Assembly: GCA_026014745.1 (NCBI GenBank)
Contig: JAOZHS010000003.1
Location: forward strand, 414,137-478,136
Direction: 5' to 3'
DNA length: 64,000 nt
Origin: Candidatus Bathyarchaeota archaeon
GTDB lineage: Archaea; Thermoproteota; Bathyarchaeia; Bathyarchaeales; Bathycorpusculaceae
A model generated the notes under the pieces. That model did no database searches, was not told the origin of the DNA, and saw nothing but the letters and a program-made list of their open reading frames with translations. Both the position numbers and the translations under genes were made by a program. Every line of letters starts with the position of its first letter. The first letter of the stretch is position 1. Below, piece after piece: positions 1 to 64,000 of this stretch.

Positions 1-422
1 AAAGATGGAACAGCCTAGAAACACAACTCACCCAATTAGACAACGAATACACTCAATCCTTAGAAAACGCCGCCAAAGACACAATATTCGTATCCCATGA
101 AGCCTTTGGTTACTTGGCAACTCGGTACGGTTTTGAGCAGCAAGGCGTAATTGGGTTATCAGCAGATGAGCAGCCAAGCGCAGCCACTATTGCTAACCTA
201 GTCAAAGCCATGGAGGAGAAGCAAATCTATTCTGTTTATGTTGACCCAGTATATTCAAGAGAATACGCTCAAACCATACAAAGCGAAGTTCAAGCACAAA
301 CAGGAAAACAAGTAACGATATTGGAACTGTATTTGATTTTGGGGCAGACCGACGGTATGGATCTCATGCAGCAGATGCAAGCCAACCTATCAGACCTAAA
401 AAACGGGTTGGAGGCAACATAG
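1..422 (+). CDS. Zn/Mn ABC transporter substrate-binding protein, C-terminal part
   Basis: The frame is open from base 3, so the start lies before the window; 139 residues are visible. They match the second lobe of ZnuA/TroA (cluster A-I) metal-binding lipoproteins: the motif VSHEAFGYLA carries the His ligand that precedes the GV-I-G-L-S stretch, followed by a helix where the family ends. The protein would hold Zn2+ or Mn2+ outside the membrane and pass it to the permease. The ATPase gene follows after 55 nt and the permease after that, the usual binding protein-ATPase-permease order. The metal cannot be told from this half alone. Confidence 0.88.
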   Translation, partial: RWNSLETQLTQLDNEYTQSLENAAKDTIFVSHEAFGYLATRYGFEQQGVIGLSADEQPSAATIANLVKAMEEKQIYSVYVDPVYSREYAQTIQSEVQAQTGKQVTILELYLILGQTDGMDLMQQMQANLSDLKNGLEAT

Positions 423-477
423 AACTCGAACGCTAAGTAAATAAAGGTAAACCGCAAACGTGTAGAGAAGAAACTTC

Positions 478-1263
478 ATGCCTCAAACCACTCCCATTTT
501 AGAAGTAAAAAATGTAGATATCTACCGTGGAAGCGAAAAAATAATCGATAAAGCCGACTTCGCCATAGACCGCGGTGACTACGTGGGGGTAGTGGGTCCT
601 AACGGCGGCGGAAAAACCACCCTGTTAAGCGCAATCCTTAACTTTATCCCAATAACCAGCGGTGAGATACGCTTATTCGGCGAAGACATCAACAAATTTT
701 GTGCGTGGGGCAAAGTCGCATACATTTCTCAGCAGGCAACCAGTTTTGAGGAGCAATTTCCTCTTACGGTTAGAGAACTTGTTTCTTTGGGCTGCATCAG
801 GAGAGGCAACATTGGTCGTGGTCTTAAAGCGGAAGATTGGGCAGAGGTTGACCAAAGCATCGATTTCATGGGGTTATGCGATGTCGCGAACAAACGAATC
901 GGGCAGCTTTCCGGGGGTCAAAAACAGCGGGTGTTTGTGGCAAAAGCCTTAGCCCGCAAACCCGAACTAATTTTTCTTGATGAACCCATCGTGGGTGTTG
1001 ATTCTACTGCACAAGAGAAATTCTACGAAAAACTCAGCGATTTAAACCTTGAACGACAGACAACCATATTGATTGTCACCCACGATTTAGCCTCCGTTTT
1101 CTGTCGCATGTCAAAGGTTTTATGCGTCAACAAACGGGTAGAAGTAGCCAAAATAACCGAAGAACTAGATACATCACAGCTGCTCAAAAGGGCATACGGG
1201 GAACATTTCCATTTCGTCTTCCATAGACACGAATGTAAGGGAGTTTTCAATCACGAGCCTTAA
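478..1263 (+). CDS. Zn/Mn ABC transporter ATP-binding protein
   Basis: 261-residue ABC ATPase of the ZnuC/MntB type that powers the metal importer on the cytoplasmic face. Walker A GPNGGGKTT is at about 40-48, signature LSGGQ at 144-148, Walker B LIFLDEP at 164-170 and the H-loop THD near 202. Length is normal for the family. The ATG at 478 is the only good start, in tandem with the binding protein upstream. The C-terminal tail has several His (HFHFVFHRHE), a feature seen in zinc-transport ATPases, which slightly favours zinc. The 3' end overlaps the inferred start of the permease by 14 nt, which suggests translational coupling. Confidence 0.95.
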   Translation: MPQTTPILEVKNVDIYRGSEKIIDKADFAIDRGDYVGVVGPNGGGKTTLLSAILNFIPITSGEIRLFGEDINKFCAWGKVAYISQQATSFEEQFPLTVRELVSLGCIRRGNIGRGLKAEDWAEVDQSIDFMGLCDVANKRIGQLSGGQKQRVFVAKALARKPELIFLDEPIVGVDSTAQEKFYEKLSDLNLERQTTILIVTHDLASVFCRMSKVLCVNKRVEVAKITEELDTSQLLKRAYGEHFHFVFHRHECKGVFNHEP

Positions 1264-2065
1264 CCTTTTTGATTTATTTGGTTACCAATTCTTCCAAAAT
1301 GCCCTCTTAGGCGGCACCATTGCAGCAGTAGCCTGCGGTTTAGTGGGGCTCTTCTTGGTACTAAAGAAGGAATCCATGGTAGGAGACGGAATATCGCACA
1401 CCGCATTTGGCGGCGTAGCCATAGGCTTACTATTCGGCATCAACCCCCTCTTCACAGCCCTAATCGTTTCAATATTGGCAGTTTTCGCAATCTCATACAT
1501 GAGGCAAAAAAAGATAGCTGCATCGGACTCCGCAATAGCAGTAATGCTTGCTTTAGGCTTCTCCACAGGTTTAATCGTGATTAGCATAGCAGGCGGCTTC
1601 AATGTTGAATTGTTTAGTTACTTGTTTGGCTCGATTTTGACGATTGACTGGACAGACTTAGTGCTGGTTTCCTCTTTAGGATTAGCTGTTGTGATATTCA
1701 TCAGTATTTTCCGCCGCGAACTCCTCTCTATGGTCTTTGATGAAGATGATTCAAGAATTATGGGCATACCGACAAGAAAACTGTCCTTAGTTTTTGATTT
1801 ATTGGTCGCAGTCACAATTGTGCTGTCAATCAAGGTTATTGGAACGATTCTTGTCGTGGCGCTTTTGGTGATTCCAGGGCTCTGCGCGCTGAGGCTAAAT
1901 TTCTCTTTTAAGAAAACATTGCTCGCTACTGTCGGGTTTAGTGTTCTAAGCACAATTTTAGGAATCATCCTCTCAGCAGTGTTCAACATAGTGACTGCGG
2001 GTGTGATTGTTTTTGTTTTGGTGCTGTTCTTCCTTTTGACTTTGCTGTATAAAAAAATTGAATAA
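1250..2065 (+). CDS. Zn/Mn ABC transporter permease, non-canonical start
   Basis: ZnuB/TroC-type permease (ABC-3 family) with about 7-8 hydrophobic helices, the membrane channel for the metal importer. Family hallmarks are visible: the N-terminal FFQNALLGG helix and the GDGISHTAFGGVA loop. The family N-terminus is clearly encoded from about 1250, yet between the upstream in-frame stop (1160) and 1343 no ATG, GTG or TTG occurs in frame. An AGGGAG Shine-Dalgarno at 1238-1243 sits 6 nt before an ATC codon at 1250, which I take as the likeliest start; ACG at 1253 or ATA at 1223 are alternatives. Starting at the first canonical codon (GTG 1343) would remove the first helix. Sequencing error cannot be excluded. 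Confidence 0.88.
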   Translation: MTSLNLFDLFGYQFFQNALLGGTIAAVACGLVGLFLVLKKESMVGDGISHTAFGGVAIGLLFGINPLFTALIVSILAVFAISYMRQKKIAASDSAIAVMLALGFSTGLIVISIAGGFNVELFSYLFGSILTIDWTDLVLVSSLGLAVVIFISIFRRELLSMVFDEDDSRIMGIPTRKLSLVFDLLVAVTIVLSIKVIGTILVVALLVIPGLCALRLNFSFKKTLLATVGFSVLSTILGIILSAVFNIVTAGVIVFVLVLFFLLTLLYKKIE

Positions 2066-2204
2066 AACACACAAAAGAGTCACGCACTTTTTTGTTTCTT
2101 AGCTGTGATTAGGGACTGCGTGAAGGCCAGAAAAATCTACAATGCTCTTGAAAATGCGGGGCCGGCTGCCTTCTCCTGCTAGATAAGCAAAGGATGCTGC
2201 ATGC

Positions 2205-4403
2205 TTAGCTAAGTTTGGTTTGTCTTAAGGGAATTGATAACACAAACCTTACGCCCTGTCCGAATTCGCCTGTTTCCGCAACAGTCCAGCCATAAAGGTC
2301 ACATATCCGCTGAATCAGAAACAAACCCAACCCTGTCCCTTTTCCTGCGCCTTTCTGAAAAAGCCGAGGCTTGATATCGGGGTCTATACCGCCGCCGTTG
2401 TCTTCATAGATTAGTTTTAGGTGCGTCTGGGTTTTGTTTGAATAAATCTTGATTTGACGTAGGTTCTTGCCGTATTTGAATGAGTTATCCAAAAGGTTGT
2501 GGAAGATTTCAATTAAGGCAACATCGGCCTCAACCTCGCAGTTAATGTCAGAGACATCTACAGTTACGTGATTTAAATCAGAAAAGAAGCTTTGTGCCTT
2601 CTTGATGGCATCGTAAACTGGCACCCATGAAAGCCCTTGGTCTCCAACTGATTGAATTGTCTGAGCAAACTCTAGGATGCGGATGATATGTTGTGTTTGG
2701 GCGTAAATCTGGGTTATCATTGCGAGCATTTGGGTGTTATTGTTGGAGAATTTCTTTGATAGAAACAAGGAAGCGTTAATGTTTTGGAGTTTGTTTCGGA
2801 TGTCGTGTTGTACGAATCCGCCGACAACCCGCAGTTTTTCGAGTAGTAACTCGGTTTGCGCAAGAGCGAGGTCACGTTCTTCTTGGGCCCGTTTTCGCTC
2901 TGTTATGTCTCGGCTTATGGTGATGAACGAGATTTCTCCATGGGCGCCGTGGACAACGCTAATTTTAGCTTCAAGCCAAAGTGATTTTCCTGTTTTTGTG
3001 CGTAGCCGAAACTCGATCGGTTCCATTTGCCCAGTTTTAACCAAATCATGCATTTTTGGGTTTAATCTCAAAATGTCTTCGGCGTCAAGTAGCTGAAGAA
3101 TGCTCTTTTTTCCTACTAACTCTTCGGGGCTATAATCAAAAATAGTTTTAGCGGAAGGTGAAACGTACACAAACATGCCATTCACGTTGGTTACGGTCAA
3201 AACATCCTGTGCGTTTTCTGCTATGAAACGGCAGTTTTCCTCGCTTTCCCGCAGTTTTGCCTCGATGAGTTTATGCTCAGTAATATCGTAGGCTGCAAAG
3301 CGTACTCCGTTGACTTCATTTTTGTCGTTGTAGGAAGGTTCAAAGTAAGTATCAAGATAGAGGGATCCCGTTTCCAGATTAAGAACTACTTCTCGACGTA
3401 GCGACCCCCCAGTTTTCATCAAGTTCAACAGTGCCTTACGAATGGCATCGCAGTCTTGAATATTGCAAATCGTACCGAAAGAGTTCCCCAAAAAAGCTGA
3501 ATCAGGCTTATCCTTAATCTGATGATTATACACCCAAGTATACCTTAAAGAACAATCAAGCGTTGCCATCATTATAGGCGAGTTTTGGACCGCCAAACGG
3601 AAATGTTCCTCACTTTCGCGGAGCCGTAATTCTGCGTTTTTTGACTCGGTAACGTCTCTTATTGTGCTGACTATCTGCTTGACGTTTCCATTTTCCAGCA
3701 TCCGAGAGAAAGAATGATCTACCCAGCGTACTTCACCCTGCTTAGTTATTATTCGGTATTTCAAGTTGCCGCTGGAGTCACATGACAACGCAGTATTGAT
3801 GATTTGCCGCACGCCAGGTTCATCCTCGGGATGGATAAAATCAGGTATTTTTCCCACTAACTCTTCGGGTTCATAACCGAGCATTTGTTTGCAAACGGGA
3901 CTAAGGTAAACAATTTTGCCGTCGCTTTCTGTGAGCACAATAAGGTCTTTACTGTTTGTCACCATTCGCTCAAAGCGTTCTTCACTTTCTTTGAGCAGTT
4001 TTTTGGCGAGGGCTTTCTCGTAGAGATTCCGAACGCAGACAGCTAATTCTGTGTAAACAGTTTGAGGATCACCTTGCTTGTCAATGTATCGGGCTATGCC
4101 CAAATTGAGCGCATGTACGGCGATTTCTTTTTGTCCTTTTCCCGTGAACAAAATAAAGGGTACTTGTGAACCGTTTTGTTTGAGCGCCTTAAAAAGGTCC
4201 AAACCGTTTTTGTCGGGCATTTTGTAGTCGGATAGCACTACGTCGAAGTGGCTGTTCTCCATTTTTTTTAGAGCTTCATCGACTGAGGTGGCTGTGTCGA
4301 CTGCAAAGTACCCTATGGTTGAGAGGATTCTCTTTGAAGACTTTAGGAAGTCTATGTCGCCATCTACATGTAGCACTCGAATGATAGTGTTTGAATCAGC
4401 CAA
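2205..4403 (-). CDS. REC-PAS-PAS-PAS hybrid histidine kinase
   Basis: 732-residue soluble signalling protein with no membrane segment. An N-terminal receiver domain (about 8-125) has acidic residues D14 and D16 and the phospho-acceptor D59 in LSDYKMPDKNG. Three PAS/PAC modules follow, two ending in R-D-I/V-T-E-. The kinase core has an H-box HDIRNKLQ near 533, N-box HNLLDNSFKYGK near 640 and G-box GTGLGLFLI near 700. An N-terminal receiver ahead of a sensor kinase is common in archaeal one-protein phosphorelays; no partner regulator is adjacent. The start codon is TTG 4403. The signal sensed is unknown. Confidence 0.9.
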   Translation of the reverse strand: MADSNTIIRVLHVDGDIDFLKSSKRILSTIGYFAVDTATSVDEALKKMENSHFDVVLSDYKMPDKNGLDLFKALKQNGSQVPFILFTGKGQKEIAVHALNLGIARYIDKQGDPQTVYTELAVCVRNLYEKALAKKLLKESEERFERMVTNSKDLIVLTESDGKIVYLSPVCKQMLGYEPEELVGKIPDFIHPEDEPGVRQIINTALSCDSSGNLKYRIITKQGEVRWVDHSFSRMLENGNVKQIVSTIRDVTESKNAELRLRESEEHFRLAVQNSPIMMATLDCSLRYTWVYNHQIKDKPDSAFLGNSFGTICNIQDCDAIRKALLNLMKTGGSLRREVVLNLETGSLYLDTYFEPSYNDKNEVNGVRFAAYDITEHKLIEAKLRESEENCRFIAENAQDVLTVTNVNGMFVYVSPSAKTIFDYSPEELVGKKSILQLLDAEDILRLNPKMHDLVKTGQMEPIEFRLRTKTGKSLWLEAKISVVHGAHGEISFITISRDITERKRAQEERDLALAQTELLLEKLRVVGGFVQHDIRNKLQNINASLFLSKKFSNNNTQMLAMITQIYAQTQHIIRILEFAQTIQSVGDQGLSWVPVYDAIKKAQSFFSDLNHVTVDVSDINCEVEADVALIEIFHNLLDNSFKYGKNLRQIKIYSNKTQTHLKLIYEDNGGGIDPDIKPRLFQKGAGKGTGLGLFLIQRICDLYGWTVAETGEFGQGVRFVLSIPLRQTKLS

Positions 4404-4767
4404 ATAGCATCACTTTTAGATTCTGAGACTGAATAAAAAGAGTGTGTACATGAGAAACATGACAAACACTTACAACAATTTAGCCACAAACTAAACATCT
4501 GATTCATAAATCTAGTTAAAATACGTCTCAAACAATTCAATTACAACAACTGAGTGAATAATTATATAGCTTTCACGGGTGCCCGTCCACGTTACCCACT
4601 TAAAGTCAATTTTGGCGCTCCCGACCATAGGGATACAGGCAAGGGGATTTACACGTGCATAGCAGACACCACAAGTGAAAGCCAACATAGTACTTGACAT
4701 GATGATTTTTTAGGGTTGTCATGACGGAAAAAAACGCACAAATAACATCAAAAGAAATGGGTTCAGC
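4404..4767. other. Intergenic, kinase promoter region
   Basis: 364 nt between the kinase start and the end of the aldehyde dehydrogenase gene. It is AT-rich next to the kinase start and should carry its promoter. A 62-codon frame on the minus strand (4512-4700) has no recognisable protein features or ribosome site and is not called. I see no repeat or tRNA. Confidence 0.4.
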
Positions 4768-6261
4768 TTATGGTGAGGAATACGCCGGGTTGCCGAAGCG
4801 GCTGCATACTGAAGATCCATTCGTATTTGAGTAGTTGATATAGACTGTTTTTAACTCTGTGAACTCATTGACGCCTTCGGGTCCGCCTTCGCGATTGCTG
4901 CCTGAAGCTTTGACTCCGCCAAATGGCAAATGTACTTCGCTTCCAACAGTAGGGTTATTTACATAGGTAATACCTGCCTGAAGCCTTTTGACAACAAGCA
5001 GGGCGTGGTCGATGTTTTTTGTGTAAACAGCTGAGCTTAACCCATAGTCGGAACTATTCGCTATGTCTATGGCTTCAGCTAAGTTCTTAGCAGATAACAC
5101 CGATACAACTGGACCAAATATTTCTTCTTTGCAAAGCCGCATATCTGCTCTGCATTCACCAAAGATAGTGGGCTCAAAAAACCATCCGCTTAGACGCTCA
5201 GGCACATGCCCCCCTACCAATAGCTTGGCGCCTTCCTCCATGCCGATTTCGCAATATCGCTGGGTCTTATCTTGCGCTTTTTTGTTCACTAAGGGACCCA
5301 TGTCCGTTTTGGGGTCTAAGCCGTTTCCAAGCCTAAGCCTTGAAATCTGATTGGTCAACATTTTTTCTACTCTGCCCCGTACCGACTCCTCTACGATTAC
5401 ACGGGAGGTTGCTGTGCATCGTTGCCCCGAAGTTGCAAAGCCACCCCACAAAACCGCTTCAACCGCACGGTTTAGGTCAGCGTCAGATAGAATGATTAGA
5501 GCGTTTTTCCCGCCAAGCTCCAGACTTACCCGCTTAACACCCGCTGTCAGTAGGATTTTGGCGCCAGTATCTTTGTGCCCACAAAAAGAAACCAGCCTCA
5601 CCTGTCGATTCTTCGCCAACGCGTCCCCCACAACCGCGCCAGGTCCCGTTACAAGATTAAGTACGCCTTTGGGTAAGCCTGTTTGCTGCAGAATTTCAAC
5701 GAGTTGGGTGGCGCATTGAGGAGCCTCAGAAGAGGGCTTAAAAACTACTGTGTTGCCGCAAATTAGAGAGTAGAAGATTTTTCGGGCAGGAATCATCATG
5801 GGAAAATTCCAGGGGGTAATCAGGGCCACTACGCCAATCGGCATTCGAAAAGTGAAAACAAACCGTTCAGGCTTCTCAGAGGTCGAAGTATGCCCCAAAA
5901 GTCGTCTGCCTTCCGCCGCCGTATAATATGCAAGATTAATGGCTTGTTGAATGTCCATTAGAGATTCTCGGAGGGGTTTACCCATCTCCCGCGTCATCGT
6001 CGTAGCTATTTGGTCTTTTTGGGTTTGCAACAGTTCGGCGGCTTTAAGCAGGTATTGGCCACGTTTTGGCGCAGGCATATCTGCCCATCCTTGAGAGGCA
6101 TCTTGGGCAGCGTCCACCGCAGCTTCAGCATCTTGGAGGTTTCCCTTCTGGAAGGGACCTAAAGTGTCGTTGGGGTCCGCGGGGTTCACTCGAGAATATG
6201 TTTCACCCGATTCAGAATCAACCCATTCTCCTCCAATGAAGAGCTGAAACTTCAAAAGCAT
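4768..6261 (-). CDS. NAD(P)-dependent aldehyde dehydrogenase
   Basis: 497 residues from ATG 6261 (a GTG 18 nt upstream adds six residues but has no ribosome site). It oxidises an aldehyde to the acid with NAD(P)+ in the cytoplasm. The general-base Glu lies in LELGGKN (E248) and the catalytic Cys in SGQRCTATS (C282), spaced as in the superfamily; PWNFPMM and the C-terminal PFGGVKASGSNREGG are also present. The family includes succinate-semialdehyde, lactaldehyde and glyceraldehyde dehydrogenases; substrate cannot be read from sequence. It is a single gene with no metabolic partner beside it. The last 20 residues extend beyond the usual end. Confidence 0.93.
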   Translation of the reverse strand: MLLKFQLFIGGEWVDSESGETYSRVNPADPNDTLGPFQKGNLQDAEAAVDAAQDASQGWADMPAPKRGQYLLKAAELLQTQKDQIATTMTREMGKPLRESLMDIQQAINLAYYTAAEGRRLLGHTSTSEKPERFVFTFRMPIGVVALITPWNFPMMIPARKIFYSLICGNTVVFKPSSEAPQCATQLVEILQQTGLPKGVLNLVTGPGAVVGDALAKNRQVRLVSFCGHKDTGAKILLTAGVKRVSLELGGKNALIILSDADLNRAVEAVLWGGFATSGQRCTATSRVIVEESVRGRVEKMLTNQISRLRLGNGLDPKTDMGPLVNKKAQDKTQRYCEIGMEEGAKLLVGGHVPERLSGWFFEPTIFGECRADMRLCKEEIFGPVVSVLSAKNLAEAIDIANSSDYGLSSAVYTKNIDHALLVVKRLQAGITYVNNPTVGSEVHLPFGGVKASGSNREGGPEGVNEFTELKTVYINYSNTNGSSVCSRFGNPAYSSP

Positions 6262-6328
6262 ACCTAAACAAAAATACACAGAAAAATACTTCTGTGTTTT
6301 GGTGCCACCAAAAAAAGAAATGTTGAAT

Positions 6329-6580
6329 TTAGTGCCGTCTTGATTCTATGAGGCCTCTGCATTTATCCGCGTACTGACAGTACTCGAGGCATGCAGCAGA
6401 GGGGTCAGGACGTTTCCATTCAGCGCCACAACTGGGGCAGGTGGTTTTGTCTTCGTCACTCCAGATTTCGAGTTCAGCACCGCAAACGTGGCAATTGATG
6501 TAGGCGGGTTTGGGCTGCAAGAGGTCACGGAGTCCGGGGCAGGTGTCGGGGTTCTTTGCAGGCTTATCTTTAGAGCTCAA
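6329..6580 (-). CDS. Small zinc-ribbon protein in ferredoxin operon
   Basis: 83 residues with one zinc-ribbon: CHVCGAE then CPSCGAEW, giving two CxxC knuckles, followed by a third Cys cluster (CLEYCQYADKC) near the C-terminus. The start is chosen as TTG 6580 because a strong site GGGAGGTG (6587-6594) ends 6 nt before it; a longer version from TTG 6607 would put this site inside the gene. It overlaps the end of the ferredoxin-like gene by 11 nt and so is its translationally coupled partner. Function unknown; a metal- or cluster-binding accessory to the ferredoxin-like protein is inference. Confidence 0.75.
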   Translation of the reverse strand: MSSKDKPAKNPDTCPGLRDLLQPKPAYINCHVCGAELEIWSDEDKTTCPSCGAEWKRPDPSAACLEYCQYADKCRGLIESRRH

Positions 6581-7202
6581 CAATTTCACCTCCCACCTTA
6601 ACCTCAAGTTCCTTAACGGGAATGTTTTTGCCAGAGCCCTCCAGCGCCTTATTGATTGCCCATTTGAGTCCCGTGCAGCAGGGTACTTCCATGTGGAGCA
6701 CGGTTACAGCGGCTATGTTGTTTAGTGTTAAGATGTCGGTGAGTTTGGCAGCGTAGGCGCGGGCGTCGTTGAATTTGGGGCAGCCGATGAGCACCCGTTT
6801 GCCTGCGGCTAAGTCGTGGAAGTTTTTGAGGGTTACTGGAGCACAGTCGGCGGCGAGTAGGAGGTGAGCGTTTTCGTAGAAGGCTGCTTTTGGGGGTACA
6901 AGGTCGATTTTGACTGGCCACTGGGGTTTCTGCGGCGCAGAGACTGCGGGGGTTTGGGTGGCTTTGGTTTTCTGGTATGCGTGCACTTCTTCTTCGCTAA
7001 AGGCGGGGGCTTCGCGTTCGGTAATTGTTATGGCTCCTTGGGGGCATTCGCCGAGGCAGGCTCCGAGTCCGTCGCAGTAGGTTTCTTTGACGATTCGGGC
7101 TTTGCCGTTGACTATTTGGAGGGCGCCTTCGACGCATTTGGGGATGCATTTGCCGCATCCGTTGCAGAGTTCCTCGTTTATGTTTACGATTTTACGCTTC
7201 AT
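6570..7202 (-). CDS. Ferredoxin-like 2[4Fe-4S] protein with C-terminal domain
   Basis: 210 residues. The N-terminal 60 are a bacterial-type double-cluster ferredoxin with CNGCGKCIPKC and CDGLGACLGECP. After a Pro-rich linker a second domain (about 95-205) contains ADCAPVT, LIGCPKFND and EVPCCTG with four Cys that could bind another cofactor. The protein likely passes electrons in an anaerobic redox reaction. It overlaps the ArsR gene upstream by 11 nt and the zinc-ribbon gene downstream by 11 nt, so the three form a tight operon. The ArsR product probably controls it. The redox partner is not in the window. Confidence 0.85.
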   Translation of the reverse strand: MKRKIVNINEELCNGCGKCIPKCVEGALQIVNGKARIVKETYCDGLGACLGECPQGAITITEREAPAFSEEEVHAYQKTKATQTPAVSAPQKPQWPVKIDLVPPKAAFYENAHLLLAADCAPVTLKNFHDLAAGKRVLIGCPKFNDARAYAAKLTDILTLNNIAAVTVLHMEVPCCTGLKWAINKALEGSGKNIPVKELEVKVGGEIVEL

Positions 7203-7524
7203 TTTTGAGTTCCTCTTTTAGGCAGTTTCCACCGGTGGGGCAATATTTTTTCGCGTGATTTTCTATGGCGACGAAGATTGGTGTTAGGGTTTCTGTGTTG
7301 ACGCTGTAGATGCGTTTTTTTCCTACGCGTTGGACGCTTAGTAGGTTACATTCGATTAGGGGTTTTAGGTTGTGGCTTATCATGCTTTGTTCCTGTCCTA
7401 GTGCGGTTGCGAGTTCGGTTGCGCTCATGGGTTGGTTTTGGAGTTGTTGGATGGCGGCGAGGCGGGTGGGGTTGGCTAGGTTGGTGAAGAAGCGGTAGCA
7501 GATTGTTGTTAGGGTTTTTTTCAT
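7192..7524 (-). CDS. ArsR-family winged-helix regulator
   Basis: 110 residues with the ArsR/HTH_5 pattern: FTNLANPTRLAAIQQL, a recognition helix in TELATALGQEQSMISHNLKPL, and a wing VQRVGKKRIYSVN. The C-terminus CPTGGNC could be a metal- or redox-sensing Cys pair, but the classical ArsR metal site ELCVCDL is not present. ATG 7524 is preferred over GTG 7533 because a GGTGA ribosome site lies 5 nt before it. It is the first gene of the operon with the ferredoxin-like and zinc-ribbon genes and is presumably autoregulatory; the inducer may be redox state or metal (inference). Confidence 0.88.
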   Translation of the reverse strand: MKKTLTTICYRFFTNLANPTRLAAIQQLQNQPMSATELATALGQEQSMISHNLKPLIECNLLSVQRVGKKRIYSVNTETLTPIFVAIENHAKKYCPTGGNCLKEELKNEA

Positions 7525-7728
7525 GCATTTCACCGGTTTAGTTAGTTGAATAATTATTCATATGAATTTTATCTCATATAAGGCTGCCCCCTAACCTACA
7601 AGGGCAATCAGAAAAACGCCTGCCTAAGCAAGGAAAGAGGTAAAACAGCAAACTCAAAAACACAAAAGCCCTTGCCGCATCGCAAATCTCTTAAGCCAAA
7701 CACGCCAATCCTAAACAAGGGCTAACCA

Positions 7729-8397
7729 ATGTCCAACCCATTAAAAAATAAACCAGTCACTTCACCCAGAACAACAAACCACAGCCTAAACCCACTCAAA
7801 CTGGGCAAGCAGGTCAAAGCCTCCGCGCCTCCCAGAGACTTCTCAGTAAAGTCAGCTGCACCCCGAGAAGAAAACCCACCCCAAAAAGAAGACAAAACCG
7901 AAAAATCCGCCGCGCCCCGAACATCACAGAAGTATTGGGACCAAATAGATGACCTCTTTTACCGCACCATCAAACACGCCGAAGACGCATTCAAAATAAA
8001 TGTCGCCCTAAACGTTGTAGTTGCCGCTGTCGGAGTAACTTTGCTGGGTTATTCGATAGGGTACAGTTGGCTCAAAGGATTAGATGTGTATTCCACCGCG
8101 TTTGGCACCTTGGGAGTAGCGAGTTTTGTAGCTTTGTTCTTTTTTTCGCCGCAACGTAAAATCCAAAGAACCACCGGTGACTTAACCCAAATCCAGATGC
8201 TATACCGCACGTATTCCATGCAAGTTGAAGAGGTTAACGACTGGTACTATCGACATCCTGAAAAAACCAAAGAAGACATCCAAGCCATGAACAAGCACCT
8301 CGACGACATCACTCAAAAAGCCCTCGACAAAATCGAAAAATACATCGGCGAAGCAGAAAACTCAACCTCACCAACAGATAACGGCAAAAAAACCTAG
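7729..8397 (+). CDS. Two-helix membrane protein, unknown function
   Basis: 222 residues. The first 80 are hydrophilic, rich in Lys, Pro and Ser, with a repeated SAAPR motif (three times), so probably disordered. Two hydrophobic helices follow at about 88-110 and 120-140, then a charged C-terminal helical region with coiled-coil character. I do not recognise the family. The gene stands alone between the ArsR promoter and a second membrane protein. The ATG at 7729 is the first in the frame and fits the N-terminus. Confidence 0.7.
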   Translation: MSNPLKNKPVTSPRTTNHSLNPLKLGKQVKASAPPRDFSVKSAAPREENPPQKEDKTEKSAAPRTSQKYWDQIDDLFYRTIKHAEDAFKINVALNVVVAAVGVTLLGYSIGYSWLKGLDVYSTAFGTLGVASFVALFFFSPQRKIQRTTGDLTQIQMLYRTYSMQVEEVNDWYYRHPEKTKEDIQAMNKHLDDITQKALDKIEKYIGEAENSTSPTDNGKKT

Positions 8398-8582
8398 CGG
8401 AATATGGCTTTTTGGGGTAGCTTTAGACCGCGGCTATTTCACGTCCGCCTTAACTTTTAATTATTCATAAATTCTGTCGATAAAACCAGGTTACAGTTTA
8501 CAAGAGGCAATTTGGGAAAAGTGTTAAATTTCAACGCTAACAACATTGCAACTCAAGCAATCTTGGGGAAGGTTGAGAGTAA

Positions 8583-9308
8583 ATGTTAATCTCTGAATTT
8601 AAAAATGCATTTCAATACACAAAAGGCTTAATCAACAAAAACACAAACACACTGATATTAGTGGTTGCCTGCCTAATACCAATCATAAACATTTTTGTTC
8701 TAATACGCTACGTAGACAAAATTGTAAGCGAACCATCATTCACTATTAAGCCGCCAAAATTGGAAAAACCAAACTGGACCAACTTAGTTATGTCAATTCT
8801 AAAAATAATTGTTGTCGCGTTAGTCTGGCTACTCATCGTTATTGCCTTGATGTTGCCTGTGGGGCTGATTTCGGGCGCCGGTCCACTTGGAGCATTCACA
8901 GGTTTAATGACTTTAGTTGAGAAATTCAGTGCAAAATCAATCGCCGCCGCAATAGGTGGCGCCGTAGTAGTCTTTATAGTTGGCATATTTGCGGTTATGA
9001 GCGAAGTTAACATGCTTAAACGTAGAAAATTAAGTGACGCCTTTGCCTTCAAAAATCTACTGAATAATATTTCCAAAATAGGTTGGCCGCGCTATCTGCT
9101 TTTCATCGTTACGCTATTGATTTCAATGGCAATAGTGCTATGCATCACTGCACAAATAGGCAACAACCTTGAAATTGGCATATTCACCGTGAGCATAGCG
9201 GGCATACTTGCCTTGTTGCCAGCATCATTTTTGGCAAGAACAGTAAGCTTACTCTACGACAAATACAACTTGCCCCCGCCGCCTCCACCACCGCCACCAC
9301 CAATGTAG
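8583..9308 (+). CDS. DUF4013-like polytopic membrane protein with polyproline tail
   Basis: 241 residues with about five hydrophobic helices. The opening (EFKNAFQYTKG, then a helix and a loop before YVDKIV) and the later I-F-A-V-M-S-E-V-N-M-L-K-R segment resemble archaeal DUF4013 integral membrane proteins; the family name is a tentative match. The protein ends in an uninterrupted run of ten prolines plus Met, coded by mixed CCN codons at about 9276-9305, not by a simple triplet repeat. Role unknown; DUF4013 proteins are thought to be membrane components without known activity. Confidence 0.65.
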   Translation: MLISEFKNAFQYTKGLINKNTNTLILVVACLIPIINIFVLIRYVDKIVSEPSFTIKPPKLEKPNWTNLVMSILKIIVVALVWLLIVIALMLPVGLISGAGPLGAFTGLMTLVEKFSAKSIAAAIGGAVVVFIVGIFAVMSEVNMLKRRKLSDAFAFKNLLNNISKIGWPRYLLFIVTLLISMAIVLCITAQIGNNLEIGIFTVSIAGILALLPASFLARTVSLLYDKYNLPPPPPPPPPPM

Positions 9309-9337
9309 CTAAACTGATGCTGGCCCACCCTTCTTTT

Positions 9338-9490
9338 TTAGAGTTGGTATCGGTCAAAGTTTGCTGAGCCGGTATCAGGCGTAACAAAAAAGAACACTTC
9401 CCCACAGCGCCGACAAACAACCTCTTGATTGCGCTGCCGCTCAACATCAAGCGAACCGCAACTTGGACAACGAACCTGAACCGACGGCAT
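9338..9490 (-). CDS. 50-residue zinc-ribbon protein
   Basis: A short frame with ATG at 9490 and TAA at 9338. It codes for a single zinc ribbon: CPSCGSLDVERQ then CRRCGEVFFF, giving two CxxC pairs 15 residues apart, and a short polar tail. The shape is that of TFIIB/RPB9-type mini-ribbons, which are common as stand-alone archaeal genes. It is convergent with the polyproline membrane protein gene. Function unknown; nucleic-acid or protein binding is the usual guess for such ribbons. Confidence 0.75.
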   Translation of the reverse strand: MPSVQVRCPSCGSLDVERQRNQEVVCRRCGEVFFFVTPDTGSANFDRYQL

Positions 9491-9591
9491 CTTATACCCA
9501 AATAGACAAGCCCAGTTAAGTATTAAAGGTTTTAAAGCCTTTACGGGTCAGATTCGAGGGAAAGCTTTTGAGTACCCATGCTTTTCTAATC

Positions 9592-9741
9592 GTGTCAAGG
9601 TTGAATAATTTGTCTAAAAGAGCAAAAAAAGCTGAAGGACTCGAACAACACAAAAGACTGCAACGTGAAAAAGACCAAAAACGCAAAGAAAGAAAACAGG
9701 TTTCGCTCCCAGCAAAACACCAAAGCAAAGGCAAAAAATAG
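9592..9741 (+). CDS. Very basic small protein, hypothetical
   Basis: A 49-codon frame (GTG 9592, or TTG 9601). Its product is extremely rich in Lys, Arg and Gln (KRAKKAEGLEQHKR, then more K/R pairs) and would be a single charged helix with pI above 11, suited to RNA or DNA binding. No Cys and no membrane segment. There is no clear ribosome site. The biased composition over the whole frame, ending with KGKK and a stop, argues for a gene; the evidence remains thin. Confidence 0.4.
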   Translation: MSRLNNLSKRAKKAEGLEQHKRLQREKDQKRKERKQVSLPAKHQSKGKK

Positions 9742-10426
9742 CCTAAGCGTCTTTTACAGGAATCGATTTTTCCCCTTTCTATCAAAATTAATAAACGCTC
9801 AAAAAATTAGAGCGCCTTGGGGTCTGTCAATTTTGGGTCTTCATCTTTCCCAATCAGTCTGGGACGGCGACATCATCCCCCAACGAACCAAACACCGTCC
9901 CAGTATCTTAGGGTTTTGGTAAAAGGAAAGACGAAAAACTGATCAGAGAAGCCTAAAGAACCATAAAAGGGCGTGACAGCACTTTTAGGAATTACGCCAC
10001 CGCAGACATCAACCACAAGGGTTGAGTCTCGCACCCCAAGACCAAAAAAAGCCAATCTACTTGCTGTTCAATCTCTCTGACTCCATAAGCTCTAATTTTG
10101 GCGATTGCCCAAATACAATTCCAGCGTGTTAGTCACTTGTTCTTGTTAGACAAATAGTATTTCAAGGTGGGGCAAACGGAATTTTTGTTGACTAAATCCA
10201 TTTCTTTGGGGTAAGTACTAAATTTAGGCGCTTTTTCGGATATCTACGATTTTACGAACCAACTAAGAACCACTTTTGACATATATGGCTCAATCTATAA
10301 CTATAATTATCACTAAAATTTGAATGCTAATTATTGATTTTTAGTTTTCATAAATCAGGGACGATTTGTGGCTCTTGACCAAAAAGTTATTGAAAAACGG
10401 AAAACATAGCTGTAATTAACTGATTG
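9742..10426. other. Long intergenic stretch with a perfect hairpin
   Basis: 685 nt without a convincing gene. It contains a perfect 9-bp inverted repeat, CTGGGACGG at 9859-9867 and CCGTCCCAG at 9895-9903, with a 27-nt loop, and a small CAACC/GGTTG hairpin at 10010-10024. The last 200 nt are strongly AT-rich. The stretch could hold a non-coding RNA or be the scar of a lost gene. Confidence 0.5.
9859..9879 (+). repeat. Imperfect direct repeat, left copy
   Basis: CTGGGACGGCGACATCATCCC; 19 of 21 bases match the copy at 11721-11741, in the same orientation. The two copies bracket 1.84 kb that holds only the caspase-fold gene and AT-rich flanks. Confidence 0.55.
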
Positions 10427-11494
10427 TCATTTTCCGACTTTTATCTCAGCAAAATAACTGGTAGCGCCAATATTGTTTAAATCACTAAGTTGACGATGTT
10501 CTCCAGTTGCCTCTCCAGATGGTGTCTCGTATTCGACCTGTAATAGATTCTTCGCATATTCTGCTGCTTCCCCTATTGAGACATAGCCATTCTCGTCTTT
10601 GTCCGCTAAAGCATTAGAAAATGCTTTTAAGAACTCATAAGATGAGCCAAATGCACCTGTCTCATCAGCAGCACAAGCAGTCAATATAATTCTATTTCCT
10701 CCAGCTAAATCCTTTATTGCAGAACCAGAATAACAAGCATCTATCACTATAGCAATTCTATCGGCATTTATTTTTCCTATTTTTTCATCAAACCACTTGT
10801 AAGTGACTATTTCCTTACTATTTGCGAATTGAAATCTGCCAATTCCCCCATCGCTGTTAATTAGGACGATAACCTTATCTTTAGAGTTTGCTTTGTGGGA
10901 AATTTCAGTAGTTGCAGCTTCAAAATCTACTGCGTTGTTCTTTTCTTGGCTCAAATCGTACACGTTACTATTAGGAACCCCCATGCTATCAAGCATCTTG
11001 AACATCTCGTCCACAGGTTTATACTCATGACCTGCCATAGTCATCACAATAGCATACAAATTGTTCTTCACATTGTAAGATGAACCTGTTAGTTGCTCAA
11101 ACCTGTTAGACCATGAGTCTTCGTCAACATTGGTGCTAGCTGTGTTTCCAGAATCGATAATATCTAAAAATTCTTGAGTTGGCAAAGCGTCAAGAAACAA
11201 CATTTGCTCATAGTCCGAATTAGACAATATGCCATCCGTTAATAGAGCATTAACTATGGTTTTTTGATGGTTCTCTTCAAAATTTAAAAGAGTGTCAACA
11301 AAAGTTTGCTCTAAATCACTCATTTTACGGTCGCTGTCAAGAGGTTTTAGTGCATCAATCACACCGTCAGATGCGCCTTTGCTTTTTGCATAGGCTGCAA
11401 CAGGAGTAGCGAAAACAGTTGTTACAATAAAGCCGCTTAAGACAACCATGAAAATGAATGCAACCGCAACTATGACTGTTTTTGATTTTTTCAT
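10427..11494 (-). CDS. Secreted caspase/legumain-fold protein lacking the catalytic His
   Basis: 355 residues from ATG 11494, which places a signal peptide or anchor at 1-30. The C-terminal half is a clan CD (caspase/C13-like) fold: strand YAIVMTMAG near 147, strand KVIVLINSDGG at 207-217, and strand IAIVIDACYSG with Cys254. In active members the second strand ends in a SGHG-like motif; here the place of His is taken by Ser214-Asp215. The Cys is kept. Near 298-308 the stretch DKDENGYVSIGEA looks like a calcium-binding loop, often seen in archaeal relatives. The gene is alone and AT-rich. It may be inactive or use another base. Confidence 0.72.
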   Translation of the reverse strand: MKKSKTVIVAVAFIFMVVLSGFIVTTVFATPVAAYAKSKGASDGVIDALKPLDSDRKMSDLEQTFVDTLLNFEENHQKTIVNALLTDGILSNSDYEQMLFLDALPTQEFLDIIDSGNTASTNVDEDSWSNRFEQLTGSSYNVKNNLYAIVMTMAGHEYKPVDEMFKMLDSMGVPNSNVYDLSQEKNNAVDFEAATTEISHKANSKDKVIVLINSDGGIGRFQFANSKEIVTYKWFDEKIGKINADRIAIVIDACYSGSAIKDLAGGNRIILTACAADETGAFGSSYEFLKAFSNALADKDENGYVSIGEAAEYAKNLLQVEYETPSGEATGEHRQLSDLNNIGATSYFAEIKVGK

Positions 11495-11720
11495 TGTTAA
11501 CTCGCTTGATAGTAACATCAGAGTAACATCTTAATGAATTTTTATAAAATGCCCCTTTACCTAAAAAAAAACAGATTAGCATTTGCTATGTTCGGGTTCT
11601 GTAATTATCCCTAAATTTTCGACGCTAATTAAGAATTATCACCTTAACCAAAAGCTTTTAGCTAGGTAATGCAATTAATAATAAGGTAAAACATAGCCAT
11701 AAAATTACTTTGCCCTAAGG

Positions 11721-11741
11721 CTGGGACGGTGACATCAGCCC
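11721..11741 (+). repeat. Imperfect direct repeat, right copy
   Basis: CTGGGACGGTGACATCAGCCC; the partner of 9859-9879 (two mismatches in 21). This copy lacks the complementary arm that makes the left copy a hairpin. Confidence 0.55.
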
Positions 11742-11805
11742 GCTGTTAGAGCAGCAGACTTACCTAACGCCAGATTTTTTATACAAAAACAGTTAACTAA
11801 CAAGT

Positions 11806-12732
11806 ATGTCCTTAGCTTCAACAGTAGATAAAATCACACTCTTATCGATAGTGGAGTTTAGCGCTTTACAAAATCAATTGAAACTTAATCTTATCGCGGA
11901 CCCATCAAGCGAAAATGCATTAAAGGACTTGTGGAACACAGCCAATAAAGAATACCAACACATCGGTCCACCGTCGCGTTCATTCATAACAGCCCAGGAC
12001 ATACAACCAATCGATGATGATTACAGCCAAAAATATGAGACCCTCCTTTCAAGAGTAAAGAAATACAACACTTACCCAGAGAAAACTAGCATATACAACG
12101 TCAGAATCTCAAAATTAGTATCCCCCCAACTTATCATCAACCTTTCTCGCGCTAACAGATGGACAAATATAAAAAAGAACATCAAACCAGACGAACTCTA
12201 CGAGCTAATGTTCCAACCGCCAATCGACTCCAATAGTATCACCTGCCAAATACTAGGAACAGGTTCATCCAACGGCGCAATGCTTTTCACAAGCCACGAT
12301 GAAGATACACGAATATACCATCCCCCTCAAAATCGAAATATTCCATTCAACGCGAATGACCCTCAAAGCCGTAACTTCCAAAGCGTATGCCTACTTATTG
12401 GAGGGGGTTTACCGTTCGCTTCAGCGTATAGAGTTCAGCTTGGAGAGAATATAACACGCATTATTCTAAACAATGGAATCCATCGAGTATACAAATTGGC
12501 AGAAAAAGGAGTAGAATGGTGCCCGCTGATAGTTAGCGATATTAGCCCATATGAAATCCCGGAAACATTTGTGGGAACACCCAGAACAATACTTTTAAAC
12601 CCAAAATTGAATCCTGCGCTTATTACAGATTTCTTAAATAAAGACATAACTATCCCCTTGAAGTACCACAGAGTACTCAAGACTATACGTCTAAACTGGA
12701 ATTTTGAGCAATATGAAACCGTCCTCAAATAA
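11806..12732 (+). CDS. Hypothetical protein, 308 residues
   Basis: I do not recognise the family. The product is soluble, mixed alpha/beta, with no signal peptide, no membrane helix and only a few Cys. Conserved-looking islands are ILGTGSSNGAMLFTSH near 150 and LLIGGGLPFASAYRVQLG near 200, followed by a helix NNGIHRVYKLAEKG. The C-terminal part is hydrophilic. A TATA-like stretch TTTTTTATAC lies at about 11776-11785, 21-30 nt before ATG 11806, so the transcript could be nearly leaderless. It is convergent with the lectin-like surface protein gene (16 nt gap). Confidence 0.75.
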   Translation: MSLASTVDKITLLSIVEFSALQNQLKLNLIADPSSENALKDLWNTANKEYQHIGPPSRSFITAQDIQPIDDDYSQKYETLLSRVKKYNTYPEKTSIYNVRISKLVSPQLIINLSRANRWTNIKKNIKPDELYELMFQPPIDSNSITCQILGTGSSNGAMLFTSHDEDTRIYHPPQNRNIPFNANDPQSRNFQSVCLLIGGGLPFASAYRVQLGENITRIILNNGIHRVYKLAEKGVEWCPLIVSDISPYEIPETFVGTPRTILLNPKLNPALITDFLNKDITIPLKYHRVLKTIRLNWNFEQYETVLK

Positions 12733-12748
12733 GAAAAACCTAAAAAAG

Positions 12749-13840
12749 TTAGGCCACAGGCTGGTCGTCGGGGGTCCATTCAGGCGGCTTAGTTTGATTC
12801 GGTTTATTAGGTTGAACAGTTGAGTTCTGAGGTTCATCGTTTAGTGTTGGTTTTCCGAATTCGTTAGTAATCCCCGAGGGGTGAGACCCCGAGGGCAGAT
12901 CCGAATTATTATGTAAGTCAGAACTACCGAATTCGGGAGGTTTGCCTGTTTGCTGTGCTACAAGAGTGGGTCCATTTGGATTAGCTTCTCCGGACTGTGA
13001 AGGGTCCTGCAAACCGTTTTGTAAAGTTGATTCTGTTCCTGCGGTGCTCCCCGCTCCTCCTCCCGCAGCTCCCCCAGCGGCGCCTGCACTTCCTGACGCT
13101 GCCGAACCTCCTGCAATAACAAAATAGTAAACAGCTGCGCCTACCCCAACCAAAGCACCGCCAACGATGCCTCCAATAACCACTGGATTAGATAGAAAAC
13201 TATAAGATTGCACAGGAACAGTCGAACCATCTGTCGATGAGACGACAAAATAATCGTATTCTGAAACGCCTTTCCAAGGCGAAACCGCATCCGCTGCAGT
13301 AAGTTGAGAGACAGAACTATCCGTCTCAGTATAGGTATTCTTTATTTCGCCATTATAGTACATGTTAATTTGGCTTCCCTGTTTTTCAATTGCCAGAGTA
13401 AACCATACGTTTTTACTTTCTTGGTAGTTTCCAAGGGTTGTCTTTTGTCCATCCCGATAGAAAGCAAAGGTACCATACCAGCCATCCGCCATAAAGGTAT
13501 AGGAATGTTTGTTTGTGATTGCGGTTACACTGTTTCCACAATGGCTACCTAGCGTCCATCTGCTCCTATCTTCAACTCTCCAATCAGAAATATCTTGGGA
13601 AAAATGATTTGAATAATGAATAGAGGTATCTTGTGAAGTACCATCCAAAACAATAGCGCCACCTGAAAAACTAACTCCATCTTCATGAGTAACTGTCCAA
13701 CCGCCCTCTTCAAGTTGGTTAAGGCCTTGGTAGTCCATCTCATCTCTCCAGATACTTGTTGTAACATCAGCCGAAACCGCCATAATTGAACAATAAACAA
13801 ACATAACAACTGCTAAAACAACAAGTAATCTTACCTTCAA
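12749..13840 (-). CDS. Membrane-anchored LamG/concanavalin-like surface protein
   Basis: 363 residues from TTG 13840. This start is chosen because it begins a clean signal peptide (KVRLLVVLAVVMFVYC) and has an AGAGGG site 6-7 nt upstream; the frame is open further but the extra residues look non-coding. Residues about 35-215 resemble a concanavalin-A-like jelly roll: GGAIVLDG, then WFTLAIEKQGSQINMYYNG, typical of LamG/DUF1080-like sugar-binding domains. A transmembrane helix follows, then an Ala/Gly-rich and a Pro/Asn-rich tail that would lie inside. Role in surface sugar binding is inferred. Confidence 0.7.
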   Translation of the reverse strand: MKVRLLVVLAVVMFVYCSIMAVSADVTTSIWRDEMDYQGLNQLEEGGWTVTHEDGVSFSGGAIVLDGTSQDTSIHYSNHFSQDISDWRVEDRSRWTLGSHCGNSVTAITNKHSYTFMADGWYGTFAFYRDGQKTTLGNYQESKNVWFTLAIEKQGSQINMYYNGEIKNTYTETDSSVSQLTAADAVSPWKGVSEYDYFVVSSTDGSTVPVQSYSFLSNPVVIGGIVGGALVGVGAAVYYFVIAGGSAASGSAGAAGGAAGGGAGSTAGTESTLQNGLQDPSQSGEANPNGPTLVAQQTGKPPEFGSSDLHNNSDLPSGSHPSGITNEFGKPTLNDEPQNSTVQPNKPNQTKPPEWTPDDQPVA

Positions 13841-14016
13841 ACCAATCCCTCTGTTGTTTGATAGTTGTGTTTGATAATAAGCTTTTTCATGTCTAAATAT
13901 CTGAGTAAAAATTAGAGCTTTAATTGAGAAAGTTGCAGTCTTTCTGTTCCAGAGTTGCCCATCGCCGCAGGTGTATGACAAAAATTTATATCCAATAACC
14001 GCTGAAAACGCCAAGT

Positions 14017-14358
14017 ATGACAGTGAATTTCGATAGGGATTTAGAGTTAAAAAAATTGGATATAATTAAAGAGACGTATCAAGTGAACCATGAATTGGCA
14101 AACTCTATAATGAGCACCGCCATGATTGCCTTGTTGGTTGTGGTTGTAACATACGGATTAACCAATACCCTGAACCTGTTAGGTGCACTCCTTGGAATTT
14201 TGGTTATTGTGATAGTTTTCGTAATAGGATTCTATAATGTTTTTAAAATGAACAGAAACGCATTGGCACACTATGACAAATGGATAATAGATATCCAAAA
14301 TGGAAGGCCATTGCCAACAATTGTTCAAATGAGCAAAGAAATACAAAAAGCTACTTAG
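14017..14358 (+). CDS. Small two-helix membrane protein, unknown function
   Basis: 113 residues: a charged N-terminus, two adjoining hydrophobic helices at about 35-55 and 60-80, and a charged C-terminus ending IQKAT. It starts 17 nt after the end of the extended frame of its divergent neighbour and about 180 nt from that gene's likely start. No family recognised. The hairpin-like topology with both ends in the cytoplasm is expected from the charge distribution. Confidence 0.65.
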   Translation: MTVNFDRDLELKKLDIIKETYQVNHELANSIMSTAMIALLVVVVTYGLTNTLNLLGALLGILVIVIVFVIGFYNVFKMNRNALAHYDKWIIDIQNGRPLPTIVQMSKEIQKAT

Positions 14359-14377
14359 ATAGAGAATGTTAGATGCG

Positions 14378-14399
14378 AGCAACCACAAAAGTTGCCGCC
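14378..14399 (+). repeat. Imperfect direct repeat flanking the 49-residue gene, left
   Basis: 22 nt beginning AGCAACCACAA and ending CCGCC; 19 of 22 bases match 14691-14712. It contains a GCAAC/GTTGC hairpin. The core CAACCACAA also occurs at 10010. Confidence 0.5.
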
Positions 14400-14442
14400 G
14401 ACCCTTTCTTATATTTTTGAAAAAAAAGTGAAATGGGCAGTC

Positions 14443-14592
14443 TTATTCCTCTTTATCGCCTTTAACACCCTTCTTGAGTCCTGACCCAATCCCCTTTGCT
14501 ATACCGAAACCTTTCTTGAGACCTTTTCCTACGACTTCGCCAGTTTTCTCTGCCGTTTGCTCTGCTTTCCCCTTAGCCTCATCTTTACCCAT
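14443..14592 (-). CDS. 49-residue Gly/Lys-rich small protein
   Basis: ATG at 14592 with a strong GGAGGTGA ribosome site 4 nt before it, TAA at 14443. The first 18 residues are a charged helix (MGKDEAKGKAEQ, resembling the opening of CsbD-like stress proteins). The rest alternates Gly, Lys and hydrophobic residues: VVGKGLKKGFGIAKGIGSG, which as a helix would be amphipathic. No Cys, no classical signal peptide. The excellent ribosome site and the tidy composition make it a real gene. It could bind membranes or nucleic acid; it also resembles small cationic peptides. Function unknown. Confidence 0.8.
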   Translation of the reverse strand: MGKDEAKGKAEQTAEKTGEVVGKGLKKGFGIAKGIGSGLKKGVKGDKEE

Positions 14593-14690
14593 ACATTCAC
14601 CTCCAAGCAAAACGTGTTATCGCTTGATTAGCTGGGTCCCGCTTTTAAAAATTATTTATTTTATGAATCAGAAATGAAATGTACAACACA

Positions 14691-14712
14691 AGCAACCACA
14701 AGGGTTTCCGCC
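14691..14712 (+). repeat. Imperfect direct repeat flanking the 49-residue gene, right
   Basis: Partner of 14378-14399, 313 nt downstream in the same orientation, three mismatches in 22. The pair brackets the 49-residue gene exactly with about 45 and 100 nt to spare. Confidence 0.5.
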
Positions 14713-14878
14713 AACTAAACACTAAAATCAAGATCCTCAAGGCACTTTTTAGAAAAACACGTGACAGTGAGTAACGTCTGAGGGCAGCTGGAATCTTTGC
14801 AGGTAGTGTCATTTAGACAAAACAATCATGAAGAAGTATTAAGAAAAATTTTTCTTCTAATTCAGCCAATAATAACGG

Positions 14879-15601
14879 GTGGATAAAGTGAATAGAACTA
14901 TCGCAACATTGCTTGTTACAGCCATTATCATAGTCTTGAGCACGGCAATAACATCAATAAGCGCCGCCGAAGAAGACAGAGACAAATATAACTCGGCTCC
15001 ACCGATAATTAGCATCCTTGACAATGAGAACGCCGGCGTGCCGATAGATTACATCCAGCATACTATGCATCCCACGATTTATTCAGATACAGAAAACGTT
15101 ACCCTCTGGATTAAAGTACGGCTACCGTATCAAGTTCACAATTCTAAATTACAAGGGGATCTCATGTGGTTTGGAGGGCATATAACCGCCGTTTCATACA
15201 AAGCAAGCTGGCTTAACAACCAAACCGTAAAAATTTACACCAACAATTCTAATGAAGGCCCACACGAGTTTAATTTTACTTTAACAAACATACCTTATGG
15301 GAGGCACTACTTAGAAGTTAATGCATCCTGTGTTGTTTTTATACTTAATGATCTCTCTGGTTTGTCATCTCACCCGTTTCGTGACAGCGCTGAAACATCA
15401 TTAGACATTACGGTTTTACCAGTTTCCACGCCAACACCACAACCGACGCCTATGCCGTCTCCTACTACTTTCAATCTAAGAACTGAGCATGCAGTCACCA
15501 TAGTTGCGGTAATCCTATCAGTTGCTGTTTTTCTAGCAGTCTTCTATAGGAGACACCCAAAAGGCTCAACCACTAGAAGCGCAACTATTCCGCAACAATA
15601 G
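14879..15601 (+). CDS. Secreted protein with C-terminal membrane anchor, unknown
   Basis: 240 residues from GTG 14879 (GTG 14888 is equally possible). A signal peptide covers about 1-30 (IATLLVTAIIIVLSTA). The outer part is beta-rich with several N-x-S/T sites (NVT, NQT, NNS, NFT, NAS) and resembles a single Ig-like surface domain. A Pro/Thr-rich linker (TPTPQPTPMPSP) leads to a transmembrane helix and a short basic tail RRHPKG. This build is that of archaeal cell-surface glycoproteins. No family recognised. Confidence 0.75.
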   Translation: MDKVNRTIATLLVTAIIIVLSTAITSISAAEEDRDKYNSAPPIISILDNENAGVPIDYIQHTMHPTIYSDTENVTLWIKVRLPYQVHNSKLQGDLMWFGGHITAVSYKASWLNNQTVKIYTNNSNEGPHEFNFTLTNIPYGRHYLEVNASCVVFILNDLSGLSSHPFRDSAETSLDITVLPVSTPTPQPTPMPSPTTFNLRTEHAVTIVAVILSVAVFLAVFYRRHPKGSTTRSATIPQQ

Positions 15602-15642
15602 AAAAAGCATAAAACAATTGGAAAAAATGTTGGAAATGAGCG

Positions 15643-16488
15643 TTAAAGTGTGTGGGCTATTACCAAACGCCAATCGGTATTATGTATGCCTATGGTCGTC
15701 CAGAATGCTTCTTTGTTAACTAGTGGTCTTGAGGGTGCAAGGTCATCAAAATAACTGTAAGTGCCATAACCTGACTGTGTATCAACAACATTATGAATGA
15801 ACGTTTGAAGTTCAGTATAGCCGTGGTATTCTTCGTCTGTGAAGACATTTTTTCCTTGCTCGGGGCTATCATCATAGATTAGGGTGCCATTTTTTTGTAG
15901 AGCATAAATCGTGTAGATGCCTTGAACCGAGTCTTCAACAAATGGGTGGATAAGCTCGTAGGGCAAAAAGACGATGCTGAGCGAACCGATAAAGAGCCCA
16001 TCAGCATTGAAAACGGGCGCAACCATCACAACGCCCGGGAAATCTTCTACCAGAGAGATAAGGTTACTGACTGCAGGCCGCAGGGTTGAGCGCATTTCAA
16101 TGTTTTGTTCTTGGTTTGATACATCCTTGCCGATTATATCACTGAAATTACTGGGTTGGACGGCTCGTAAAACGCCATTTTTGTCGGCAGTTGCTGCATT
16201 AATGATGACATTTGAGTTTTGGGCGTAGAGGTCGCTTAGTACTTTTTCTGCTGCGTCTCCAGTTAAACCAGTGCTGGATAATTGTTGACATGCATTTGAC
16301 ATAGCATCATCTAGTTTTTGCAGTTCTGAATTTATGCTAGACGAGTCGCGAATCAAAAATGAAGCCATCTCTTCTTTTTTACTTTGGCTTGTTACCTGCG
16401 AATTGGTGCTCCATTGATACATATTGAATAATAACGAAGCAGCCAGCAATATCACTAAAACTATGACTAACAGTTTCGTTTTAGCCAT
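15643..16488 (-). CDS. Membrane-anchored Cache sensor-domain protein
   Basis: 281 residues: an N-terminal helix (LLVIVLVILLAASLLFNMY) anchors a double-Cache-like extracellular domain that fills the rest. Typical features are the long first helix, N-x-x-D-x-x-G-V-L in the first lobe (ATADKNGVLRA), SNFSDIIGKDVS, and the second PVFNADGLFIGSL strand pair. There is no cytoplasmic kinase, HAMP or methyl-accepting domain, so signal output must go through a partner. The histidine kinase starting 203 nt away on the other strand has no membrane or sensor domain outside the cell and is the natural candidate (inference). Confidence 0.82.
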   Translation of the reverse strand: MAKTKLLVIVLVILLAASLLFNMYQWSTNSQVTSQSKKEEMASFLIRDSSSINSELQKLDDAMSNACQQLSSTGLTGDAAEKVLSDLYAQNSNVIINAATADKNGVLRAVQPSNFSDIIGKDVSNQEQNIEMRSTLRPAVSNLISLVEDFPGVVMVAPVFNADGLFIGSLSIVFLPYELIHPFVEDSVQGIYTIYALQKNGTLIYDDSPEQGKNVFTDEEYHGYTELQTFIHNVVDTQSGYGTYSYFDDLAPSRPLVNKEAFWTTIGIHNTDWRLVIAHTL

Positions 16489-16690
16489 TTTGCATCGTGA
16501 ATCTTTTGGGCAGATTTAGCCTTTAAGCGTTATGTTGAATCATACCCAACCTCAATAGGCAGCCATGGGCTGGGTCTAAGAGAATCCCCTAATATCAAAC
16601 GAAAGAAATTACCGCTTTAATTTTCTCTTATTAACAATTAGACAAATCGCTTATATTTTCAGAAAACAAATATGTGTTTGATGATGTTTT

Positions 16691-18655
16691 TTGGCAATAA
16701 GCAAAAACAGTGCTAAAAACATTATAACCCAAAAAAAAGTCAAACCTTTTAAAATTGTTAAAAACTCAGGGAACGCGCCAAATAACGAAGGCACCTCGGC
16801 ACTTAAGAAAATTGAAAATAATCTGTTAACCACCAGTGAAGGATTAGAAAAGATTTTTGACAGCATTGACGATGGCATAACTTTAGTGAGTTTAGACGGA
16901 ATAGTCCTCGATTGCAACCAAGCATCTTTAGCTCTCCTTGGTTTAACGCGACGAGAGGAACTCATCGGAAAAAATGTGTATGACCGAATCACCCCAGAAG
17001 ATAAGCAGCAAGCGATTAATGATGCTAGCCAAGTGCTCAAAACGGGGAAAATTGTTAGCCAAGTCAGATTCCTCAAAAAGAGCGGAGTGCCATTTTGGGC
17101 TGAGATTTCTGTAACTGTCCTCTATGACAATAACAGGCAACCAGCACTATTTCTGGGTGTTACAAGAGACATCACAGAACGCAAAAGGATATTACAGGAG
17201 CTAAAAGAGAGCGAAGAAATCTATCGCACACTATTTGATAGCAGCGATGACGGGTTTATTTTGGTCGAACCAATTTTTGATGAAAATAATTACACGTTTG
17301 ATTACAGATTTCTCAAAGTAAATCCAGCATACGAACGCCTAACTGGCGCTAAATCGGGTGAAGTTTTAGGAAAGAGAGTAAAAGAGGTTGCACCTGATCT
17401 CGACAAATCACTTTTTAGTCTTGTTGACTTTGTTATAAAAAATCAAAAAGCAAAACATAACGAATTTTTTGATCAACACTCGGATAAATGGTATGATTCT
17501 TACTATTTTCCCTTTGGAAAAAATAGAGTCGGCATACTTTTTAGGGATATATCAAAGCAGAAAAGCGTTGAGGCTGCGTTGAGGAGTTCTGAAGAGCGTT
17601 ATCGGCTCTACGTAGAAAGTTCGCCTGTAGCTTTTTTTGTTATAGATTCTGAGCAGAAATATATTCAGGTAAATGACGCAGCCAGCAGGCTTCTGGGATA
17701 TACCAAAGAAGAGCTGCTTAAGATGACTATTTTTGACGTAACCTTTAAAGAAGATATACCCTTAGCTGAGGATCAATACAAGGAATTAATGCAGAATGGG
17801 AAGTCGATAAGAGAGTTTAGGTTAAAGAAAAAAGATGGCCAGCCCGTCTATATAATTTTGAACACCATTCTGTTGTCTGATGGGAAGGCGATGGCGTTTT
17901 GTGAAAACATAACTGAACGCAAAAACCTCGAAAAACACCTCCATGATAATGAGCGTTTAGCCACCATTGGACAAACTGCCAGTATGGTTGGACATGATAT
18001 TCGCAACCCTCTACAGGCAATAATAGGGGACCTGTTTTTAATCGAGAATACAATCAAAGCACACCCCACTTGCCCAAGCAAAGACTTTGTTGAGAGCTTA
18101 GAGGGCATAAATGAAAATATTTTTTACATAAACAAAATTGTAAGCGATTTGCAAGACTATACCAGAACAATCAAAGCGACGTTGGCTGAAGTTGATGTAA
18201 GAAGCCTAATTTTTACTGCACTTGAGGGTCGCAAGATTCCCGAAGGGATACAACTTCAAGTAGACGTTAAGAATGGCCTTCGATTGATTACTGATGTAAC
18301 ATATTTTAAGAGAATTATATCGAACCTTGTTGGCAATGCAATTCAAGCCATGCCTAACGGAGGCAAAGTAACCATCACAGCTGCCCAAAACAAGGACAGC
18401 GTTGCTATAACTGTTGCAGACACGGGAGTGGGAATTAAGGATGAGGATAAGGTTAACTTGTTTAAGCCGTTGTTCACGACTAAAGCTAAGGGGCAAGGTT
18501 TAGGTTTGGCTGTTGTTAAGCGGTTTGTTGATGCCTTAAATGGAAGTATTGCGCTTGACACCGAAGTGGGTAGGGGTACCAAATTTACAATCAGCCTACC
18601 AAATAACCAACCTATAGAAGCTCAACAGAAACCTCGAAATCACAACCCCAAATAA
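16691..18655 (+). CDS. PAS-PAS-PAS soluble histidine kinase
   Basis: 654 residues from TTG 16691. Three PAS modules lie at about 50-165, 175-295 and 300-420, linked by the usual R-D-I-T-E-R-K and S-E-E-R/I-Y-R joints. The kinase core has an H-box MVGHDIRNPLQA near 435, an N-box NLVGNAIQAMPNGG near 545, and G-boxes DTGVGIKDED and GQGLGLAVVKRF. No membrane helix, so it senses a cytoplasmic signal or couples to the divergent Cache protein. No response regulator is nearby. The H-box HDIRNPLQ is similar to HDIRNKLQ in the kinase at 2.2 kb; the two are probably paralogues of one archaeal group. Confidence 0.92.
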   Translation: MAISKNSAKNIITQKKVKPFKIVKNSGNAPNNEGTSALKKIENNLLTTSEGLEKIFDSIDDGITLVSLDGIVLDCNQASLALLGLTRREELIGKNVYDRITPEDKQQAINDASQVLKTGKIVSQVRFLKKSGVPFWAEISVTVLYDNNRQPALFLGVTRDITERKRILQELKESEEIYRTLFDSSDDGFILVEPIFDENNYTFDYRFLKVNPAYERLTGAKSGEVLGKRVKEVAPDLDKSLFSLVDFVIKNQKAKHNEFFDQHSDKWYDSYYFPFGKNRVGILFRDISKQKSVEAALRSSEERYRLYVESSPVAFFVIDSEQKYIQVNDAASRLLGYTKEELLKMTIFDVTFKEDIPLAEDQYKELMQNGKSIREFRLKKKDGQPVYIILNTILLSDGKAMAFCENITERKNLEKHLHDNERLATIGQTASMVGHDIRNPLQAIIGDLFLIENTIKAHPTCPSKDFVESLEGINENIFYINKIVSDLQDYTRTIKATLAEVDVRSLIFTALEGRKIPEGIQLQVDVKNGLRLITDVTYFKRIISNLVGNAIQAMPNGGKVTITAAQNKDSVAITVADTGVGIKDEDKVNLFKPLFTTKAKGQGLGLAVVKRFVDALNGSIALDTEVGRGTKFTISLPNNQPIEAQQKPRNHNPK

Positions 18656-18871
18656 CGCATCATCAAAACAGCGCTTTTACTTGACAACTGCGCCCTTTTT
18701 AGACGCAAAAGACATGCCGACTGCCGACAAAGCCAAAACGGAAGCTTCCCATATTCGACATAAGTCGTTAATCACCATATGATTCGAATTTATTATAATA
18801 TTGGCATCGAAATTTCGTTTATATTTTCTCTGAAGACATACCATTGTAAAAAAATTGAGGACCAGAAAACT

Positions 18872-18979
18872 ATGTGTGCCATAATAAAATCTGCACTTGG
18901 ACTAATCGGCATATGTGTCGTATTCGCAATCATGGGTTACGTAGGTTATCTGGTTTTTTCCGGCGAGGTATTGATTTAA
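18872..18979 (+). CDS. 35-residue single-helix membrane protein
   Basis: ATG 18872 to TAA 18979. Nearly the whole product is one hydrophobic helix (ALGLIGICVVFAIMGYVGYL) with two Cys. The frame is open to 18779, but the upstream residues look like intergenic AT-rich sequence. The stop codon is followed at once by the ATG of the next small gene (TAA-ATG), which points to a two-gene unit. No family recognised. Confidence 0.55.
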   Translation: MCAIIKSALGLIGICVVFAIMGYVGYLVFSGEVLI

Positions 18980-19099
18980 ATGATAACAGACCAATCTTGC
19001 ACCCAAAATGAAGACGATTTCGCAGAAAAATGCCGCCTTGCACTCGAAAAACGTTGGGGAATCCAAATTCCCGTTCCAAAGCAATGCAAAAAAAGGTAA
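18980..19099 (+). CDS. 39-residue Cys-containing small protein
   Basis: ATG 18980 follows directly on the stop of the small membrane protein. The product is soluble and charged with Cys at 7, 18 and 36; it reads as a helix (DDFAEKCRLALEKRWGI) and a short tail ending QCKKR. Codon choice looks coding and the frame is closed neatly. It could associate with the membrane peptide encoded before it. No known family. Confidence 0.5.
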   Translation: MITDQSCTQNEDDFAEKCRLALEKRWGIQIPVPKQCKKR

Positions 19100-19288
19100 G
19101 CAAGCCCTTCAGGTACACGGCTACTAGGTGTTAGAGCACATAATCTGCAGATGAGATGGCGCCGCTCACCCAAATTTATTGGCTTGTAACTAAGTTAAAG
19201 CAAGGTGCCGCGCCGAACATTTATCAGAGATACATAATTTTTTTATCACTCAAGCGGGCGTTACTCAAAGCAGGTAGGTTAATTTAGG

Positions 19289-19894
19289 ATGGCAGCATCG
19301 AAACCGAACAAAGTTAAAGCAACTCAGATAATACCCGTCATCATCTTAATTGGGTCAGTTGTCGGAGCATTATATTTCGCGGGTTTTTTTGACGATTTTC
19401 TCTCTGGCCAAAGCTTCACGGGCGCCAATGATGATGGATTTTCAGATGGTGGAATATTAACGCCCACCCGAGACATTGAGGGAACCTGGAAAACCACTTT
19501 TGCAACCGAATTTATTATCGCAACTGATTATGAAAACTTTGGTACCCTCGCAGATGTAGGCACCGAAAACCGTACCATGACGTGGACCATAACTGGAACA
19601 AGCGATGAACACATTGTTAGAGTGGATGTTGCGTTTTCGTATTCCAATAGACAGTTAGCTTCAGGCTCAGGATATACCCCAGATGTTTCGCCAATGCAAT
19701 TGACAGGCATTATTAATGGAACACAACTAACGTTGACCCGAGGAGACGCAGGCCCCATTGAGCAAATTGGTTCAGTTGGCGTGTTTACTTTCACTTCAAC
19801 ACAGATGCAAGGAACATGGCACGACCACTGGAGCGGAGTATACGAACAAAACGTCTACACACTCACCAACGACTTAAAACTGATGAAACAATAA
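19289..19894 (+). CDS. Membrane-anchored beta-rich extracellular protein
   Basis: 201 residues. An N-terminal helix at about 12-34 (IIPVIILIGSVVGALYFAGFF) is an uncleaved anchor. The outer part after a Gly/Asp-rich spacer starts DIEGTWKTTF and ends GTWHDHWSGVYEQNVYTL, with eight or so strands of alternating polarity, reminiscent of a lipocalin/THAP4-like small barrel, although no ligand-binding residues can be assigned. One gene, own promoter region upstream. Unknown role. Confidence 0.7.
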   Translation: MAASKPNKVKATQIIPVIILIGSVVGALYFAGFFDDFLSGQSFTGANDDGFSDGGILTPTRDIEGTWKTTFATEFIIATDYENFGTLADVGTENRTMTWTITGTSDEHIVRVDVAFSYSNRQLASGSGYTPDVSPMQLTGIINGTQLTLTRGDAGPIEQIGSVGVFTFTSTQMQGTWHDHWSGVYEQNVYTLTNDLKLMKQ

Positions 19895-20078
19895 CCAAAA
19901 CAGTCACAAAGCAAACAAGATGCCCCTTTGGGCACTCCTTTTTTGAATTTTCAGAGCAACAACAGCAATCAGCCTCAGGTTTAGCATAAACAAAACAATC
20001 TACTCTAAGAAAGAAAAGACAAAGTTTTCACATGCTTAAAGGTGACAAAGACAGAAACTTATGCCGCGGGTTATAGAA

Positions 20079-20624
20079 TTATTCGGGTGTAGGTGCTGTT
20101 GTTTTTTCTTCCCTGATGGTGAGGGGTCCGTCTCTGTTGAGTTCGCTGTATTTGAGTGATTCTAGGGCTTTTCTTTTTTGCATGGTTTTTCCACGCCAAT
20201 CCATGCCAAGCATGAAGATGTAGGGTGCTGCCAGGTATATGGCTGCCACTAAGGGGTTTTCGAGGATGACGAATGTTGAGAGTATCTGGTCAATCTGTAT
20301 GCCTAGTGTGACTAGGAGTATGTCGGGCATAAATGAGGCGATCAGGCTGAGGGTTAGTACGACGATGTATTGGCTTAGTACGCCTCTTTCTTTGCCTACG
20401 ATTGCTGAGGGTATTACGGATGATAGTACGAAGATCCAGGTGAAGGCGTAGATGAAAATTATTGTTTGGACGTTTGTGTTTAGCCATGTGGCTGCTGATG
20501 GCCAGAATAGGCCTATGTTGGCACTGATTGTTCGGACGGCGGTGTCGGTTAGTAGTTGGTAGCTTACGGTTAGAATCCAGGAAACGGATAGGTATAGGGG
20601 GGCTATTACACCGGCTTTCGTTGT
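20079..20624 (-). CDS. Polytopic membrane protein without canonical start codon
   Basis: The frame from the stop at 20625-20627 down to TAA 20079 codes for a coherent membrane protein of about 180 residues: helices near YLSVSWILTVSY, TIIFIYAFTWIFVLSSVI, YIVVLTLSLIASF and PLVAAIYLAAPYIFML, then a charged tail ending APTPE. The first ATG (20330) lies inside the fourth helix, and no GTG or TTG is in frame before it. ATA at 20606 or another rare start is needed, or the sequence has an error. Upstream lie a TATA-like box and a perfect palindrome (20661-20676). Family unknown. Confidence 0.65.
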   Translation of the reverse strand, partial: TTKAGVIAPLYLSVSWILTVSYQLLTDTAVRTISANIGLFWPSAATWLNTNVQTIIFIYAFTWIFVLSSVIPSAIVGKERGVLSQYIVVLTLSLIASFMPDILLVTLGIQIDQILSTFVILENPLVAAIYLAAPYIFMLGMDWRGKTMQKRKALESLKYSELNRDGPLTIREEKTTAPTPE

Positions 20625-20660
20625 TTAACACTCCCGTCGGGTCAAGAGAGCAACATCAAC

Positions 20661-20676
20661 TGACTATTAATAGTCA
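20661..20676. promoter_or_regulatory. Perfect 16-bp palindrome, operator candidate
   Basis: TGACTATTAATAGTCA is its own reverse complement over all 16 bases. It lies 35-50 nt before the membrane protein frame and about 20 nt downstream of a TTTATATC box (minus strand, near 20684-20692), where transcription should begin. A dimeric repressor bound here would block initiation. The regulator is unknown. Confidence 0.6.
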
Positions 20677-20762
20677 ATATTTCAGATATAAATAATTTGT
20701 GAACCCAAAATACACCCAAAACACAAAAAACTCACCGAAAAAAAAATAAAAAAAGGAAAAAA

Positions 20763-21605
20763 TTAAACAACATAATAGTCTAGATTCACAGTCTTCCAAT
20801 GGGTACTACAATAATACCAGTTGCCAGCGTTGCCAGCATTTTGTGTCCGAAGATAAGACATCACACAATAATAGTCGCTACAGTACACTTCACTTCCAGC
20901 ACGTACGACACATATCCCGATTGAATGCCCAAATTCATGCATAAGTACAACGGCTTCTGCGCCAACAGGTGAAACGATTACGGCGGTTGCCCAGTCATCA
21001 GCGGCTTTGTCGGCGATGTAGATGTAGTTGCCTGCTACCAAGTCACGAGTAGTCCCGACACAGAGGGTGTATCCAACTACGTTAGAAGAACCTTCGACTG
21101 TTGTTCCATAGAGCACCCATTTCTCTGGCAGAGTATATTTTCCGTCGTTTGCGTTAACGGCATTATCGTTTCCGTCGTTGTATTGTCTCTCGATTGCCCA
21201 AAATTCATCGTCAGAAATACCATTATCGTATGCTGCACTACACTCAATCTTGTCGTCCACTACGATGGTGAGTTTGATGTTTTTGGCTTGATAGTATGCA
21301 GTCATGTAATCAAGAACTGATTGGGTTGGTGCATAACCGTCTATGTAGTCGATTTCTAGGGTTAGGGCATATGATTTGGGTGTTGGTGCAGGTTTTACTT
21401 TTGCAGTTATTAGTTCGACATTGTTGTTTGAGCCTAATTTTACTTTCAGGGCTTCTGCTGAATCGGCGGTTAAGGGCATTGATGTTGGCGCGATTTCCTG
21501 TGTTACTTTAAAGGGGGTCGTTGTTTGTGCTTCAACTATTGACATTGGCAAAATTGAAAGAGCGAACAGCGCAATTATAGCTAGACCAATTATTTTTTTA
21601 TGCAA
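20763..21605 (-). CDS. Secreted metzincin-like zinc protease, atypical site
   Basis: 280 residues with a signal peptide at 1-26. The zinc helix is HEFGHSIGI (223-231) and a Met-turn CVMSY follows at 247-251, as in metzincins. The third ligand expected in HExxHxxGxxH is absent: the position is Val233. Nearby Cys232, Cys242, Cys247 and Cys266 might bind metal or form disulfides in the folded protein. N-terminal residues 75-130 form a strand-helix unit like archaemetzincin (KNIKLTIVVDD). Likely a secreted peptidase with its own gene and promoter; substrate unknown. Confidence 0.78.
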   Translation of the reverse strand: MHKKIIGLAIIALFALSILPMSIVEAQTTTPFKVTQEIAPTSMPLTADSAEALKVKLGSNNNVELITAKVKPAPTPKSYALTLEIDYIDGYAPTQSVLDYMTAYYQAKNIKLTIVVDDKIECSAAYDNGISDDEFWAIERQYNDGNDNAVNANDGKYTLPEKWVLYGTTVEGSSNVVGYTLCVGTTRDLVAGNYIYIADKAADDWATAVIVSPVGAEAVVLMHEFGHSIGICVVRAGSEVYCSDYYCVMSYLRTQNAGNAGNWYYCSTHWKTVNLDYYVV

Positions 21606-21763
21606 ATTTAAATCACATCATCAACTTTGGTCGGTTGAGTTTATAATTGTTATGCTCTAAATCGTAAGCTATATAGTCGAATTAACAATAACCCAACGAG
21701 TGGGCTAAAGCGTCAGCTTAACTATAGCGCTTAAAAAAGAAAAAAGTGGGTGTTATTTGGTTT

Positions 21764-22411
21764 TTAGACGGTTGTTTGCGCTTGAGGGGGCGTCACGGGT
21801 TGCGCTGTGCGCATAGTGAAGAAGGCAATAGCCAGCAGCAGTATACCAATCCAAATCAATATAGCGCCAAAGAAGAACAGCACCAGAACTATTGCACCAA
21901 TAAAGATCAGCAGACCAGCGGTTGCAAATAAGCCGACTGAGGCTTTAGCAGCAAGCAGCTTAAACGAGCGCCAGAAGAAGTAGGTGGATACTATGGCGGT
22001 TATCCAGCCCACAATAAGCACAACTATGGCTGCAGTGATGAAGGGTATTATGTCAGTAAAGCTTATGGCGCTTGTGTCGGGTGTCATGCTTGAAATCGAG
22101 GGCAAAGTAGACAAGTTACCGTCCCATCCGGGGAAAATAGACATCAAGAAGTTAGTGATGTTAGGCAAAACAATGATAAAGGCCAAAGCCAACGCGACAA
22201 CCGCACCGACAATCGCTACAATTACCCCGTAGACTGCTAAGCTGAAGATGCCACGTTCCCGGAAGTAGCCAGCGAGACCGTAGAGCGCGCCCAAGACTAG
22301 TATGAGACCAATGAGTTCAACGATGGCATAGGAGCTAATGTAGGGGAATACGCCGATGAGCATTAGAATTGCGCCGATGCCGCCCAGATATTTGCTTGAT
22401 TCAGGAGTCAT
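21764..22411 (-). CDS. DUF996 membrane protein
   Basis: 215 residues with six hydrophobic helices and a short Pro/Gln tail. The opening ESSKYLGGIGAILMLIG, the G-L-A-G-Y-F-R-E-R-G-I-F turn and the ASVGLFATAGLLIFIGA segment are the pattern of archaeal DUF996 proteins. GAGGAGA sits 5-6 nt before ATG 22411. A paralogue with the same layout lies at 24083-24739, with the GT39-type gene between them. Function unknown; the pairing with a glycosyltransferase may point to the cell envelope (inference). Confidence 0.85.
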   Translation of the reverse strand: MTPESSKYLGGIGAILMLIGVFPYISSYAIVELIGLILVLGALYGLAGYFRERGIFSLAVYGVIVAIVGAVVALALAFIIVLPNITNFLMSIFPGWDGNLSTLPSISSMTPDTSAISFTDIIPFITAAIVVLIVGWITAIVSTYFFWRSFKLLAAKASVGLFATAGLLIFIGAIVLVLFFFGAILIWIGILLLAIAFFTMRTAQPVTPPQAQTTV

Positions 22412-22544
22412 CAGTTTCTCCTCGGGTCTGTGTTCAGCTTTTTATAGATAAAAGCTTTTGCCCGATTATTAACTGTTGATGCCGCTTTTAGCTAAAAAAG
22501 TATCATTAACAAAACAAAAATGAAGAAATATAGATAAACACAAA

Positions 22545-23951
22545 TCAGCTTGTTTTTGCGGCTTGCTTGGCGTCAATCCATCGTCGCATAGACGCAAAAC
22601 CGCCCGTCACAAACCCAGCCAACAGTTGCCGACCCGTCCATAATAGCCCTGACAACACCATCAGAAAACCCAAAAACTGAACCCACAAAATCGGGCTACT
22701 CAAGGAGGGCGGAGAGTGAACATGAAAAGCATAACCATAATCAAGATCAGGTTGAACCCGAAACACCATATACGAAGAAGTAGCCAGTTGCCGAGCTGCA
22801 TCCATGTTAGCAATCAAGGCAACAAACACAACAGCAAGCCCCAAAATACCCAACGCAAACAGGGAGGCTTTTTTGAATTTCTCAGTAGAGGCGGCGTACT
22901 TTAGCAACGTCGAGCTTTTTGCAACCAAGGACGCGGCAGCCAAACAGAAAAACGGCAACGCCTGATAGATGTATTTTACGGCGCTGGTGTAGGGGGCTTT
23001 TAAGTTAACGGACACCGCCAAATAAACCACCAACCCCACAATAAAGAAGATACCCAAAAAACAAATTGCATCAGATACCTGAATCCTCTTGTCAAAGCGC
23101 CGCCAAAACAGCAATCCAACCCCCAAAGAAACCAACGCCACCGCAAAAAAGCAGATTCCTAGACCGTAGTTGATGAGGAAATTGCTGGCGAAAAGGGGGG
23201 TGACGGCTACGTCTGGGAAGTTTAGGTCCTTGAAGTCATTATGCCCAAAGAAATACATGAGGTCAAATCCCAGGATGCCTTGGTACCACAGCAGATTCCC
23301 CAAAAGGGCAGGTAATCCAAATGCGGTTAGTTGGCTGAGGATGCGTTTGGAGTTTTTGGGGCGATGATAGAGGTACAACAGTAACAGCGGGACAAGCATA
23401 AAGACAGCGAAAAGTTTGGTGAGCAGCGCCAAAGCAAAAAAGACACCTGAAACCGCGGCTATTTTTACGGAGTTGCGTCGTATGGCTAAGATGCCGATGT
23501 AGAGGTAGGCAAGGCTGAGCAGCAGGCATTGGGTGTCTATTAGAAAGCTGCGACTCAATATGAGTTCCCATGGCGCCAAAGCAAAAAACGCCGCTGCAAA
23601 CACCCCGGTAGATTTACTGTAGAGTTCTGCCCCCAACAAATACACAAGGACAATGCAGGCTAGCCCAAATGCAGTGATTAATGCGGCGCCGTTTTCTTCT
23701 GAGAAACCTACAAAATGGAAGTAGGCTGCTTCAGTGTAGAAACCCAAGGGTGGTTCGTTGAAGATGTTGCCGGTTGCGTTGTAGTAGGGGTAGCCCCATT
23801 TGAGAACACCTTGGGCTGTGTCGAGTTCTAGCTGCGTGTCGAGGGTTCGGTAGGGTCCCAGGGGGAGAGAAATTAGAATGGCGCCGATTAAGACGGCTAA
23901 GAGAGGATAGTATTCTTTTAGCAGTCTAGGGATGTTATGTTCGCCCGACAT
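22545..23951 (-). CDS. GT39/ArnT-like membrane glycosyltransferase
   Basis: 468 residues with about 11-12 hydrophobic helices. The first outer loop has the acidic residues expected in PMT/ArnT-type (GT-C) enzymes: LDTQLELDTAQG near 45 and EPPLGFYTEA near 67, which match the D/E catalytic pattern and the PPLG motif. LTKLFAVFMLVPL follows later. Such enzymes transfer a sugar from a polyprenyl-phosphate carrier to protein or lipid on the outer face of the membrane. The donor is unknown. It lies between two DUF996 genes on the same strand with gaps of 130 nt each, so they may be co-transcribed. Confidence 0.88.
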   Translation of the reverse strand: MSGEHNIPRLLKEYYPLLAVLIGAILISLPLGPYRTLDTQLELDTAQGVLKWGYPYYNATGNIFNEPPLGFYTEAAYFHFVGFSEENGAALITAFGLACIVLVYLLGAELYSKSTGVFAAAFFALAPWELILSRSFLIDTQCLLLSLAYLYIGILAIRRNSVKIAAVSGVFFALALLTKLFAVFMLVPLLLLYLYHRPKNSKRILSQLTAFGLPALLGNLLWYQGILGFDLMYFFGHNDFKDLNFPDVAVTPLFASNFLINYGLGICFFAVALVSLGVGLLFWRRFDKRIQVSDAICFLGIFFIVGLVVYLAVSVNLKAPYTSAVKYIYQALPFFCLAAASLVAKSSTLLKYAASTEKFKKASLFALGILGLAVVFVALIANMDAARQLATSSYMVFRVQPDLDYGYAFHVHSPPSLSSPILWVQFLGFLMVLSGLLWTGRQLLAGFVTGGFASMRRWIDAKQAAKTS

Positions 23952-24082
23952 ACCATCTCAGCCACCGTTGGAGTTCGGCAACTCCTCGGGAACCGTGATG
24001 GTGAGTCATATGCAGTCGTTGAAAAGATAAAGCTTTGCACAATCTACAAAAACAGCTCTAAGGTGAGCCAAAAAAAGGAGAA

Positions 24083-24739
24083 CTAAACCCCAACAGGTTG
24101 AGGCGATGCAGACGGAGTCGGGGAGGGTTCAGGTTGCGGTTTTAGCTGGAAGAAAGCAATAGTCATCAAAAGCACAGCAACAATGATTAAGAATACACCA
24201 AAGACCATTATGGTTAACACGGCACCGATGAACAGCAGCATACCTGCAGTCGAGAATAACCCGACAGAAGCTTTTTTGGATAATCCCTTGAGAGCTTGCC
24301 AGCCCAAAAAGCCCGCCACCATGGTGAATATCCACATTATAGCAAAAACCTCCACTATGGGTCCAACGTAGGGGATTAGGGCAGTGGGTTCTAAGTTGGC
24401 GTCGAAAGTTAAGTTAGGCAGGTTGGTCCAGTCGCCTGTGAATCCGGGATAGAGAAGTGACATTAGGTCTGTTCCGAAGTTTGTGAAAAAGAACAGGTAC
24501 ACAAACCCAGCGATGGTTACGATGATGCCGATGATTAGGGCGATTAAGGTAAAGAGTCCGTTGTTGAATATGGCGCGGTCTTTGTAGTAGTCTGAGAGTC
24601 CATGCAGCCCCGCGAGCAGAAGTATGAAGCCTACGAATGCGGCTATTGCTAAGAGGGGTTCAAAGATAAAGCCTAAGAGACCAACAAGAATTAGTAGGGA
24701 ACCAATGAAGCTTAAGTTCTTGCTTGATTGCAGAGTCAT
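24083..24739 (-). CDS. DUF996 membrane protein, second copy
   Basis: 218 residues with six helices; shares SSKNLSFIGSLLILVG, HGLSDYYKDRAIF and ASVGLFSTAGMLLFIGA with the copy at 21.8 kb and the same Pro-rich cytoplasmic tail (PEPSPTPSASPQP). ATG 24739 has GAGGAAA 5 nt upstream. A PadR gene ends 76 nt upstream on the same strand, so this gene is probably the second in a PadR-DUF996 unit and its expression may be under PadR control. Function unknown. Confidence 0.85.
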   Translation of the reverse strand: MTLQSSKNLSFIGSLLILVGLLGFIFEPLLAIAAFVGFILLLAGLHGLSDYYKDRAIFNNGLFTLIALIIGIIVTIAGFVYLFFFTNFGTDLMSLLYPGFTGDWTNLPNLTFDANLEPTALIPYVGPIVEVFAIMWIFTMVAGFLGWQALKGLSKKASVGLFSTAGMLLFIGAVLTIMVFGVFLIIVAVLLMTIAFFQLKPQPEPSPTPSASPQPVGV

Positions 24740-24815
24740 GGAGTTTCCTCTAAGCTTTGTCTGAGCCGTTGGGATAAAAACTTTTTGCGTTTCTAAAACG
24801 GTATAGAGGGTGAGG

Positions 24816-25148
24816 TTAGGTGGTTTTGGGGAATTCTTTGATGGTTTGGCCGGTTACAATGTTGAAGTAGGTTTGGAGGTAGATTTGACCGCTGGGGGTT
24901 AAGGTGTAGACTTTTCGGGCGCGTCCACCTGTTAACTGTTTGGTGCTCTCTACGAAGCCTTTGATTTCGAGTTCGTTTAGGGTTGGGTATAGGGCGCCGT
25001 GTCGGATTTTTATGTTGAAGTCTGCTTCGACTTGTTTTTTTATTTTATAGCCCCAGGTGGGTTTGGTGCTGATTATGCGTAGGAGTTGGATGTCTAGCAG
25101 GTTCTTGATTATGTGTTGTACAATTTCTTTTTTGTATTGTTCTGACAT
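24816..25148 (-). CDS. PadR-family winged-helix regulator
   Basis: 110 residues from ATG 25148 (TTG 25151 adds one). The PadR pattern is clear: LLDIQLLRIISTKPTWGYKIKKQ, then the recognition region HGALYPTLNELEIKGFVES and wing RARKVYTLTPSGQ. The C-terminal dimerisation helix is short. It reads away from a second PadR gene and into the DUF996 gene. PadR proteins repress their own and neighbouring genes until a ligand binds; the ligand is unknown here. Confidence 0.92.
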   Translation of the reverse strand: MSEQYKKEIVQHIIKNLLDIQLLRIISTKPTWGYKIKKQVEADFNIKIRHGALYPTLNELEIKGFVESTKQLTGGRARKVYTLTPSGQIYLQTYFNIVTGQTIKEFPKTT

Positions 25149-25202
25149 CAAGCGCTTCCTTGGCTGGTATGGGTGTATGTTTTGATTTATTTACTTTATG
25201 TT

Positions 25203-25220
25203 GGGTGGGGGGGTGGTGGG
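25203..25220 (+). other. Candidate G-quadruplex between divergent PadR genes
   Basis: GGG, then T, a run of seven G, TGGT and GGG: four G-tracts of three or more within 18 nt with loops of 1, 1 and 4. It lies in the shared promoter region of two PadR genes. Confidence 0.45.
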
Positions 25221-25302
25221 TATTGTTTGGGTATGTTTTGGTATGCTTTGTTTATGTCTGAACCTTTATATCGCTCGTATGGTAACTAAACTCTCAAGAC
25301 AC

Positions 25303-25324
25303 ATATGTCCAAGAGTGGACATAT
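25303..25324. promoter_or_regulatory. Inverted repeat operator for PadR
   Basis: Arms ATATGTCCA (25303-25311) and TGGACATAT (25316-25324) are perfectly complementary around AGAG. A TTTATATC box (25265-25272) lies about 30 nt upstream, so the repeat covers or just follows the start of transcription of the plus-strand PadR gene. PadR operators are commonly of ATGT-N8-ACAT form; this one has ATGT and ACAT spaced by 10. Confidence 0.68.
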
Positions 25325-25377
25325 TGTCTACACGTCTAACAGCAAAACTGTTGAACAAAAATACAGAAAGTGAAAAA

Positions 25378-25779
25378 ATGTTGAAAGTAGCAAGCTCACA
25401 AAAAGAGGTCTCAACCAAACTCATGAAAGGACTGCTAGACATCATAATCCTCCAATACCTCAAAACCGAACCCATGCACGGCTACCAAATCATCACCAAA
25501 ATCCGCAAAGGCTTCGGAGTCTACTTTGGCCCAAGCACAATCTACCCACTCCTCACCACCCTAGAAAAGAAAGGATACGTCGACAGCGAATGGAACATGA
25601 ACTATGAACGCCCAAGGAAAATATACAAACTCACAACCGACGGACAAAGCATGCTCGACATAACCGAAGATTCACTAACGCTCATCTGCCGAAAAATCGG
25701 AAACCAAAACAGCGAAACAGACGAAACACCCCTAAACGCACTAACAGCAAAACGCCGAAGCTCCATACCAATACTTTAG
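25378..25779 (+). CDS. PadR-family winged-helix regulator, second
   Basis: 133 residues from ATG 25378. The frame is open to 25198 but the operator-like repeat and TATA box lie in that part, so the longer reading is not used. The PadR core is LMKGLLDIIILQYLKTEPMHGYQ, then FGPSTIYPLLTTLEKKGYV and the wing ERPRKIYKLTTDGQ. A polar C-terminal tail of about 40 residues is longer than the minimum. It is divergent from the first PadR gene and 123 nt upstream of the kinase-fusion gene, which it may control. Confidence 0.9.
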   Translation: MLKVASSQKEVSTKLMKGLLDIIILQYLKTEPMHGYQIITKIRKGFGVYFGPSTIYPLLTTLEKKGYVDSEWNMNYERPRKIYKLTTDGQSMLDITEDSLTLICRKIGNQNSETDETPLNALTAKRRSSIPIL

Positions 25780-25902
25780 AGCAGTAACCTCTGGGTTGTG
25801 GGTGGAGCTTTCTATTTTGGCTCAAATCAAATTCTAAACCATGTTATACCTGTTTTAAATATCTCTGTTGGCTTGTATATTACTCCCTCAGGTGACGGTC
25901 AC

Positions 25903-27597
25903 TTGAAAGTAGCCAACGGCTTTGAAGAGTTAAAAAAAGAAACCGTAGAATTCTGCAGACACATCGCTGGACAATCAGAAGTCACAGCCGTTGCCCTACT
26001 AGACGCATTCTCCGAAAACGCATCCAAAGAACGAAACGTCTATGAAATCATAGCTATAATAAACGGGTTCCAACCGCGCCTGATGAATTACCTCAAAACT
26101 TTCAATTCTCAAACCATCGTTGTTTTCGCCGTGGATCAATGGATTTTTGAGCAGGACATCAATCGGGGGTTCCTAGGTGAAGCGGTGGCGGGCAGGTTAA
26201 TTTTTCCATATTCGGCTTTTTTTGGCGGCGGCTACCTCAAAACGCAGGAAGCATCGCTTAAGAAGCGGCTGGTTTTGGAGGTGTTAGAGAACTTGGTATT
26301 TAGTTTCCCTGAGCTTGCTAATCGGCTTTTTATTAAACCGCAATATTTCCTCTACGAAGCCTTCTCGAGCCGTATCCGTGTGTTCCCGCTGTTAGCGTAT
26401 AATCTTTCCGATTTGTCATCGTGCTTTGTTGAGAATGAACCTGACGCCATGCAAACCTACAACATGGTGCTAAAAGAGTTAGTTGCAGAGGGAAAAATCA
26501 ACGCATCTGAGGGTTACATAACGATTTCTAAAGAGTTTATTGCTCAATGCCGTGACCCTCGCATACGCATCATCAATTTAGCCCGCAACGCGCCGCGTAC
26601 GCTGTTTAACGCCATATTTGGGGTTGTTCCACAACTTCTCAACGTGGTCTCCCAAAACACTGAGGCGTTTCTAAAAACGCAAAAAATTAATTGGATGAAA
26701 CAACCCTATAGTTGCGAATTCGTAGACCCGCAGAAATTCGTATTTGTCAAGACAGCGGAGGGAGAGGTTTCGTTAGCTGATAGGGTTGACATCAAAGGGT
26801 ACGCCCGAAAAATACTTAAAAAAGACGCAGAAGCAGAAATCGAAGTTGAGCCAGTGGGCGGCGTATTAAATGACGTTTACCTTATCCGTACCCACGGCAA
26901 CAGTGGGGAACGCAAGGTTTTGGCGAAGCGGTTTAAGGAGTGGTCGGGTTTTAAATGGTTCCCTCTGACTTTGTGGTCGTTTGGGGCGCGGTCCTTTGCG
27001 GTTTCGGGGCAGGCACGTTTGTCCAAAGAATGTGCCATAAGTGAACAGTTAATCGCCGCGGGGTTTGCGGTGCCCAAAATCCTCTACGTGAGCAACGTGG
27101 AGCGGTTGGTGTTTATGGAATTTATTGACGGAGAGAACCTCAGTTTAGCCATCAAACGCATAGCCACCGCCAACGATGATGAATCCATCGATGCGGATTT
27201 GGAAATTATTAGGCGGGTCGGAGCCATCCAAGCAGGCGTGCATGCTCAAAACATCTCGTTAGGCGACACCAAACCCGACAACGTCCTGATTAAGCCGGAT
27301 GGCACCATCTATTTGATTGATTTTGAACAAGCCATGCAAAGTGGGGACTCAGCGTGGGACATCGCCGTGTTCCTCTACTACTGCGGGCACTATCTACAGC
27401 CCTTCTATAGCAACAGCAAAGCAGAAGCCATCGCCAAAGCTTTCATAGACGGCTACCTGCAGGGCGGTGGAGATGTGGAGGAAATCCGCAAAGCAGGCTT
27501 GACCAAGTACACGCGGGTGTTTAGCATATTTACGATGCCTGCAATAATGCTGGCTATTTCTAATGTTTGCAGAAAAGCACAAGCCACCAAGAAATAA
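25903..27597 (+). CDS. Fusion protein with C-terminal Bud32/RIO-like kinase
   Basis: 564 residues from TTG 25903, chosen because a TTTAAATAT box (about 25855-25863) and a GGTGA site (25891-25895) suit that start. The C-terminal third is a small atypical kinase: VLNDVYLIRTH (Gly loop), KRFKEW (Lys), LVFMEFIDGENLS, catalytic GDTKPDNVLI and metal-binding IDFEQA, as in Bud32, RIO and WaaP-type kinases. The N-terminal 130 residues have VTAVALLDAFSEN and YEIIAIINGF, like a nucleotidyltransferase fold, but without the G-S-x(n)-D-x-D signature. A middle helical domain links them. The substrate is unknown; fusions of this type are not ones I know well. Confidence 0.75.
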   Translation: MKVANGFEELKKETVEFCRHIAGQSEVTAVALLDAFSENASKERNVYEIIAIINGFQPRLMNYLKTFNSQTIVVFAVDQWIFEQDINRGFLGEAVAGRLIFPYSAFFGGGYLKTQEASLKKRLVLEVLENLVFSFPELANRLFIKPQYFLYEAFSSRIRVFPLLAYNLSDLSSCFVENEPDAMQTYNMVLKELVAEGKINASEGYITISKEFIAQCRDPRIRIINLARNAPRTLFNAIFGVVPQLLNVVSQNTEAFLKTQKINWMKQPYSCEFVDPQKFVFVKTAEGEVSLADRVDIKGYARKILKKDAEAEIEVEPVGGVLNDVYLIRTHGNSGERKVLAKRFKEWSGFKWFPLTLWSFGARSFAVSGQARLSKECAISEQLIAAGFAVPKILYVSNVERLVFMEFIDGENLSLAIKRIATANDDESIDADLEIIRRVGAIQAGVHAQNISLGDTKPDNVLIKPDGTIYLIDFEQAMQSGDSAWDIAVFLYYCGHYLQPFYSNSKAEAIAKAFIDGYLQGGGDVEEIRKAGLTKYTRVFSIFTMPAIMLAISNVCRKAQATKK

Positions 27598-27621
27598 ATG
27601 AGGCTATAGAGTCAATATTTA

Positions 27622-27909
27622 GTGGTGGATTTTGTGAGTGATGAGTATTTCTATAAAGGGCTCTACAAGGTCAAAGTTTTGACGGAGAGCGAGGGCTACT
27701 GGTTGGTGGAGGCGCTTGAAGATTTTGATGACACCGAGAACTGTGAAAAAGTGCATGTCAAAGCGGGGGAACAACGCATTGTGCCTCGGGGCGAGTTGCA
27801 TAAGCACAAGGTGTTGGCGCCGCCGTATCCTGAGCACTTGTATGAACGGCGGTTGGAGAAGAAGGTTAAACGTATGGTTGAGGAATACGAGAAAAAAGCT
27901 CAACCTTGA
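27622..27909 (+). CDS. Small acidic/basic hypothetical protein
   Basis: 95 residues from GTG 27622 (or 91 from GTG 27634). Sequence such as FYKGLYKVKVLTESEGYWLVEALEDFDD and VHVKAGEQRIVPRGELHKHK suggests a small SH3-like or PUA-like barrel, ending in a charged helix. No Cys pairs and no membrane helix. It follows the kinase fusion by 24 nt and may be in its transcript. Family not recognised. Confidence 0.65.
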   Translation: MVDFVSDEYFYKGLYKVKVLTESEGYWLVEALEDFDDTENCEKVHVKAGEQRIVPRGELHKHKVLAPPYPEHLYERRLEKKVKRMVEEYEKKAQP

Positions 27910-28148
27910 CTGTTTTTGGGCGGTTGCAGGGCAGTTAGTTTGGCTTTCATAAACATGTAAGTTACTGCGAAAACGAAAATCGAGGCAATTACCCCAAAGA
28001 TGAGAACATATGCAAGGGTGGTCAGTTTTGAATTGTCGGGGGTTGGGGTTGACTGGGCGGTTGCGGTCAGTATACAACTAAACAGTATGGCTACAGATAG
28101 AAAAGCCGCGATAATCTGCCGTTTGTTACTTGCCATATTCTGTCCCAT
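27900..28148 (-). CDS. Small membrane protein with signal peptide
   Basis: 82 residues (78 if the second Met is used). A signal peptide (IIAAFLSVAILFSCILTATAQS) is followed by about 15 polar residues and one transmembrane helix (YVLIFGVIASIFVFAVTYMF), then a short cytoplasmic tail. It overlaps the convergent small gene by 10 nt. Such two-helix small proteins are often regulators or subunits of membrane complexes, but no partner is evident. Confidence 0.6.
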   Translation of the reverse strand: MGQNMASNKRQIIAAFLSVAILFSCILTATAQSTPTPDNSKLTTLAYVLIFGVIASIFVFAVTYMFMKAKLTALQPPKNSQG

Positions 28149-28275
28149 ACCGCAGTGGACGCGTATTCTTTTAAGCCTTGCTTACGAAAACAACCAACTA
28201 ACCGCATGCTTTTCTGGTTGGCTATTGTTAAGATATAAAAGGTTGAAACCACCAACAAAAAGGGTGTGATATAAC

Positions 28276-28617
28276 ATGGTCTTGGCACGCTTAACCGTTT
28301 GGAAATTTAAGGAGGGCCAAAGAGAGGCAGCCTTCCAAAAACTTGACAACTTCCTAAACGAATCTACCCGCCACGCAGAGGGCTTCCGCGGATACATGTC
28401 TATGTTTTCCATCCAAGACCCCAACCAAGCATCCACGTTAACGCTTTGGCAGGATGAAGAAGCACTGCAACAATCCGAAAAAGGCGTGTTCGTCGAGACC
28501 ATCAAAAAAATCAAAGATGCACTCGAAGGCGAACCCAAAACCGAGAGCTACAAGGTGTTCTCAACCGAGCTATTCCTACGCACAGAAAAATTACCCCCAA
28601 AAGACGCGGTTGCATAG
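28276..28617 (+). CDS. Antibiotic biosynthesis monooxygenase (ABM) domain protein
   Basis: 113 residues forming one ferredoxin-like ABM/dimeric alpha-beta barrel domain: LARLTVWKFKEGQREAAFQKL, GFRGYMSMFS and TLTLWQDEEAL, the typical strand-helix-strand and W-x-D/S-E-E-A pattern. Family members act as small dimeric monooxygenases, haem-degrading enzymes or binding proteins without cofactor. No haem-binding His is obvious. Stand-alone gene with a TATA-like box (AGATATAAAA) about 40 nt before ATG 28276. Confidence 0.85.
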   Translation: MVLARLTVWKFKEGQREAAFQKLDNFLNESTRHAEGFRGYMSMFSIQDPNQASTLTLWQDEEALQQSEKGVFVETIKKIKDALEGEPKTESYKVFSTELFLRTEKLPPKDAVA

Positions 28618-28704
28618 TGAAACCACAAACGTTTAAGTGAACCCAACCGCTTCCCCTATAGTATAAGCTTCTGCTTTTAAGCAAATTTTCAGGAAACACG
28701 ATTA

Positions 28705-28908
28705 ATGTCTCAACAAGAAGTCCGAACCGAAATCACCTGCAGCGACTGCGGCAAAACCACCACGGTCCCCTTCAAACCCAAACAAGGCAAAGCCGTATAC
28801 TGCAGAGAATGCCTCGCAAAACACCGACCCAAACCCAAAACCCACAAAACCACCATCACCCATGAAGAAAAACAGGCATGGTCACGACGACGCAACCACT
28901 GGAAATAA
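28705..28908 (+). CDS. CxxC-x17-CxxC zinc-binding protein
   Basis: 67 residues with the pattern CSDCG, 17 residues, CRECLAKHRP, exactly the CxxC-x17-CxxC domain found as small zinc proteins in many prokaryotes. The tail is very basic (KPKTHKT and WSRRRNHWK), which suggests binding to RNA or DNA. The ATG at 28705 is the first and begins directly before the domain. Role unknown. Confidence 0.85.
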   Translation: MSQQEVRTEITCSDCGKTTTVPFKPKQGKAVYCRECLAKHRPKPKTHKTTITHEEKQAWSRRRNHWK

Positions 28909-28918
28909 GTCACACAAA

Positions 28919-29025
28919 ATATTTGGCGCCTATTTGGATCCTATTAGTGGTTCTATGCAGAAACCTAAGAGGGGTAGGTCCGTATTGCTTGAAAACAAGC
29001 ACATTAGCATGTTGAAAACCAGCAG
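28919..29025 (-). repeat. Dispersed intergenic repeat, copy 1
   Basis: On the minus strand this stretch matches 44181-44288 almost throughout: CTGCTGGTTTTCAAC, GGACCTACCCCTCTTAGG, TTTCTGCATAGAACCAC, TAATAGGATCCAAATAG and GCGCCAAATA. It contains an ACCTA/TAGGT hairpin around a C-rich loop and a direct repeat CCAAATA spaced by a few bases. It fills the gap between the CxxC gene and the next promoter. The reading frames differ or stop between copies, so it is not protein coding. Confidence 0.85.
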
Positions 29026-29100
29026 ATATTCCCAACCTATTTGTGCTATAAATTAGGTATAGCTGCAAACCCAACTTGGCGTTCTTTAGATTTGGACAAA

Positions 29101-29109
29101 ATATATAAT
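29101..29109 (+). promoter_or_regulatory. TATA box of UPF0104-like gene
   Basis: TATATAATT lies about 42-50 nt before ATG 29151. It rules out the longer reading from 29115, which would begin only 6 nt after the box. Confidence 0.55.
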
Positions 29110-29150
29110 TCGCTGTGTTACCTGTGCCTCTATTTGGTGCAAAATTACTG

Positions 29151-30245
29151 ATGCAAGCCCCCGCAAGCCCCAAGATAACATGGAAAACGGTGCTGTTTCC
29201 CCTGCTGGGTCTAGTGGGGTTTTTCCTCTACATCCTCATATTCCAAGTGGACCTCGTCGAAGTCATACAAACCGCCGCCACCGCCAACCCCCTCATCTAC
29301 GCCGCCGCCATCATCTGCGGACTCCTCGAAGTCCTCTTCTACACCATCTCATGGAAAGTTTTAGCCAACCACCTCGACATCAAAATGAGCCTGACCAAAG
29401 CATACCTCTACGTCTGGTACGGCCTCTACGTCGACATCGTTATCCCAGCGGAATCGGTCAGCGGAGAAATCGCCCGCGCCTACCTCGTCACCCGAGACCG
29501 CTGCGGCAGCTTCGCCAAAGCCATCGCATCCCTCTTCACCCACCGCCTCTTAGGCATGGCAATGAACGTGGTTGTGCTCATTGTGGGGGTGATTTTGCTT
29601 TTCTTCGAGGGGCAATTCGCTTCAGCTATTTTTGACCTCATAGTCTTCATAGCCATCGGCATAACCGCCATCCTAACCGCCATGACGATACTGGCGTTTA
29701 AGCGGGTCTGGACGCTGCGAGTCATTGACTGGACAACTAATCTGGTGAAGAAAATCTCGCGGGGCAGATGGACTCTCACGCGGTTCCGCGAAGAAGCTTT
29801 CCAAATCACCGACCACTTCCACGACGCCATGACGGAGTACCGCCACAACCCCAAACCGCTGGCGCAATCACTGTTTTATCTCGCCGTCACATGGTTCTTT
29901 AGCCTAAGCATCCCTTACCTGGTCTTTATCGCGCTTGACTACCCAGTGTCTTGGAGCATCATATTCATCACCTCCGCCATCGTGTTAGCCGTCAAATCCA
30001 TCCCCGCAGGCATCCCCTTCGAAGTTGGATTACCCGAAGCCACCATGACCACACTATTCATAGCCATGGGCGTCCCACCAGAAATCAGCGCAACCGCAAC
30101 AATCCTCACCCGCATCATCACACTATGGTTCCGTTTCTTCATAGGCTTCGCCGCCCAACAATGGCTGGAACTCAAACCCGCAATCCAAACCAGCCCAGAC
30201 GATATAGAAAAAACTAAAAGCAAAACGAACCCAATTAGCTGTTAG
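29151..30245 (+). CDS. UPF0104 / LPG-synthase-like integral membrane protein
   Basis: 364 residues from ATG 29151 with about 8 helices. It belongs to the UPF0104 family (the membrane half of lysylphosphatidylglycerol synthase/flippase, also AglD-like): WYGLYVDIVIPAESVSGEIARAYL matches the conserved V/I-P-x-x-x-G-E-x-x-R/K motif, and the C-terminal IPAGIPFEVGLPEATM matches the P-G-G-x-G-x-x-E loop. Family members move or modify lipids or help sugar transfer from lipid carriers. No catalytic soluble domain is attached. A second family member lies at 38163-39350. Target lipid unknown. Confidence 0.85.
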   Translation: MQAPASPKITWKTVLFPLLGLVGFFLYILIFQVDLVEVIQTAATANPLIYAAAIICGLLEVLFYTISWKVLANHLDIKMSLTKAYLYVWYGLYVDIVIPAESVSGEIARAYLVTRDRCGSFAKAIASLFTHRLLGMAMNVVVLIVGVILLFFEGQFASAIFDLIVFIAIGITAILTAMTILAFKRVWTLRVIDWTTNLVKKISRGRWTLTRFREEAFQITDHFHDAMTEYRHNPKPLAQSLFYLAVTWFFSLSIPYLVFIALDYPVSWSIIFITSAIVLAVKSIPAGIPFEVGLPEATMTTLFIAMGVPPEISATATILTRIITLWFRFFIGFAAQQWLELKPAIQTSPDDIEKTKSKTNPISC

Positions 30246-30252
30246 GAGCAAA

Positions 30253-30705
30253 ATGGGTATTATTATTGAGACGGCGACCCTAAAGCTCCTCGATAGGCTC
30301 TATGAAATCGAGGGGCAATGCTTCGATGAGGAGGCTTTTACCAGACGCCAAATCGCCTATTTGCTCACCGATTATAACACATTAGCGTTGGATGCCAAAG
30401 TGGATAGCGAAGTCGCCGGGTTCATCATAGCCCAAATCGAAACCGACGAGGAAACCGCCCAGTTTGGTCACATCATAACCCTAAACGTAGCCCCCAAGTA
30501 CCGACGCAAACAAGTCGCAAACCAACTCCTCCAAGAAATTGAGAGCTTGCTAAAACAGCGAGCCATAATGGAGTGCCGCCTCGAAGTCCGCGAAGACAAC
30601 CACATAGCCATTAAGCTTTACCAAAAACGCGGCTACCAACTCGTCGGAAAACTAGAAAAATACTACGGGAAAAAACATGGGCTTTACCTAAAAAAAGCTC
30701 TATAA
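30253..30705 (+). CDS. RimI-like N-acetyltransferase
   Basis: 150-residue GNAT enzyme. The acetyl-CoA binding motif is LNVAPKYRRKQVANQLL, and the C-terminal EVREDNHIAIKLYQKRGY is the hallmark of RimI/Naa10-type N-terminal protein acetyltransferases. It would acetylate protein N-termini in the cytoplasm. It follows the UPF0104 gene by 7 nt and is probably co-transcribed, with no obvious functional link. Start ATG 30253 is the first in frame and fits the family length. Confidence 0.9.
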   Translation: MGIIIETATLKLLDRLYEIEGQCFDEEAFTRRQIAYLLTDYNTLALDAKVDSEVAGFIIAQIETDEETAQFGHIITLNVAPKYRRKQVANQLLQEIESLLKQRAIMECRLEVREDNHIAIKLYQKRGYQLVGKLEKYYGKKHGLYLKKAL

Positions 30706-30770
30706 GCCGTCAAAAAGCTGCCGCCACGCCATGTACGAACAAAAGTTTAAATGAACAGACGCCGTAGGAC

Positions 30771-31058
30771 ATGGGTAGGTGGGGAGATACGGGAGAATCA
30801 CGTGGAAGGAAATCGAACGAACAAACCCTTGTCAAAACCATCGTTGTTTTGATTCGTAACACCACTTGGCGATGTGGCAAACTCGAAAAATCCATCGTGA
30901 AACACCTCTACAAACGCCACGAAAACTTTGGCAAACCCGGTGTATCCGTAAAGGACATAATGCAGAACCTCAACATCACCGGCGAGAAAAAAGATGAATG
31001 CTTAGATGCATTGCGCAGACTCGAAAAAAGGAATATAGTGAAAATAACGCCACTCTAA
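30771..31058 (+). CDS. Small winged-helix-like protein
   Basis: 95 residues. After about 20 basic residues the sequence WRCGKLEKSIVKHLYKRH, GVSVKDIMQNLNITGEKKDECLDALRRLEKRNIVKI reads as a compact winged helix in which the second helix pair forms the HTH. It may be a DNA-binding regulator. No ligand domain. ATG 30771 with a run-in GTAGGACATG; stand-alone gene convergent with the malic enzyme. Confidence 0.7.
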   Translation: MGRWGDTGESRGRKSNEQTLVKTIVVLIRNTTWRCGKLEKSIVKHLYKRHENFGKPGVSVKDIMQNLNITGEKKDECLDALRRLEKRNIVKITPL

Positions 31059-31121
31059 CTTCTTTTTTTCTTAACCCAAAAAAAGTCAAATTCTGAACAA
31101 ACAAAACAAAAAGGAGAGAGA

Positions 31122-32507
31122 CTACTTTTTGAGTAGCTCAGCTTCGGTGGGCGGCGCCTTAATCAAACCATGCTTCATCAACAAATCAGTCGAAGCCCGC
31201 GCATTCTTGATAATCGAGGACGCACGCTCATACAATTCAGCTCGACTAGGCTTGACACGCGCCACACCCTGCTCAATCGACTTCAAAGCACACGCCACGG
31301 CTTCGCGAGGAAACACTTCCCACTCATCCATCCGCGGCAGCAAATTATCCTCATCCATACCCCGCTCCTCTGCGTAGGCTGCAAGCTCCGTGGCAGCGGC
31401 AATGCACATGTCATCAGTTACCGTTTTGGCTTTCACATCGAGTACACCGCGGAATATGGCTGGGAATCCGAGGCTGTTGTTAACTTGGTTAGGGAAGTCA
31501 CTGCGTCCCGTTGCGACGATGCGTGCTCCTGCGTCTTTGGCGTCCCAAGGCCAGATTTCGGGGATGGGATTCGCGCAAGCAAACACGATGGAGTCATCAG
31601 CCATTGTGCGGATCCAGTCCTGCTTGATGGTGCCGGGACCGGGTTTAGAAGCCGCAACCACAGCGTCGACGCCTCGGAAGGCTTCAGCTATGTCGCCTTG
31701 GCGGTTTTCGCCGTTGGTTTTCTGGGTAACATCGTATTTCCAGGGGTCTTCGGCTTCTTTGATGTCGGGGCGACCTTTGTAGAGAACACCTTTGGTGTCG
31801 GCTAGTATTATGTTGCCTGGTTTGACGCCCCACGCCATAAGCACGTAAGCGGTGCGGATGTTGGCGGCGCCTGAACCGACGAGGGTAATGAGGCTTTCTT
31901 TGGGTTTTTTGCCCACCAACTTAAACGCATTCATTAATCCAGCTAAAATCACGGTCGCGGTGCCTTGCTGGTCATCATGCCAAACAGGTACCTGCATCTC
32001 CGCGCGGGCTTTCTCGAGCACATGGAAACATTTGGGTTTCTCAATGTCTTCGAGGTTAATGCCTCCAAAGGTGGGTTCAAGCGCTTTGCAGATGCGTACA
32101 ATTTCGTCGGGGTCCTTGGTTCGTAGACAGATGGGGAATGCGTCGACGCCGCCGAGGTACTTGAACAGGAGTGCTTTGCCCTCCATAACGGGCATGGCGG
32201 CTTCGGGTCCTATGTCGCCTAACCCCAAGACACGTGTTCCGTCAGTTACGACGGCGACGTAGTTCCATCGGTTGGTTAACTCGAAGGATTTGTCGGGGTC
32301 TTCGTGGATTTGGCGGCAGGCTGCGGCGACGCCGGGGGTGTACCATATGGCGAAGTCGTCTACGCTGCGGATGGTGCATTTGGGGATAACTTGCATTTTG
32401 CCCTCGTAGAATCGGTGCATGGGCGGGGAGAGTTCGGCGGGTTTTTTGGCTTTTGCCAGTAACTCTTCCACAGTTGGTTTGGGTTCATTTTTTGATGGGG
32501 TAACCAT
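31122..32507 (-). CDS. NAD(P)-dependent malic enzyme
   Basis: 461 residues from ATG 32507, preferred because an AGGAG site lies 10 nt before it; ATG 32528 would add seven residues. The enzyme converts malate to pyruvate and CO2. Malate-binding YTPGVAAACRQI (Tyr) and GLGDIGPEAAMPVMEGKALLFK (Lys) are in the N-terminal domain, metal-binding DIEKPKCF and WHDDQQGTA follow, and the Rossmann fold has LVGSGAANIRTA. ANPIPEI and SDFPNQVNNSL complete the signature. It is the short bacterial/archaeal type without a phosphotransacetylase tail. Cofactor preference is not clear. Supplies pyruvate and reducing power. Confidence 0.96.
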   Translation of the reverse strand: MVTPSKNEPKPTVEELLAKAKKPAELSPPMHRFYEGKMQVIPKCTIRSVDDFAIWYTPGVAAACRQIHEDPDKSFELTNRWNYVAVVTDGTRVLGLGDIGPEAAMPVMEGKALLFKYLGGVDAFPICLRTKDPDEIVRICKALEPTFGGINLEDIEKPKCFHVLEKARAEMQVPVWHDDQQGTATVILAGLMNAFKLVGKKPKESLITLVGSGAANIRTAYVLMAWGVKPGNIILADTKGVLYKGRPDIKEAEDPWKYDVTQKTNGENRQGDIAEAFRGVDAVVAASKPGPGTIKQDWIRTMADDSIVFACANPIPEIWPWDAKDAGARIVATGRSDFPNQVNNSLGFPAIFRGVLDVKAKTVTDDMCIAAATELAAYAEERGMDEDNLLPRMDEWEVFPREAVACALKSIEQGVARVKPSRAELYERASSIIKNARASTDLLMKHGLIKAPPTEAELLKK

Positions 32508-32701
32508 TCGGTTTTTACTCCTGTCCATCTAAGGGAAAAACAACATGAGGATTTTAAATTTATCTTCCACTTGAGGCAAGTTTGAAGAGCAAACTCTCAA
32601 GCGCCCACTAAACTCGGAGGATTGCCTTAGGGGTTTTAGGTTTATGAAAAAATATTAAAAAAAGAAAAAAATCTTTTCTTCTCTAATTCAGGTTATGAGG
32701 C

Positions 32702-33268
32702 TTAGTACCTTGGTCGGTAACCGCCGCCACCGCGACGATCGCCACCACGACGATCTCCGCCATAGCCGCCACTGCCGCCGCCACGTCGGTCTCTTCCGCC
32801 GTAGCCGCCGCCACCGCCGCCGAATCCGCGTCCGCCGCCTCTGCCGCCTCCGCCTCTGAATGGTCTGCGTTGTTGTTCATAGGTCTTGCTGGATACGTTG
32901 TTTTCTGTGTTAACTTCTGCTTCGAGGGGTGCTTCTGCGGCTTCGAGTTTGCCGTATTTACCGATGTTTAGGCGGATGTTTCCTTTAAAGAGGGTAACAT
33001 AACCGTTTTCAACACGTACAGTTTCGCCTTCATTGACTTTGTCAATGTTGTCATCCCATAATGTGAGGTAGACTACACCTGTTTCGTCGCCAACGAGTGC
33101 GTCGCTGACTTTGTGGGGTGAGCCGTCTCTGCCCATTGGGATTTCTCTGACTTCTGTTTTAGATACTACTTTGGCCGTGACATTAACCGCTTTAGATTGT
33201 GGAGTTAAGTCGCCGACTTTTGCTTCTACGGGTTCCTTTTTGTTTTCGAAAAAACCTTCAACAGCCAA
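32702..33268 (-). CDS. RPA/SOSS-like single-strand DNA-binding protein with RGG tail
   Basis: 188 residues from TTG 33268, with an AGGTG ribosome site 10 nt upstream. Residues 15-110 form an OB fold of the archaeal SSB/SOSS-B type: KAVNVTAKVVSKTEVREI, GDETGVVYLTLWDDN, GETVRVENGYVTLFKG and LNIGKYGKLE. The last 60 residues are Gly/Arg/Tyr-rich RGG-type repeats, a flexible tail for protein or RNA contacts. The aromatic residues expected to stack with bases (W, F) are present. It protects single-stranded DNA in replication and repair. Confidence 0.92.
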   Translation of the reverse strand: MAVEGFFENKKEPVEAKVGDLTPQSKAVNVTAKVVSKTEVREIPMGRDGSPHKVSDALVGDETGVVYLTLWDDNIDKVNEGETVRVENGYVTLFKGNIRLNIGKYGKLEAAEAPLEAEVNTENNVSSKTYEQQRRPFRGGGGRGGGRGFGGGGGGYGGRDRRGGGSGGYGGDRRGGDRRGGGGYRPRY

Positions 33269-33396
33269 TTGATTTCAACACCTATTTTGTGGTCTGAAAC
33301 ATAAGTTAAATTTTTGAACACTTAAGTGTTTCGCTTGTCTGCATAAGGGGTATTTGGCGTTGTACATATTAGTTTGAAGCTGCCTTTAGGAGATTT

Positions 33397-34194
33397 ATGA
33401 ATAAGAGAACGACCGCAATTGCAATAGTGCTAATAATCGCAGTTTTTCTGGGTTCGATGTGGATTGGATACAACGTTTCTAGGCAAAACCAAAACAACGA
33501 TAATGTAGCGCATTATACTTACAAAATCCTAAACACCTACCCCCACGACACCGCCGCCTTCACAGAGGGGCTGGTCTACGACCAAGGCTCCCTTTATGAA
33601 AGCACGGGCGAATATGGCAAATCCAGCCTGCGCCGAGTCAACCTCGAAACCGGAGAGGTAACCAAAGAAATCAAACTGCCAGCCGCCTATTACGGGGAAG
33701 GCTTAGCGCTCGTCAACGGTTCCCTTATACAATTGACCTGGAGAGAGCATACGGGTTTTGTTTATGATGCGGCAACGTTTGAGTTGCAAAGAAATTTCAG
33801 TTATGCCACGGATGGCTGGGGCTTAACCTACGACGGAGAACGCCTCATCATGAGCGACGGCTCCGCAACCCTCTACTTCTTGGACCCCGTCACCTACCAG
33901 GAGACAGGCACCCTAACCGTCCACGACGGACAAAACGACGTAATCAACCTAAACGAACTCGAATACATCAACGGCACCATCTACGCCAACATCTGGCTCA
34001 CCAACCAAATCGCCCTCATCAACCCCCAAACAGGACAAATAAAGGGCATCCTTGACCTCTCAGGACTCTACCAAAGCAACGACATCAACGCTGTGCTAAA
34101 CGGCATCGCCTACGACCCACAAAACAACCAACTCTACGTCACAGGCAAAAACTGGCCCAACCTCTACCAAATAGAACCAGAGCCCCAAAACTAA
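33397..34194 (+). CDS. Glutaminyl-peptide cyclotransferase (glutamine cyclotransferase)
   Basis: 265 residues: signal anchor at 5-25, then a five-bladed beta-propeller of the plant-type glutaminyl cyclase family: HDTAAFTEGLVYDQGSLYESTG, GEGLALVNGSLIQLTW, DGWGLTYDGERLIMSDGS, LNELEYINGTIYANIW and LNGIAYDPQNNQLYVTGK. These are the family's conserved blades. The enzyme turns N-terminal Gln into pyroglutamate, here outside the cell, which would protect exported proteins from aminopeptidases. A GGAG site lies 6 nt before ATG 33397. Stand-alone gene. Confidence 0.93.
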   Translation: MNKRTTAIAIVLIIAVFLGSMWIGYNVSRQNQNNDNVAHYTYKILNTYPHDTAAFTEGLVYDQGSLYESTGEYGKSSLRRVNLETGEVTKEIKLPAAYYGEGLALVNGSLIQLTWREHTGFVYDAATFELQRNFSYATDGWGLTYDGERLIMSDGSATLYFLDPVTYQETGTLTVHDGQNDVINLNELEYINGTIYANIWLTNQIALINPQTGQIKGILDLSGLYQSNDINAVLNGIAYDPQNNQLYVTGKNWPNLYQIEPEPQN

Positions 34195-34328
34195 CTACCA
34201 CACACGCCTGCCCCTCGATTCTGCCAAAGCGGTTCATTTTGACTATTTAGCATATAGAGGGCTATAATAAATTTGGAAATAAGCATTAAGTAGCTGCTTA
34301 GAGCGGTTAACACTTGGAGACTTACGTG

Positions 34329-34448
34329 ATGGAACAATTTAACAAGTGCAAATGCGGTTGCCAAGCGGCCGATACAAAAGTAAAAGATGGACAAGTAGTG
34401 ATTTCATGCACAGACTGCGGTAGAATCCGTTTCAAATCATGGCGATAA
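34329..34448 (+). CDS. 39-residue zinc-ribbon protein
   Basis: ATG 34329 with GGAGA 8-9 nt upstream, TAA at 34446-34448. The product has CKCGC in the first half and CTDCGR in the second, making a compact ribbon with a short beta hairpin, and ends with basic residues FKSWR. It is too short for ordinary gene calling but has a good ribosome site and the family look of archaeal mini zinc ribbons. Role unknown. Confidence 0.75.
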   Translation: MEQFNKCKCGCQAADTKVKDGQVVISCTDCGRIRFKSWR

Positions 34449-34470
34449 AGGTTCCTTCCCTTCAGCGCGA

Positions 34471-35154
34471 CTATTTTATACAGTAGATACCTGCTTGCAT
34501 ATACGAGTACCATAGCAACTCAACCACAGAGAACCCCGCTGCCTTAAGCAGTGCAATGTGCTCGACAATTGTGAGGGGAAAATATTCAACTCCAAAACGT
34601 TGCAGGTGGGCTTCGGCGGCATGGATGTCTTTGCCTTGGCTAATTTGGAACTGTTTCCAGTTCTCTTTGCCAATAGCGATACTCTGCGGAGTTGAGGGTT
34701 TGATGTTGTCAAATGTGACGAATATACCGCCCTCGACAAGGAGGTTGTAGCAGACCTTAGTGGCTTTTTCTCTTTGCTTGGGAGGGAGGTAGTGGTGGGA
34801 TTGGATCGCGGTGACCACGTCGAATGTACCCTTTTTTAGGCGGAGGTTTTCGGTGGGGCAAGCAGCCAAAAACTCAACTCGCGGTTGGTTGGCGAGTTTG
34901 TTTTTTGCGGCTTCAAGCATCGACACTGAAGGGTCAACCAAAACAAAACGGGTATTAGGAAACTGTGGCAAAGCCTTTTCGATGAGCGTACCTGTGCCGC
35001 ATCCAGTGTCTAGCCAGTTTTCGGGTTCAAAATGTGTGGCTTTTAGGAGGTTTAGGGTTTCTTGGTGGAAGGCGTCGTAGTAAGGTATGGTTTTGCGTAC
35101 CTGTGTGTCGTAGACTTCTGAGGAATGCGGCGTAGAATTATCCGAGCCAGACAT
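34471..35154 (-). CDS. SAM-dependent methyltransferase (class I)
   Basis: 227 residues with a Rossmann methyltransferase fold: motif I LDTGCGTGTLIEKAL near 48, motif II acidic VLVDPSVSMLEAAKN near 72, motif post-II EFLAACPTENLRLKKGTFDVV and motif IV AIQSHHYL. The C-terminal half (NIKPSTPQSIAIGKENWKQ) has the lid expected in ubiquinone/tocopherol-type small-molecule methyltransferases. Substrate unknown. Stand-alone on the minus strand, with the 39-residue zinc-ribbon gene convergent. Confidence 0.88.
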   Translation of the reverse strand: MSGSDNSTPHSSEVYDTQVRKTIPYYDAFHQETLNLLKATHFEPENWLDTGCGTGTLIEKALPQFPNTRFVLVDPSVSMLEAAKNKLANQPRVEFLAACPTENLRLKKGTFDVVTAIQSHHYLPPKQREKATKVCYNLLVEGGIFVTFDNIKPSTPQSIAIGKENWKQFQISQGKDIHAAEAHLQRFGVEYFPLTIVEHIALLKAAGFSVVELLWYSYMQAGIYCIK

Positions 35155-35188
35155 GCGTTTGCCTCACTGTACTTGGGGGTTGGTTAGA

Positions 35189-35851
35189 TTAAAAAGCTGG
35201 GGCAGCTTTTGCTGAGAAACTCGCCTTATTTTGCAGCAGTTTAGTCGAGATAACTACAGCGGTCACTACAGTGGCTGCGAGACCTACGACGATTAGGGCG
35301 GGGAATTCTGGCACGGCGTTAACGGTTGTCACTTCAGTTTGAGGAGTGACTAAGTCCATTTCTGAGCCGCTGCGAACAGAGAACTCTACATCGCCAAAGC
35401 ACAGCCCAGTTTGTCCTGCGCTTGTTACGGTGAATGTTAGGGTCACTATGGTTCCGTCGCCGCTAAAGGCAGATGTGGAGGAGCCTGTGGAGGTTGCCGC
35501 CAAATGATATTCGCCGCTGGATTGGGTGCCTGTGTTGTCTACGATTTCTATGGGGTAAGTTGTGGATTCGTGGAGCACGCCGCCTGAGTGAGATTCTACG
35601 CCCAGCTGCGGAGTTGCTTTTGTGAGTTCAAGCACTGAGGGGTCCCAGTTAAGGGTCACGTCTACGCCGAAGAGGTTTTGGGCGTTGGCGACTTTTACGG
35701 TGACTGTTAGGGTGTCGCCGATTTGGGGTTCGGCACTTGATGCTTCCGCCTTGACCAAGGTTGACTGAGCCGTAGCCAAGCAAGCAAAAGACAAGGAAAC
35801 TAAGGTACAAACCAAAATCATCAGGACAACGTGTTTGGTCGGGTGCTTCAT
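35189..35851 (-). CDS. Cohesin-domain surface protein with PEF-type C-terminal anchor
   Basis: 220 residues: signal peptide 1-28, one cohesin domain at about 30-165 and a C-terminal helix after VPEFPAL. The cohesin signature is clear in GDTLTVTVKVANAQNLFGVDVTLNWDPSVLEL and in the strand GTIVTLTFTVTSAGQTGL. Cohesins bind dockerins in cellulosomes and in other surface complexes. The VPEFP motif before the hydrophobic helix resembles the PEF-CTERM archaeosortase signal. The start overlaps the stop of the membrane winged-helix gene (TAATG), so the two are co-translated. A dockerin-like protein is encoded 1.2 kb away in the opposite direction. Confidence 0.85.
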   Translation of the reverse strand: MKHPTKHVVLMILVCTLVSLSFACLATAQSTLVKAEASSAEPQIGDTLTVTVKVANAQNLFGVDVTLNWDPSVLELTKATPQLGVESHSGGVLHESTTYPIEIVDNTGTQSSGEYHLAATSTGSSTSAFSGDGTIVTLTFTVTSAGQTGLCFGDVEFSVRSGSEMDLVTPQTEVTTVNAVPEFPALIVVGLAATVVTAVVISTKLLQNKASFSAKAAPAF

Positions 35852-36762
35852 TACTGGTTCTCCCGTTCGTTGAGTGTCACTATTTTGTCTCGACCCTTCT
35901 TATATCTTGTTATGTAACCGCTCCGCTCCAAGCCGCTCAAGAGTTGACTTGTTTTGGCTTTTGAGAATCGGGTTGTCTCGGTAATTTCGCTTTGCCGCAT
36001 GCTCCCACTGCGTGTTTTGAGGAGGTTAAGGACTTTGTCTTCTTCGGACTCTATTGCCCTTGGCTGCTCCACCACTACAGATTTACTCGCAGTTCGGCGC
36101 CTAAAAAAGAACAGCCCACCCAAAGACAAGGAAATGGCAGCTGCTAAACCGCCCACAAGAAGAACCAAAACCGTCAAATCCCAACTGTTCCCATCAGCAT
36201 CAGCAGGGCTAAAGACGACTTGGACAGGGTTGTTAGCTAAATCTTGAGTACGCGACCATCGAAGCAGATGCGCGTCGTCTTGGCGTAAATACGGCGCTTG
36301 AGAAACCGACTCCACTTCAAACCCCATCGGATACGTCAATTCTAGTGCCGCATCCCCATAGAGACGCCCAAAAAAGTTATCCACCGCAAAAACGTCCCCA
36401 AAAGTCAAGGTGCCGCCGTCTGCCTTACAGCAGTTTTGCCATTTAAAGGAGTACTCGGTGGTTTTGGATTCGGCGGATATGGTGGTGTTGATTTGGATGG
36501 ACCACTCGGGAATGGACATTTGGCGGCTTGTGGCGGTTGCTGCTGCGTCTATGAGGGGGTAGATTTTGTTTTGAAATCCGCTCCAGGTGTCGGTGGCGGT
36601 GTTGGCTGCTGTGAATTGGGTTATGGTCCAAAGGGCGGAGCCGTCGGGTTGGATTTGGATGTTGTATTCGTAGTATTCTTGGCAGGAGGCGGGGTTGAGG
36701 GGGAAGAGCATGAGCAGTAAGAAACAGACGGCTAGGCTAACTGCTAGGCGGTGCTCTTTCAT
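35851..36762 (-). CDS. Membrane-tethered winged-helix regulator
   Basis: 303 residues. Signal anchor at 8-27, then an extracellular domain of about 160 residues (YNIQIQPDGSALWTITQFTA, then SWNIQINTTISAES-like strands), a transmembrane helix near 215-235 (VLVLLVGGLAAAISLSLGGLFFF) and a cytoplasmic winged helix at 255-300 (RQSEITETTRFSKAKTSQLL, wing YKKGRDKIVTL). It could read an outside signal and act on DNA directly, as do archaeal DUF7343-type one-component regulators. ATG 36762; its stop overlaps the start of the cohesin gene by one base. Confidence 0.82.
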   Translation of the reverse strand: MKEHRLAVSLAVCFLLLMLFPLNPASCQEYYEYNIQIQPDGSALWTITQFTAANTATDTWSGFQNKIYPLIDAAATATSRQMSIPEWSIQINTTISAESKTTEYSFKWQNCCKADGGTLTFGDVFAVDNFFGRLYGDAALELTYPMGFEVESVSQAPYLRQDDAHLLRWSRTQDLANNPVQVVFSPADADGNSWDLTVLVLLVGGLAAAISLSLGGLFFFRRRTASKSVVVEQPRAIESEEDKVLNLLKTRSGSMRQSEITETTRFSKAKTSQLLSGLERSGYITRYKKGRDKIVTLNERENQ

Positions 36763-37061
36763 GAAAGGTCTAGTAGGGAGAGGGAGCGAGAGTATTTAAA
36801 ATTATAACAATTTGGCTTCTCTGCGGTTGCCCCGCATCAGGTACACCCACAAAACGTCTCTGCGCATAGCTATGCAGCGGTTTATGGCAAAGTTGGGCGT
36901 ATTTTGCTGTGAAAAACCGTCACTTAACCGCCTAAATCAAAATATACCCGAATGAACAGTTATGAACTAAAATAAACGATTAACATACCCCTTAAACTAA
37001 AAGGGGCTTAGAAACGCTTTTATTTTCCGCCTGCAAGTGCTAACTTGAAAGAGGACACAAC

Positions 37062-37847
37062 ATGAAAAATAAAATCCTCATCGGCACAATCCTAACCGTC
37101 CTACTCGCATGCAGCATCGCAGCTTCCATTGACTTAGTATCAGCAGGCACCATCCGTAACAATATCCGTGAACGCGTATCTAACTCAAGCTGGATACGCA
37201 TAAACGGCGACATAACCCAATGGGGCGACGTCGAAGTAAGAGGACAACTCCAATCCATAGCACGCCAAGCCAAACTCAAAAACAACGACGACAAACAACT
37301 AACCAGCGCCACCGCGATTTGGACCACCAACATCACTCGCGCCATCTCTGCCGCCCGCAGCAAAGAAAACTTTACCTACTACTATTACACTGCGCGGCTA
37401 CCAAACGCATCCATAGAAACCGCGAACGTGGATTCCGCCTCAAACTACTTCCTTAGCGGAACATGGAAACTATCCAACATAACCTCCACTATAACCGTCT
37501 ACACCGACGAGTACGGCAACATAACCCGCGTGCATCGTGACCAAGACATTGTCCCATTCCAAGCATATGGTGAATTAACCGTGACAGGCAACACCTTCAC
37601 GCTAACCATAACGGGATTAGATACGCTCACAGGGTCAATTCGGCATTCCATGGCGCGTTCATGGTTTAATCCCTTCAAGATGACTGATGACGCCACAAGC
37701 GACGCCGTCACAGGCCACGACGTAAAGGCAATAGCCCAATGCTACGGCGCCATGCCAGGCTGGGGCAACTACAACACCAACATGGACTTCAACAACAACT
37801 ACCGCGTCGACATCGCCGACATATCCACCGTCGCATCCAACACCTAA
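37062..37847 (+). CDS. Secreted protein with dockerin-like C-terminus
   Basis: 261 residues from ATG 37062 with GAGGA upstream. Signal peptide 1-28. The body is hydrophilic and beta-rich with several N-glycosylation sites. The last 55 residues read as a dockerin pair: a degenerate first half GHDVKAIAQCYGA and a clear second half MDFNNNYRVDIADISTVASN, which fits the D-x-N-x-D-x-x-V-D-I-x-D calcium loop plus helix. The first loop has lost most calcium ligands (TSDAVTGHDV). It is divergent from the cohesin/winged-helix pair, 299 nt away. The rest of the protein is unrecognised. Confidence 0.72.
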   Translation: MKNKILIGTILTVLLACSIAASIDLVSAGTIRNNIRERVSNSSWIRINGDITQWGDVEVRGQLQSIARQAKLKNNDDKQLTSATAIWTTNITRAISAARSKENFTYYYYTARLPNASIETANVDSASNYFLSGTWKLSNITSTITVYTDEYGNITRVHRDQDIVPFQAYGELTVTGNTFTLTITGLDTLTGSIRHSMARSWFNPFKMTDDATSDAVTGHDVKAIAQCYGAMPGWGNYNTNMDFNNNYRVDIADISTVASNT

Positions 37848-37925
37848 CAATCCCACCTCAACTTTTTCTTTATTTTAGATGGTTAAGTTAATACCCTCAA
37901 AAAGCACTCTACATGTTGACTACAG

Positions 37926-38108
37926 ATGAGTGAGCCCAACAGCCCCATTTCAGACCAAACAGAACCTAAAGAAGTCAGGCTGCCCTGCGGCTGCGTCTAC
38001 AAAGACCAAGGCTGGATGCTCACCCGCGTCGCCGAATGCGAATATCACCATCGCAAACGCACCTCCAAGCGGCCCTATCGCCCCAAGGCTGAATGCGTCC
38101 GACCCTAA
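37926..38108 (+). CDS. 60-residue Cys/His small protein
   Basis: ATG 37926 to TAA 38108. The product has CGC and, 17 residues on, CEYHH, with a basic tail KRTSKRPYRPK. The Cys/His set CxC...CxxHH could bind a metal. The frame codes with normal archaeal bias and it lies in a gap between two genes on the same strand. No family recognised. Confidence 0.55.
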   Translation: MSEPNSPISDQTEPKEVRLPCGCVYKDQGWMLTRVAECEYHHRKRTSKRPYRPKAECVRP

Positions 38109-38162
38109 ACAGCCTAAGAAAACAGAATTTGCCCTATCCTGTTTTTCCACAAGCCATTTAAC

Positions 38163-39350
38163 TTGCCAAACGAACTTCTAAACGCCACGGAAGATCCTAA
38201 ATTGACCCAAACCAAGCCAAAGACGCAAAGCCAAACGAAGCGGTACCTAAAAATTGCCCTTCAAATAGTCTTTATGGTCGCCATTTTTGTAGCGTTATTC
38301 TACTACATCGGAACCACCGTTGACCCCACCTTTAAACCGGATGAACCAACAATCATCCGAGGCTTAGACTACCTCTACACAACTTTGCTCACCGTTAACG
38401 TTGGCTATGTAGTTTTGGCGTTTGTGATGTATTTTGGCATCAACGTCTTCTTCACCATACGATTAAGACGGGTCCTTGCTAAAGACAAAGTCAAAACCAC
38501 CTTTGGCAAAACACTCATGGCACAATATGCAGGCATGCTCACAAGCGACGTCACTCCAGGACGTTCAGGATACATCCTCACCCCAGTGTATCTGCGTGAC
38601 CAAAACGTCCCCGCCTCAAAAGGACTCTCAAGCATTCTAGGCATCCAAACCATAGAGTTCTTGGTGAAAGTTGCCGGCGGCGTATTCGCAGTAATCTATC
38701 TGGTGCAAACAGTGCCCATGGAAACGTGGAATACCGTTTTCCAAGCAGAGCTACTCGGAGTCAACATCGGTTTACTGCTTTCCATCGTGGGCATAACCTT
38801 GATGCTGGTAGGCGCCTTGGTTTTGGCAGCCTTCACCTGGTCTAAACGCGCGATTGGACTCTTTGACCGCGTCGCAAACTGGAGATTCCTCAAACGCTTC
38901 ACAGGCGGCATCATGGGCAAACTTGAAGAATACAAAGAAAGCGCGCACAGCACCCAAAAAGCAATCCCAGAAATCTTGGCCTTAACCATGATTTGCTGGA
39001 TTCTCAAAGGCTTCGAATGGTACTTCTTAGGCCTCGCCTTAGGCTTTGATATTCCATGGATAGCCTACTTCCTCATTCACCCCTTGGTGACTGCATTAGC
39101 CTTCGTTCCAATAACCCCCGCAGGCATCGGCGTACAAGAATTCGGCATCATCGGCATCCTCGGCCTACTCGGCGTCGCAGCAGGTCCAGCTGCAGTTTTC
39201 GGTTTACTCGCAAGAGGCATACTCATCCTCCAAGACCTTGTCGGCGTCCCCCAAATCGTGAAATCCTTTGGGCTGGTGTTTTCACGCAAAAGCCCCCCAG
39301 CCGAACCGGAGGCCCCCATCCCGCCTACGCCGACCGAGACGCCACTGTAG
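38163..39350 (+). CDS. UPF0104 / LPG-synthase-like membrane protein, second
   Basis: 395 residues from TTG 38163 with about 8 helices after a 25-residue polar start. The family motifs are LMAQYAGMLTSDVTPGRSGYILTP (V/T-P-G-R-x-G-x) and FVPITPAGIGVQEFGIIG (P-G-G-x-G-x-x-E). It is the same family as the protein at 29151 but diverged. In archaea such proteins include AglD-like factors acting on dolichyl-linked sugars and lipid flippases. The C-terminus is a Pro-rich tail (PPAEPEAPIPPTP). Target unknown. Confidence 0.85.
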   Translation: MPNELLNATEDPKLTQTKPKTQSQTKRYLKIALQIVFMVAIFVALFYYIGTTVDPTFKPDEPTIIRGLDYLYTTLLTVNVGYVVLAFVMYFGINVFFTIRLRRVLAKDKVKTTFGKTLMAQYAGMLTSDVTPGRSGYILTPVYLRDQNVPASKGLSSILGIQTIEFLVKVAGGVFAVIYLVQTVPMETWNTVFQAELLGVNIGLLLSIVGITLMLVGALVLAAFTWSKRAIGLFDRVANWRFLKRFTGGIMGKLEEYKESAHSTQKAIPEILALTMICWILKGFEWYFLGLALGFDIPWIAYFLIHPLVTALAFVPITPAGIGVQEFGIIGILGLLGVAAGPAAVFGLLARGILILQDLVGVPQIVKSFGLVFSRKSPPAEPEAPIPPTPTETPL

Positions 39351-39399
39351 CGCCCAAATATCTTAAATTCAATGCCCCTAAAATCTAGTGGGGCACACC

Positions 39400-39942
39400 A
39401 TGACTTTTAGCGTCACCATCCAAAAAGCCACCCCAACCGACCTACCAAAAATCCAAACCATAATCAACACCTCCTTTCCCAGATTCTACCGCCACTTCTC
39501 CTACCGCAGCGTCTCAAACTTCAACACCCCCACCCTCACCGCAACCACCCCCGATGGCATCGCTGGGTTCGCCAAACTAATCGAATTCAACGTGGGCGAC
39601 AAGAAATGTGGCTGCATCCTCTGGATTGCCGTTGCCCCCGAGTTTCGGCGTCGGGGAGTCGGAGTTTTGCTTGCACGGGCAGCCATAGAGGAGTTTAAGG
39701 CGCGGGGTGCAGAGTTGGTTTTTGCCTCAACACAACATGACAACTTGGGGGCGTTGGGGTCGCTGGGTAGGGCGGGGTTTGTGCGGGTTGGTTTTGGGGC
39801 GATGCGGCGGTTGTTTGGCTGGAGAGTGTTTGGGTTTTATGGGTCAATTTGGTTTGTACCCACCGAAATTGTGCTAATGCACAATGTGAAGAACAATAAT
39901 GTTATCGAAAGCGCCTTGAATCTGATTCCTCAAAAAGCTTAA
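39400..39942 (+). CDS. GNAT N-acetyltransferase
   Basis: 180 residues from ATG 39400; the GTG at 39388 lies in the GTGGGG stretch that serves as ribosome site, so the shorter start is used. GNAT motif A is WIAVAPEFRRRGVGVLLARAAI and motif B is near TQHDNLGALGSLGRAGFVRVG. The substrate is not predictable. The last 45 residues lose similarity to the core fold. Stand-alone between membrane protein genes. Confidence 0.87.
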   Translation: MTFSVTIQKATPTDLPKIQTIINTSFPRFYRHFSYRSVSNFNTPTLTATTPDGIAGFAKLIEFNVGDKKCGCILWIAVAPEFRRRGVGVLLARAAIEEFKARGAELVFASTQHDNLGALGSLGRAGFVRVGFGAMRRLFGWRVFGFYGSIWFVPTEIVLMHNVKNNNVIESALNLIPQKA

Positions 39943-39978
39943 AAGAAACCTGCAAACGAATCAAGCTATGGTGCTAAG

Positions 39979-40254
39979 ATGAAAAACTCTACAATCCTTG
40001 TTCTCGTCAACCTGATGATGGCTTTCTTTTTGTTTGTCTCAAGCCAATATGTGTTGGTTGCCTTAAATGGAAAGATTGTGCAAGGTTTTGGATTATTTGT
40101 GGATTTTAGTTTTCCTTATCAGGGTCCGCTTGAGTGGACGCCTACAGGAGTTGGTGCACCCTTACCGAATTACCCGTTGTATGTCTTTTTGCTGATGGTA
40201 GTGGTAAATTTGGCTTACTTTTTGATAGTGCGTTTCAAAAGCAAGCCGTCTTGA
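39979..40254 (+). CDS. Small two-helix membrane protein
   Basis: 91 residues with a helix at 5-27 (ILVLVNLMMAFFLFVSSQYVLV), an outer loop of about 35 residues rich in Pro and Gly, and a second helix near 65-84 (YVFLLMVVVNLAYFLIV) followed by basic residues. Both ends would be cytoplasmic. No family recognised. It lies 36 nt after the acetyltransferase gene and may share its transcript. Confidence 0.62.
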   Translation: MKNSTILVLVNLMMAFFLFVSSQYVLVALNGKIVQGFGLFVDFSFPYQGPLEWTPTGVGAPLPNYPLYVFLLMVVVNLAYFLIVRFKSKPS

Positions 40255-40316
40255 GAGGGGTTAACCAAAAAAGGTAAACACCGAAAGCAAAAAAGATGCC
40301 TAATTTTGGGGGATTT

Positions 40317-40470
40317 TGGTCGGGAGAGCAGGATTTGAACCTGCGACAGCTCGGTATCTGTGGCCTAGACAGGCTAGAATGAAGCCCACCATGGGTAGAC
40401 CTCTACAGCTTCTCCATCCCCCAAGCAAGTTGAGGGACTCGAGAGCTCTGCCAGGCTGAGCTACCTCCCG
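40317..40470 (-). tRNA. tRNA-Tyr(GTA) with two introns
   Basis: On the minus strand: exon 1 40470-40440, intron 1 40439-40410 (30 nt), exon 2 40409-40403, intron 2 40402-40356 (47 nt), exon 3 40355-40321, then A73 and an encoded CCA (40319-40317). Spliced, it gives a perfect cloverleaf: acceptor CGGGAGG/TCTCCCG, D arm GCTC-AGCCTGGCA-GAGC, anticodon stem CTCGG/CCGAG with loop CTGTAGA, variable CTGTC and T arm GCAGG-TTCAAAT-CCTGC. C1-G72 and anticodon GTA identify archaeal tRNA-Tyr. Intron 2 is at the standard 37/38 site; intron 1 splits the anticodon stem at 30/31. Splice sites are set by the fit; those of intron 2 may shift one base. Confidence 0.93.
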
Positions 40471-40596
40471 AAGTGAAATCATAAAGACAATAGATGGGAA
40501 TTTATGTGTTTTGGAAAAACCAACCTGAACCGAAGCATACTAAACGTTTTAATCCCTTCATAAGAACCAAATAATCCAGTGTTATGAGGCGTCAGT

Positions 40597-41562
40597 ATGG
40601 CGAAAACTATCGGTATAGTAACTTCAGGCGGAGATGCACCGGGCATGAACGCTGCAATCCGCGCAGTCACTCGAATCGGTCACTCTAAAGGCTTCCAAAT
40701 CGTAGGTTTCGAACGCGGATGGGACGGCGTCTTAACCAACACCTTCAAAAAACTCGCCCCCCGCAGCGTCGGCGGCATAATCCAGCTCGGCGGCACCATG
40801 CTCCACACCCTTCGCTGCCCCGCATTTGAAGAACCAAAAAACATCAAAATCGCCGCTGAAAACCTCAAAGCCAACTGTATAGACGCACTCGTCGTCATAG
40901 GCGGCGATGGCTCCTTCCGCGGCGGAATGCAACTTAGCAAAGAAAGCGGCGTCTTAACCGTCGGCATCCCAGCCACCATCGACAACGACGTGTACGGCAC
41001 CGAAGAAACCATAGGATTCGACACCGCAGTGAACACCGCCATAGATGCCATCGACAAAATCCGCGACACCGCCATGTCCCACGAACGCATATTCATAGTC
41101 GAAGTTATGGGACGCAAACGCGGCTTCCTCGCCTTAGAAGTTGGCATATGCGTGGGCGCTGAAGTTATCTTAATCCCGGAAAAACCGCTCAGCACAAACG
41201 ACGTAATACGAATTATGGATGAAAACGCTCGACGCGGCAAACGCGCAGGCATCATCGTCGCAGCTGAGGGCTTTGGAGACAGCGCCAAACTCGCCGCAGA
41301 AATGCAAGAACAAACCGCATCCGAAGTCCGCCTCTCCATACTTGGCTACGCCCAACGCGGAGGCAGCCCAACCGCCCGAAGCAGACTGCTTGCGAGTCTG
41401 TTTGCGGAAAAAGCTGTCGAGGCAATTTGTGAAGACCAAGGCAACAAAGCAGTAGGGTTACAGAACGGCGCTATAGGCACCTTACCGTTGGAGGATGCGG
41501 CAACTAAGCGTAAGACGCTGGATCTGCGGTTGCTTAAAGTTGCTGAAATGCTGGCGATTTAG
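40597..41562 (+). CDS. pfkA: 6-phosphofructokinase, PFK-A family
   Basis: 321 residues, the length of bacterial ATP-dependent PFK. It phosphorylates fructose 6-phosphate to the 1,6-bisphosphate in glycolysis. Seen are the phosphate-donor loop TSGGDAPGMNAAIRA, GGDGS (102-106), catalytic PATIDND (125-131), EVMGRKRGFLAL and GYAQRGGSP. The residues at the two positions that separate donors (Gly in GGDGS, Ala before TIDND) are those of ATP users, not the Asp/Lys pair of PPi users. Most archaea use ADP-dependent or other kinases, so a PFK-A here is notable. It is convergent with a glycosyltransferase gene. Confidence 0.95.
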   Translation: MAKTIGIVTSGGDAPGMNAAIRAVTRIGHSKGFQIVGFERGWDGVLTNTFKKLAPRSVGGIIQLGGTMLHTLRCPAFEEPKNIKIAAENLKANCIDALVVIGGDGSFRGGMQLSKESGVLTVGIPATIDNDVYGTEETIGFDTAVNTAIDAIDKIRDTAMSHERIFIVEVMGRKRGFLALEVGICVGAEVILIPEKPLSTNDVIRIMDENARRGKRAGIIVAAEGFGDSAKLAAEMQEQTASEVRLSILGYAQRGGSPTARSRLLASLFAEKAVEAICEDQGNKAVGLQNGAIGTLPLEDAATKRKTLDLRLLKVAEMLAI

Positions 41563-41572
41563 TCAGCACTTA

Positions 41573-42820
41573 CTATTTTTTTATTAGCGACTCGTAGATC
41601 TTGCTAGTTTGCTCAGCAACCTTACGCCACGTGAAGTAATCAAGCACTCGCTGTCTGCCGTTTTCGCCCCAGACCTTGGCTCTTTGCGGGTCCTGCAACG
41701 TGGCGTTTATACCCCATGCAATGTCGACAGGGTCTTCGCCGTTTATGTGGACACCGTTTTGTTGAGGACCATTGTTGACGATTTGTTCTTTGAAGCCCAC
41801 AACTCCTCTTGCGCCGACCACAACGGGTTTTGCTATAGCCATAGCTTCTAAACTTACAATTCCAAAGGGTTCATACGTTGAGGGAAACACGCAGACATCC
41901 GCAGCAGCGTAATGCAATATGCGTTCCTGTTCAGTTACGAAGTCGAAGCGGTAGACGATGTTGTCTTTGATGTTTAGGCGTTCGGCTGTTTGGACGATGT
42001 CGGCTTGTTCTTCGCCTTTGCCTAAGATGACTAGTTTGGTGTTGGGGTGTTCTTTGAGGATGAGCGGCATCGCCTGCAACAGGTTACGCACACCCTTCAC
42101 CCACGCGAGTCTGCCTACAAAAAGAACCATGTTCCAGCCGTCGGGTATGCCGTATTTTTTGCGGATTTGGGCAGCTTCTTGAGGCTGAATTTTGGAGGGG
42201 TCATATGCTTGGGGGTCAACACCGTTCCAGACCACGCTGATTTTGCTGGATTGCCAACCATGCTTGATGAGGTCCTCTTGCATCGCGTAGCTGACCGTTA
42301 CGATTTTGTCGCTGTTCTGCGCCATCGCCCGCTCCAGATGCGAAACCACCTCCGAGCCGCCGCCTCCGCTTCTGCCCCATTCTGTGCTGTGCACGTGGAA
42401 GACGACGGGGATGTCTGTTTCGTTTTTGATGATTAACCCCGCGATGCTGCTTAACCAGTCATGGCAGCAGACGACATCGAAATTGTATTTTTCTTTTTTT
42501 ATGAGTCCGTTGATGAATTTGGTTGCGCTGAGTACGTTATAGATGAAGATGTCGTTGAAGAATTTGAGGTTGGTTCCCCATTTTTTGAGGTCTTCGGTTA
42601 CGAAAAACGGCCAGATGTTGGTAGCGTCGGCTATTTGGGGTCGGTGGACTTCGACGCCTTTCATGATTTCGCGGGTCTTCAGGTTGCCGCTGTTGTTGAG
42701 GGTAAAGACGGAGACGTCGTGTCCGATGTCGACGTATTCGTGGGTTATGTATTCGGCGTAGGTTCCTAAGCCGCCGACGAGTTGAGGGGGATATTCGTAG
42801 ACGAAAAAGCCGATTCTCAA
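41573..42820 (-). CDS. GT4/GT5-type glycosyltransferase, glycogen-synthase-like
   Basis: 415 residues from TTG 42820 with GGTGA 6 nt upstream. It has the GT-B fold: N-terminal EYPPQLVGGLGTYAEYI (glycine-rich donor/acceptor loop), HDWLSSIAGLI, VFHVHSTEWGR, VWNGVDPQAYDPSKI, FVGRLAWVKGVRNLL, and C-terminal YEPFGIVSLEAMA with the E-x7-E pair. The opening and the HSTE motif resemble archaeal glycogen/starch synthase-like members. It transfers glucose or another sugar from a nucleotide donor, either to a polysaccharide or a lipid. It ends 10 nt from the phosphofructokinase gene in convergent orientation. Confidence 0.9.
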   Translation of the reverse strand: MRIGFFVYEYPPQLVGGLGTYAEYITHEYVDIGHDVSVFTLNNSGNLKTREIMKGVEVHRPQIADATNIWPFFVTEDLKKWGTNLKFFNDIFIYNVLSATKFINGLIKKEKYNFDVVCCHDWLSSIAGLIIKNETDIPVVFHVHSTEWGRSGGGGSEVVSHLERAMAQNSDKIVTVSYAMQEDLIKHGWQSSKISVVWNGVDPQAYDPSKIQPQEAAQIRKKYGIPDGWNMVLFVGRLAWVKGVRNLLQAMPLILKEHPNTKLVILGKGEEQADIVQTAERLNIKDNIVYRFDFVTEQERILHYAAADVCVFPSTYEPFGIVSLEAMAIAKPVVVGARGVVGFKEQIVNNGPQQNGVHINGEDPVDIAWGINATLQDPQRAKVWGENGRQRVLDYFTWRKVAEQTSKIYESLIKK

Positions 42821-42965
42821 AAAAGGTCACCTGTAACTTGCTTTAATTAATGGGGCTACGGTATTTATAGTAAGCGCATAAACCAAAAAAAGGTTCAATC
42901 AACTGAGCGGGGCATCGGTTTTTAAGCACGCAACCTAATCGTAAGTAAGCCAAGGAGAAGTTGTT

Positions 42966-43832
42966 ATGCAGTTTCCCCGTAGCGTAAAACTCTGTTTAAT
43001 CGCAAGCCTGCTTTCCTTGACGGGATATGTTTTGTATCAGGCGATAGGCGGCTATGTCATCTTGTACGGTTACTTTACAGGAGTAGCTTCTTGGGTGCAT
43101 TATGTCAGTTTTTTGGGACCTGCCTTTTGGGCTTCCTTGGTCGGCATAAACTCGCGGTTGGCAGGATGCCTTGTCGGCTTAGGCGTGGTTTTTCTGTTAT
43201 GGCGTAAATCGCGCAGTTTTAGTCAAGTCAAAAAGCCAGTTGCTTGCGCGTTGGTTTTGGAGAGCCTCTATTTTGTCTCGATTATCCCCAACATGCTCGA
43301 ATTGCTCGACACGAACTCTTTCCTTTACAATGCCCCGCTTGGAGTCGGATACCTGTTTCAGGTTTGTTTTACTGTGCCGTTGCTTTGGCTTTTAGCCTAC
43401 AAAGTCGCCGCCTATAATCAACCAACCCAAAAGCAGGGTTTGCTCAAATTCGCAGCATTGGCCTTCGTTGGCTACGCGGTGGCACTGACAGCCAATGAGG
43501 TTTCACGGTGGACCAGCATGATTTCCGCAGAAACCTTAACGTTCATCCAAGGAATCAACGCCGTCGGATTCTTCAACGCATGGGCGCTAATGCCGTTTTC
43601 AGTGGTCTTCGCAGTTGTCGGCGCGTATCGGTTGTTTCAACAAAAAATCGCTGGAGCCATGCGCTGGTTCGGCGCCTCACTATTGGTCATTGGCTTAAAC
43701 TATACTATCTATTTGGGTTTCACCTACGCCGTAGGTGCGCTAAACACTTTGCCCTTGGTGGATATCTGGGCTGTCCCGCTGCTTGCGCTTGGAGCCGCAT
43801 TGGTTGCTGCATCGCGGAGCCAAAAAAGTTAA
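42966..43832 (+). CDS. Polytopic membrane protein, unknown
   Basis: 288 residues with about 8 hydrophobic helices and few charged residues. AAGGAGAAG ends 8 nt before ATG 42966. No enzymatic motif is visible. Charged residues near the helix ends (RKSRSFSQVKK, NQPTQKQ) suggest an even number of helices with both ends inside. No neighbour gives a clue. Family not recognised. Confidence 0.75.
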   Translation: MQFPRSVKLCLIASLLSLTGYVLYQAIGGYVILYGYFTGVASWVHYVSFLGPAFWASLVGINSRLAGCLVGLGVVFLLWRKSRSFSQVKKPVACALVLESLYFVSIIPNMLELLDTNSFLYNAPLGVGYLFQVCFTVPLLWLLAYKVAAYNQPTQKQGLLKFAALAFVGYAVALTANEVSRWTSMISAETLTFIQGINAVGFFNAWALMPFSVVFAVVGAYRLFQQKIAGAMRWFGASLLVIGLNYTIYLGFTYAVGALNTLPLVDIWAVPLLALGAALVAASRSQKS

Positions 43833-43866
43833 GTGGTCAAACCCTGTAAGCCACAAAGCGGTTATT

Positions 43867-44148
43867 ATGACCAAACAAGTCAACTTACCCCTACGCGTCT
43901 ATGAAGATTTAGCTAAAGCTTCAGATGAACTCTCCCTGATGGCGAAAAAGCCCGTGTCACAGGCGATGGCGGTGGATTTGCTTATGGAAATTTACCGCGC
44001 ATACCTTAGCAACCCCTGCACCTTGGATATGTTTAGCCAGCAACTTCAAAATGCGCAGTTGATGGACCCCAAAGAATTCGATGCGTACTGGGATGAACCT
44101 GCCCAAACAAAAGTGCCCAAACCTAAGGCTAAAACAAAAAAGGCATAA
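43867..44148 (+). CDS. Small helical (RHH-like) protein
   Basis: 93 residues from ATG 43867; a longer reading from 43783 would overlap the end of the membrane protein gene and lacks a ribosome site. The start TKQVNLPLRVYEDLAKASDELS, then KPVSQAMAVDLLMEIYRAYL, fits a ribbon-helix-helix DNA-binding fold (short strand followed by two helices). The C-terminal tail is basic (KPKAKTKKA). It may be a small transcription factor. Evidence is by shape only. Confidence 0.65.
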   Translation: MTKQVNLPLRVYEDLAKASDELSLMAKKPVSQAMAVDLLMEIYRAYLSNPCTLDMFSQQLQNAQLMDPKEFDAYWDEPAQTKVPKPKAKTKKA

Positions 44149-44180
44149 CACCGACCTACGGGTTAGGCAGCTGTTCTTTT

Positions 44181-44288
44181 CTACTGGTTTTCAACAGACT
44201 AATGGACTGTTTTTGCGTTAATAGGACCTACCCCCCCTTAGGTTTCTGCATAGAACCACTAATAGGATCCAAATAGACGCCAAATAGG
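44181..44288 (+). repeat. Dispersed intergenic repeat, copy 2
   Basis: Plus-strand copy, about 108 nt: CTACTGGTTTTCAAC, ACTAATGGACTG, GGACCTACCCCCCTTAGG, TTTCTGCATAGAACCAC, TAATAGGATCCAAATAG, ACGCCAAATAGG. It is nearly identical to copy 1 over the last 65 nt. It carries the ACCTA/TAGGT hairpin and the CCAAATAG direct repeat 11 nt apart. It lies in the gap between the RHH-like gene and the convergent selD gene. The rest of this gap (to 44475) holds only an ATTGC/GCAAT hairpin. Confidence 0.87.
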
Positions 44289-44475
44289 TTCGTTGAAAGC
44301 AAAAGAAAGCAATGATTGCACAATGCAATCGGGCACTAGCACCGCCCATTCGCAAGAGTCAAACCATATCTCACCAGCAAAACCCCCACCGCGCCTAAAT
44401 CTATAAACAATTTTCACACACTAACTAACGCCTTCCTCTCCCGCCTAAAAAAATGGCTTAAAAAGAAAAAAGCTG

Positions 44476-45495
44476 TTAGGCTTCGACGACTTTGGCGTCG
44501 CTAAGCACATTGACGTTGCCGGGGCCCGCTGCGACGTAGCCGACTTCGCAGTGCCGCACTTTTCGTTTGTCAAGCGCACTCTGGAAGTCGTCGGCGTGTT
44601 CTTTGGCGACTGCTATGAGCATGCCGCCTGCGGTTTCCTTAGCTTCGCCTGTTAGGAGCGGGTAACCGAAGACATCTGCAAGTGTGGGTGTTCCGCGGAT
44701 TACGTAGAGTTGGTTGATGACTATGTCGACTTTGCCCAGCATCGCCATGTTCGCCGAATGCCCCTTCAAGCCAAAGCCTGTGACGTCGGTGGAGGCGTGT
44801 ACGGGGACTTCTTGCATGGCTTCTGCAACTGGCTTGTTGGATTCAATCATGTTGGCAATCGCACCGTTGACTGCGTTCTCGATGAGGTCTTCGGGGATGC
44901 CTTCAAGCAGCTCTTTGCCTTCCTCTTCTTTGCGAAGCCGATAAGCAGCCATTGCTGGCGCGATACCGATGGGTTTGGTTAAGAAGAGTTTGTCGCCGAC
45001 TTGGGCGCCTCGGGTGTAGACGATTTTTGCGGGGTCAGCGATGCCTGTTGCTGCGCCGCCGATGATGGGCCAAGGGTTGCGGATGGTGTGTCCGCCGACA
45101 ACTTCGGTTCCCATTTCGCGGCAGAAGTCGCCTAAGCCTTTGAGCATGCCAACTGCAAGTTCATTGGGCATGTTCTCGGGGTAAGCCATGATTGTTAGAA
45201 CACTGGGGATTTTGGTGACGCCTAGGGCGTAGATGTCGCTTGTTACGTTGCTGCCTGCGATGCGTCCTTGGATTTCGGGTTCATCCACCATGGGCGTGAA
45301 GAAGTCAAGGGTGTTTAAAACAGCCAAGTGGGGCGCGATTTGGACGACGCTGCTGTTTTCCCATGCGCCAGCCAACACGTCCTCGCCATAGCCACAGCTC
45401 AAGCCTGCTTTTTCGAGCAAACCGCCAAGTTGGTACTGGGGCAGTTTACAGCTGCAACCGTGAACGGGGACAGCTTTGGTTAATCTATAGCTCAA
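44476..45495 (-). CDS. selD: Selenide, water dikinase (selenophosphate synthase)
   Basis: 339 residues from TTG 45495, fixed by a strong GAGGAGG ribosome site just upstream. SelD makes selenophosphate from selenide and ATP. The active-site motif is HGCSCK with Cys14, Cys16 and Lys17; Cys is used where many relatives have selenocysteine. Also visible are the metal-binding LDFFTPMVDEPEIQGRIAGSN, the NVTSDIYALG motif, VVGGHTI and TDVTGFGLKGH. It is the last gene of the DsrE-TusA-reductase-SelD operon. No SelB, tRNA-Sec or other selenocysteine machinery is in the window, so selenophosphate may go to selenouridine or a labile selenium cofactor. Confidence 0.96.
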   Translation of the reverse strand: MSYRLTKAVPVHGCSCKLPQYQLGGLLEKAGLSCGYGEDVLAGAWENSSVVQIAPHLAVLNTLDFFTPMVDEPEIQGRIAGSNVTSDIYALGVTKIPSVLTIMAYPENMPNELAVGMLKGLGDFCREMGTEVVGGHTIRNPWPIIGGAATGIADPAKIVYTRGAQVGDKLFLTKPIGIAPAMAAYRLRKEEEGKELLEGIPEDLIENAVNGAIANMIESNKPVAEAMQEVPVHASTDVTGFGLKGHSANMAMLGKVDIVINQLYVIRGTPTLADVFGYPLLTGEAKETAGGMLIAVAKEHADDFQSALDKRKVRHCEVGYVAAGPGNVNVLSDAKVVEA

Positions 45496-45562
45496 TTTCT
45501 GTTCCTCCTCTTCAGGTTATTAAATAATTTATGGAAGATATAAAAATTAAAAAGAAAGGAGA

Positions 45563-46855
45563 CTATTGCTCCTTTTTGCCTTGGATGATTTCTAGGAAGG
45601 CTTCAACGCGTGTCTTGATTTGTGCTGCGTCGCCCATAGCGTAGTCGGTTTCGATTTTGAGCATTGGCACGTCTAGGGCTTTGAGGGCGCGGTCGACCTT
45701 GACTCCTTCAACGTTGTAGTCATGGCAGTTCTGCAGAGTGTAGTAGATTACGCCGTCGGCTTTGAATTGCTTAGCAAGGTCAGTTACGGTGCTGATTCTG
45801 CGGTCGTTGGGTGTGAAGCAGGCGCAGGGGATTTTGCTATATTTCTCCACAATAGCCCACAGAAGCTCTTCGAGGCTGTCGCCTTTGGGTTCTACTAATT
45901 TGGAGAAGTAGCGGGTTCCAACACAGCTTTCTTCAACAACAACGGTAGCGCCGACTTCTTGGGCGATGCTGTGGAGTTTCCAGTTGGGAATTGCCATGGG
46001 GCAACCAGAAATCATCAATCGGGGTGCATCTTTGGGTGCTACGCCGACTCCGTTTTTAACGCGTTCTTCGAGTTCGTCGCAGAGTTCGTTGACTTTGGCG
46101 GCGAAGCGCACGGGGTCATCGTTGAAGCTGATTTGGTAGATAAGTAGCGCGTCTAAGCCGCTGATGGGGGAAGGGTTACTTTTGCGCAGGTTAGAGAGGC
46201 GCTGGAGCGCTTTGCGTTTGTTGTTGATGAGTTCGATGGATGCTTTGAGTTTTTCTGCGGTGATTTTGTTGCCTGTGACTTCTTCGATTTTGGTTTTGAA
46301 GGCTTCAACTTCTTTTAGCCAGAATTCTTTGCCTTTTTGGCTATCGGGGCAGTGGGGGATTTCAATCACGTAGGTGGGGATGAGTTCGTTTAGGAGTTCG
46401 TAGACTTTCTTTTTGCCGTCACAGGTGGTTTCGCCCACGACGAGGTCGCTTGATTGGAAGTAGGGGCAGGTGCGGTTTAATCTAAAGCCGTAGAAGGATT
46501 TGATGAGGGGACAGAGGTTGCGGGGGAGGACTGCTTCGGCGTCGGGGACGGAGAAGTCAGCGCCGCCACATAAGCCCACCATGCTGGCGTTGGCTGCGTA
46601 GGCGATTTCTTCGGGAGCGTAAACGCAAAACGCGCCGATGACTTTGTTGCCTGCTGCGCGTTGGTCATTTAATTCTTTGATTCGGCCGCCGTGGATTTCG
46701 GAGATCACGTAGTCGAAATAATCCATCTTTTTTGGCCTGTTCTTCTGGGTGAGGTAGACTGCCCCGAAGTATTGGCCTAAGATGTTAAGGAGTTGATTGT
46801 GTTTTTCGATGTCAATTCCTATGTTTTGCCACATTTCTATATATTTTTCTGACAT
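45563..46855 (-). CDS. Double-cubane-cluster reductase, 2-hydroxyacyl-CoA dehydratase-like
   Basis: 430 residues from ATG 46855; a TTG five codons earlier is less likely. It belongs to the FldB/HgdB fold family: VIGAFCVYAPEEIAYAANASMVGLCGG, LPRNLCPLIKSFYGF, CPYFQSSDLVVGETTCDGKKK and ISGCPMAIPNWKLHSIAQE hold the cluster Cys. The single-chain form with these motifs matches the double-cubane [8Fe-9S] anaerobic reductases (YjiM type) more than true dehydratases, which have two subunits. Such enzymes drive low-potential reductions with an ATPase activator (BadF/HgdC type), which is not in the window. Its place between tusA and selD suggests a reductive step in selenium handling (inference). Confidence 0.88.
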   Translation of the reverse strand: MSEKYIEMWQNIGIDIEKHNQLLNILGQYFGAVYLTQKNRPKKMDYFDYVISEIHGGRIKELNDQRAAGNKVIGAFCVYAPEEIAYAANASMVGLCGGADFSVPDAEAVLPRNLCPLIKSFYGFRLNRTCPYFQSSDLVVGETTCDGKKKVYELLNELIPTYVIEIPHCPDSQKGKEFWLKEVEAFKTKIEEVTGNKITAEKLKASIELINNKRKALQRLSNLRKSNPSPISGLDALLIYQISFNDDPVRFAAKVNELCDELEERVKNGVGVAPKDAPRLMISGCPMAIPNWKLHSIAQEVGATVVVEESCVGTRYFSKLVEPKGDSLEELLWAIVEKYSKIPCACFTPNDRRISTVTDLAKQFKADGVIYYTLQNCHDYNVEGVKVDRALKALDVPMLKIETDYAMGDAAQIKTRVEAFLEIIQGKKEQ

Positions 46856-46940
46856 ACAATCACGTGCCAATGCTGTGCAGAAACACAGAAACCATTATTA
46901 AAATTTTTTATTGAAAATATTAGAAATATTGATTAGAAAA

Positions 46941-47165
46941 CTATTTTCGCTTAATCAAAATCTTAAACTCGCCCTCAACCTTTGAGGCTTCAACAACTTC
47001 ATGCCCGTTGTTCTTAACCCAACGCTGCACATTATCAAACTCCAACTCACCCTCGCCAGTAACCTCAAGCAACTGCCCCGAAATCATCGCGTCAAGCTTA
47101 CGCTTCGTAAACGCCACAGGAATCGGACACATTTTGCCTTTAACATCAAGCTTCTCAACGCTCAC
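46941..47165 (-). CDS. TusA/SirA-family sulfur (selenium) carrier
   Basis: 74 residues from GTG 47165 with AGGTGA 6 nt upstream. The TusA signature is KGKMCPIPVAFTKRKLD, with the carrier Cys13 in CPxP. TusA proteins bear a persulfide for thiol transfer. It lies 13 nt after the DsrE gene and 85 nt before the reductase gene. In bacteria the fused TusA-DsrE protein YedF accompanies SelD; here both modules are separate and in the reverse order. This suggests a role in carrying selenium or sulfur to the SelD pathway. Confidence 0.92.
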   Translation of the reverse strand: MSVEKLDVKGKMCPIPVAFTKRKLDAMISGQLLEVTGEGELEFDNVQRWVKNNGHEVVEASKVEGEFKILIKRK

Positions 47166-47178
47166 AAAATCACCTATC

Positions 47179-47529
47179 TTAGAAGGTTAGGACTTTGTCG
47201 CTGTTAGTGGTCCACTCAACAAGATCATGGACAGTTGCAAGTTTAACGCCGTCGAGGAGGTCAGTTTGGGTTAAGCCGCGTGCTTCCACGCAGACACCAC
47301 AGGCTTTAACTTCTACGCCGCCCGCGATGAGGTCGGCAAGCATTTGACCGTAGTTAGTTAATCCTTGGGCGGGTTTTTGGCCTTTTTTGGCGAGGTAAAC
47401 GCCGTTTTCAAATAGCCATATGTTGACTTTGTTGCCTTCGAGGTCGGCGGTCCATGCGAATCGCAGAGCTGAGAGGGCACGTTCTTTAGCGTAAGGGGAT
47501 TCGAAAATTATAACAGTAAAGGTTACCAT
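47179..47529 (-). CDS. DsrE/DsrF-like sulfur-relay protein
   Basis: 116 residues from ATG 47529; the frame extends further but the added residues do not fit the fold. The DsrE pattern is VIIFESPYAKERALSALRFAWTA, GNKVNIWLFENGVYLAKKGQ and the Cys-bearing EVKACGVCVEARGL, followed by HDLVEWTTNSDKVL. The two Cys of the CGVC motif would carry a persulfide or perselenide. It is the first gene of the selD operon. A TATA-like TTAAATTAAATACTTTAAT lies about 30 nt upstream. Confidence 0.9.
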   Translation of the reverse strand: MVTFTVIIFESPYAKERALSALRFAWTADLEGNKVNIWLFENGVYLAKKGQKPAQGLTNYGQMLADLIAGGVEVKACGVCVEARGLTQTDLLDGVKLATVHDLVEWTTNSDKVLTF

Positions 47530-47670
47530 AACATATCGCCTGCCAAATAGGTGAATAGAGACTATTAAAGTATTTAATTTAACGGTTTCCATCAACCAAG
47601 CCATAAAACCACGCACAAACACAACGTTTCGGCAAGCATCCAGACGAATCAGTCTTAGCGGTTTGGAAGT

Positions 47671-47687
47671 GTGGCTTAAATAGCCAC
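47671..47687. promoter_or_regulatory. Inverted repeat over the lysR TATA box
   Basis: GTGGCTTAAATAGCCAC: arms GTGGCT and AGCCAC are complementary around TAAAT. The centre TTAAATAG is also the only good TATA-like box for the LysR gene, 47-54 nt before its ATG. A protein bound here would exclude TBP, so LysR autoregulation by repression is likely. It also lies 140 nt upstream of the dsrE start. Confidence 0.68.
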
Positions 47688-47729
47688 ATAAACAATAATA
47701 TCACAGCAAAATCTTCCAAGGTCAAAGCC

Positions 47730-48653
47730 ATGAGACTAGACTACTTAAACACCTTCCTTACTGTCGCTCGAACCCACAATTTCTCAGTTGCAGCCAAAGA
47801 ACTCCAAACCAGCCAAGGCACTGTGAGCCACCACATCGCCGCGCTGGAAGAATATTTTGAGGCAGAATTCTTCAAACGCACCCCCATCGGCGTCGACCTC
47901 ACCGACGAAGGACGCATCCTAAAAGAATCTGCCGAAAAAATTCTCCAAGAAGCCCAAGCCGCAAAAGCCAAAATCTCCGCATCCAAACACACCCTCTCAG
48001 GCATCGTACGCATCGCCGCATCCACCATACCTGAAGAGCACATCATCCCCGGACTCATTGCTGAATTCCAAAAGCATCACCCCGACGTGAAATTCAAAAT
48101 AAAAGCTGAAGACAGCCTAAGCAGCCTCACCAGCCTCCAAAACGGCGCCGTCGATTTTGCGGGGGTGGGCACAATTCGGGGCTTTGAAGAAAAATTTGAT
48201 TTCCTCGAAGTCGGCGAAGAGCAACTTGTACTGGTAGCCGCCTGCAATCACCCGTTGGCGAAGCGGAAAACCGTCAAATTAGCCGAAATCCTCTCATACC
48301 CCTTCATTAACCGTGAAGAAACCTCAGGAACAAGGCTTGAAATTGAGCAACTCCTAAAAAACAACGGCTACACACTGGAGGAACTAAAAGTAGTGTTTGA
48401 GTTGGGCAGCACCGAGTCGGTTTTGACTGCGGTTTCAGAGGGACGCGGCATAAGCATCCTGTCCTCGATAGCAGCACAGAAAGCACTCGCTGCAGGATTC
48501 ATAAACGTAATACGCATTGAAGAAGCCACAAAAACCCGTAAGCTCTACATGGTAAGACCTAAAATGGCGCTGCTTAAGCCTTCAGAGGTTTTCTGGGAAT
48601 TCTGCAAAGAATACAAATTCAAAGACCAAACCGTTGCATGCCCTGAATTCTAA
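47730..48653 (+). CDS. LysR-family regulator, selenium-metabolism type
   Basis: 307 residues. The N-terminal winged helix is YLNTFLTVARTHNFSVAAKEL, SQGTVSHHIAALEEYFEAEFF; the effector domain begins after GIVRIAASTIPEEHIIPGLI, a wording typical of the LysR subgroup found with SelD and YedF in anaerobes. DFAGVGTI, HPLAKRK and GRGISILSS are later landmarks. It is divergent from the DsrE-TusA-reductase-SelD operon, 200 nt apart, and is the likely regulator of both directions. LysR proteins are less common in archaea, suggesting the locus may have come from bacteria. The ligand is unknown. Confidence 0.94.
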   Translation: MRLDYLNTFLTVARTHNFSVAAKELQTSQGTVSHHIAALEEYFEAEFFKRTPIGVDLTDEGRILKESAEKILQEAQAAKAKISASKHTLSGIVRIAASTIPEEHIIPGLIAEFQKHHPDVKFKIKAEDSLSSLTSLQNGAVDFAGVGTIRGFEEKFDFLEVGEEQLVLVAACNHPLAKRKTVKLAEILSYPFINREETSGTRLEIEQLLKNNGYTLEELKVVFELGSTESVLTAVSEGRGISILSSIAAQKALAAGFINVIRIEEATKTRKLYMVRPKMALLKPSEVFWEFCKEYKFKDQTVACPEF

Positions 48654-48970
48654 AAGGGCAAATAAACCCAGATTTTTCCGTCCTTCATTTTCCACTCATA
48701 GAAGGTTAATGTGAAGGCGTCTTCTTTTTCGTATTCGCCAGTTTTTAGGTTGAAGCGCCATTCGTGGCAGGGACAAATAATCAAATCGCCATCAAGTTTG
48801 CCGCTGCTAAAGGCGCAGCCCATATGGGGGCATCTGTTGTCAAGGACGTAGATTTGTCCATGTTGCTTTACGAAAAGTATAGGGTTGCCGTTGATGTAGG
48901 TGTGCTTCATTGCGCCCTCGGATAATTCTGATTCGGCGATGCCTTCAAAATAATCGTCTTGATTTGCCAT
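48650..48970 (-). CDS. Rieske [2Fe-2S] protein
   Basis: 106 residues forming one Rieske domain: CPHMGC (Cys47, His49) and CPCHEW (Cys66, His69) are the cluster ligands, spaced as in the small soluble ferredoxins of the NirD/BphF group. No membrane anchor. It likely passes electrons to an oxygenase or reductase not seen here. Its stop overlaps the end of the LysR gene by 4 nt on the other strand. A link with the selenium operon is possible only by position. Confidence 0.93.
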   Translation of the reverse strand: MANQDDYFEGIAESELSEGAMKHTYINGNPILFVKQHGQIYVLDNRCPHMGCAFSSGKLDGDLIICPCHEWRFNLKTGEYEKEDAFTLTFYEWKMKDGKIWVYLPF

Positions 48971-49037
48971 AAGCCATCAAGTTGTTTACGGCAATTTGTA
49001 AGATAAGCTTTCTCATAGACAGCCGTTTCTGTTGTGG

Positions 49038-49802
49038 CTATGCGGTGGTGACGAAGCTGACGGAAAAGCCTGATTCGGCAGCGTTGAGCGGCGACACCGA
49101 GGCTAAGAGCCCGTTTTGTTGGTTAGTCATTTGAACCCTAGAAGCTGTAAAGTTGCCGATGACTCCGACGGTTCCGTTAACGTTTATTTGGCAGTCGCTA
49201 AGAGTTACGGTTCCGAAGTCAACAAGGTTGCTCATTTGATTGTTAATGGTTGGACGCTCCACTACCCATTCACCTGAGGACCGCGTTGAATTATAGATGA
49301 AGGACTCGCGAAAGCTCTGCCCCGTGGTGAGGTCACTTATTTGGATAAGCCATTCATCTCGGCTGGAATCAGTGAGGCTAATCGAAGCCGAAATCACATC
49401 AAAGGGGCTAACAATTATGTCGGACACCGTCACGGCATAGTCAGGCAGCAACTCGTACCAAGCACTATAAACAGCATTACCCCCCACTAAGTCATGTTCG
49501 GTACCCACCTGAATTAGCGATTTATCCGCTTGCCCACCGATGCCTATCCAAACCGAAGAATGCCCCGCAGGACCAGAAACATTCACTTGAGGCACCACCC
49601 AAGACGCACTAACGGCATAAATGTCTAATTCGTCGTTTACTACGCAGTCGGTGATGACGTATCCCGCCCAACTTAGACTTGTTACACTATGCCTATGAGA
49701 GCCAAGATAATCGGACAAGAAGTTTAGTGAAAACATCGAACCCACTAGCAAAACAAGCCAAACACCCACAACTAGAACAACACGCCCACTGTGCTTTACC
49801 AA
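49038..49802 (-). CDS. G1 (glutamic) peptidase, secreted
   Basis: 254 residues: an N-terminal anchor at 8-28 and a peptidase G1 (eqolisin) domain. SWAGYVI opens the fold; ASWVVPQV, HSSVWIGIGG and SLIQVG carry the catalytic Gln98, and SGEWVVERP carries Glu182. Both catalytic residues are present at the expected spacing. G1 peptidases were first known in fungi as acid proteases; archaeal and bacterial members are fewer. It would cut proteins outside the cell, perhaps at low pH. ATG/GTG choice at 49802 is not certain. Stand-alone gene. Confidence 0.88.
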   Translation of the reverse strand: MVKHSGRVVLVVGVWLVLLVGSMFSLNFLSDYLGSHRHSVTSLSWAGYVITDCVVNDELDIYAVSASWVVPQVNVSGPAGHSSVWIGIGGQADKSLIQVGTEHDLVGGNAVYSAWYELLPDYAVTVSDIIVSPFDVISASISLTDSSRDEWLIQISDLTTGQSFRESFIYNSTRSSGEWVVERPTINNQMSNLVDFGTVTLSDCQINVNGTVGVIGNFTASRVQMTNQQNGLLASVSPLNAAESGFSVSFVTTA

Positions 49803-49967
49803 AAAAAATCGCCAGAATGCAAAGGGAAAGAAGACTGACCCGTTTCACCCAATATGGGTGACACCACAAACAAGGGAAAGGGCAAATAAAACGCTTTGTT
49901 GTTGCAGACGCACACCACAAGATGCAATAATCAACTTTAATTTAGGCGACCTACAAAGCTTCTTTGT

Positions 49968-50798
49968 ATGATCCAAATAAAACCAATGCAGACAGAGGAT
50001 TACGATTTCGCGGTGGATTTAGCCAACACCATGGATTGGAGCATGGCTACCCAAGACTTCGAATTCATGGCTATGCTGGAACCTGAGGGTTGCCTCGTTG
50101 CCTTTGACGGTTCAAAACGCATTGGAATAGCAACCTGCGTCGGTTATGGCAAGCTGGGTTGGTTTGGCAACCTCATCGTGGAACCCCAGTACCGCAAAAG
50201 AGGCGTAGGCAGACAACTCGTAACATACGCAGTAGAGTATCTGCAGAGCATTAGCGTAAAAACGGTGGGACTCTATGCATATCCCCACCTTAGAGGCTTC
50301 TACGAAAGTTTAGGCTTCAGAGCAGACATAGACTTCGCGTTACTAAAAGCAGAGAATCCACGCGTAGAAGCTGCCGAGGAGCTACCTCGAACAGGCAGCC
50401 AATGGATAGCAATAGTTGAGGCCTTGGACCAAGCCTGTTTTGGCGGCGACCGAAAACGGCTACTGGAATCCATCATCGAAGACCCCGATAACCGAAGCTT
50501 CTGCATTTTCGACGGCACCAACTTGGCAGGGTATGTGGCGGCTACGGTTTATGAGCATACGGCGTGGATTGGACCTTTAATCGCCCAAACCATTGAAGCC
50601 GCAACGGCACTCACAAACACCATGGTCTCGAGGCTTGGCGACAAAACCGTCTATGCCGTCACACCCAAGGATTCGCCCCTCCACTTAGCGCTAACTTCTG
50701 CAGGGTTTAGTGAGGAATTCTCCGTTACAAGGATGTATTTAGGGCAAGTGACCGCAAAAAATTGTATATACTTGGCTGAATCTCTGGAACGCGGATAA
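49968..50798 (+). CDS. Two-domain GNAT acetyltransferase
   Basis: 276 residues. The N-terminal GNAT domain has the acetyl-CoA motif NLIVEPQYRKRGVGRQL and GFYESLGFRAD. The C-terminal half (from about 145, ALDQACFGGDRKRLLE to VTRMYLGQVT) is the second, degenerate GNAT-like domain typical of Acetyltransf_18 proteins. Substrate unknown. Its TATA-like TTTAATTTA lies about 30 nt before ATG 49968, so the transcript is probably leaderless. The next gene starts 2 nt after its stop. Confidence 0.88.
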   Translation: MIQIKPMQTEDYDFAVDLANTMDWSMATQDFEFMAMLEPEGCLVAFDGSKRIGIATCVGYGKLGWFGNLIVEPQYRKRGVGRQLVTYAVEYLQSISVKTVGLYAYPHLRGFYESLGFRADIDFALLKAENPRVEAAEELPRTGSQWIAIVEALDQACFGGDRKRLLESIIEDPDNRSFCIFDGTNLAGYVAATVYEHTAWIGPLIAQTIEAATALTNTMVSRLGDKTVYAVTPKDSPLHLALTSAGFSEEFSVTRMYLGQVTAKNCIYLAESLERG

Positions 50799-50800
50799 TT

Positions 50801-52162
50801 ATGGAAGATCATGCAAAAACGCTGTTAGTGGACTTTCTGAAGAATTCGTGGGACAGCATCGAGGCGCTGGTGAAGCAGTTGCCCCTCTTTAAAGCCGAAC
50901 ATCACCCAAGAGAGGTAACTCTTTGTCGCTGCATAAATGGCGAAAGAGTAGAAGTGCTCTTTTTAGAAGACAAATTCTTCTTGCGTGGCTCAGTGGAATA
51001 CTCTAACCCCCAATTGACAGTGGAAGAGATTCAGGGCATTGTGGGCATACGGCTTTTGGAGGCTTGTGGCAACTACTTCGATGAAGTGGGGCTGCATCAA
51101 CCCGACAATGGCGACATCGAGGCACTTGTGGAACGCCTCAAACAGCCCCCGAAAGGCTACATTGTTCCCTTCCTTCTAAACACTGACGACGTAGAAGCAG
51201 ACCGTTACTCCATAAATCCGCTAAGACACTCAATCATGGATTCGGGGCAAAGTGCATTTCCCGCCGCAAACATCAAAACAGACAACCTCAAAATCGACGC
51301 CGACTTCACCAAAAAATATGAGAACAAACTAATCACCAAAAAAGATTTAGAACTCATCAACGAAAAACTTGATTGCTGCAAAGGTTCCTATCTGGATTTT
51401 GTGGATTCCGTCAAGTACAGGCAGCTAGACGAGTTATCAGAAGTTTTTGGCGTGAACTTTGGACTCTACGTGTTACGCTTACCGCTGTCTATGTTAAAAA
51501 CCGAAAACAAGGACGGCTTAATGCATCACATCATAAGCGAAAGCCACCGCGACTACGAAGCCATAAACGAAGCTTACACCTGTATGGGACGCAGCATGAC
51601 CAAACGCACCACCCTGCTCACCATTCCCCATTCCCCCAAAGGCTTCGGGTCAAAGAGGGCAGCACGCGGAAAACTCCACTTCGAAGGAAACAAACTCAAA
51701 GAAGTCGTAGTCAAATACAAAACCACCGTGCTCTATCCCAACGCCGCTGACCCCCAAGACGTCGCAGTCGCAATATGCGATGATGACTTCACGGTTTCTG
51801 GCGAGAAGTTGGCTAATTACAGTTTTGCCGAAACGCCTTCTTCGCCGCAGTTTTTCTTGTACTCTATGGGTTCACCTGAGGATGGCGCGGTTTGGCATGG
51901 CGTAGGCGTGTTTGCGTCTCCGTTGCTACTGCAAAGCTACACAGCCGCCAGAAAAGCCTCTATCGAGGGTCGATTAATTAAGGATTTGACCAGTAAATAT
52001 CACGTCAGAGGCAGGATTCCTTTGCAGTTTAATCTTGCGCCAGAACAAATTTGGCGTCACCCCACATACCAAAACATCGATGCCAGCGTCAGCTGCATAG
52101 ATGACCTCTCAAAGCTTGTGCGGGAAGGCATGAAAGTGGATTACCTCGCCGAATACAAATAG
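50801..52162 (+). CDS. Unrecognised 453-residue protein next to HExxH protein
   Basis: The product is soluble, mixed alpha/beta, with no membrane helix. I cannot place it in a family. Marked islands are LCRCINGERVEVLFLEDKFF near 40, CCKGSYLDFVDSVKYR near 190, GLYVLRLPLSMLKTENKDG near 220, and a C-terminal SKYHVRGRIPLQFNLAPEQIW. It contains two pairs of nearby Cys (CRC, CC). It begins 2 nt after the GNAT gene and is followed 11 nt later by the HExxH gene, so the three form an operon. Confidence 0.8.
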   Translation: MEDHAKTLLVDFLKNSWDSIEALVKQLPLFKAEHHPREVTLCRCINGERVEVLFLEDKFFLRGSVEYSNPQLTVEEIQGIVGIRLLEACGNYFDEVGLHQPDNGDIEALVERLKQPPKGYIVPFLLNTDDVEADRYSINPLRHSIMDSGQSAFPAANIKTDNLKIDADFTKKYENKLITKKDLELINEKLDCCKGSYLDFVDSVKYRQLDELSEVFGVNFGLYVLRLPLSMLKTENKDGLMHHIISESHRDYEAINEAYTCMGRSMTKRTTLLTIPHSPKGFGSKRAARGKLHFEGNKLKEVVVKYKTTVLYPNAADPQDVAVAICDDDFTVSGEKLANYSFAETPSSPQFFLYSMGSPEDGAVWHGVGVFASPLLLQSYTAARKASIEGRLIKDLTSKYHVRGRIPLQFNLAPEQIWRHPTYQNIDASVSCIDDLSKLVREGMKVDYLAEYK

Positions 52163-52173
52163 GGGCAAATGAG

Positions 52174-52695
52174 ATGGCGGAGCAGGCTATGTTTAAGATT
52201 CTAAGGGTTCTTCGAAAGCTTCCCATAAACCTGCTCGGCGTCGGCAACCAAAAAGTCATCTTCTCAGAATACTTCAAAGGATTCCACAAAGTCAAAGCCG
52301 TCCAAGCAATTTTCGGCGAAAAAACCGACGAGGTACTTAGCCACCTCACAGTTGAACTCAGCTGGGTAATGGGATACATGTATGTCGACGGCGACGACGG
52401 CCACCTCGTAGTAAGCAAAGGCTACCTCAACAACGGCGACAGAACCTTCATCTACCTTGACTTAATCCACGAACTCTGCCACGTAAAACAATTTATGGAA
52501 GGCCGCGAACTCTTCGACCCCCGATACGAATATGTGGATCGACCCACAGAAATCGAAGCCTACCGCTACACTGTCAAAGAAGCTCGCCGACTCGGCCTAA
52601 GCGACGAACGCATCCGCACCTACCTCTGGACGGAATGGATGGACGAAGACGGCTTTAGGCGCTTAGCCAAATCAGTCGATGTGCCTTTAGCCTAA
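52174..52695 (+). CDS. Minigluzincin-like HExxH protein
   Basis: 173 residues. A helix LDLIHELCHVKQFMEG carries HELCH (99-103), and TEIEAYRYTVKEARRLG supplies a Glu (126 or 128) that can be the third zinc ligand, the pattern of small gluzincins. The N-terminal 90 residues include a three-strand sheet (EVLSHLTVELSW, YMYVDGDDGHLVVSKG, RTFIYLDLIHE) that leads into the zinc helix. Whether it cuts peptides is unknown; it could serve the unknown protein encoded just before it. Convergent with the GT4 gene, overlapping by 9 nt. Confidence 0.78.
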   Translation: MAEQAMFKILRVLRKLPINLLGVGNQKVIFSEYFKGFHKVKAVQAIFGEKTDEVLSHLTVELSWVMGYMYVDGDDGHLVVSKGYLNNGDRTFIYLDLIHELCHVKQFMEGRELFDPRYEYVDRPTEIEAYRYTVKEARRLGLSDERIRTYLWTEWMDEDGFRRLAKSVDVPLA

Positions 52696-53874
52696 AACTT
52701 CCCGATAAAGAGCCAACATCCGCTTGGCGCATAGGTCCCAACTGTAATTTTCTGTGACAAAGCGACGCCCAGCTATACCCATCTTATCGCGCAGGGTTTT
52801 GTCGGAGAGGATTTTTTGCAATGCATCAGCCAACGCGTTGGTGTCGCCGCGTTCTATAAGTAGCCCTGTTTCGCCGTTACGTACTGCTTCGTTGACGCCG
52901 CCCACGCCAAACGCCACCACAGGTACACCCGAAGCCTGCGCCTCCAACAAAACAATCCCCTGCCCCTCTTGAACAGAGGGCAACACAAACACATCCGCAC
53001 AACTGTAAATGCCCACTAAATCATCCTCTGTGAGGTTTCTTAGAAACATAAAGTTGCCCAGCAAACCAGCAGCTTGAAGCGTGGCTGTGAGTTGGGGTTT
53101 TAGGGGTCCATCGCCGACAAGCACAAACTTGACTGTGGGCTGCGCTTTAATCACGATTTTAGCGGCTTCAACCAAATACGGCAAGCCTTTGCGGGGGATT
53201 AAGCTGCCAACAAACAGCACACAAGGTTCTGCGCCTAAGCCGAATCGGCGTTTCTTCTCTTCGGAAGCGGGTTTGGGCACGTATTTTTCGATGTCAACTC
53301 CGTTAGGTACTACACGGATTTTAGAAGCCTCAAGATTGTAGTACTGGAGCATTTTGCCTTTGGAATATTGACTAACGGCAACAATTAGGTCAGTTTTTTT
53401 AGCCATTGCCTCTTCCATGTTTGCCTGCCGCTTCATGTTAAGGTTGGCAAGGCGGTCGCGGGCGGATTGGCTGCCGCTGGCTTTGGCCTGCTCATATTCG
53501 TCAGCGAGGGGACCATGAATAACGTGGATAAATGGCTTTTTGAGGCCGCGTTTTTTTAGCGCATCGGGGAAGCCGTAGCCGCTTATGGTATGAGCTTCAT
53601 ATATGTCGAAGTTGTAGGCGCTGGGGGTGTGGGTTAGGCTGCGGTTGAAGCCCCAGTTGTCTAGGGGGTAGAGGCGGTCGGTGGATTTGCAGGGGATAAT
53701 CTCGATGCCGTTGATTTTGGTTGGGGTTTGGAAGCCTGCTTTTGTGGCGCTGTAGATGGCGATGTCGGCGTGTGCTTGGAGGCGTTTGGTGGTTTCGATT
53801 ATGCGTCGCTCGACTCCACCGAAGTAGAGGTGAGGCGGTTGAGTGTTGAATACGGCTAACCGAAACCTATCCAT
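52687..53874 (-). CDS. GT4 glycosyltransferase
   Basis: 395 residues from ATG 53874. The frame is open for another 38 codons but these lack similarity. It is a GT-B enzyme of family GT4: FGGVERRIIETTKRL, VIHGPLADEYEQ, VVPNGVDIEKYVP, FVGSLIPRKGLPYLVEAA, VGDGPLKPQL and LPSVQEGQGIVLLEAQASGVPVV with the E-x7-E-like motif. It transfers a sugar from a nucleotide donor to a lipid or polysaccharide. No other sugar gene is adjacent. Confidence 0.9.
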   Translation of the reverse strand: MDRFRLAVFNTQPPHLYFGGVERRIIETTKRLQAHADIAIYSATKAGFQTPTKINGIEIIPCKSTDRLYPLDNWGFNRSLTHTPSAYNFDIYEAHTISGYGFPDALKKRGLKKPFIHVIHGPLADEYEQAKASGSQSARDRLANLNMKRQANMEEAMAKKTDLIVAVSQYSKGKMLQYYNLEASKIRVVPNGVDIEKYVPKPASEEKKRRFGLGAEPCVLFVGSLIPRKGLPYLVEAAKIVIKAQPTVKFVLVGDGPLKPQLTATLQAAGLLGNFMFLRNLTEDDLVGIYSCADVFVLPSVQEGQGIVLLEAQASGVPVVAFGVGGVNEAVRNGETGLLIERGDTNALADALQKILSDKTLRDKMGIAGRRFVTENYSWDLCAKRMLALYREVLG

Positions 53875-54037
53875 ACAGGCATCTTCCGGGTTTATTGTAG
53901 GCGGGCTGTAAATATAAGTTGCACCGCTACGCAAAAGCCGACTGCAGGCACCTTTTTGACAGGGACACACCAGCAGAGCCGCCCGCAATTAGAATTAGCG
54001 CATACTGATATAGAGGGCTTACATGATAGAAATAAGA

Positions 54038-54046
54038 TTTATAAAT
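54038..54046 (+). promoter_or_regulatory. TATA box of large surface protein gene
   Basis: TTTATAAAT, 28-36 nt before GTG 54074, so the message should begin almost at the start codon (leaderless). Confidence 0.55.
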
Positions 54047-54073
54047 CATAATTTTTGAATTTGAGTCAATACT

Positions 54074-56134
54074 GTGGAGAGGAGATTGAGGAGACTGAAG
54101 CGTGTTAGTGCATTATTATTTTTATCCCTAATTGTGATAGGCTGTTTAGTTCCGTCTTGTTGCCCCCCAGCCAGGGCAGAAACAACCTTGTTAACGTCGA
54201 TTCCTGACGCAAACGAACCCGACGTTAGCGACGGTTACGATGTTGAGTCAATATCGTTCTATAAAGACGGAGACAACCTCAAAATAGTCGTCAAATTCTA
54301 TGCCAACTACGCCTACACTGACCCTTCACCATATTTTGCGATACCTGTAGACACCGTTTCAGGCGGACTCCCCGAGATTAGAATCACCTGCAAGAGAAGT
54401 TTTGTGAGCGCTCAACCAAATGCGGGCGGCGCCTATTTGTATTGGGGAACCCCTGTGATTTCAGGTAGCACCTATACGATTACTTTTCCCTATGAGAACG
54501 TGTTTGGAGGATATGACACAATATACCCCTGGTTAGTATCTTATGGGCTTCCGACAATGGAGGCTGTGTCACAGTTTACCGTTGACTGGCCAGTTGAGGG
54601 TTCACCTCCCGCGCCAACACTTTCGAGCCCCGCAAACGGAGCTAACGTTTACACCAACACACCACTACTTTCGGTGGAGCCAGTAACAGGAGCAGACCTC
54701 TACGCCTATTACCTCTATGACCAAACAGATGCAACCGTTGTTGATAGCAGCGTTTCAGCATCATCGACCTATGCATGCCCAACACTTGTGTATGGGCATA
54801 GTTACTCATGGAAAGTCATGGCGCATAACAGTGTTGATTGGGGACCTTATAGCGCGACATGGACATTTACCTCAACAGAAACAGTTGTGCCAGCTGGAGC
54901 ATTAGAATCTGTATTCGACGCTAACGAAGCAGATATACCTGACGGCAGAGATGTTCAGTCCATAAACTTCTACAGAGAGGGAGCTAACCTCAAGATTATT
55001 GTAACCTTCTACGCGAATTATGCCTTTGCGGACCTAGTCTACTTTGCCATACCCGTAGACACAATCTTAGGCGGAGTTCCCGAGATTGAGATTAGATGTA
55101 AACAAAGTTGGGTAGCCGCCCAACTCAAGGATGGAGGCGCAAACCTCTATTATGGAACACCAACAATCTCTGGGAATACCTACACAGTTGTCTTCCCATA
55201 TGAGGATGTTTTTGGGGGATACGATATAATTTACCCGTGGCTAGTAAGCTACCCTGCGCCGGGAGAAACATTTGAAGCTGTACCACAATTCACGGTAGAC
55301 TGGCCTATGGACGATGTGCCTTTAGCGCCATTACTTATGAACCCATCAAACGGCGTCAACGTTTACACAAACACACCGCTACTTACAATCCATCCAGTAA
55401 CGGGAGCAAGCCAATACACATACGAATTATACGACCAAACCGACGCAACCCTTGTTGATAGCAGCGTTTCAAGCTCCACAGCATACACTTGCCCAACATT
55501 AGTGCATGGTCACAGTTATTCATGGAAAGTTAAAGCATACAACACCTACGGCTGGGGACCATGGAGCGAAACATGGACATTCTACCCAACAGAAACAGTA
55601 GTGCCACTTGGAGCAATAAAATCCGTATCGGACCCCAACGAAGTAGACATACCCGACGGCAGAGACATCCAATCCATAAACTTCTACAAAGACGGAAGTA
55701 ACCTCAAAATAATAGTAACATTCTACGAAAACTACGCCTTTGCAGATTTGGTTTACTTCGCGATTCCAGTGGATACCGAGCTGGGTGGAGTCCCTGAAAT
55801 AGTGATTAGATGCAAACAAAGCTGGGTGGCAGCTGAACTCAACGACGGAGGCACGCGACTCTATTACGGAACGCCAACCATCTCAGGGAATACTTACACG
55901 GTTAGCTTTCCCTACGATGACGTGTTTGGGGGATACGACACACTATACCCATGGGCAGTAACTTACCCTGCGCCCGCAGAAAACTTTGATGCCGTACAAC
56001 AATTCACGGTGCTCATTCCGCCAGAAACACCCCTGGTAGTGCCAGAAGCACCTTTCGGAACGACGGTTGTTGCATTTTTTGTTGCCCTACTGCTGTTTGG
56101 CGTGTGGACACACAAAAAGCCAAAACGCCAATAA
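54074..56134 (+). CDS. Large surface protein built of repeats, membrane anchored
   Basis: 686 residues from GTG 54074. Signal peptide 1-36. Three copies of a beta domain of about 120 residues (opening I-P/F-D-A-N-E-x-D-I-x-D-G-x-D-V-x-S-I-x-F-Y, ending V-F-G-G-Y-D-T-I-Y-P-W) alternate with two Fn3-like domains (SPANGANVYTNTPLLSVEPV to YSWKVMAHN). Copies 2 and 3 are nearly the same in sequence. A short linker VVPEAPFGTT leads to one helix and a basic tail HKKPKRQ. It resembles an S-layer or adhesion protein. The domains are not matched to a named family. Confidence 0.82.
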   Translation: MERRLRRLKRVSALLFLSLIVIGCLVPSCCPPARAETTLLTSIPDANEPDVSDGYDVESISFYKDGDNLKIVVKFYANYAYTDPSPYFAIPVDTVSGGLPEIRITCKRSFVSAQPNAGGAYLYWGTPVISGSTYTITFPYENVFGGYDTIYPWLVSYGLPTMEAVSQFTVDWPVEGSPPAPTLSSPANGANVYTNTPLLSVEPVTGADLYAYYLYDQTDATVVDSSVSASSTYACPTLVYGHSYSWKVMAHNSVDWGPYSATWTFTSTETVVPAGALESVFDANEADIPDGRDVQSINFYREGANLKIIVTFYANYAFADLVYFAIPVDTILGGVPEIEIRCKQSWVAAQLKDGGANLYYGTPTISGNTYTVVFPYEDVFGGYDIIYPWLVSYPAPGETFEAVPQFTVDWPMDDVPLAPLLMNPSNGVNVYTNTPLLTIHPVTGASQYTYELYDQTDATLVDSSVSSSTAYTCPTLVHGHSYSWKVKAYNTYGWGPWSETWTFYPTETVVPLGAIKSVSDPNEVDIPDGRDIQSINFYKDGSNLKIIVTFYENYAFADLVYFAIPVDTELGGVPEIVIRCKQSWVAAELNDGGTRLYYGTPTISGNTYTVSFPYDDVFGGYDTLYPWAVTYPAPAENFDAVQQFTVLIPPETPLVVPEAPFGTTVVAFFVALLLFGVWTHKKPKRQ

Positions 56135-56180
56135 ACGATGAAAAACGCCAAAGGGTATTCTATCGTTAGGCAGCGATTAG

Positions 56181-57110
56181 CTACCCCTTTTTTCTTTGAT
56201 AAGTTCTTAGACCCACAATTAAGCAAACGGCTGCAACGGGAATAATAGCAAACACAAGCCCATAAAGAAGGACATTAGAATCTGTCGAGTTGGAATTTTC
56301 GACTGTGAACTCCACCGTTTGGCTCCCTAAATTGCCCACTTCGTCTGTGGCATAGACGGTTACCTTGTGATAGCCGTTTGATAAGCCAGTCAGGATTGTG
56401 GCGTATAGGGTGGCGTTGAGTTCGTCTTGGGCTATATAATTGAAGGTTGTCTTGCCTGTTTCAGTAGTGTTTTGCCCATCGAGGACGTAGTACAGTTGGG
56501 GAGCGGATTGGTTGATTGAATAAATTAGCGAAACCGAAGACTTGTCGTAGGTTGTAGCTTGGGGAGAGTGAATCTGGATTTTTGGAGGCTCAAGAGTAAA
56601 GTAAACTATGTCAGAGACAACTATTGGATATTGATAAGGTACAAATCTGCCCGGAATATTTTCAATCCCAGGAATTGGCTCCATATAGTAAGCATAAGAT
56701 AGCACTGTGATGTTTAATTGATGCATCCCTAAAGCCAACTGCTTTAACGCCTGAGAATAATCTGCAGAATTACACGATTTGCCATCTAAAGACACATCAA
56801 TACTAGCAATCTGTCCAAGGTTGAAAAACCAGTCATAGTTAATAAGCCATGAATCTGGCTTGACCACGGAAAAATCAAGAGCCACATTGCCCACACCATA
56901 TGAAGAATAGTTTTGCGGGGTTTTTATGGTCAAAGTAGGCTTTTCTTCGAGATTGGGCGTCTTTGGCCATGGAACAGGATTAGCCATAGTAAAACCACAA
57001 ACTTGTAAACAAACCAGAAGAACAAGCAATACTGCGATTACACAGATAACGGGCTTCTTCAGTCTACATACCAGTTGGCAATAGTGCGGTAATCTTTTGA
57101 GATTTTGCAT
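56181..57110 (-). CDS. Surface protein, paralogue A, membrane anchored
   Basis: 309 residues: signal anchor near 18-42, a beta-rich extracellular part of two Ig-like domains (TLTIKTPQNYSSYGVGNVALDF and KIQIHSPQATTYDKSSVSLIYSIN, then GYHKVTVYATDEVGNLGS), a C-terminal helix (GLVFAIIPVAAVCLIVGL) and basic tail. Many Asn glycosylation sites. The same layout and motifs occur in the next gene upstream, with which it overlaps (TAATG). Role unknown; likely cell-wall or adhesion protein. Confidence 0.82.
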   Translation of the reverse strand: MQNLKRLPHYCQLVCRLKKPVICVIAVLLVLLVCLQVCGFTMANPVPWPKTPNLEEKPTLTIKTPQNYSSYGVGNVALDFSVVKPDSWLINYDWFFNLGQIASIDVSLDGKSCNSADYSQALKQLALGMHQLNITVLSYAYYMEPIPGIENIPGRFVPYQYPIVVSDIVYFTLEPPKIQIHSPQATTYDKSSVSLIYSINQSAPQLYYVLDGQNTTETGKTTFNYIAQDELNATLYATILTGLSNGYHKVTVYATDEVGNLGSQTVEFTVENSNSTDSNVLLYGLVFAIIPVAAVCLIVGLRTYQRKKG

Positions 57111-58057
57111 TATACTGCCTCCAAAGCAGTAACTTTTTGATGCCTTCTAAAAAGCAATAGACCAGCAAACACGCCTACCACCGCGAAGGGTATGATGACA
57201 AACGCAACATTTAGCTCAAACAAGGGAGCAGAGGGTGCATCAGATTGGAGGACTTCAACAGTAAAATCCGCCGTTTGATTGCCCCTATTACCAAGCGTAT
57301 CTTCGGCATAAACAGTCACCTTATGACTGCCGTTAGGCAAATCGGTTAAAACTGTTGAAAAAACATAGGCATCAAGACCATTATTCGTTAAATAATCCAG
57401 GGTTGAATCGGCTGGACCCATTATGTTGTTTTGTCCATCAAGGCTGTAGTATGTTTGGGATGTTGTCTGGTTAATTGAATACATTAGCAAAACCGAGTTT
57501 TCGTTGTAGGTGGTGGTTTTTGGGAAGAGAATCTCGATTTTTGGGGGTTCTACCATAAAATAGACTGTGAGAGAGACACTTTGTGGATGCTGGTAGAGTG
57601 GTTCTCCATTGTAGCTTATTGGGGCAAGACTGTTTTCGCTGGGATACATGGGAGTCGTATAGTAGGCGTAGGAAAGCACGGTGACTTTTACTTCGTGCCT
57701 GCCTAGAGCGGACGCGTTTAGCATAAGAGAGTAATCTGCAGAGACATCCGTAGGATTGTAAGAGAAGCACTCGATAAGTTCTCTATCCAGAAATACGGTT
57801 ATGTTTGCTACATCGCCAATATGCAAGTTATCATAGGCAAAAATCCAAGAATACGGCTGGGTGACACGGAAATTAAGAGGCGCACCGCATATGTTGTATG
57901 TGTCAAAGTTTTTGGGGCTCTTTATGGTCAAAGTGGGGGTTTCTGAAGTCGGGTTGGCTGGAAACGGATTATAAGTTGCAACCCCTCGGCTACCTTGCAA
58001 TAAAACAAGACCCAAAATTAAGGCGATTACCAGCAAACCAACAGCTTTCTTTGCCAT
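57110..58057 (-). CDS. Surface protein, paralogue B, membrane anchored
   Basis: 315 residues with signal peptide 1-28 and the two-domain extracellular part of its neighbour: TLTIKSPKNFDTYNICGAPLNF and KIEILFPKTTTYNENSVLLMYSIN, then GSHKVTVYAEDTLGNRGN. The C-terminal helix is AFVIIPFAVVGVFAGLLLF. The two genes arose by tandem duplication and are translated together, as their stop and start codons share one base. ATG 58057 is well placed for the signal peptide. Confidence 0.83.
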   Translation of the reverse strand: MAKKAVGLLVIALILGLVLLQGSRGVATYNPFPANPTSETPTLTIKSPKNFDTYNICGAPLNFRVTQPYSWIFAYDNLHIGDVANITVFLDRELIECFSYNPTDVSADYSLMLNASALGRHEVKVTVLSYAYYTTPMYPSENSLAPISYNGEPLYQHPQSVSLTVYFMVEPPKIEILFPKTTTYNENSVLLMYSINQTTSQTYYSLDGQNNIMGPADSTLDYLTNNGLDAYVFSTVLTDLPNGSHKVTVYAEDTLGNRGNQTADFTVEVLQSDAPSAPLFELNVAFVIIPFAVVGVFAGLLLFRRHQKVTALEAV

Positions 58058-58185
58058 TTAGCACCGGTTGCTTATTGGTTTTGTTGCTTTATGAGGTTTA
58101 CTTATCGCTTAGAGCGAACGGTTTGCCTTTAGGTACACTAAATAAGGGAGGGGTACCTCTTTGAGGCACTCAAGCAACAACGAGG

Positions 58186-58362
58186 TTATTCTTCGCTGCT
58201 AAAACCGTGCTCCAATCTACCATGGGTACTGTTGTATTGGTATTCGTGTTGACCTTTGCTGTTGCCAAACGCGTCAATATGGCTCTGCAGATCGGCTCGG
58301 GTGCTAAAGATGCAAGCGCAATGCGGGCATTTGTAGATGTGGTTGTTGTTGGTTTGCGCCAT
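58186..58362 (-). CDS. 58-residue C2H2-like zinc-finger protein behind ileS
   Basis: ATG 58362 lies 9 nt after the ileS stop on the same strand; TAA at 58186. The product reads YKCPHCACIFSTRADLQSH near 10-28: Cys-x2-Cys, 12 residues, His, as in a C2H2 finger, but no second His follows at the usual 3-5 residues; His39 is 10 residues on. The rest is polar and rich in Asn, His and Gln. A longer open frame here in another register is less convincing. Such single-finger proteins are a known archaeal type, but role unknown. Confidence 0.6.
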   Translation of the reverse strand: MAQTNNNHIYKCPHCACIFSTRADLQSHIDAFGNSKGQHEYQYNSTHGRLEHGFSSEE

Positions 58363-58371
58363 CGGGGTGCC

Positions 58372-61300
58372 TCAGTGGATGTTGAGGAAGATTTTTTTGC
58401 CATCTAACTCGGATTCGTGCCAGTCAGCTTCGTCAACTTCCCCGCGTTTGCTGTGCAGGTAGACTTTTCCTGTGCGAATCAGCCCCGCCATTTCTTCAAG
58501 GTACGGCTCCAAAAGAGTCATGCTTTCAGCGTCGAGTTCAGCGATATGCGCGGAGTCCAAGACGTCGGTGGGAGTGAAGCCCATCTCTTTACGCAACGCC
58601 TGCACGCGACGCGCTAAATCACGCATGATGCCTTCGCCGAGCAGTTTATCGTCGCGTTGACCGCTGATGAAGACTGTTAAGTCATTTTCTTGGCTGCTAA
58701 CCCAATTTTCCCCGCCTACAAACTCAGGCACCGCATTGACGTATTCGGCGGATTTCACGTTAGTCAAATCCAGCAGTAACGGCTCAAGCGCCTTAAGCGC
58801 CGAGAGGGATTTTTCGGGTGCAACCACAATGAGTTTGCTAAGCGGCCAACGTCGCTTAAGCTTACCAGTCTGGCGGGCAGCGTTGGCGATGGAGACGGCT
58901 TTTAGTAGCAAATCGAAATCTGCTTCTAGTGCGGCGTTGCGGAGTTTCTCGTCGGGAACAGGCCAAGGCGCCATGTTAACGGTTTCAGGAAGCGTAGGCT
59001 CAAATGGTCGATAGACCTTTTGGTAGAGCGCCTCACTCAGAAACGGCGTGATGGGGTTGAAGAGCAGCGTGACGGTTTTAAGCGCGCTATGAAGCAGGGC
59101 GTAGATGGTTTGGCGCCGCTCAAAAGTGTCTGGGTCATCGGTCCAGAGTTCCTTGCGAATCATTGGCACATAGAGTCGACTGAACGTTTCGATGACAAAA
59201 TCATCCAGTACCGCCACGGCAGCGTTAAATTCGCAGCGCTCCAGCTTGCCTGTGTAGTCTTCGATGCGAGCCTGCATCTTTGAGAGCAACCATAGGTCAG
59301 CGGATTGCAGTTTCTTGGAATCAAATGCCCATTGCACTGAATACCTTTCGGGGGTGAAGCCGTCGAAGGTGGCGTTTTGTAAAAAGAAGCGGCTCAGGTG
59401 ATAGAGGGTGGAGAGTACTTGGTAGCTGCGGCGGGTTAGTTCTTGGAGGTCGAAGCTCATGAAGTCGGTGGGGCTGCATTTGCGGGTCATGTAGAAGCGG
59501 CAGAGGTCCGCGCTGTTTTTCTCCAAAAGCTGGCTGGTCTGGACGACGTTGCCGAGGCTTTTGCTCATTTTGCGTCCCTTCGCATCCTGTGTTAATCCCT
59601 GAAACAGAAATGCGCCATAAGGCGCTTCGGCTTTGCCCGTGAATATGACGTGTTCAAGCAGTAACGAGTTGGCCCAGCCGCGGGTTTGGTCAATACCTTC
59701 CGTTAACCATGAGGTAGGTACAAACCGCGCGTATTCCTCATCTGTAAAGCGCGCGTAGGGTGAGGCGCCGCTGTTATGCCATGTGTCGAGCACGAAGTCC
59801 TCTCTGCGCATGACGCCGCCGCATTTGCCGCATTTGAGTGTGACTCGGTCGACCCAGGGCTTATGCAGCTCGAAGTCGGCGGGGATGGGTTCCTGCGCGG
59901 ATTCTACGAGTTCTTGTTTGCTGGTGACGAGGCGTTTTTCGCCGCATTCTGGGCAGGTCCACATGGGCAGCGGCGTGCCCCAGATACGTTCACGGCTGAT
60001 ACACCAGGGTTTGCCTTCTTTTAAAAAGCCTAAGAAGCGGTTTTTGGGTTCCTCATAGAAATATGCCACCTTCTCGGCTGCTTCGAGTACTTTTTGGTTG
60101 ATTTTGTCTGTGCGTAAAAAGTATTCTTTGCGGGCGAGCCAGACGAGACGGTGGTGGCTGCGCCAGCAGGTGGGGTATTCGTGTTTGATTTTTTTGATTT
60201 TCACGAAGGCGTTGCGGCTTCGGAGTTCCTCGACGAGGGGCATGTCGGCGTCTCTTGCGAATACGCCTGCGAAGGCTCCTGCGTCTTTGGTGAATTTGAC
60301 TTCATCATCAAACGGCGCGTAGATTGGGACGCCTCTGCGCTGCGCTGCCCAGAAGTCGTCTTCGCCGTTGCCAGGTGAGAGGTGGACGACGCCTGTTGCG
60401 GTGTCTACTTCAACGAAGTCCTCGGCTATGACGTGATGCACCAGAGGGTGTTTGGTTTCGTTTTCCGCCTGCTTAGGGATAATATCCTTGAGCGGATAAT
60501 CGTATGCGGCGCCTTCAAGCGTTTTGCCTTGGACGCTGCCGACGATTTGGTAGGTTTCGATGCCGAGTTCCGCCATAACTGCCTCAACCCGTTGTTGCAC
60601 CATAATCCAGACTTCTTCGCCGACCTGCACCTTGACGTATTGGGCGTTGGGTTGCACGGCGAGCATAGTGTCGGTGATTACTGTGAAAGGCATGGTGGTC
60701 CAGACCAAGAAGTACTCGTTTTGTGTGCCTGTGACTTTGAATTTGAAGTAAAGGCTGGGGTCTTCGACTTCTTTGTAGCTGCCCTCGTATCCGACTTCGG
60801 CGCTGGAGAGGCTGGTTTGGCAGCCGGGGCAATACGCGACGACGTAGTGTCCTTCTTCGAGGAGGTTTTGGTCCCAGGCGCGTTTGAGGATGCCCCATTC
60901 CCGCTCGATGTAGCTGTCCTTATAAGTCCAGTAGGCTTTGTCTTGGTTTATGGCGATGCCGAGTCGGCTGTCGGCGTCAAGCCACATCTGGTGGTAGCGC
61001 ATAATTGCTTTTTTGCATTCTTCTATGAAGCGTTCCATGCCGTATTTTTCGATGGATTCACGTTTGTTGCGGGCGCCAAGGATTTTTTCAACTTCTAACT
61101 CTACGGGTAAGCCTTGGCAGTCCCATCCTGCCCAAAACGGCATATAGTAACCTTCCATGGTCTTCCAACGGTACCGAATGTCTTTTAGGATACGTCCACG
61201 GGCGTGTCCAATGTGGGGGATGCCGTTGAGTGTTGGGGGTCCTTCCACGTAGCCTAGGGTGCCTTTAATGTTTGGGCTTTGGGATAGGGCTTCGAGTTTT

Positions 61301-61407
61301 TCTCGGATTTTGTTTTGGATCCAGAATTCGCGGATTTCTTTTTCGAGTTCAAGCGGAGCGTAATTTGGAGGTAAACTCAGTTGATCAGCTTCGACGGGGG
61401 CAGTCAT
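58372..61407 (-). CDS. ileS: Isoleucyl-tRNA synthetase
   Basis: 1011 residues from ATG 61407, with GGAG 6-7 nt upstream (TTG 61419 would add four residues). It joins isoleucine to tRNA-Ile. Class I signatures are HIGH at 65-68 (PHIGHARG) and KMSKS at 613-617. The editing domain has the TTMPFTVITDTMLAV and THG-like HLSPGNGEDDF parts, and WGTPLPMWTCPECGEKR with paired Cys holds a zinc site. The length and C-terminal arrangement are those of the archaeal/eukaryal (type 2) enzyme, which favours resistance to mupirocin (family knowledge). It is followed by the small zinc-finger gene. Confidence 0.97.
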   Translation of the reverse strand: MTAPVEADQLSLPPNYAPLELEKEIREFWIQNKIREKLEALSQSPNIKGTLGYVEGPPTLNGIPHIGHARGRILKDIRYRWKTMEGYYMPFWAGWDCQGLPVELEVEKILGARNKRESIEKYGMERFIEECKKAIMRYHQMWLDADSRLGIAINQDKAYWTYKDSYIEREWGILKRAWDQNLLEEGHYVVAYCPGCQTSLSSAEVGYEGSYKEVEDPSLYFKFKVTGTQNEYFLVWTTMPFTVITDTMLAVQPNAQYVKVQVGEEVWIMVQQRVEAVMAELGIETYQIVGSVQGKTLEGAAYDYPLKDIIPKQAENETKHPLVHHVIAEDFVEVDTATGVVHLSPGNGEDDFWAAQRRGVPIYAPFDDEVKFTKDAGAFAGVFARDADMPLVEELRSRNAFVKIKKIKHEYPTCWRSHHRLVWLARKEYFLRTDKINQKVLEAAEKVAYFYEEPKNRFLGFLKEGKPWCISRERIWGTPLPMWTCPECGEKRLVTSKQELVESAQEPIPADFELHKPWVDRVTLKCGKCGGVMRREDFVLDTWHNSGASPYARFTDEEYARFVPTSWLTEGIDQTRGWANSLLLEHVIFTGKAEAPYGAFLFQGLTQDAKGRKMSKSLGNVVQTSQLLEKNSADLCRFYMTRKCSPTDFMSFDLQELTRRSYQVLSTLYHLSRFFLQNATFDGFTPERYSVQWAFDSKKLQSADLWLLSKMQARIEDYTGKLERCEFNAAVAVLDDFVIETFSRLYVPMIRKELWTDDPDTFERRQTIYALLHSALKTVTLLFNPITPFLSEALYQKVYRPFEPTLPETVNMAPWPVPDEKLRNAALEADFDLLLKAVSIANAARQTGKLKRRWPLSKLIVVAPEKSLSALKALEPLLLDLTNVKSAEYVNAVPEFVGGENWVSSQENDLTVFISGQRDDKLLGEGIMRDLARRVQALRKEMGFTPTDVLDSAHIAELDAESMTLLEPYLEEMAGLIRTGKVYLHSKRGEVDEADWHESELDGKKIFLNIH

Positions 61408-61560
61408 ATGCGTCTCCAAACCGCAAAATACGCAAAAAGACTATATTAAGGTATAAACCGCCTTGGCAGAGAAAAAATCATCCAACCCCATGCTCATCAG
61501 GTTTGGCGGATGCATTAGATAGAGCATCTATACCCTCTTCCCTTGTTTTAAGTGCGGGGA

Positions 61561-61731
61561 TTTTAACAGGATTCCAACAGGCTAATGCGCTTGTTCTTTG
61601 CCAATAGTGACCTACCCCTCTTAGGATTCTGCATAGAGTTTCTAATAGGCACCAAATATGCCGCTGCGCCCCTCCCCCTCTATCGTTTCAGCATACCTTG
61701 GATATTAGCATCCAAATAGACGCCAAATAGG
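61561..61731 (+). repeat. Dispersed intergenic repeat, copy 3 (divergent)
   Basis: The third, more diverged copy: TTCCAACAGGCTAATG, GTTCTTTGCCAATAG, GACCTACCCCTCTTAGG, ATTCTGCATAGA, TAATAGGCACCAAATA. The final segment ATCCAAATAGACGCCAAATA is also present but displaced by about 65 nt, as if a piece had been inserted or the end duplicated. It lies upstream of ileS in the gap before the beta-helix gene. Confidence 0.75.
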
Positions 61732-61738
61732 GTGGATG

Positions 61739-63055
61739 TTACTCTGCTGTTTTATCCACGCGCCGATAAACTCGGAAAACGGAAAACGCAACCGTAACCA
61801 CAGCCAAAACAACCACCACAACCACAATCACCCCGATGAAGTCAAATGAGGGGGTTGCTTGATTGGAGGATTGGTCACCGAGGGGTGTAGACGAGTTGGG
61901 TTGGCTGGTCTGGTTTTGAGGCAACTGTGTCGCTTGGGGCATCTCAGTTGCTACAGGTGGCGATGTTGGGAGGGGCGCTATGTTGTTAAGGTCAAGATTA
62001 TCGGAGGAGGGAGCGTCGTTTTCTGGAGCTGTAAGGATGGGGTCATAGTTGACAGTTCCTAGGTTGTAGTCATCTTGGCTGTCATAAATGGTTTGGTTGA
62101 TAAGTTGGGTGTCTGTGGTTCCCCACCAGTTGTTTGCTGCGTCTATGTTGTAGGGACCTTTAAGGTAGAGGCTATGGACAGTGTTGTTTAGGTCACGGTT
62201 GTTCACAATATTGTTATGACTGATAACAGTTGAAGATAGGGGGTCGCGGATGCCCACTTGATTATTTATGATAGTGTTATATTCGATGTCGCCGCCGCCC
62301 TGAATGCCCCAAAATTTGTTGTTAGCGATGTAGTTGTGCTTAATTGTTACTGAACTGCTAAAACTGTCAGGGTCAGATGATATTCCTGCAAGCACACAGT
62401 TTTCAATTACGTTCCCCTCAAGGGTTGCCTGTCCAGTAGCAGTGACTCCTATCCAGCAGTCAGTAATTTTATTATTGGCAAAATAGCCGTCACCGGCTGC
62501 GTTAATTCCATTCTGGTTTCGACCGCAAGTAATCGTATTCTTCGTAACTATTGGTGCACCAGCTGTAACAAAAATGGAGCCACTGCTAAAGCTACCAGTA
62601 TATTGAAATACGCAGGAAGTAATTTTAGGTGAACCACCCGTCACTGACACGCTAACATTCACAAAATGTGCATTCTCAATTAGGCAGCCAGAACCCGCCT
62701 GCTCAACCCAGGCACTACTAGAAGAAGTAAATTCTAGTTGCGCGCCATTAAGAAGGTAAGTCGGCGGAGACTCGAAAAAGATACTTTTGTCGCTGGTGCC
62801 TTTTGCAATCAGGGTTCCGTTAACTTGGATATAGAATCCAGCGAGTTTAACGGTCACTCCGGGTTCAATGGTGAGTGTTACGCCATTTTTTACTCCAACT
62901 GGCCCCGTTAATGCGATCGGACTCTCTGCAGCAGTCCACGTAGCATCTGAGGTGAGCAAACCGCTTTTGTGAGTCTCACCCTGAACTGGAACAACAAAAA
63001 ACAAGCCACTGAACACCATCAGCAGAATCAACGCTGCACAAGCGAGCTTTTGCAT
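61739..63055 (-). CDS. Parallel beta-helix surface protein, membrane anchored
   Basis: 438 residues from ATG 63055. Signal peptide 1-26. Residues about 40-325 are right-handed beta-helix coils with the NosD/pectate-lyase look: NGVTLTIEPGVTVKLAG, repeated N-x-I-x-x-N/G-x-x-G turns such as FANNKITDCWIGVTATGQ, HNNIVNNRD, and the AANNWWGTTD cap. A Pro/Ser/Gln-rich stalk leads to one helix (FIGVIVVVVVVLAVVTVAF) and a basic tail. Likely a surface protein with polysaccharide-binding or structural role; no catalytic residues recognised. Confidence 0.88.
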   Translation of the reverse strand: MQKLACAALILLMVFSGLFFVVPVQGETHKSGLLTSDATWTAAESPIALTGPVGVKNGVTLTIEPGVTVKLAGFYIQVNGTLIAKGTSDKSIFFESPPTYLLNGAQLEFTSSSSAWVEQAGSGCLIENAHFVNVSVSVTGGSPKITSCVFQYTGSFSSGSIFVTAGAPIVTKNTITCGRNQNGINAAGDGYFANNKITDCWIGVTATGQATLEGNVIENCVLAGISSDPDSFSSSVTIKHNYIANNKFWGIQGGGDIEYNTIINNQVGIRDPLSSTVISHNNIVNNRDLNNTVHSLYLKGPYNIDAANNWWGTTDTQLINQTIYDSQDDYNLGTVNYDPILTAPENDAPSSDNLDLNNIAPLPTSPPVATEMPQATQLPQNQTSQPNSSTPLGDQSSNQATPSFDFIGVIVVVVVVLAVVTVAFSVFRVYRRVDKTAE

Positions 63056-63121
63056 AATTGTACCCAAACAACAGCGTGGCTCTGCGGTTATAAAATTTAC
63101 GAATACAGTTCTGAATGATTT

Positions 63122-63703
63122 TTATGCTTTTTTTGTGCCCATGCCGTACCAGAAGAAGACTTTTGCCACAACAGCCGTCAGAACAGCAGCCAGTATGCGA
63201 GTTAGAACAGTCAAAGCAAACCCCGTCACGCCTGTAACTAAATTTGCAGAAGAGGCATTCAACATGAAAAACAGGGCTAAACCGCCGATTGTGCAAGAGA
63301 CAACACTCGATATTAGCAGTCGTTTGAAGTTATCTGAGCGCTTATTGAGAGCGCCAGCCATGTATCCAATCAGCATTGGGCTTAGAACATAAGCCAAAAG
63401 CAATGCGCCAGAGCCACTTATGCCATGATAACTACCAGACCAGTACAACGCATAGAGGGAACCCATCAAAAAGCCTGAGGCGCCTCCTGCCCACTGGTTC
63501 CATAGCAATCCAAGCGCGAGCGGGACGCCAGTTATAACGACAAGCTCAAAAAGCTCCATAGTTATGCCGATAACAATGCCGGGTTCTCCGCCGATGATAG
63601 ACTGCAACTGGGAAATCAGAAAGATAACGAAAACAGCGATTACGGGAAGAACAACGCCGAATAATAGGTCATTTTTTGTCCATTTCTTCCAATCAAGAGT
63701 CAT
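63122..63703 (-). CDS. Polytopic membrane protein, unknown
   Basis: 193 residues with five or six helices: LFGVVLPVIAVFVIFLISQL, LFELVVITGVPLALGLLWNQ, ALLLAYVLSPMLIGYMAGAL, LLISSVVSCTIGGLALFFML and ILAAVLTAVVAKVFFWYG. Gly-rich helices resemble small transporter-like or ECF-type membrane proteins, but no family is recognised. ATG 63703. Stand-alone between the beta-helix gene and the arsM-like gene on the same strand. Confidence 0.7.
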   Translation of the reverse strand: MTLDWKKWTKNDLLFGVVLPVIAVFVIFLISQLQSIIGGEPGIVIGITMELFELVVITGVPLALGLLWNQWAGGASGFLMGSLYALYWSGSYHGISGSGALLLAYVLSPMLIGYMAGALNKRSDNFKRLLISSVVSCTIGGLALFFMLNASSANLVTGVTGFALTVLTRILAAVLTAVVAKVFFWYGMGTKKA

Positions 63704-63766
63704 ACAGTCGCCTGCTTATAGCTTGTCAGCGCTAATGAGTATTTAAAGTGATTGCAAAAAGGAGAG

Positions 63767-64000
63767 TTAGGCTTTTTTGACGGCAGAAACTTTGATGCTT
63801 ACAACTGAGTTTGCAGTCGCCTTTAACTCTTCGGAAGATAGGTTTAGATTGTCTAGGGTGCCTTTGAATGCGTCTTCGCTAATTATGAATTCAAGAGGAT
63901 AGTTTTTCTCGTCGATTATAGTTACGTCTCCAAAGCCCGCTTGACGGATTAGGTCGAGGTATTTGTCTTTTAGTTCAGCGCCAGCTATGCAACCGGCATA
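63767..64000 (-). CDS. Arsenite methyltransferase-like protein, C-terminal part
   Basis: 77 residues are visible before TAA 63767; the gene continues past the window edge. The stretch YAGCIAGAELKDKYLDLIRQAGFGDVTIID matches the end of ArsM-type methyltransferases, where the Cys in GC-IAGA is a conserved arsenic-binding residue. The last 40 residues (LEFIISEDAFKGTL to SIKVSAVKKA) also fit. ArsM methylates arsenite using SAM. The catalytic Rossmann part is not in the window, so the call rests on the tail. Confidence 0.72.
   Translation of the reverse strand, partial: YAGCIAGAELKDKYLDLIRQAGFGDVTIIDEKNYPLEFIISEDAFKGTLDNLNLSSEELKATANSVVSIKVSAVKKA

Follow-up and report, generated by a model that had tools for sequence, protein, structure and literature searches.

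A two-intron tRNA-Tyr gene from Candidatus Bathyarchaeota with an antisense of the D arm in its canonical intron

The tRNA-Tyr gene and its introns

The window, which is the whole 64-kb stretch of DNA analysed from the genome of a Candidatus Bathyarchaeota archaeon (2.7 Mb, three contigs), carries on its minus strand a tRNA-Tyr(GUA) gene of 154 nt that runs from 40470 to 40317 and is interrupted by two introns (Table 1). Its neighbour is a phosphofructokinase-like gene, by which the genome has its nearest relatives among Candidatus Bathyarchaeota. A TATA-like box lies approximately 30 nt upstream, and a like box is present upstream of the gene in relatives. When both introns are removed, ARAGORN calls a tRNA-Tyr(GTA) of 77 bases, CCA included; its stems contain one G-U pair and no mismatch, and it has the marks of an archaeal-type tRNA-Tyr (GUA anticodon, C1-G72 and A73). 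Read from the sequence, the 30/31 border is the only one that lets the anticodon stem close. The original prediction of two introns of 30 and 47 nt in a tRNA-Tyr with GTA anticodon, C1-G72, A73 and encoded CCA thus holds, since their removal leaves a perfect tRNA, and the sites 30/31 and 37/38 recur identically in relatives; only the predicted spliced length of 73 nt has to be corrected, to 74 nt without CCA (77 nt with it). The exons are contiguous and in order, which rules out a split or permuted tRNA. A tRNA-Tyr with two introns is, in itself, an ordinary multi-intron archaeal tRNA.

Table 1. Coordinates in the window of the tRNA-Tyr gene and of its structural elements
Feature	Position	Strand	Remark
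tRNA-Tyr(GUA) gene with two introns and encoded CCA	40317..40470	-	C1 at 40470, A76 at 40317
TATA-like promoter element CATAAATT, preceded by CCAAAACA	40499..40506	-	read from sequence
Exon 1 (positions 1-30)	40440..40470	-	
Intron 1, 30 nt, at 30/31	40410..40439	-	
Exon 2 (positions 31-37, GCUGUAG)	40403..40409	-	anticodon GUA = 40406-40404
Intron 2, 47 nt, at 37/38	40356..40402	-	
Exon 3 (positions 38-76 with CCA)	40317..40355	-	
T6 run, possible terminator	40289..40294	-	read from sequence
BHB-1 central helix, exon side, C25-U28 (CUCU)	40442..40445	-	
BHB-1 central helix, intron side (GGAG)	40412..40415	-	
Intron-1 hairpin, 9 bp (GUCCCUCAA/UUGGGGGAU)	40416..40438	-	
BHB-2 central helix, exon side, C32-U35 (CUGU)	40405..40408	-	
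BHB-2 central helix, intron side (ACAG)	40358..40361	-	
Intron-2 hairpin (GAGGUCUACC/GGUGGGCUUC)	40381..40403	-	
D-arm antisense within intron 2 (AGCCUGUCUAGGC)	40363..40375	-	
Antisense partner, G15-U26 (D loop and 3' strand of the D stem)	40444..40456	-	

The unspliced gene is missed both by ARAGORN and by an Rfam gathering scan of the 64-kb window; with intron 1 left in, ARAGORN reports a false tRNA-Pro and a false tRNA-Arg, and without intron 1 the correct tRNA-Tyr. A search of the whole genome with the tRNA family RF00005 finds the unspliced gene with 38.4 bits among 47 places, and no other GUA anticodon is found among those of the 47 that ARAGORN names (a few are unnamed). Blastn of the whole gene against the genome returns the gene itself, a 28-nt match of the D arm to tRNA-Phe and otherwise chance-level matches. 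The second intact tRNA-Tyr gene that would have made this one a candidate pseudogene was therefore looked for by both routes and not found, and the locus is apparently the sole tRNA-Tyr gene of the genome. That it is a pseudogene, left unspliced while another tRNA-Tyr serves the cell, is hardly credible: standard finders miss it and decayed tRNA-Tyr copies do occur in two relatives, but no other tRNA-Tyr was found in this genome, perfect exons, both splicing motifs and the promoter-like box are kept, and the same gene is present throughout the order. The decayed copies are second tRNA-Tyr copies (L145, G016:C102:2050-2300, and L143, G053:C54:200-460), the former with remnants of intron 2.

Within the genus the same architecture is found with approximately 89–95% identity, and through most of the order the introns have diverged and sit at exactly identical sites; this recurrence excludes chance. 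In a DNA search of 60 relatives the gene was found in most, and members of the genus have it, with few exceptions, at full length. All 189 genomes of the class are hit by a covariance model built on the precursor, but many of these hits are other tRNAs, and intron counts therefore use only the parsed loci (n = 82, some fetched twice). Introns at 30/31 and 37/38 alone are present in 55 of these and the 37/38 intron alone in 14; the remaining loci have additional introns at 53/54 and/or 59/60. Four tRNA-Tyr genes, L134 (G044), L137 (G038), L141 (G060) and L240 (G056), have introns at all four sites. The published maximum for an archaeal tRNA is three (PMC8450103, PMC4033280), and no description of a four-intron archaeal tRNA was found in the literature accessible to us, with most subscription journals outside it. 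The range is thereby extended to four introns within one tRNA gene. The view that tRNAs with two introns are confined to some Thermoproteales and a few other groups is too narrow, as here they extend through most of one Bathyarchaeia order, and pairs of archaeal tRNA introns can thus be old and stable.

Other arrangements were also seen. The tRNA-Tyr genes L207 (G166) and L238 (G082) have extra introns in the D arm in addition to that at 37/38, L238 having a further one near the variable loop, and in the 37/38 intron of the tRNA-Tyr gene L235 (G093) the 3' splice site is preceded by a duplicated exon-like piece, CCGGACAGTGCAGAAACCGG. A tRNA-Phe(GAA) gene (L147, G033:C1:13145-13350) has a 30-nt intron at 30/31, and it is possible that the 30/31 intron has spread between tRNA-Tyr and tRNA-Phe.

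The two bulge-helix-bulge motifs and the splicing endonuclease

It had been thought that no textbook bulge-helix-bulge (BHB) could be drawn at 30/31. This is not so. In the motif drawn from the sequence (BHB-1), C25-U28 form the central helix H with GGAG, the two 3-nt bulges are CG^A and AA^G, and the flanking helices have 9 bp on the intron side and only 2 bp on the exon side (A23-U33/G24-C32). H is kept with four out of four pairs in all 59 distinct exon/intron combinations of relatives, and one relative has GAAG in place of GGAG. The intron-1 helix covaries, with changes on both sides at each of the eight pairs tested and with 92% paired as compared to 71% in shuffles. The textbook register is also supported by the tRNA-Phe L147, where GGCG in the intron fits CGCU in the exon of that gene; ViennaRNA favours a shifted register with smaller bulges.

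In the motif at 37/38 (BHB-2) the central helix H is CUGU/ACAG, the bulges are AG^A and AU^A, and the anticodon stem provides the exon helix. Its H is complete (4/4) in 69 of 71 distinct relatives, and in some families an insertion precedes H'. The intron-side helix in the window can be either the textbook GGUCUA/UAGGCC or a 10-bp hairpin, the two sharing nucleotides. As drawn, BHB-1 and BHB-2 are mutually exclusive, because both use C32-U33 and because BHB-2 needs the stem 27-31, which intron 1 breaks. Cases are known in which one intron must leave before the next BHB can form (PMC8450103).

As regards the enzyme, a broad-specificity splicing endonuclease had been expected, and the genome indeed carries two PF01974 paralogs; in a search of 41 genomes, nearly all had two copies. 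L001 (186 aa) is most similar to the catalytic subunits from Sulfolobus and Aeropyrum and, when aligned to 2cv8 and 3p1z_B, keeps the Tyr, His and Lys together with the crenarchaeal-type Lys-containing loop of an alpha subunit. L002, aligned to M. jannaschii EndA, keeps Tyr and Lys and lacks the His. The type of the subunits, a point that had been left to be checked, is thus one catalytic-type and one His-less paralog, a pattern as in the heteromeric broad-specificity enzymes, and the two may form such a complex. Non-canonical introns are within the substrate range of such heteromeric endonucleases (PMC12397907, PMC4033280), and the cell's ordinary tRNA-splicing enzyme should be able to remove both introns.

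Predicted pairing of intron 2 with the D arm

Intron 2 of the relatives contains AGC-CUACCAAGC, which is complementary to G15-U26 (GCUUGGUAG-A-GCU) with A23 bulged; the antisense in the window, CUGUCUAGGC, pairs with one nucleotide bulged. In an alignment of 25 sequences 96.5% of the cells of the 8-bp core pair, and two pairs change on both sides. Covariation was then followed with an anchor that is blind to the D loop, in 69 distinct sequences; the window's genus, owing to the 1-nt bulge in its antisense, lies outside this set. Nine out of nine pairs are formed in 63 of the 69 (in one with a 1-nt bulge) and eight out of nine in the other six. Position 17 is U-A in 43 sequences, C-G in 24 and U-G in 2, and position 20 is U-A in 52, C-G in 5, A-U in 3 and U-G in 9, with a mismatch in neither; these tallies are counts of sequences and not of independent events. 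The change between U17/A and C17/G has nevertheless arisen more than once, because the families f1, f4, f7 and f9 each hold both forms. In the families f21-f23 the D arm differs (GCUCAAUGG) and the intron matches it with CCAUUGAGC or a near version. Thus, the antisense in intron 2 covaries with the D loop (U-A, C-G and A-U) across Bathyarchaeia and other Thermoproteota. In tRNA-Tyr with a 9-nt D loop from outside the class, 8 or 9 pairs are formed in 19 of 20 distinct sequences, shuffled D loops often reaching 8, and in tRNA-Tyr with a short D loop (GUGGUAG) from outside the class there is no antisense signal. Thermoproteota tRNA-Tyr genes with short D loops (L261-L277, L280 and L294-L297) have another type of 37/38 intron, without D-arm antisense, consisting of a long hairpin with a recurring AUGAG-like motif; a relationship of these introns to k-turn or guide RNAs is possible. 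No description of a D-arm antisense in a tRNA-Tyr intron was found in the accessible literature, most subscription journals being outside it.

When the duplex energy of D arm and intron is compared with that of dinucleotide-shuffled introns, the window's duplex is no better than the shuffled ones (p = 0.375), the median for the class is p = 0.03, which is moderate, and the effect is weak in the phylum. After swapping of introns between D-arm classes the cognate intron had the best mean energy in three of the four classes, in one of them by only 0.1 kcal/mol. Because the shuffle test is weak, we rely on the anchored position-by-position covariation. It is this covariation that has to be set against the reading that the gene is an ordinary two-intron tRNA whose introns are cut as their BHBs form, the complementarity to the D arm being a by-product without structural role. 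The non-significant energy in the window alone would fit such a reading, as would the local hairpin GCCU/AGGC (GCCU-GUCU-AGGC) that is possible in the window's genus and the fact that strict BHBs account for splicing without any D-arm helix. Three observations argue against it: D loop and intron have changed in a compensatory manner, without a single mismatch at position 17 or 20; in f21-f23, where the D arm is completely different, the intron strand differs so as to match it; and in the GCUUGGUAG class the local hairpin has no more than 2 bp. We regard this reading as improbable.

The minimum-energy fold of the precursor includes the pairing of the D arm with the intron in 53 of 60 relatives. 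By constrained folding, the energy of the anticodon-stem fold minus that of the antisense fold is on average 13.7 kcal/mol in the 60 relatives with both introns and 3.0 kcal/mol without intron 1; in the window the values are 12.9 kcal/mol and approximately 0. The bias is unchanged when shuffled letters take the place of intron 1 and is therefore due to the interruption of the anticodon stem; the sequence of intron 1 itself was dropped as the driver of the antisense fold. Where intron 1 is absent from the genome, the antisense fold still has a slight energy advantage in 15 of 16 cases, the odd one being L167, where the script picked another site. Since the pairing persists in lineages without intron 1, serving this intron cannot be its original role, and the D-arm pairing has an older one.

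These energies suggest that the precursor would first be in the fold with the D arm open and would reach the 37/38 BHB once intron 1 is gone. The exons, the BHBs, their mutual exclusion and the covariation are read from the sequences, and from these we infer in which order the introns are cut and what the D-arm pairing is for. In a first step, the antisense in intron 2 would pair with the D loop, by which the D stem is opened and nucleotides 23-28 are set free; these and intron 1 could then form the 30/31 BHB, and the heteromeric endonuclease would excise intron 1. In a second step, with intron 1 gone, the anticodon stem would be restored and the D arm would re-form; the 37/38 BHB (CUGU/ACAG) would become competitive and be cut, and a ligase would join the exons. 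That this is a functional tRNA-Tyr gene with two protein-spliced BHB introns, in which intron 1 is cut before intron 2 and the antisense holds the D arm open, has in our estimation a probability of about three in four.

Alternatively, the antisense could have nothing to do with the order of splicing and act in the modification of the precursor or in its quality control, such as by timing a modification in the D loop or at position 35, or by shielding the unspliced RNA from the synthetase. This is in line with the presence of the pairing in genes without the 30/31 intron. The pairing partner is, however, the D arm rather than the anticodon arm, and intron 2 has no box C/D or H/ACA pattern and no Rfam match, so that we consider this role rather unlikely. 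A guide function of intron 2 was looked for and is unsupported: no boxes were seen by eye, there was no Rfam gathering match in the window, and the ACA of intron 2 is not kept in L202-L237. Returning to a role of the pairing in folding, a wider view can be put forward tentatively, as one that has clearly less than even odds: the canonical tRNA-Tyr intron in many Thermoproteota may be a conserved RNA element whose antisense opens the D arm as a folding checkpoint, by which unspliced RNA is kept out of the tRNA shape and, in genes with added introns, the order of intron removal is set. If the pairing does act in this way, archaeal tRNA introns would have a function apart from their excision. As a long-range pairing between intron and exon in a tRNA precursor it is directly testable.

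Comparison with known systems

Multi-intron tRNAs are known from Thermoproteales, for example the tRNA-Glu and tRNA-Pro from Pyrobaculum with three introns each, and the gene described here resembles them in having BHB introns at canonical and non-canonical sites (PMC8450103, PMC4390854, PMC4033280). The removal of the introns one after another by a broad-specificity endonuclease, here predicted, would be a further likeness. It differs from them in that the 30/31 and 37/38 pair is stable across most of a Bathyarchaeia order rather than scattered, in that relatives have four introns where the published maximum is three, and in that the canonical intron holds an antisense of the D arm. The same break of the anticodon stem at 30/31 is found in the split tRNA-Lys(CUU) from Nanoarchaeum and Staphylothermus (PMC4090602), where it separates two genes, whereas here it is a contiguous cis intron. 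The permuted tRNA-Tyr from Thermofilum pendens, with a break at 59/60 and an intron at 37/38 (PMC3218864), has the latter in common with the gene described here, which is not permuted, and the 59/60 break is an intron site in some relatives. In yeast and plants, the intron of the eukaryotic pre-tRNA-Tyr is needed for the formation of pseudouridine 35 (PMC9602550). The likeness lies in the intron of a tRNA-Tyr acting before it is spliced out, which is putative here; a modification role is, however, unsupported in our case, and the intron pairs with the D arm. What is new beyond an ordinary multi-intron tRNA is the D-arm antisense in intron 2 and the relatives with four introns.
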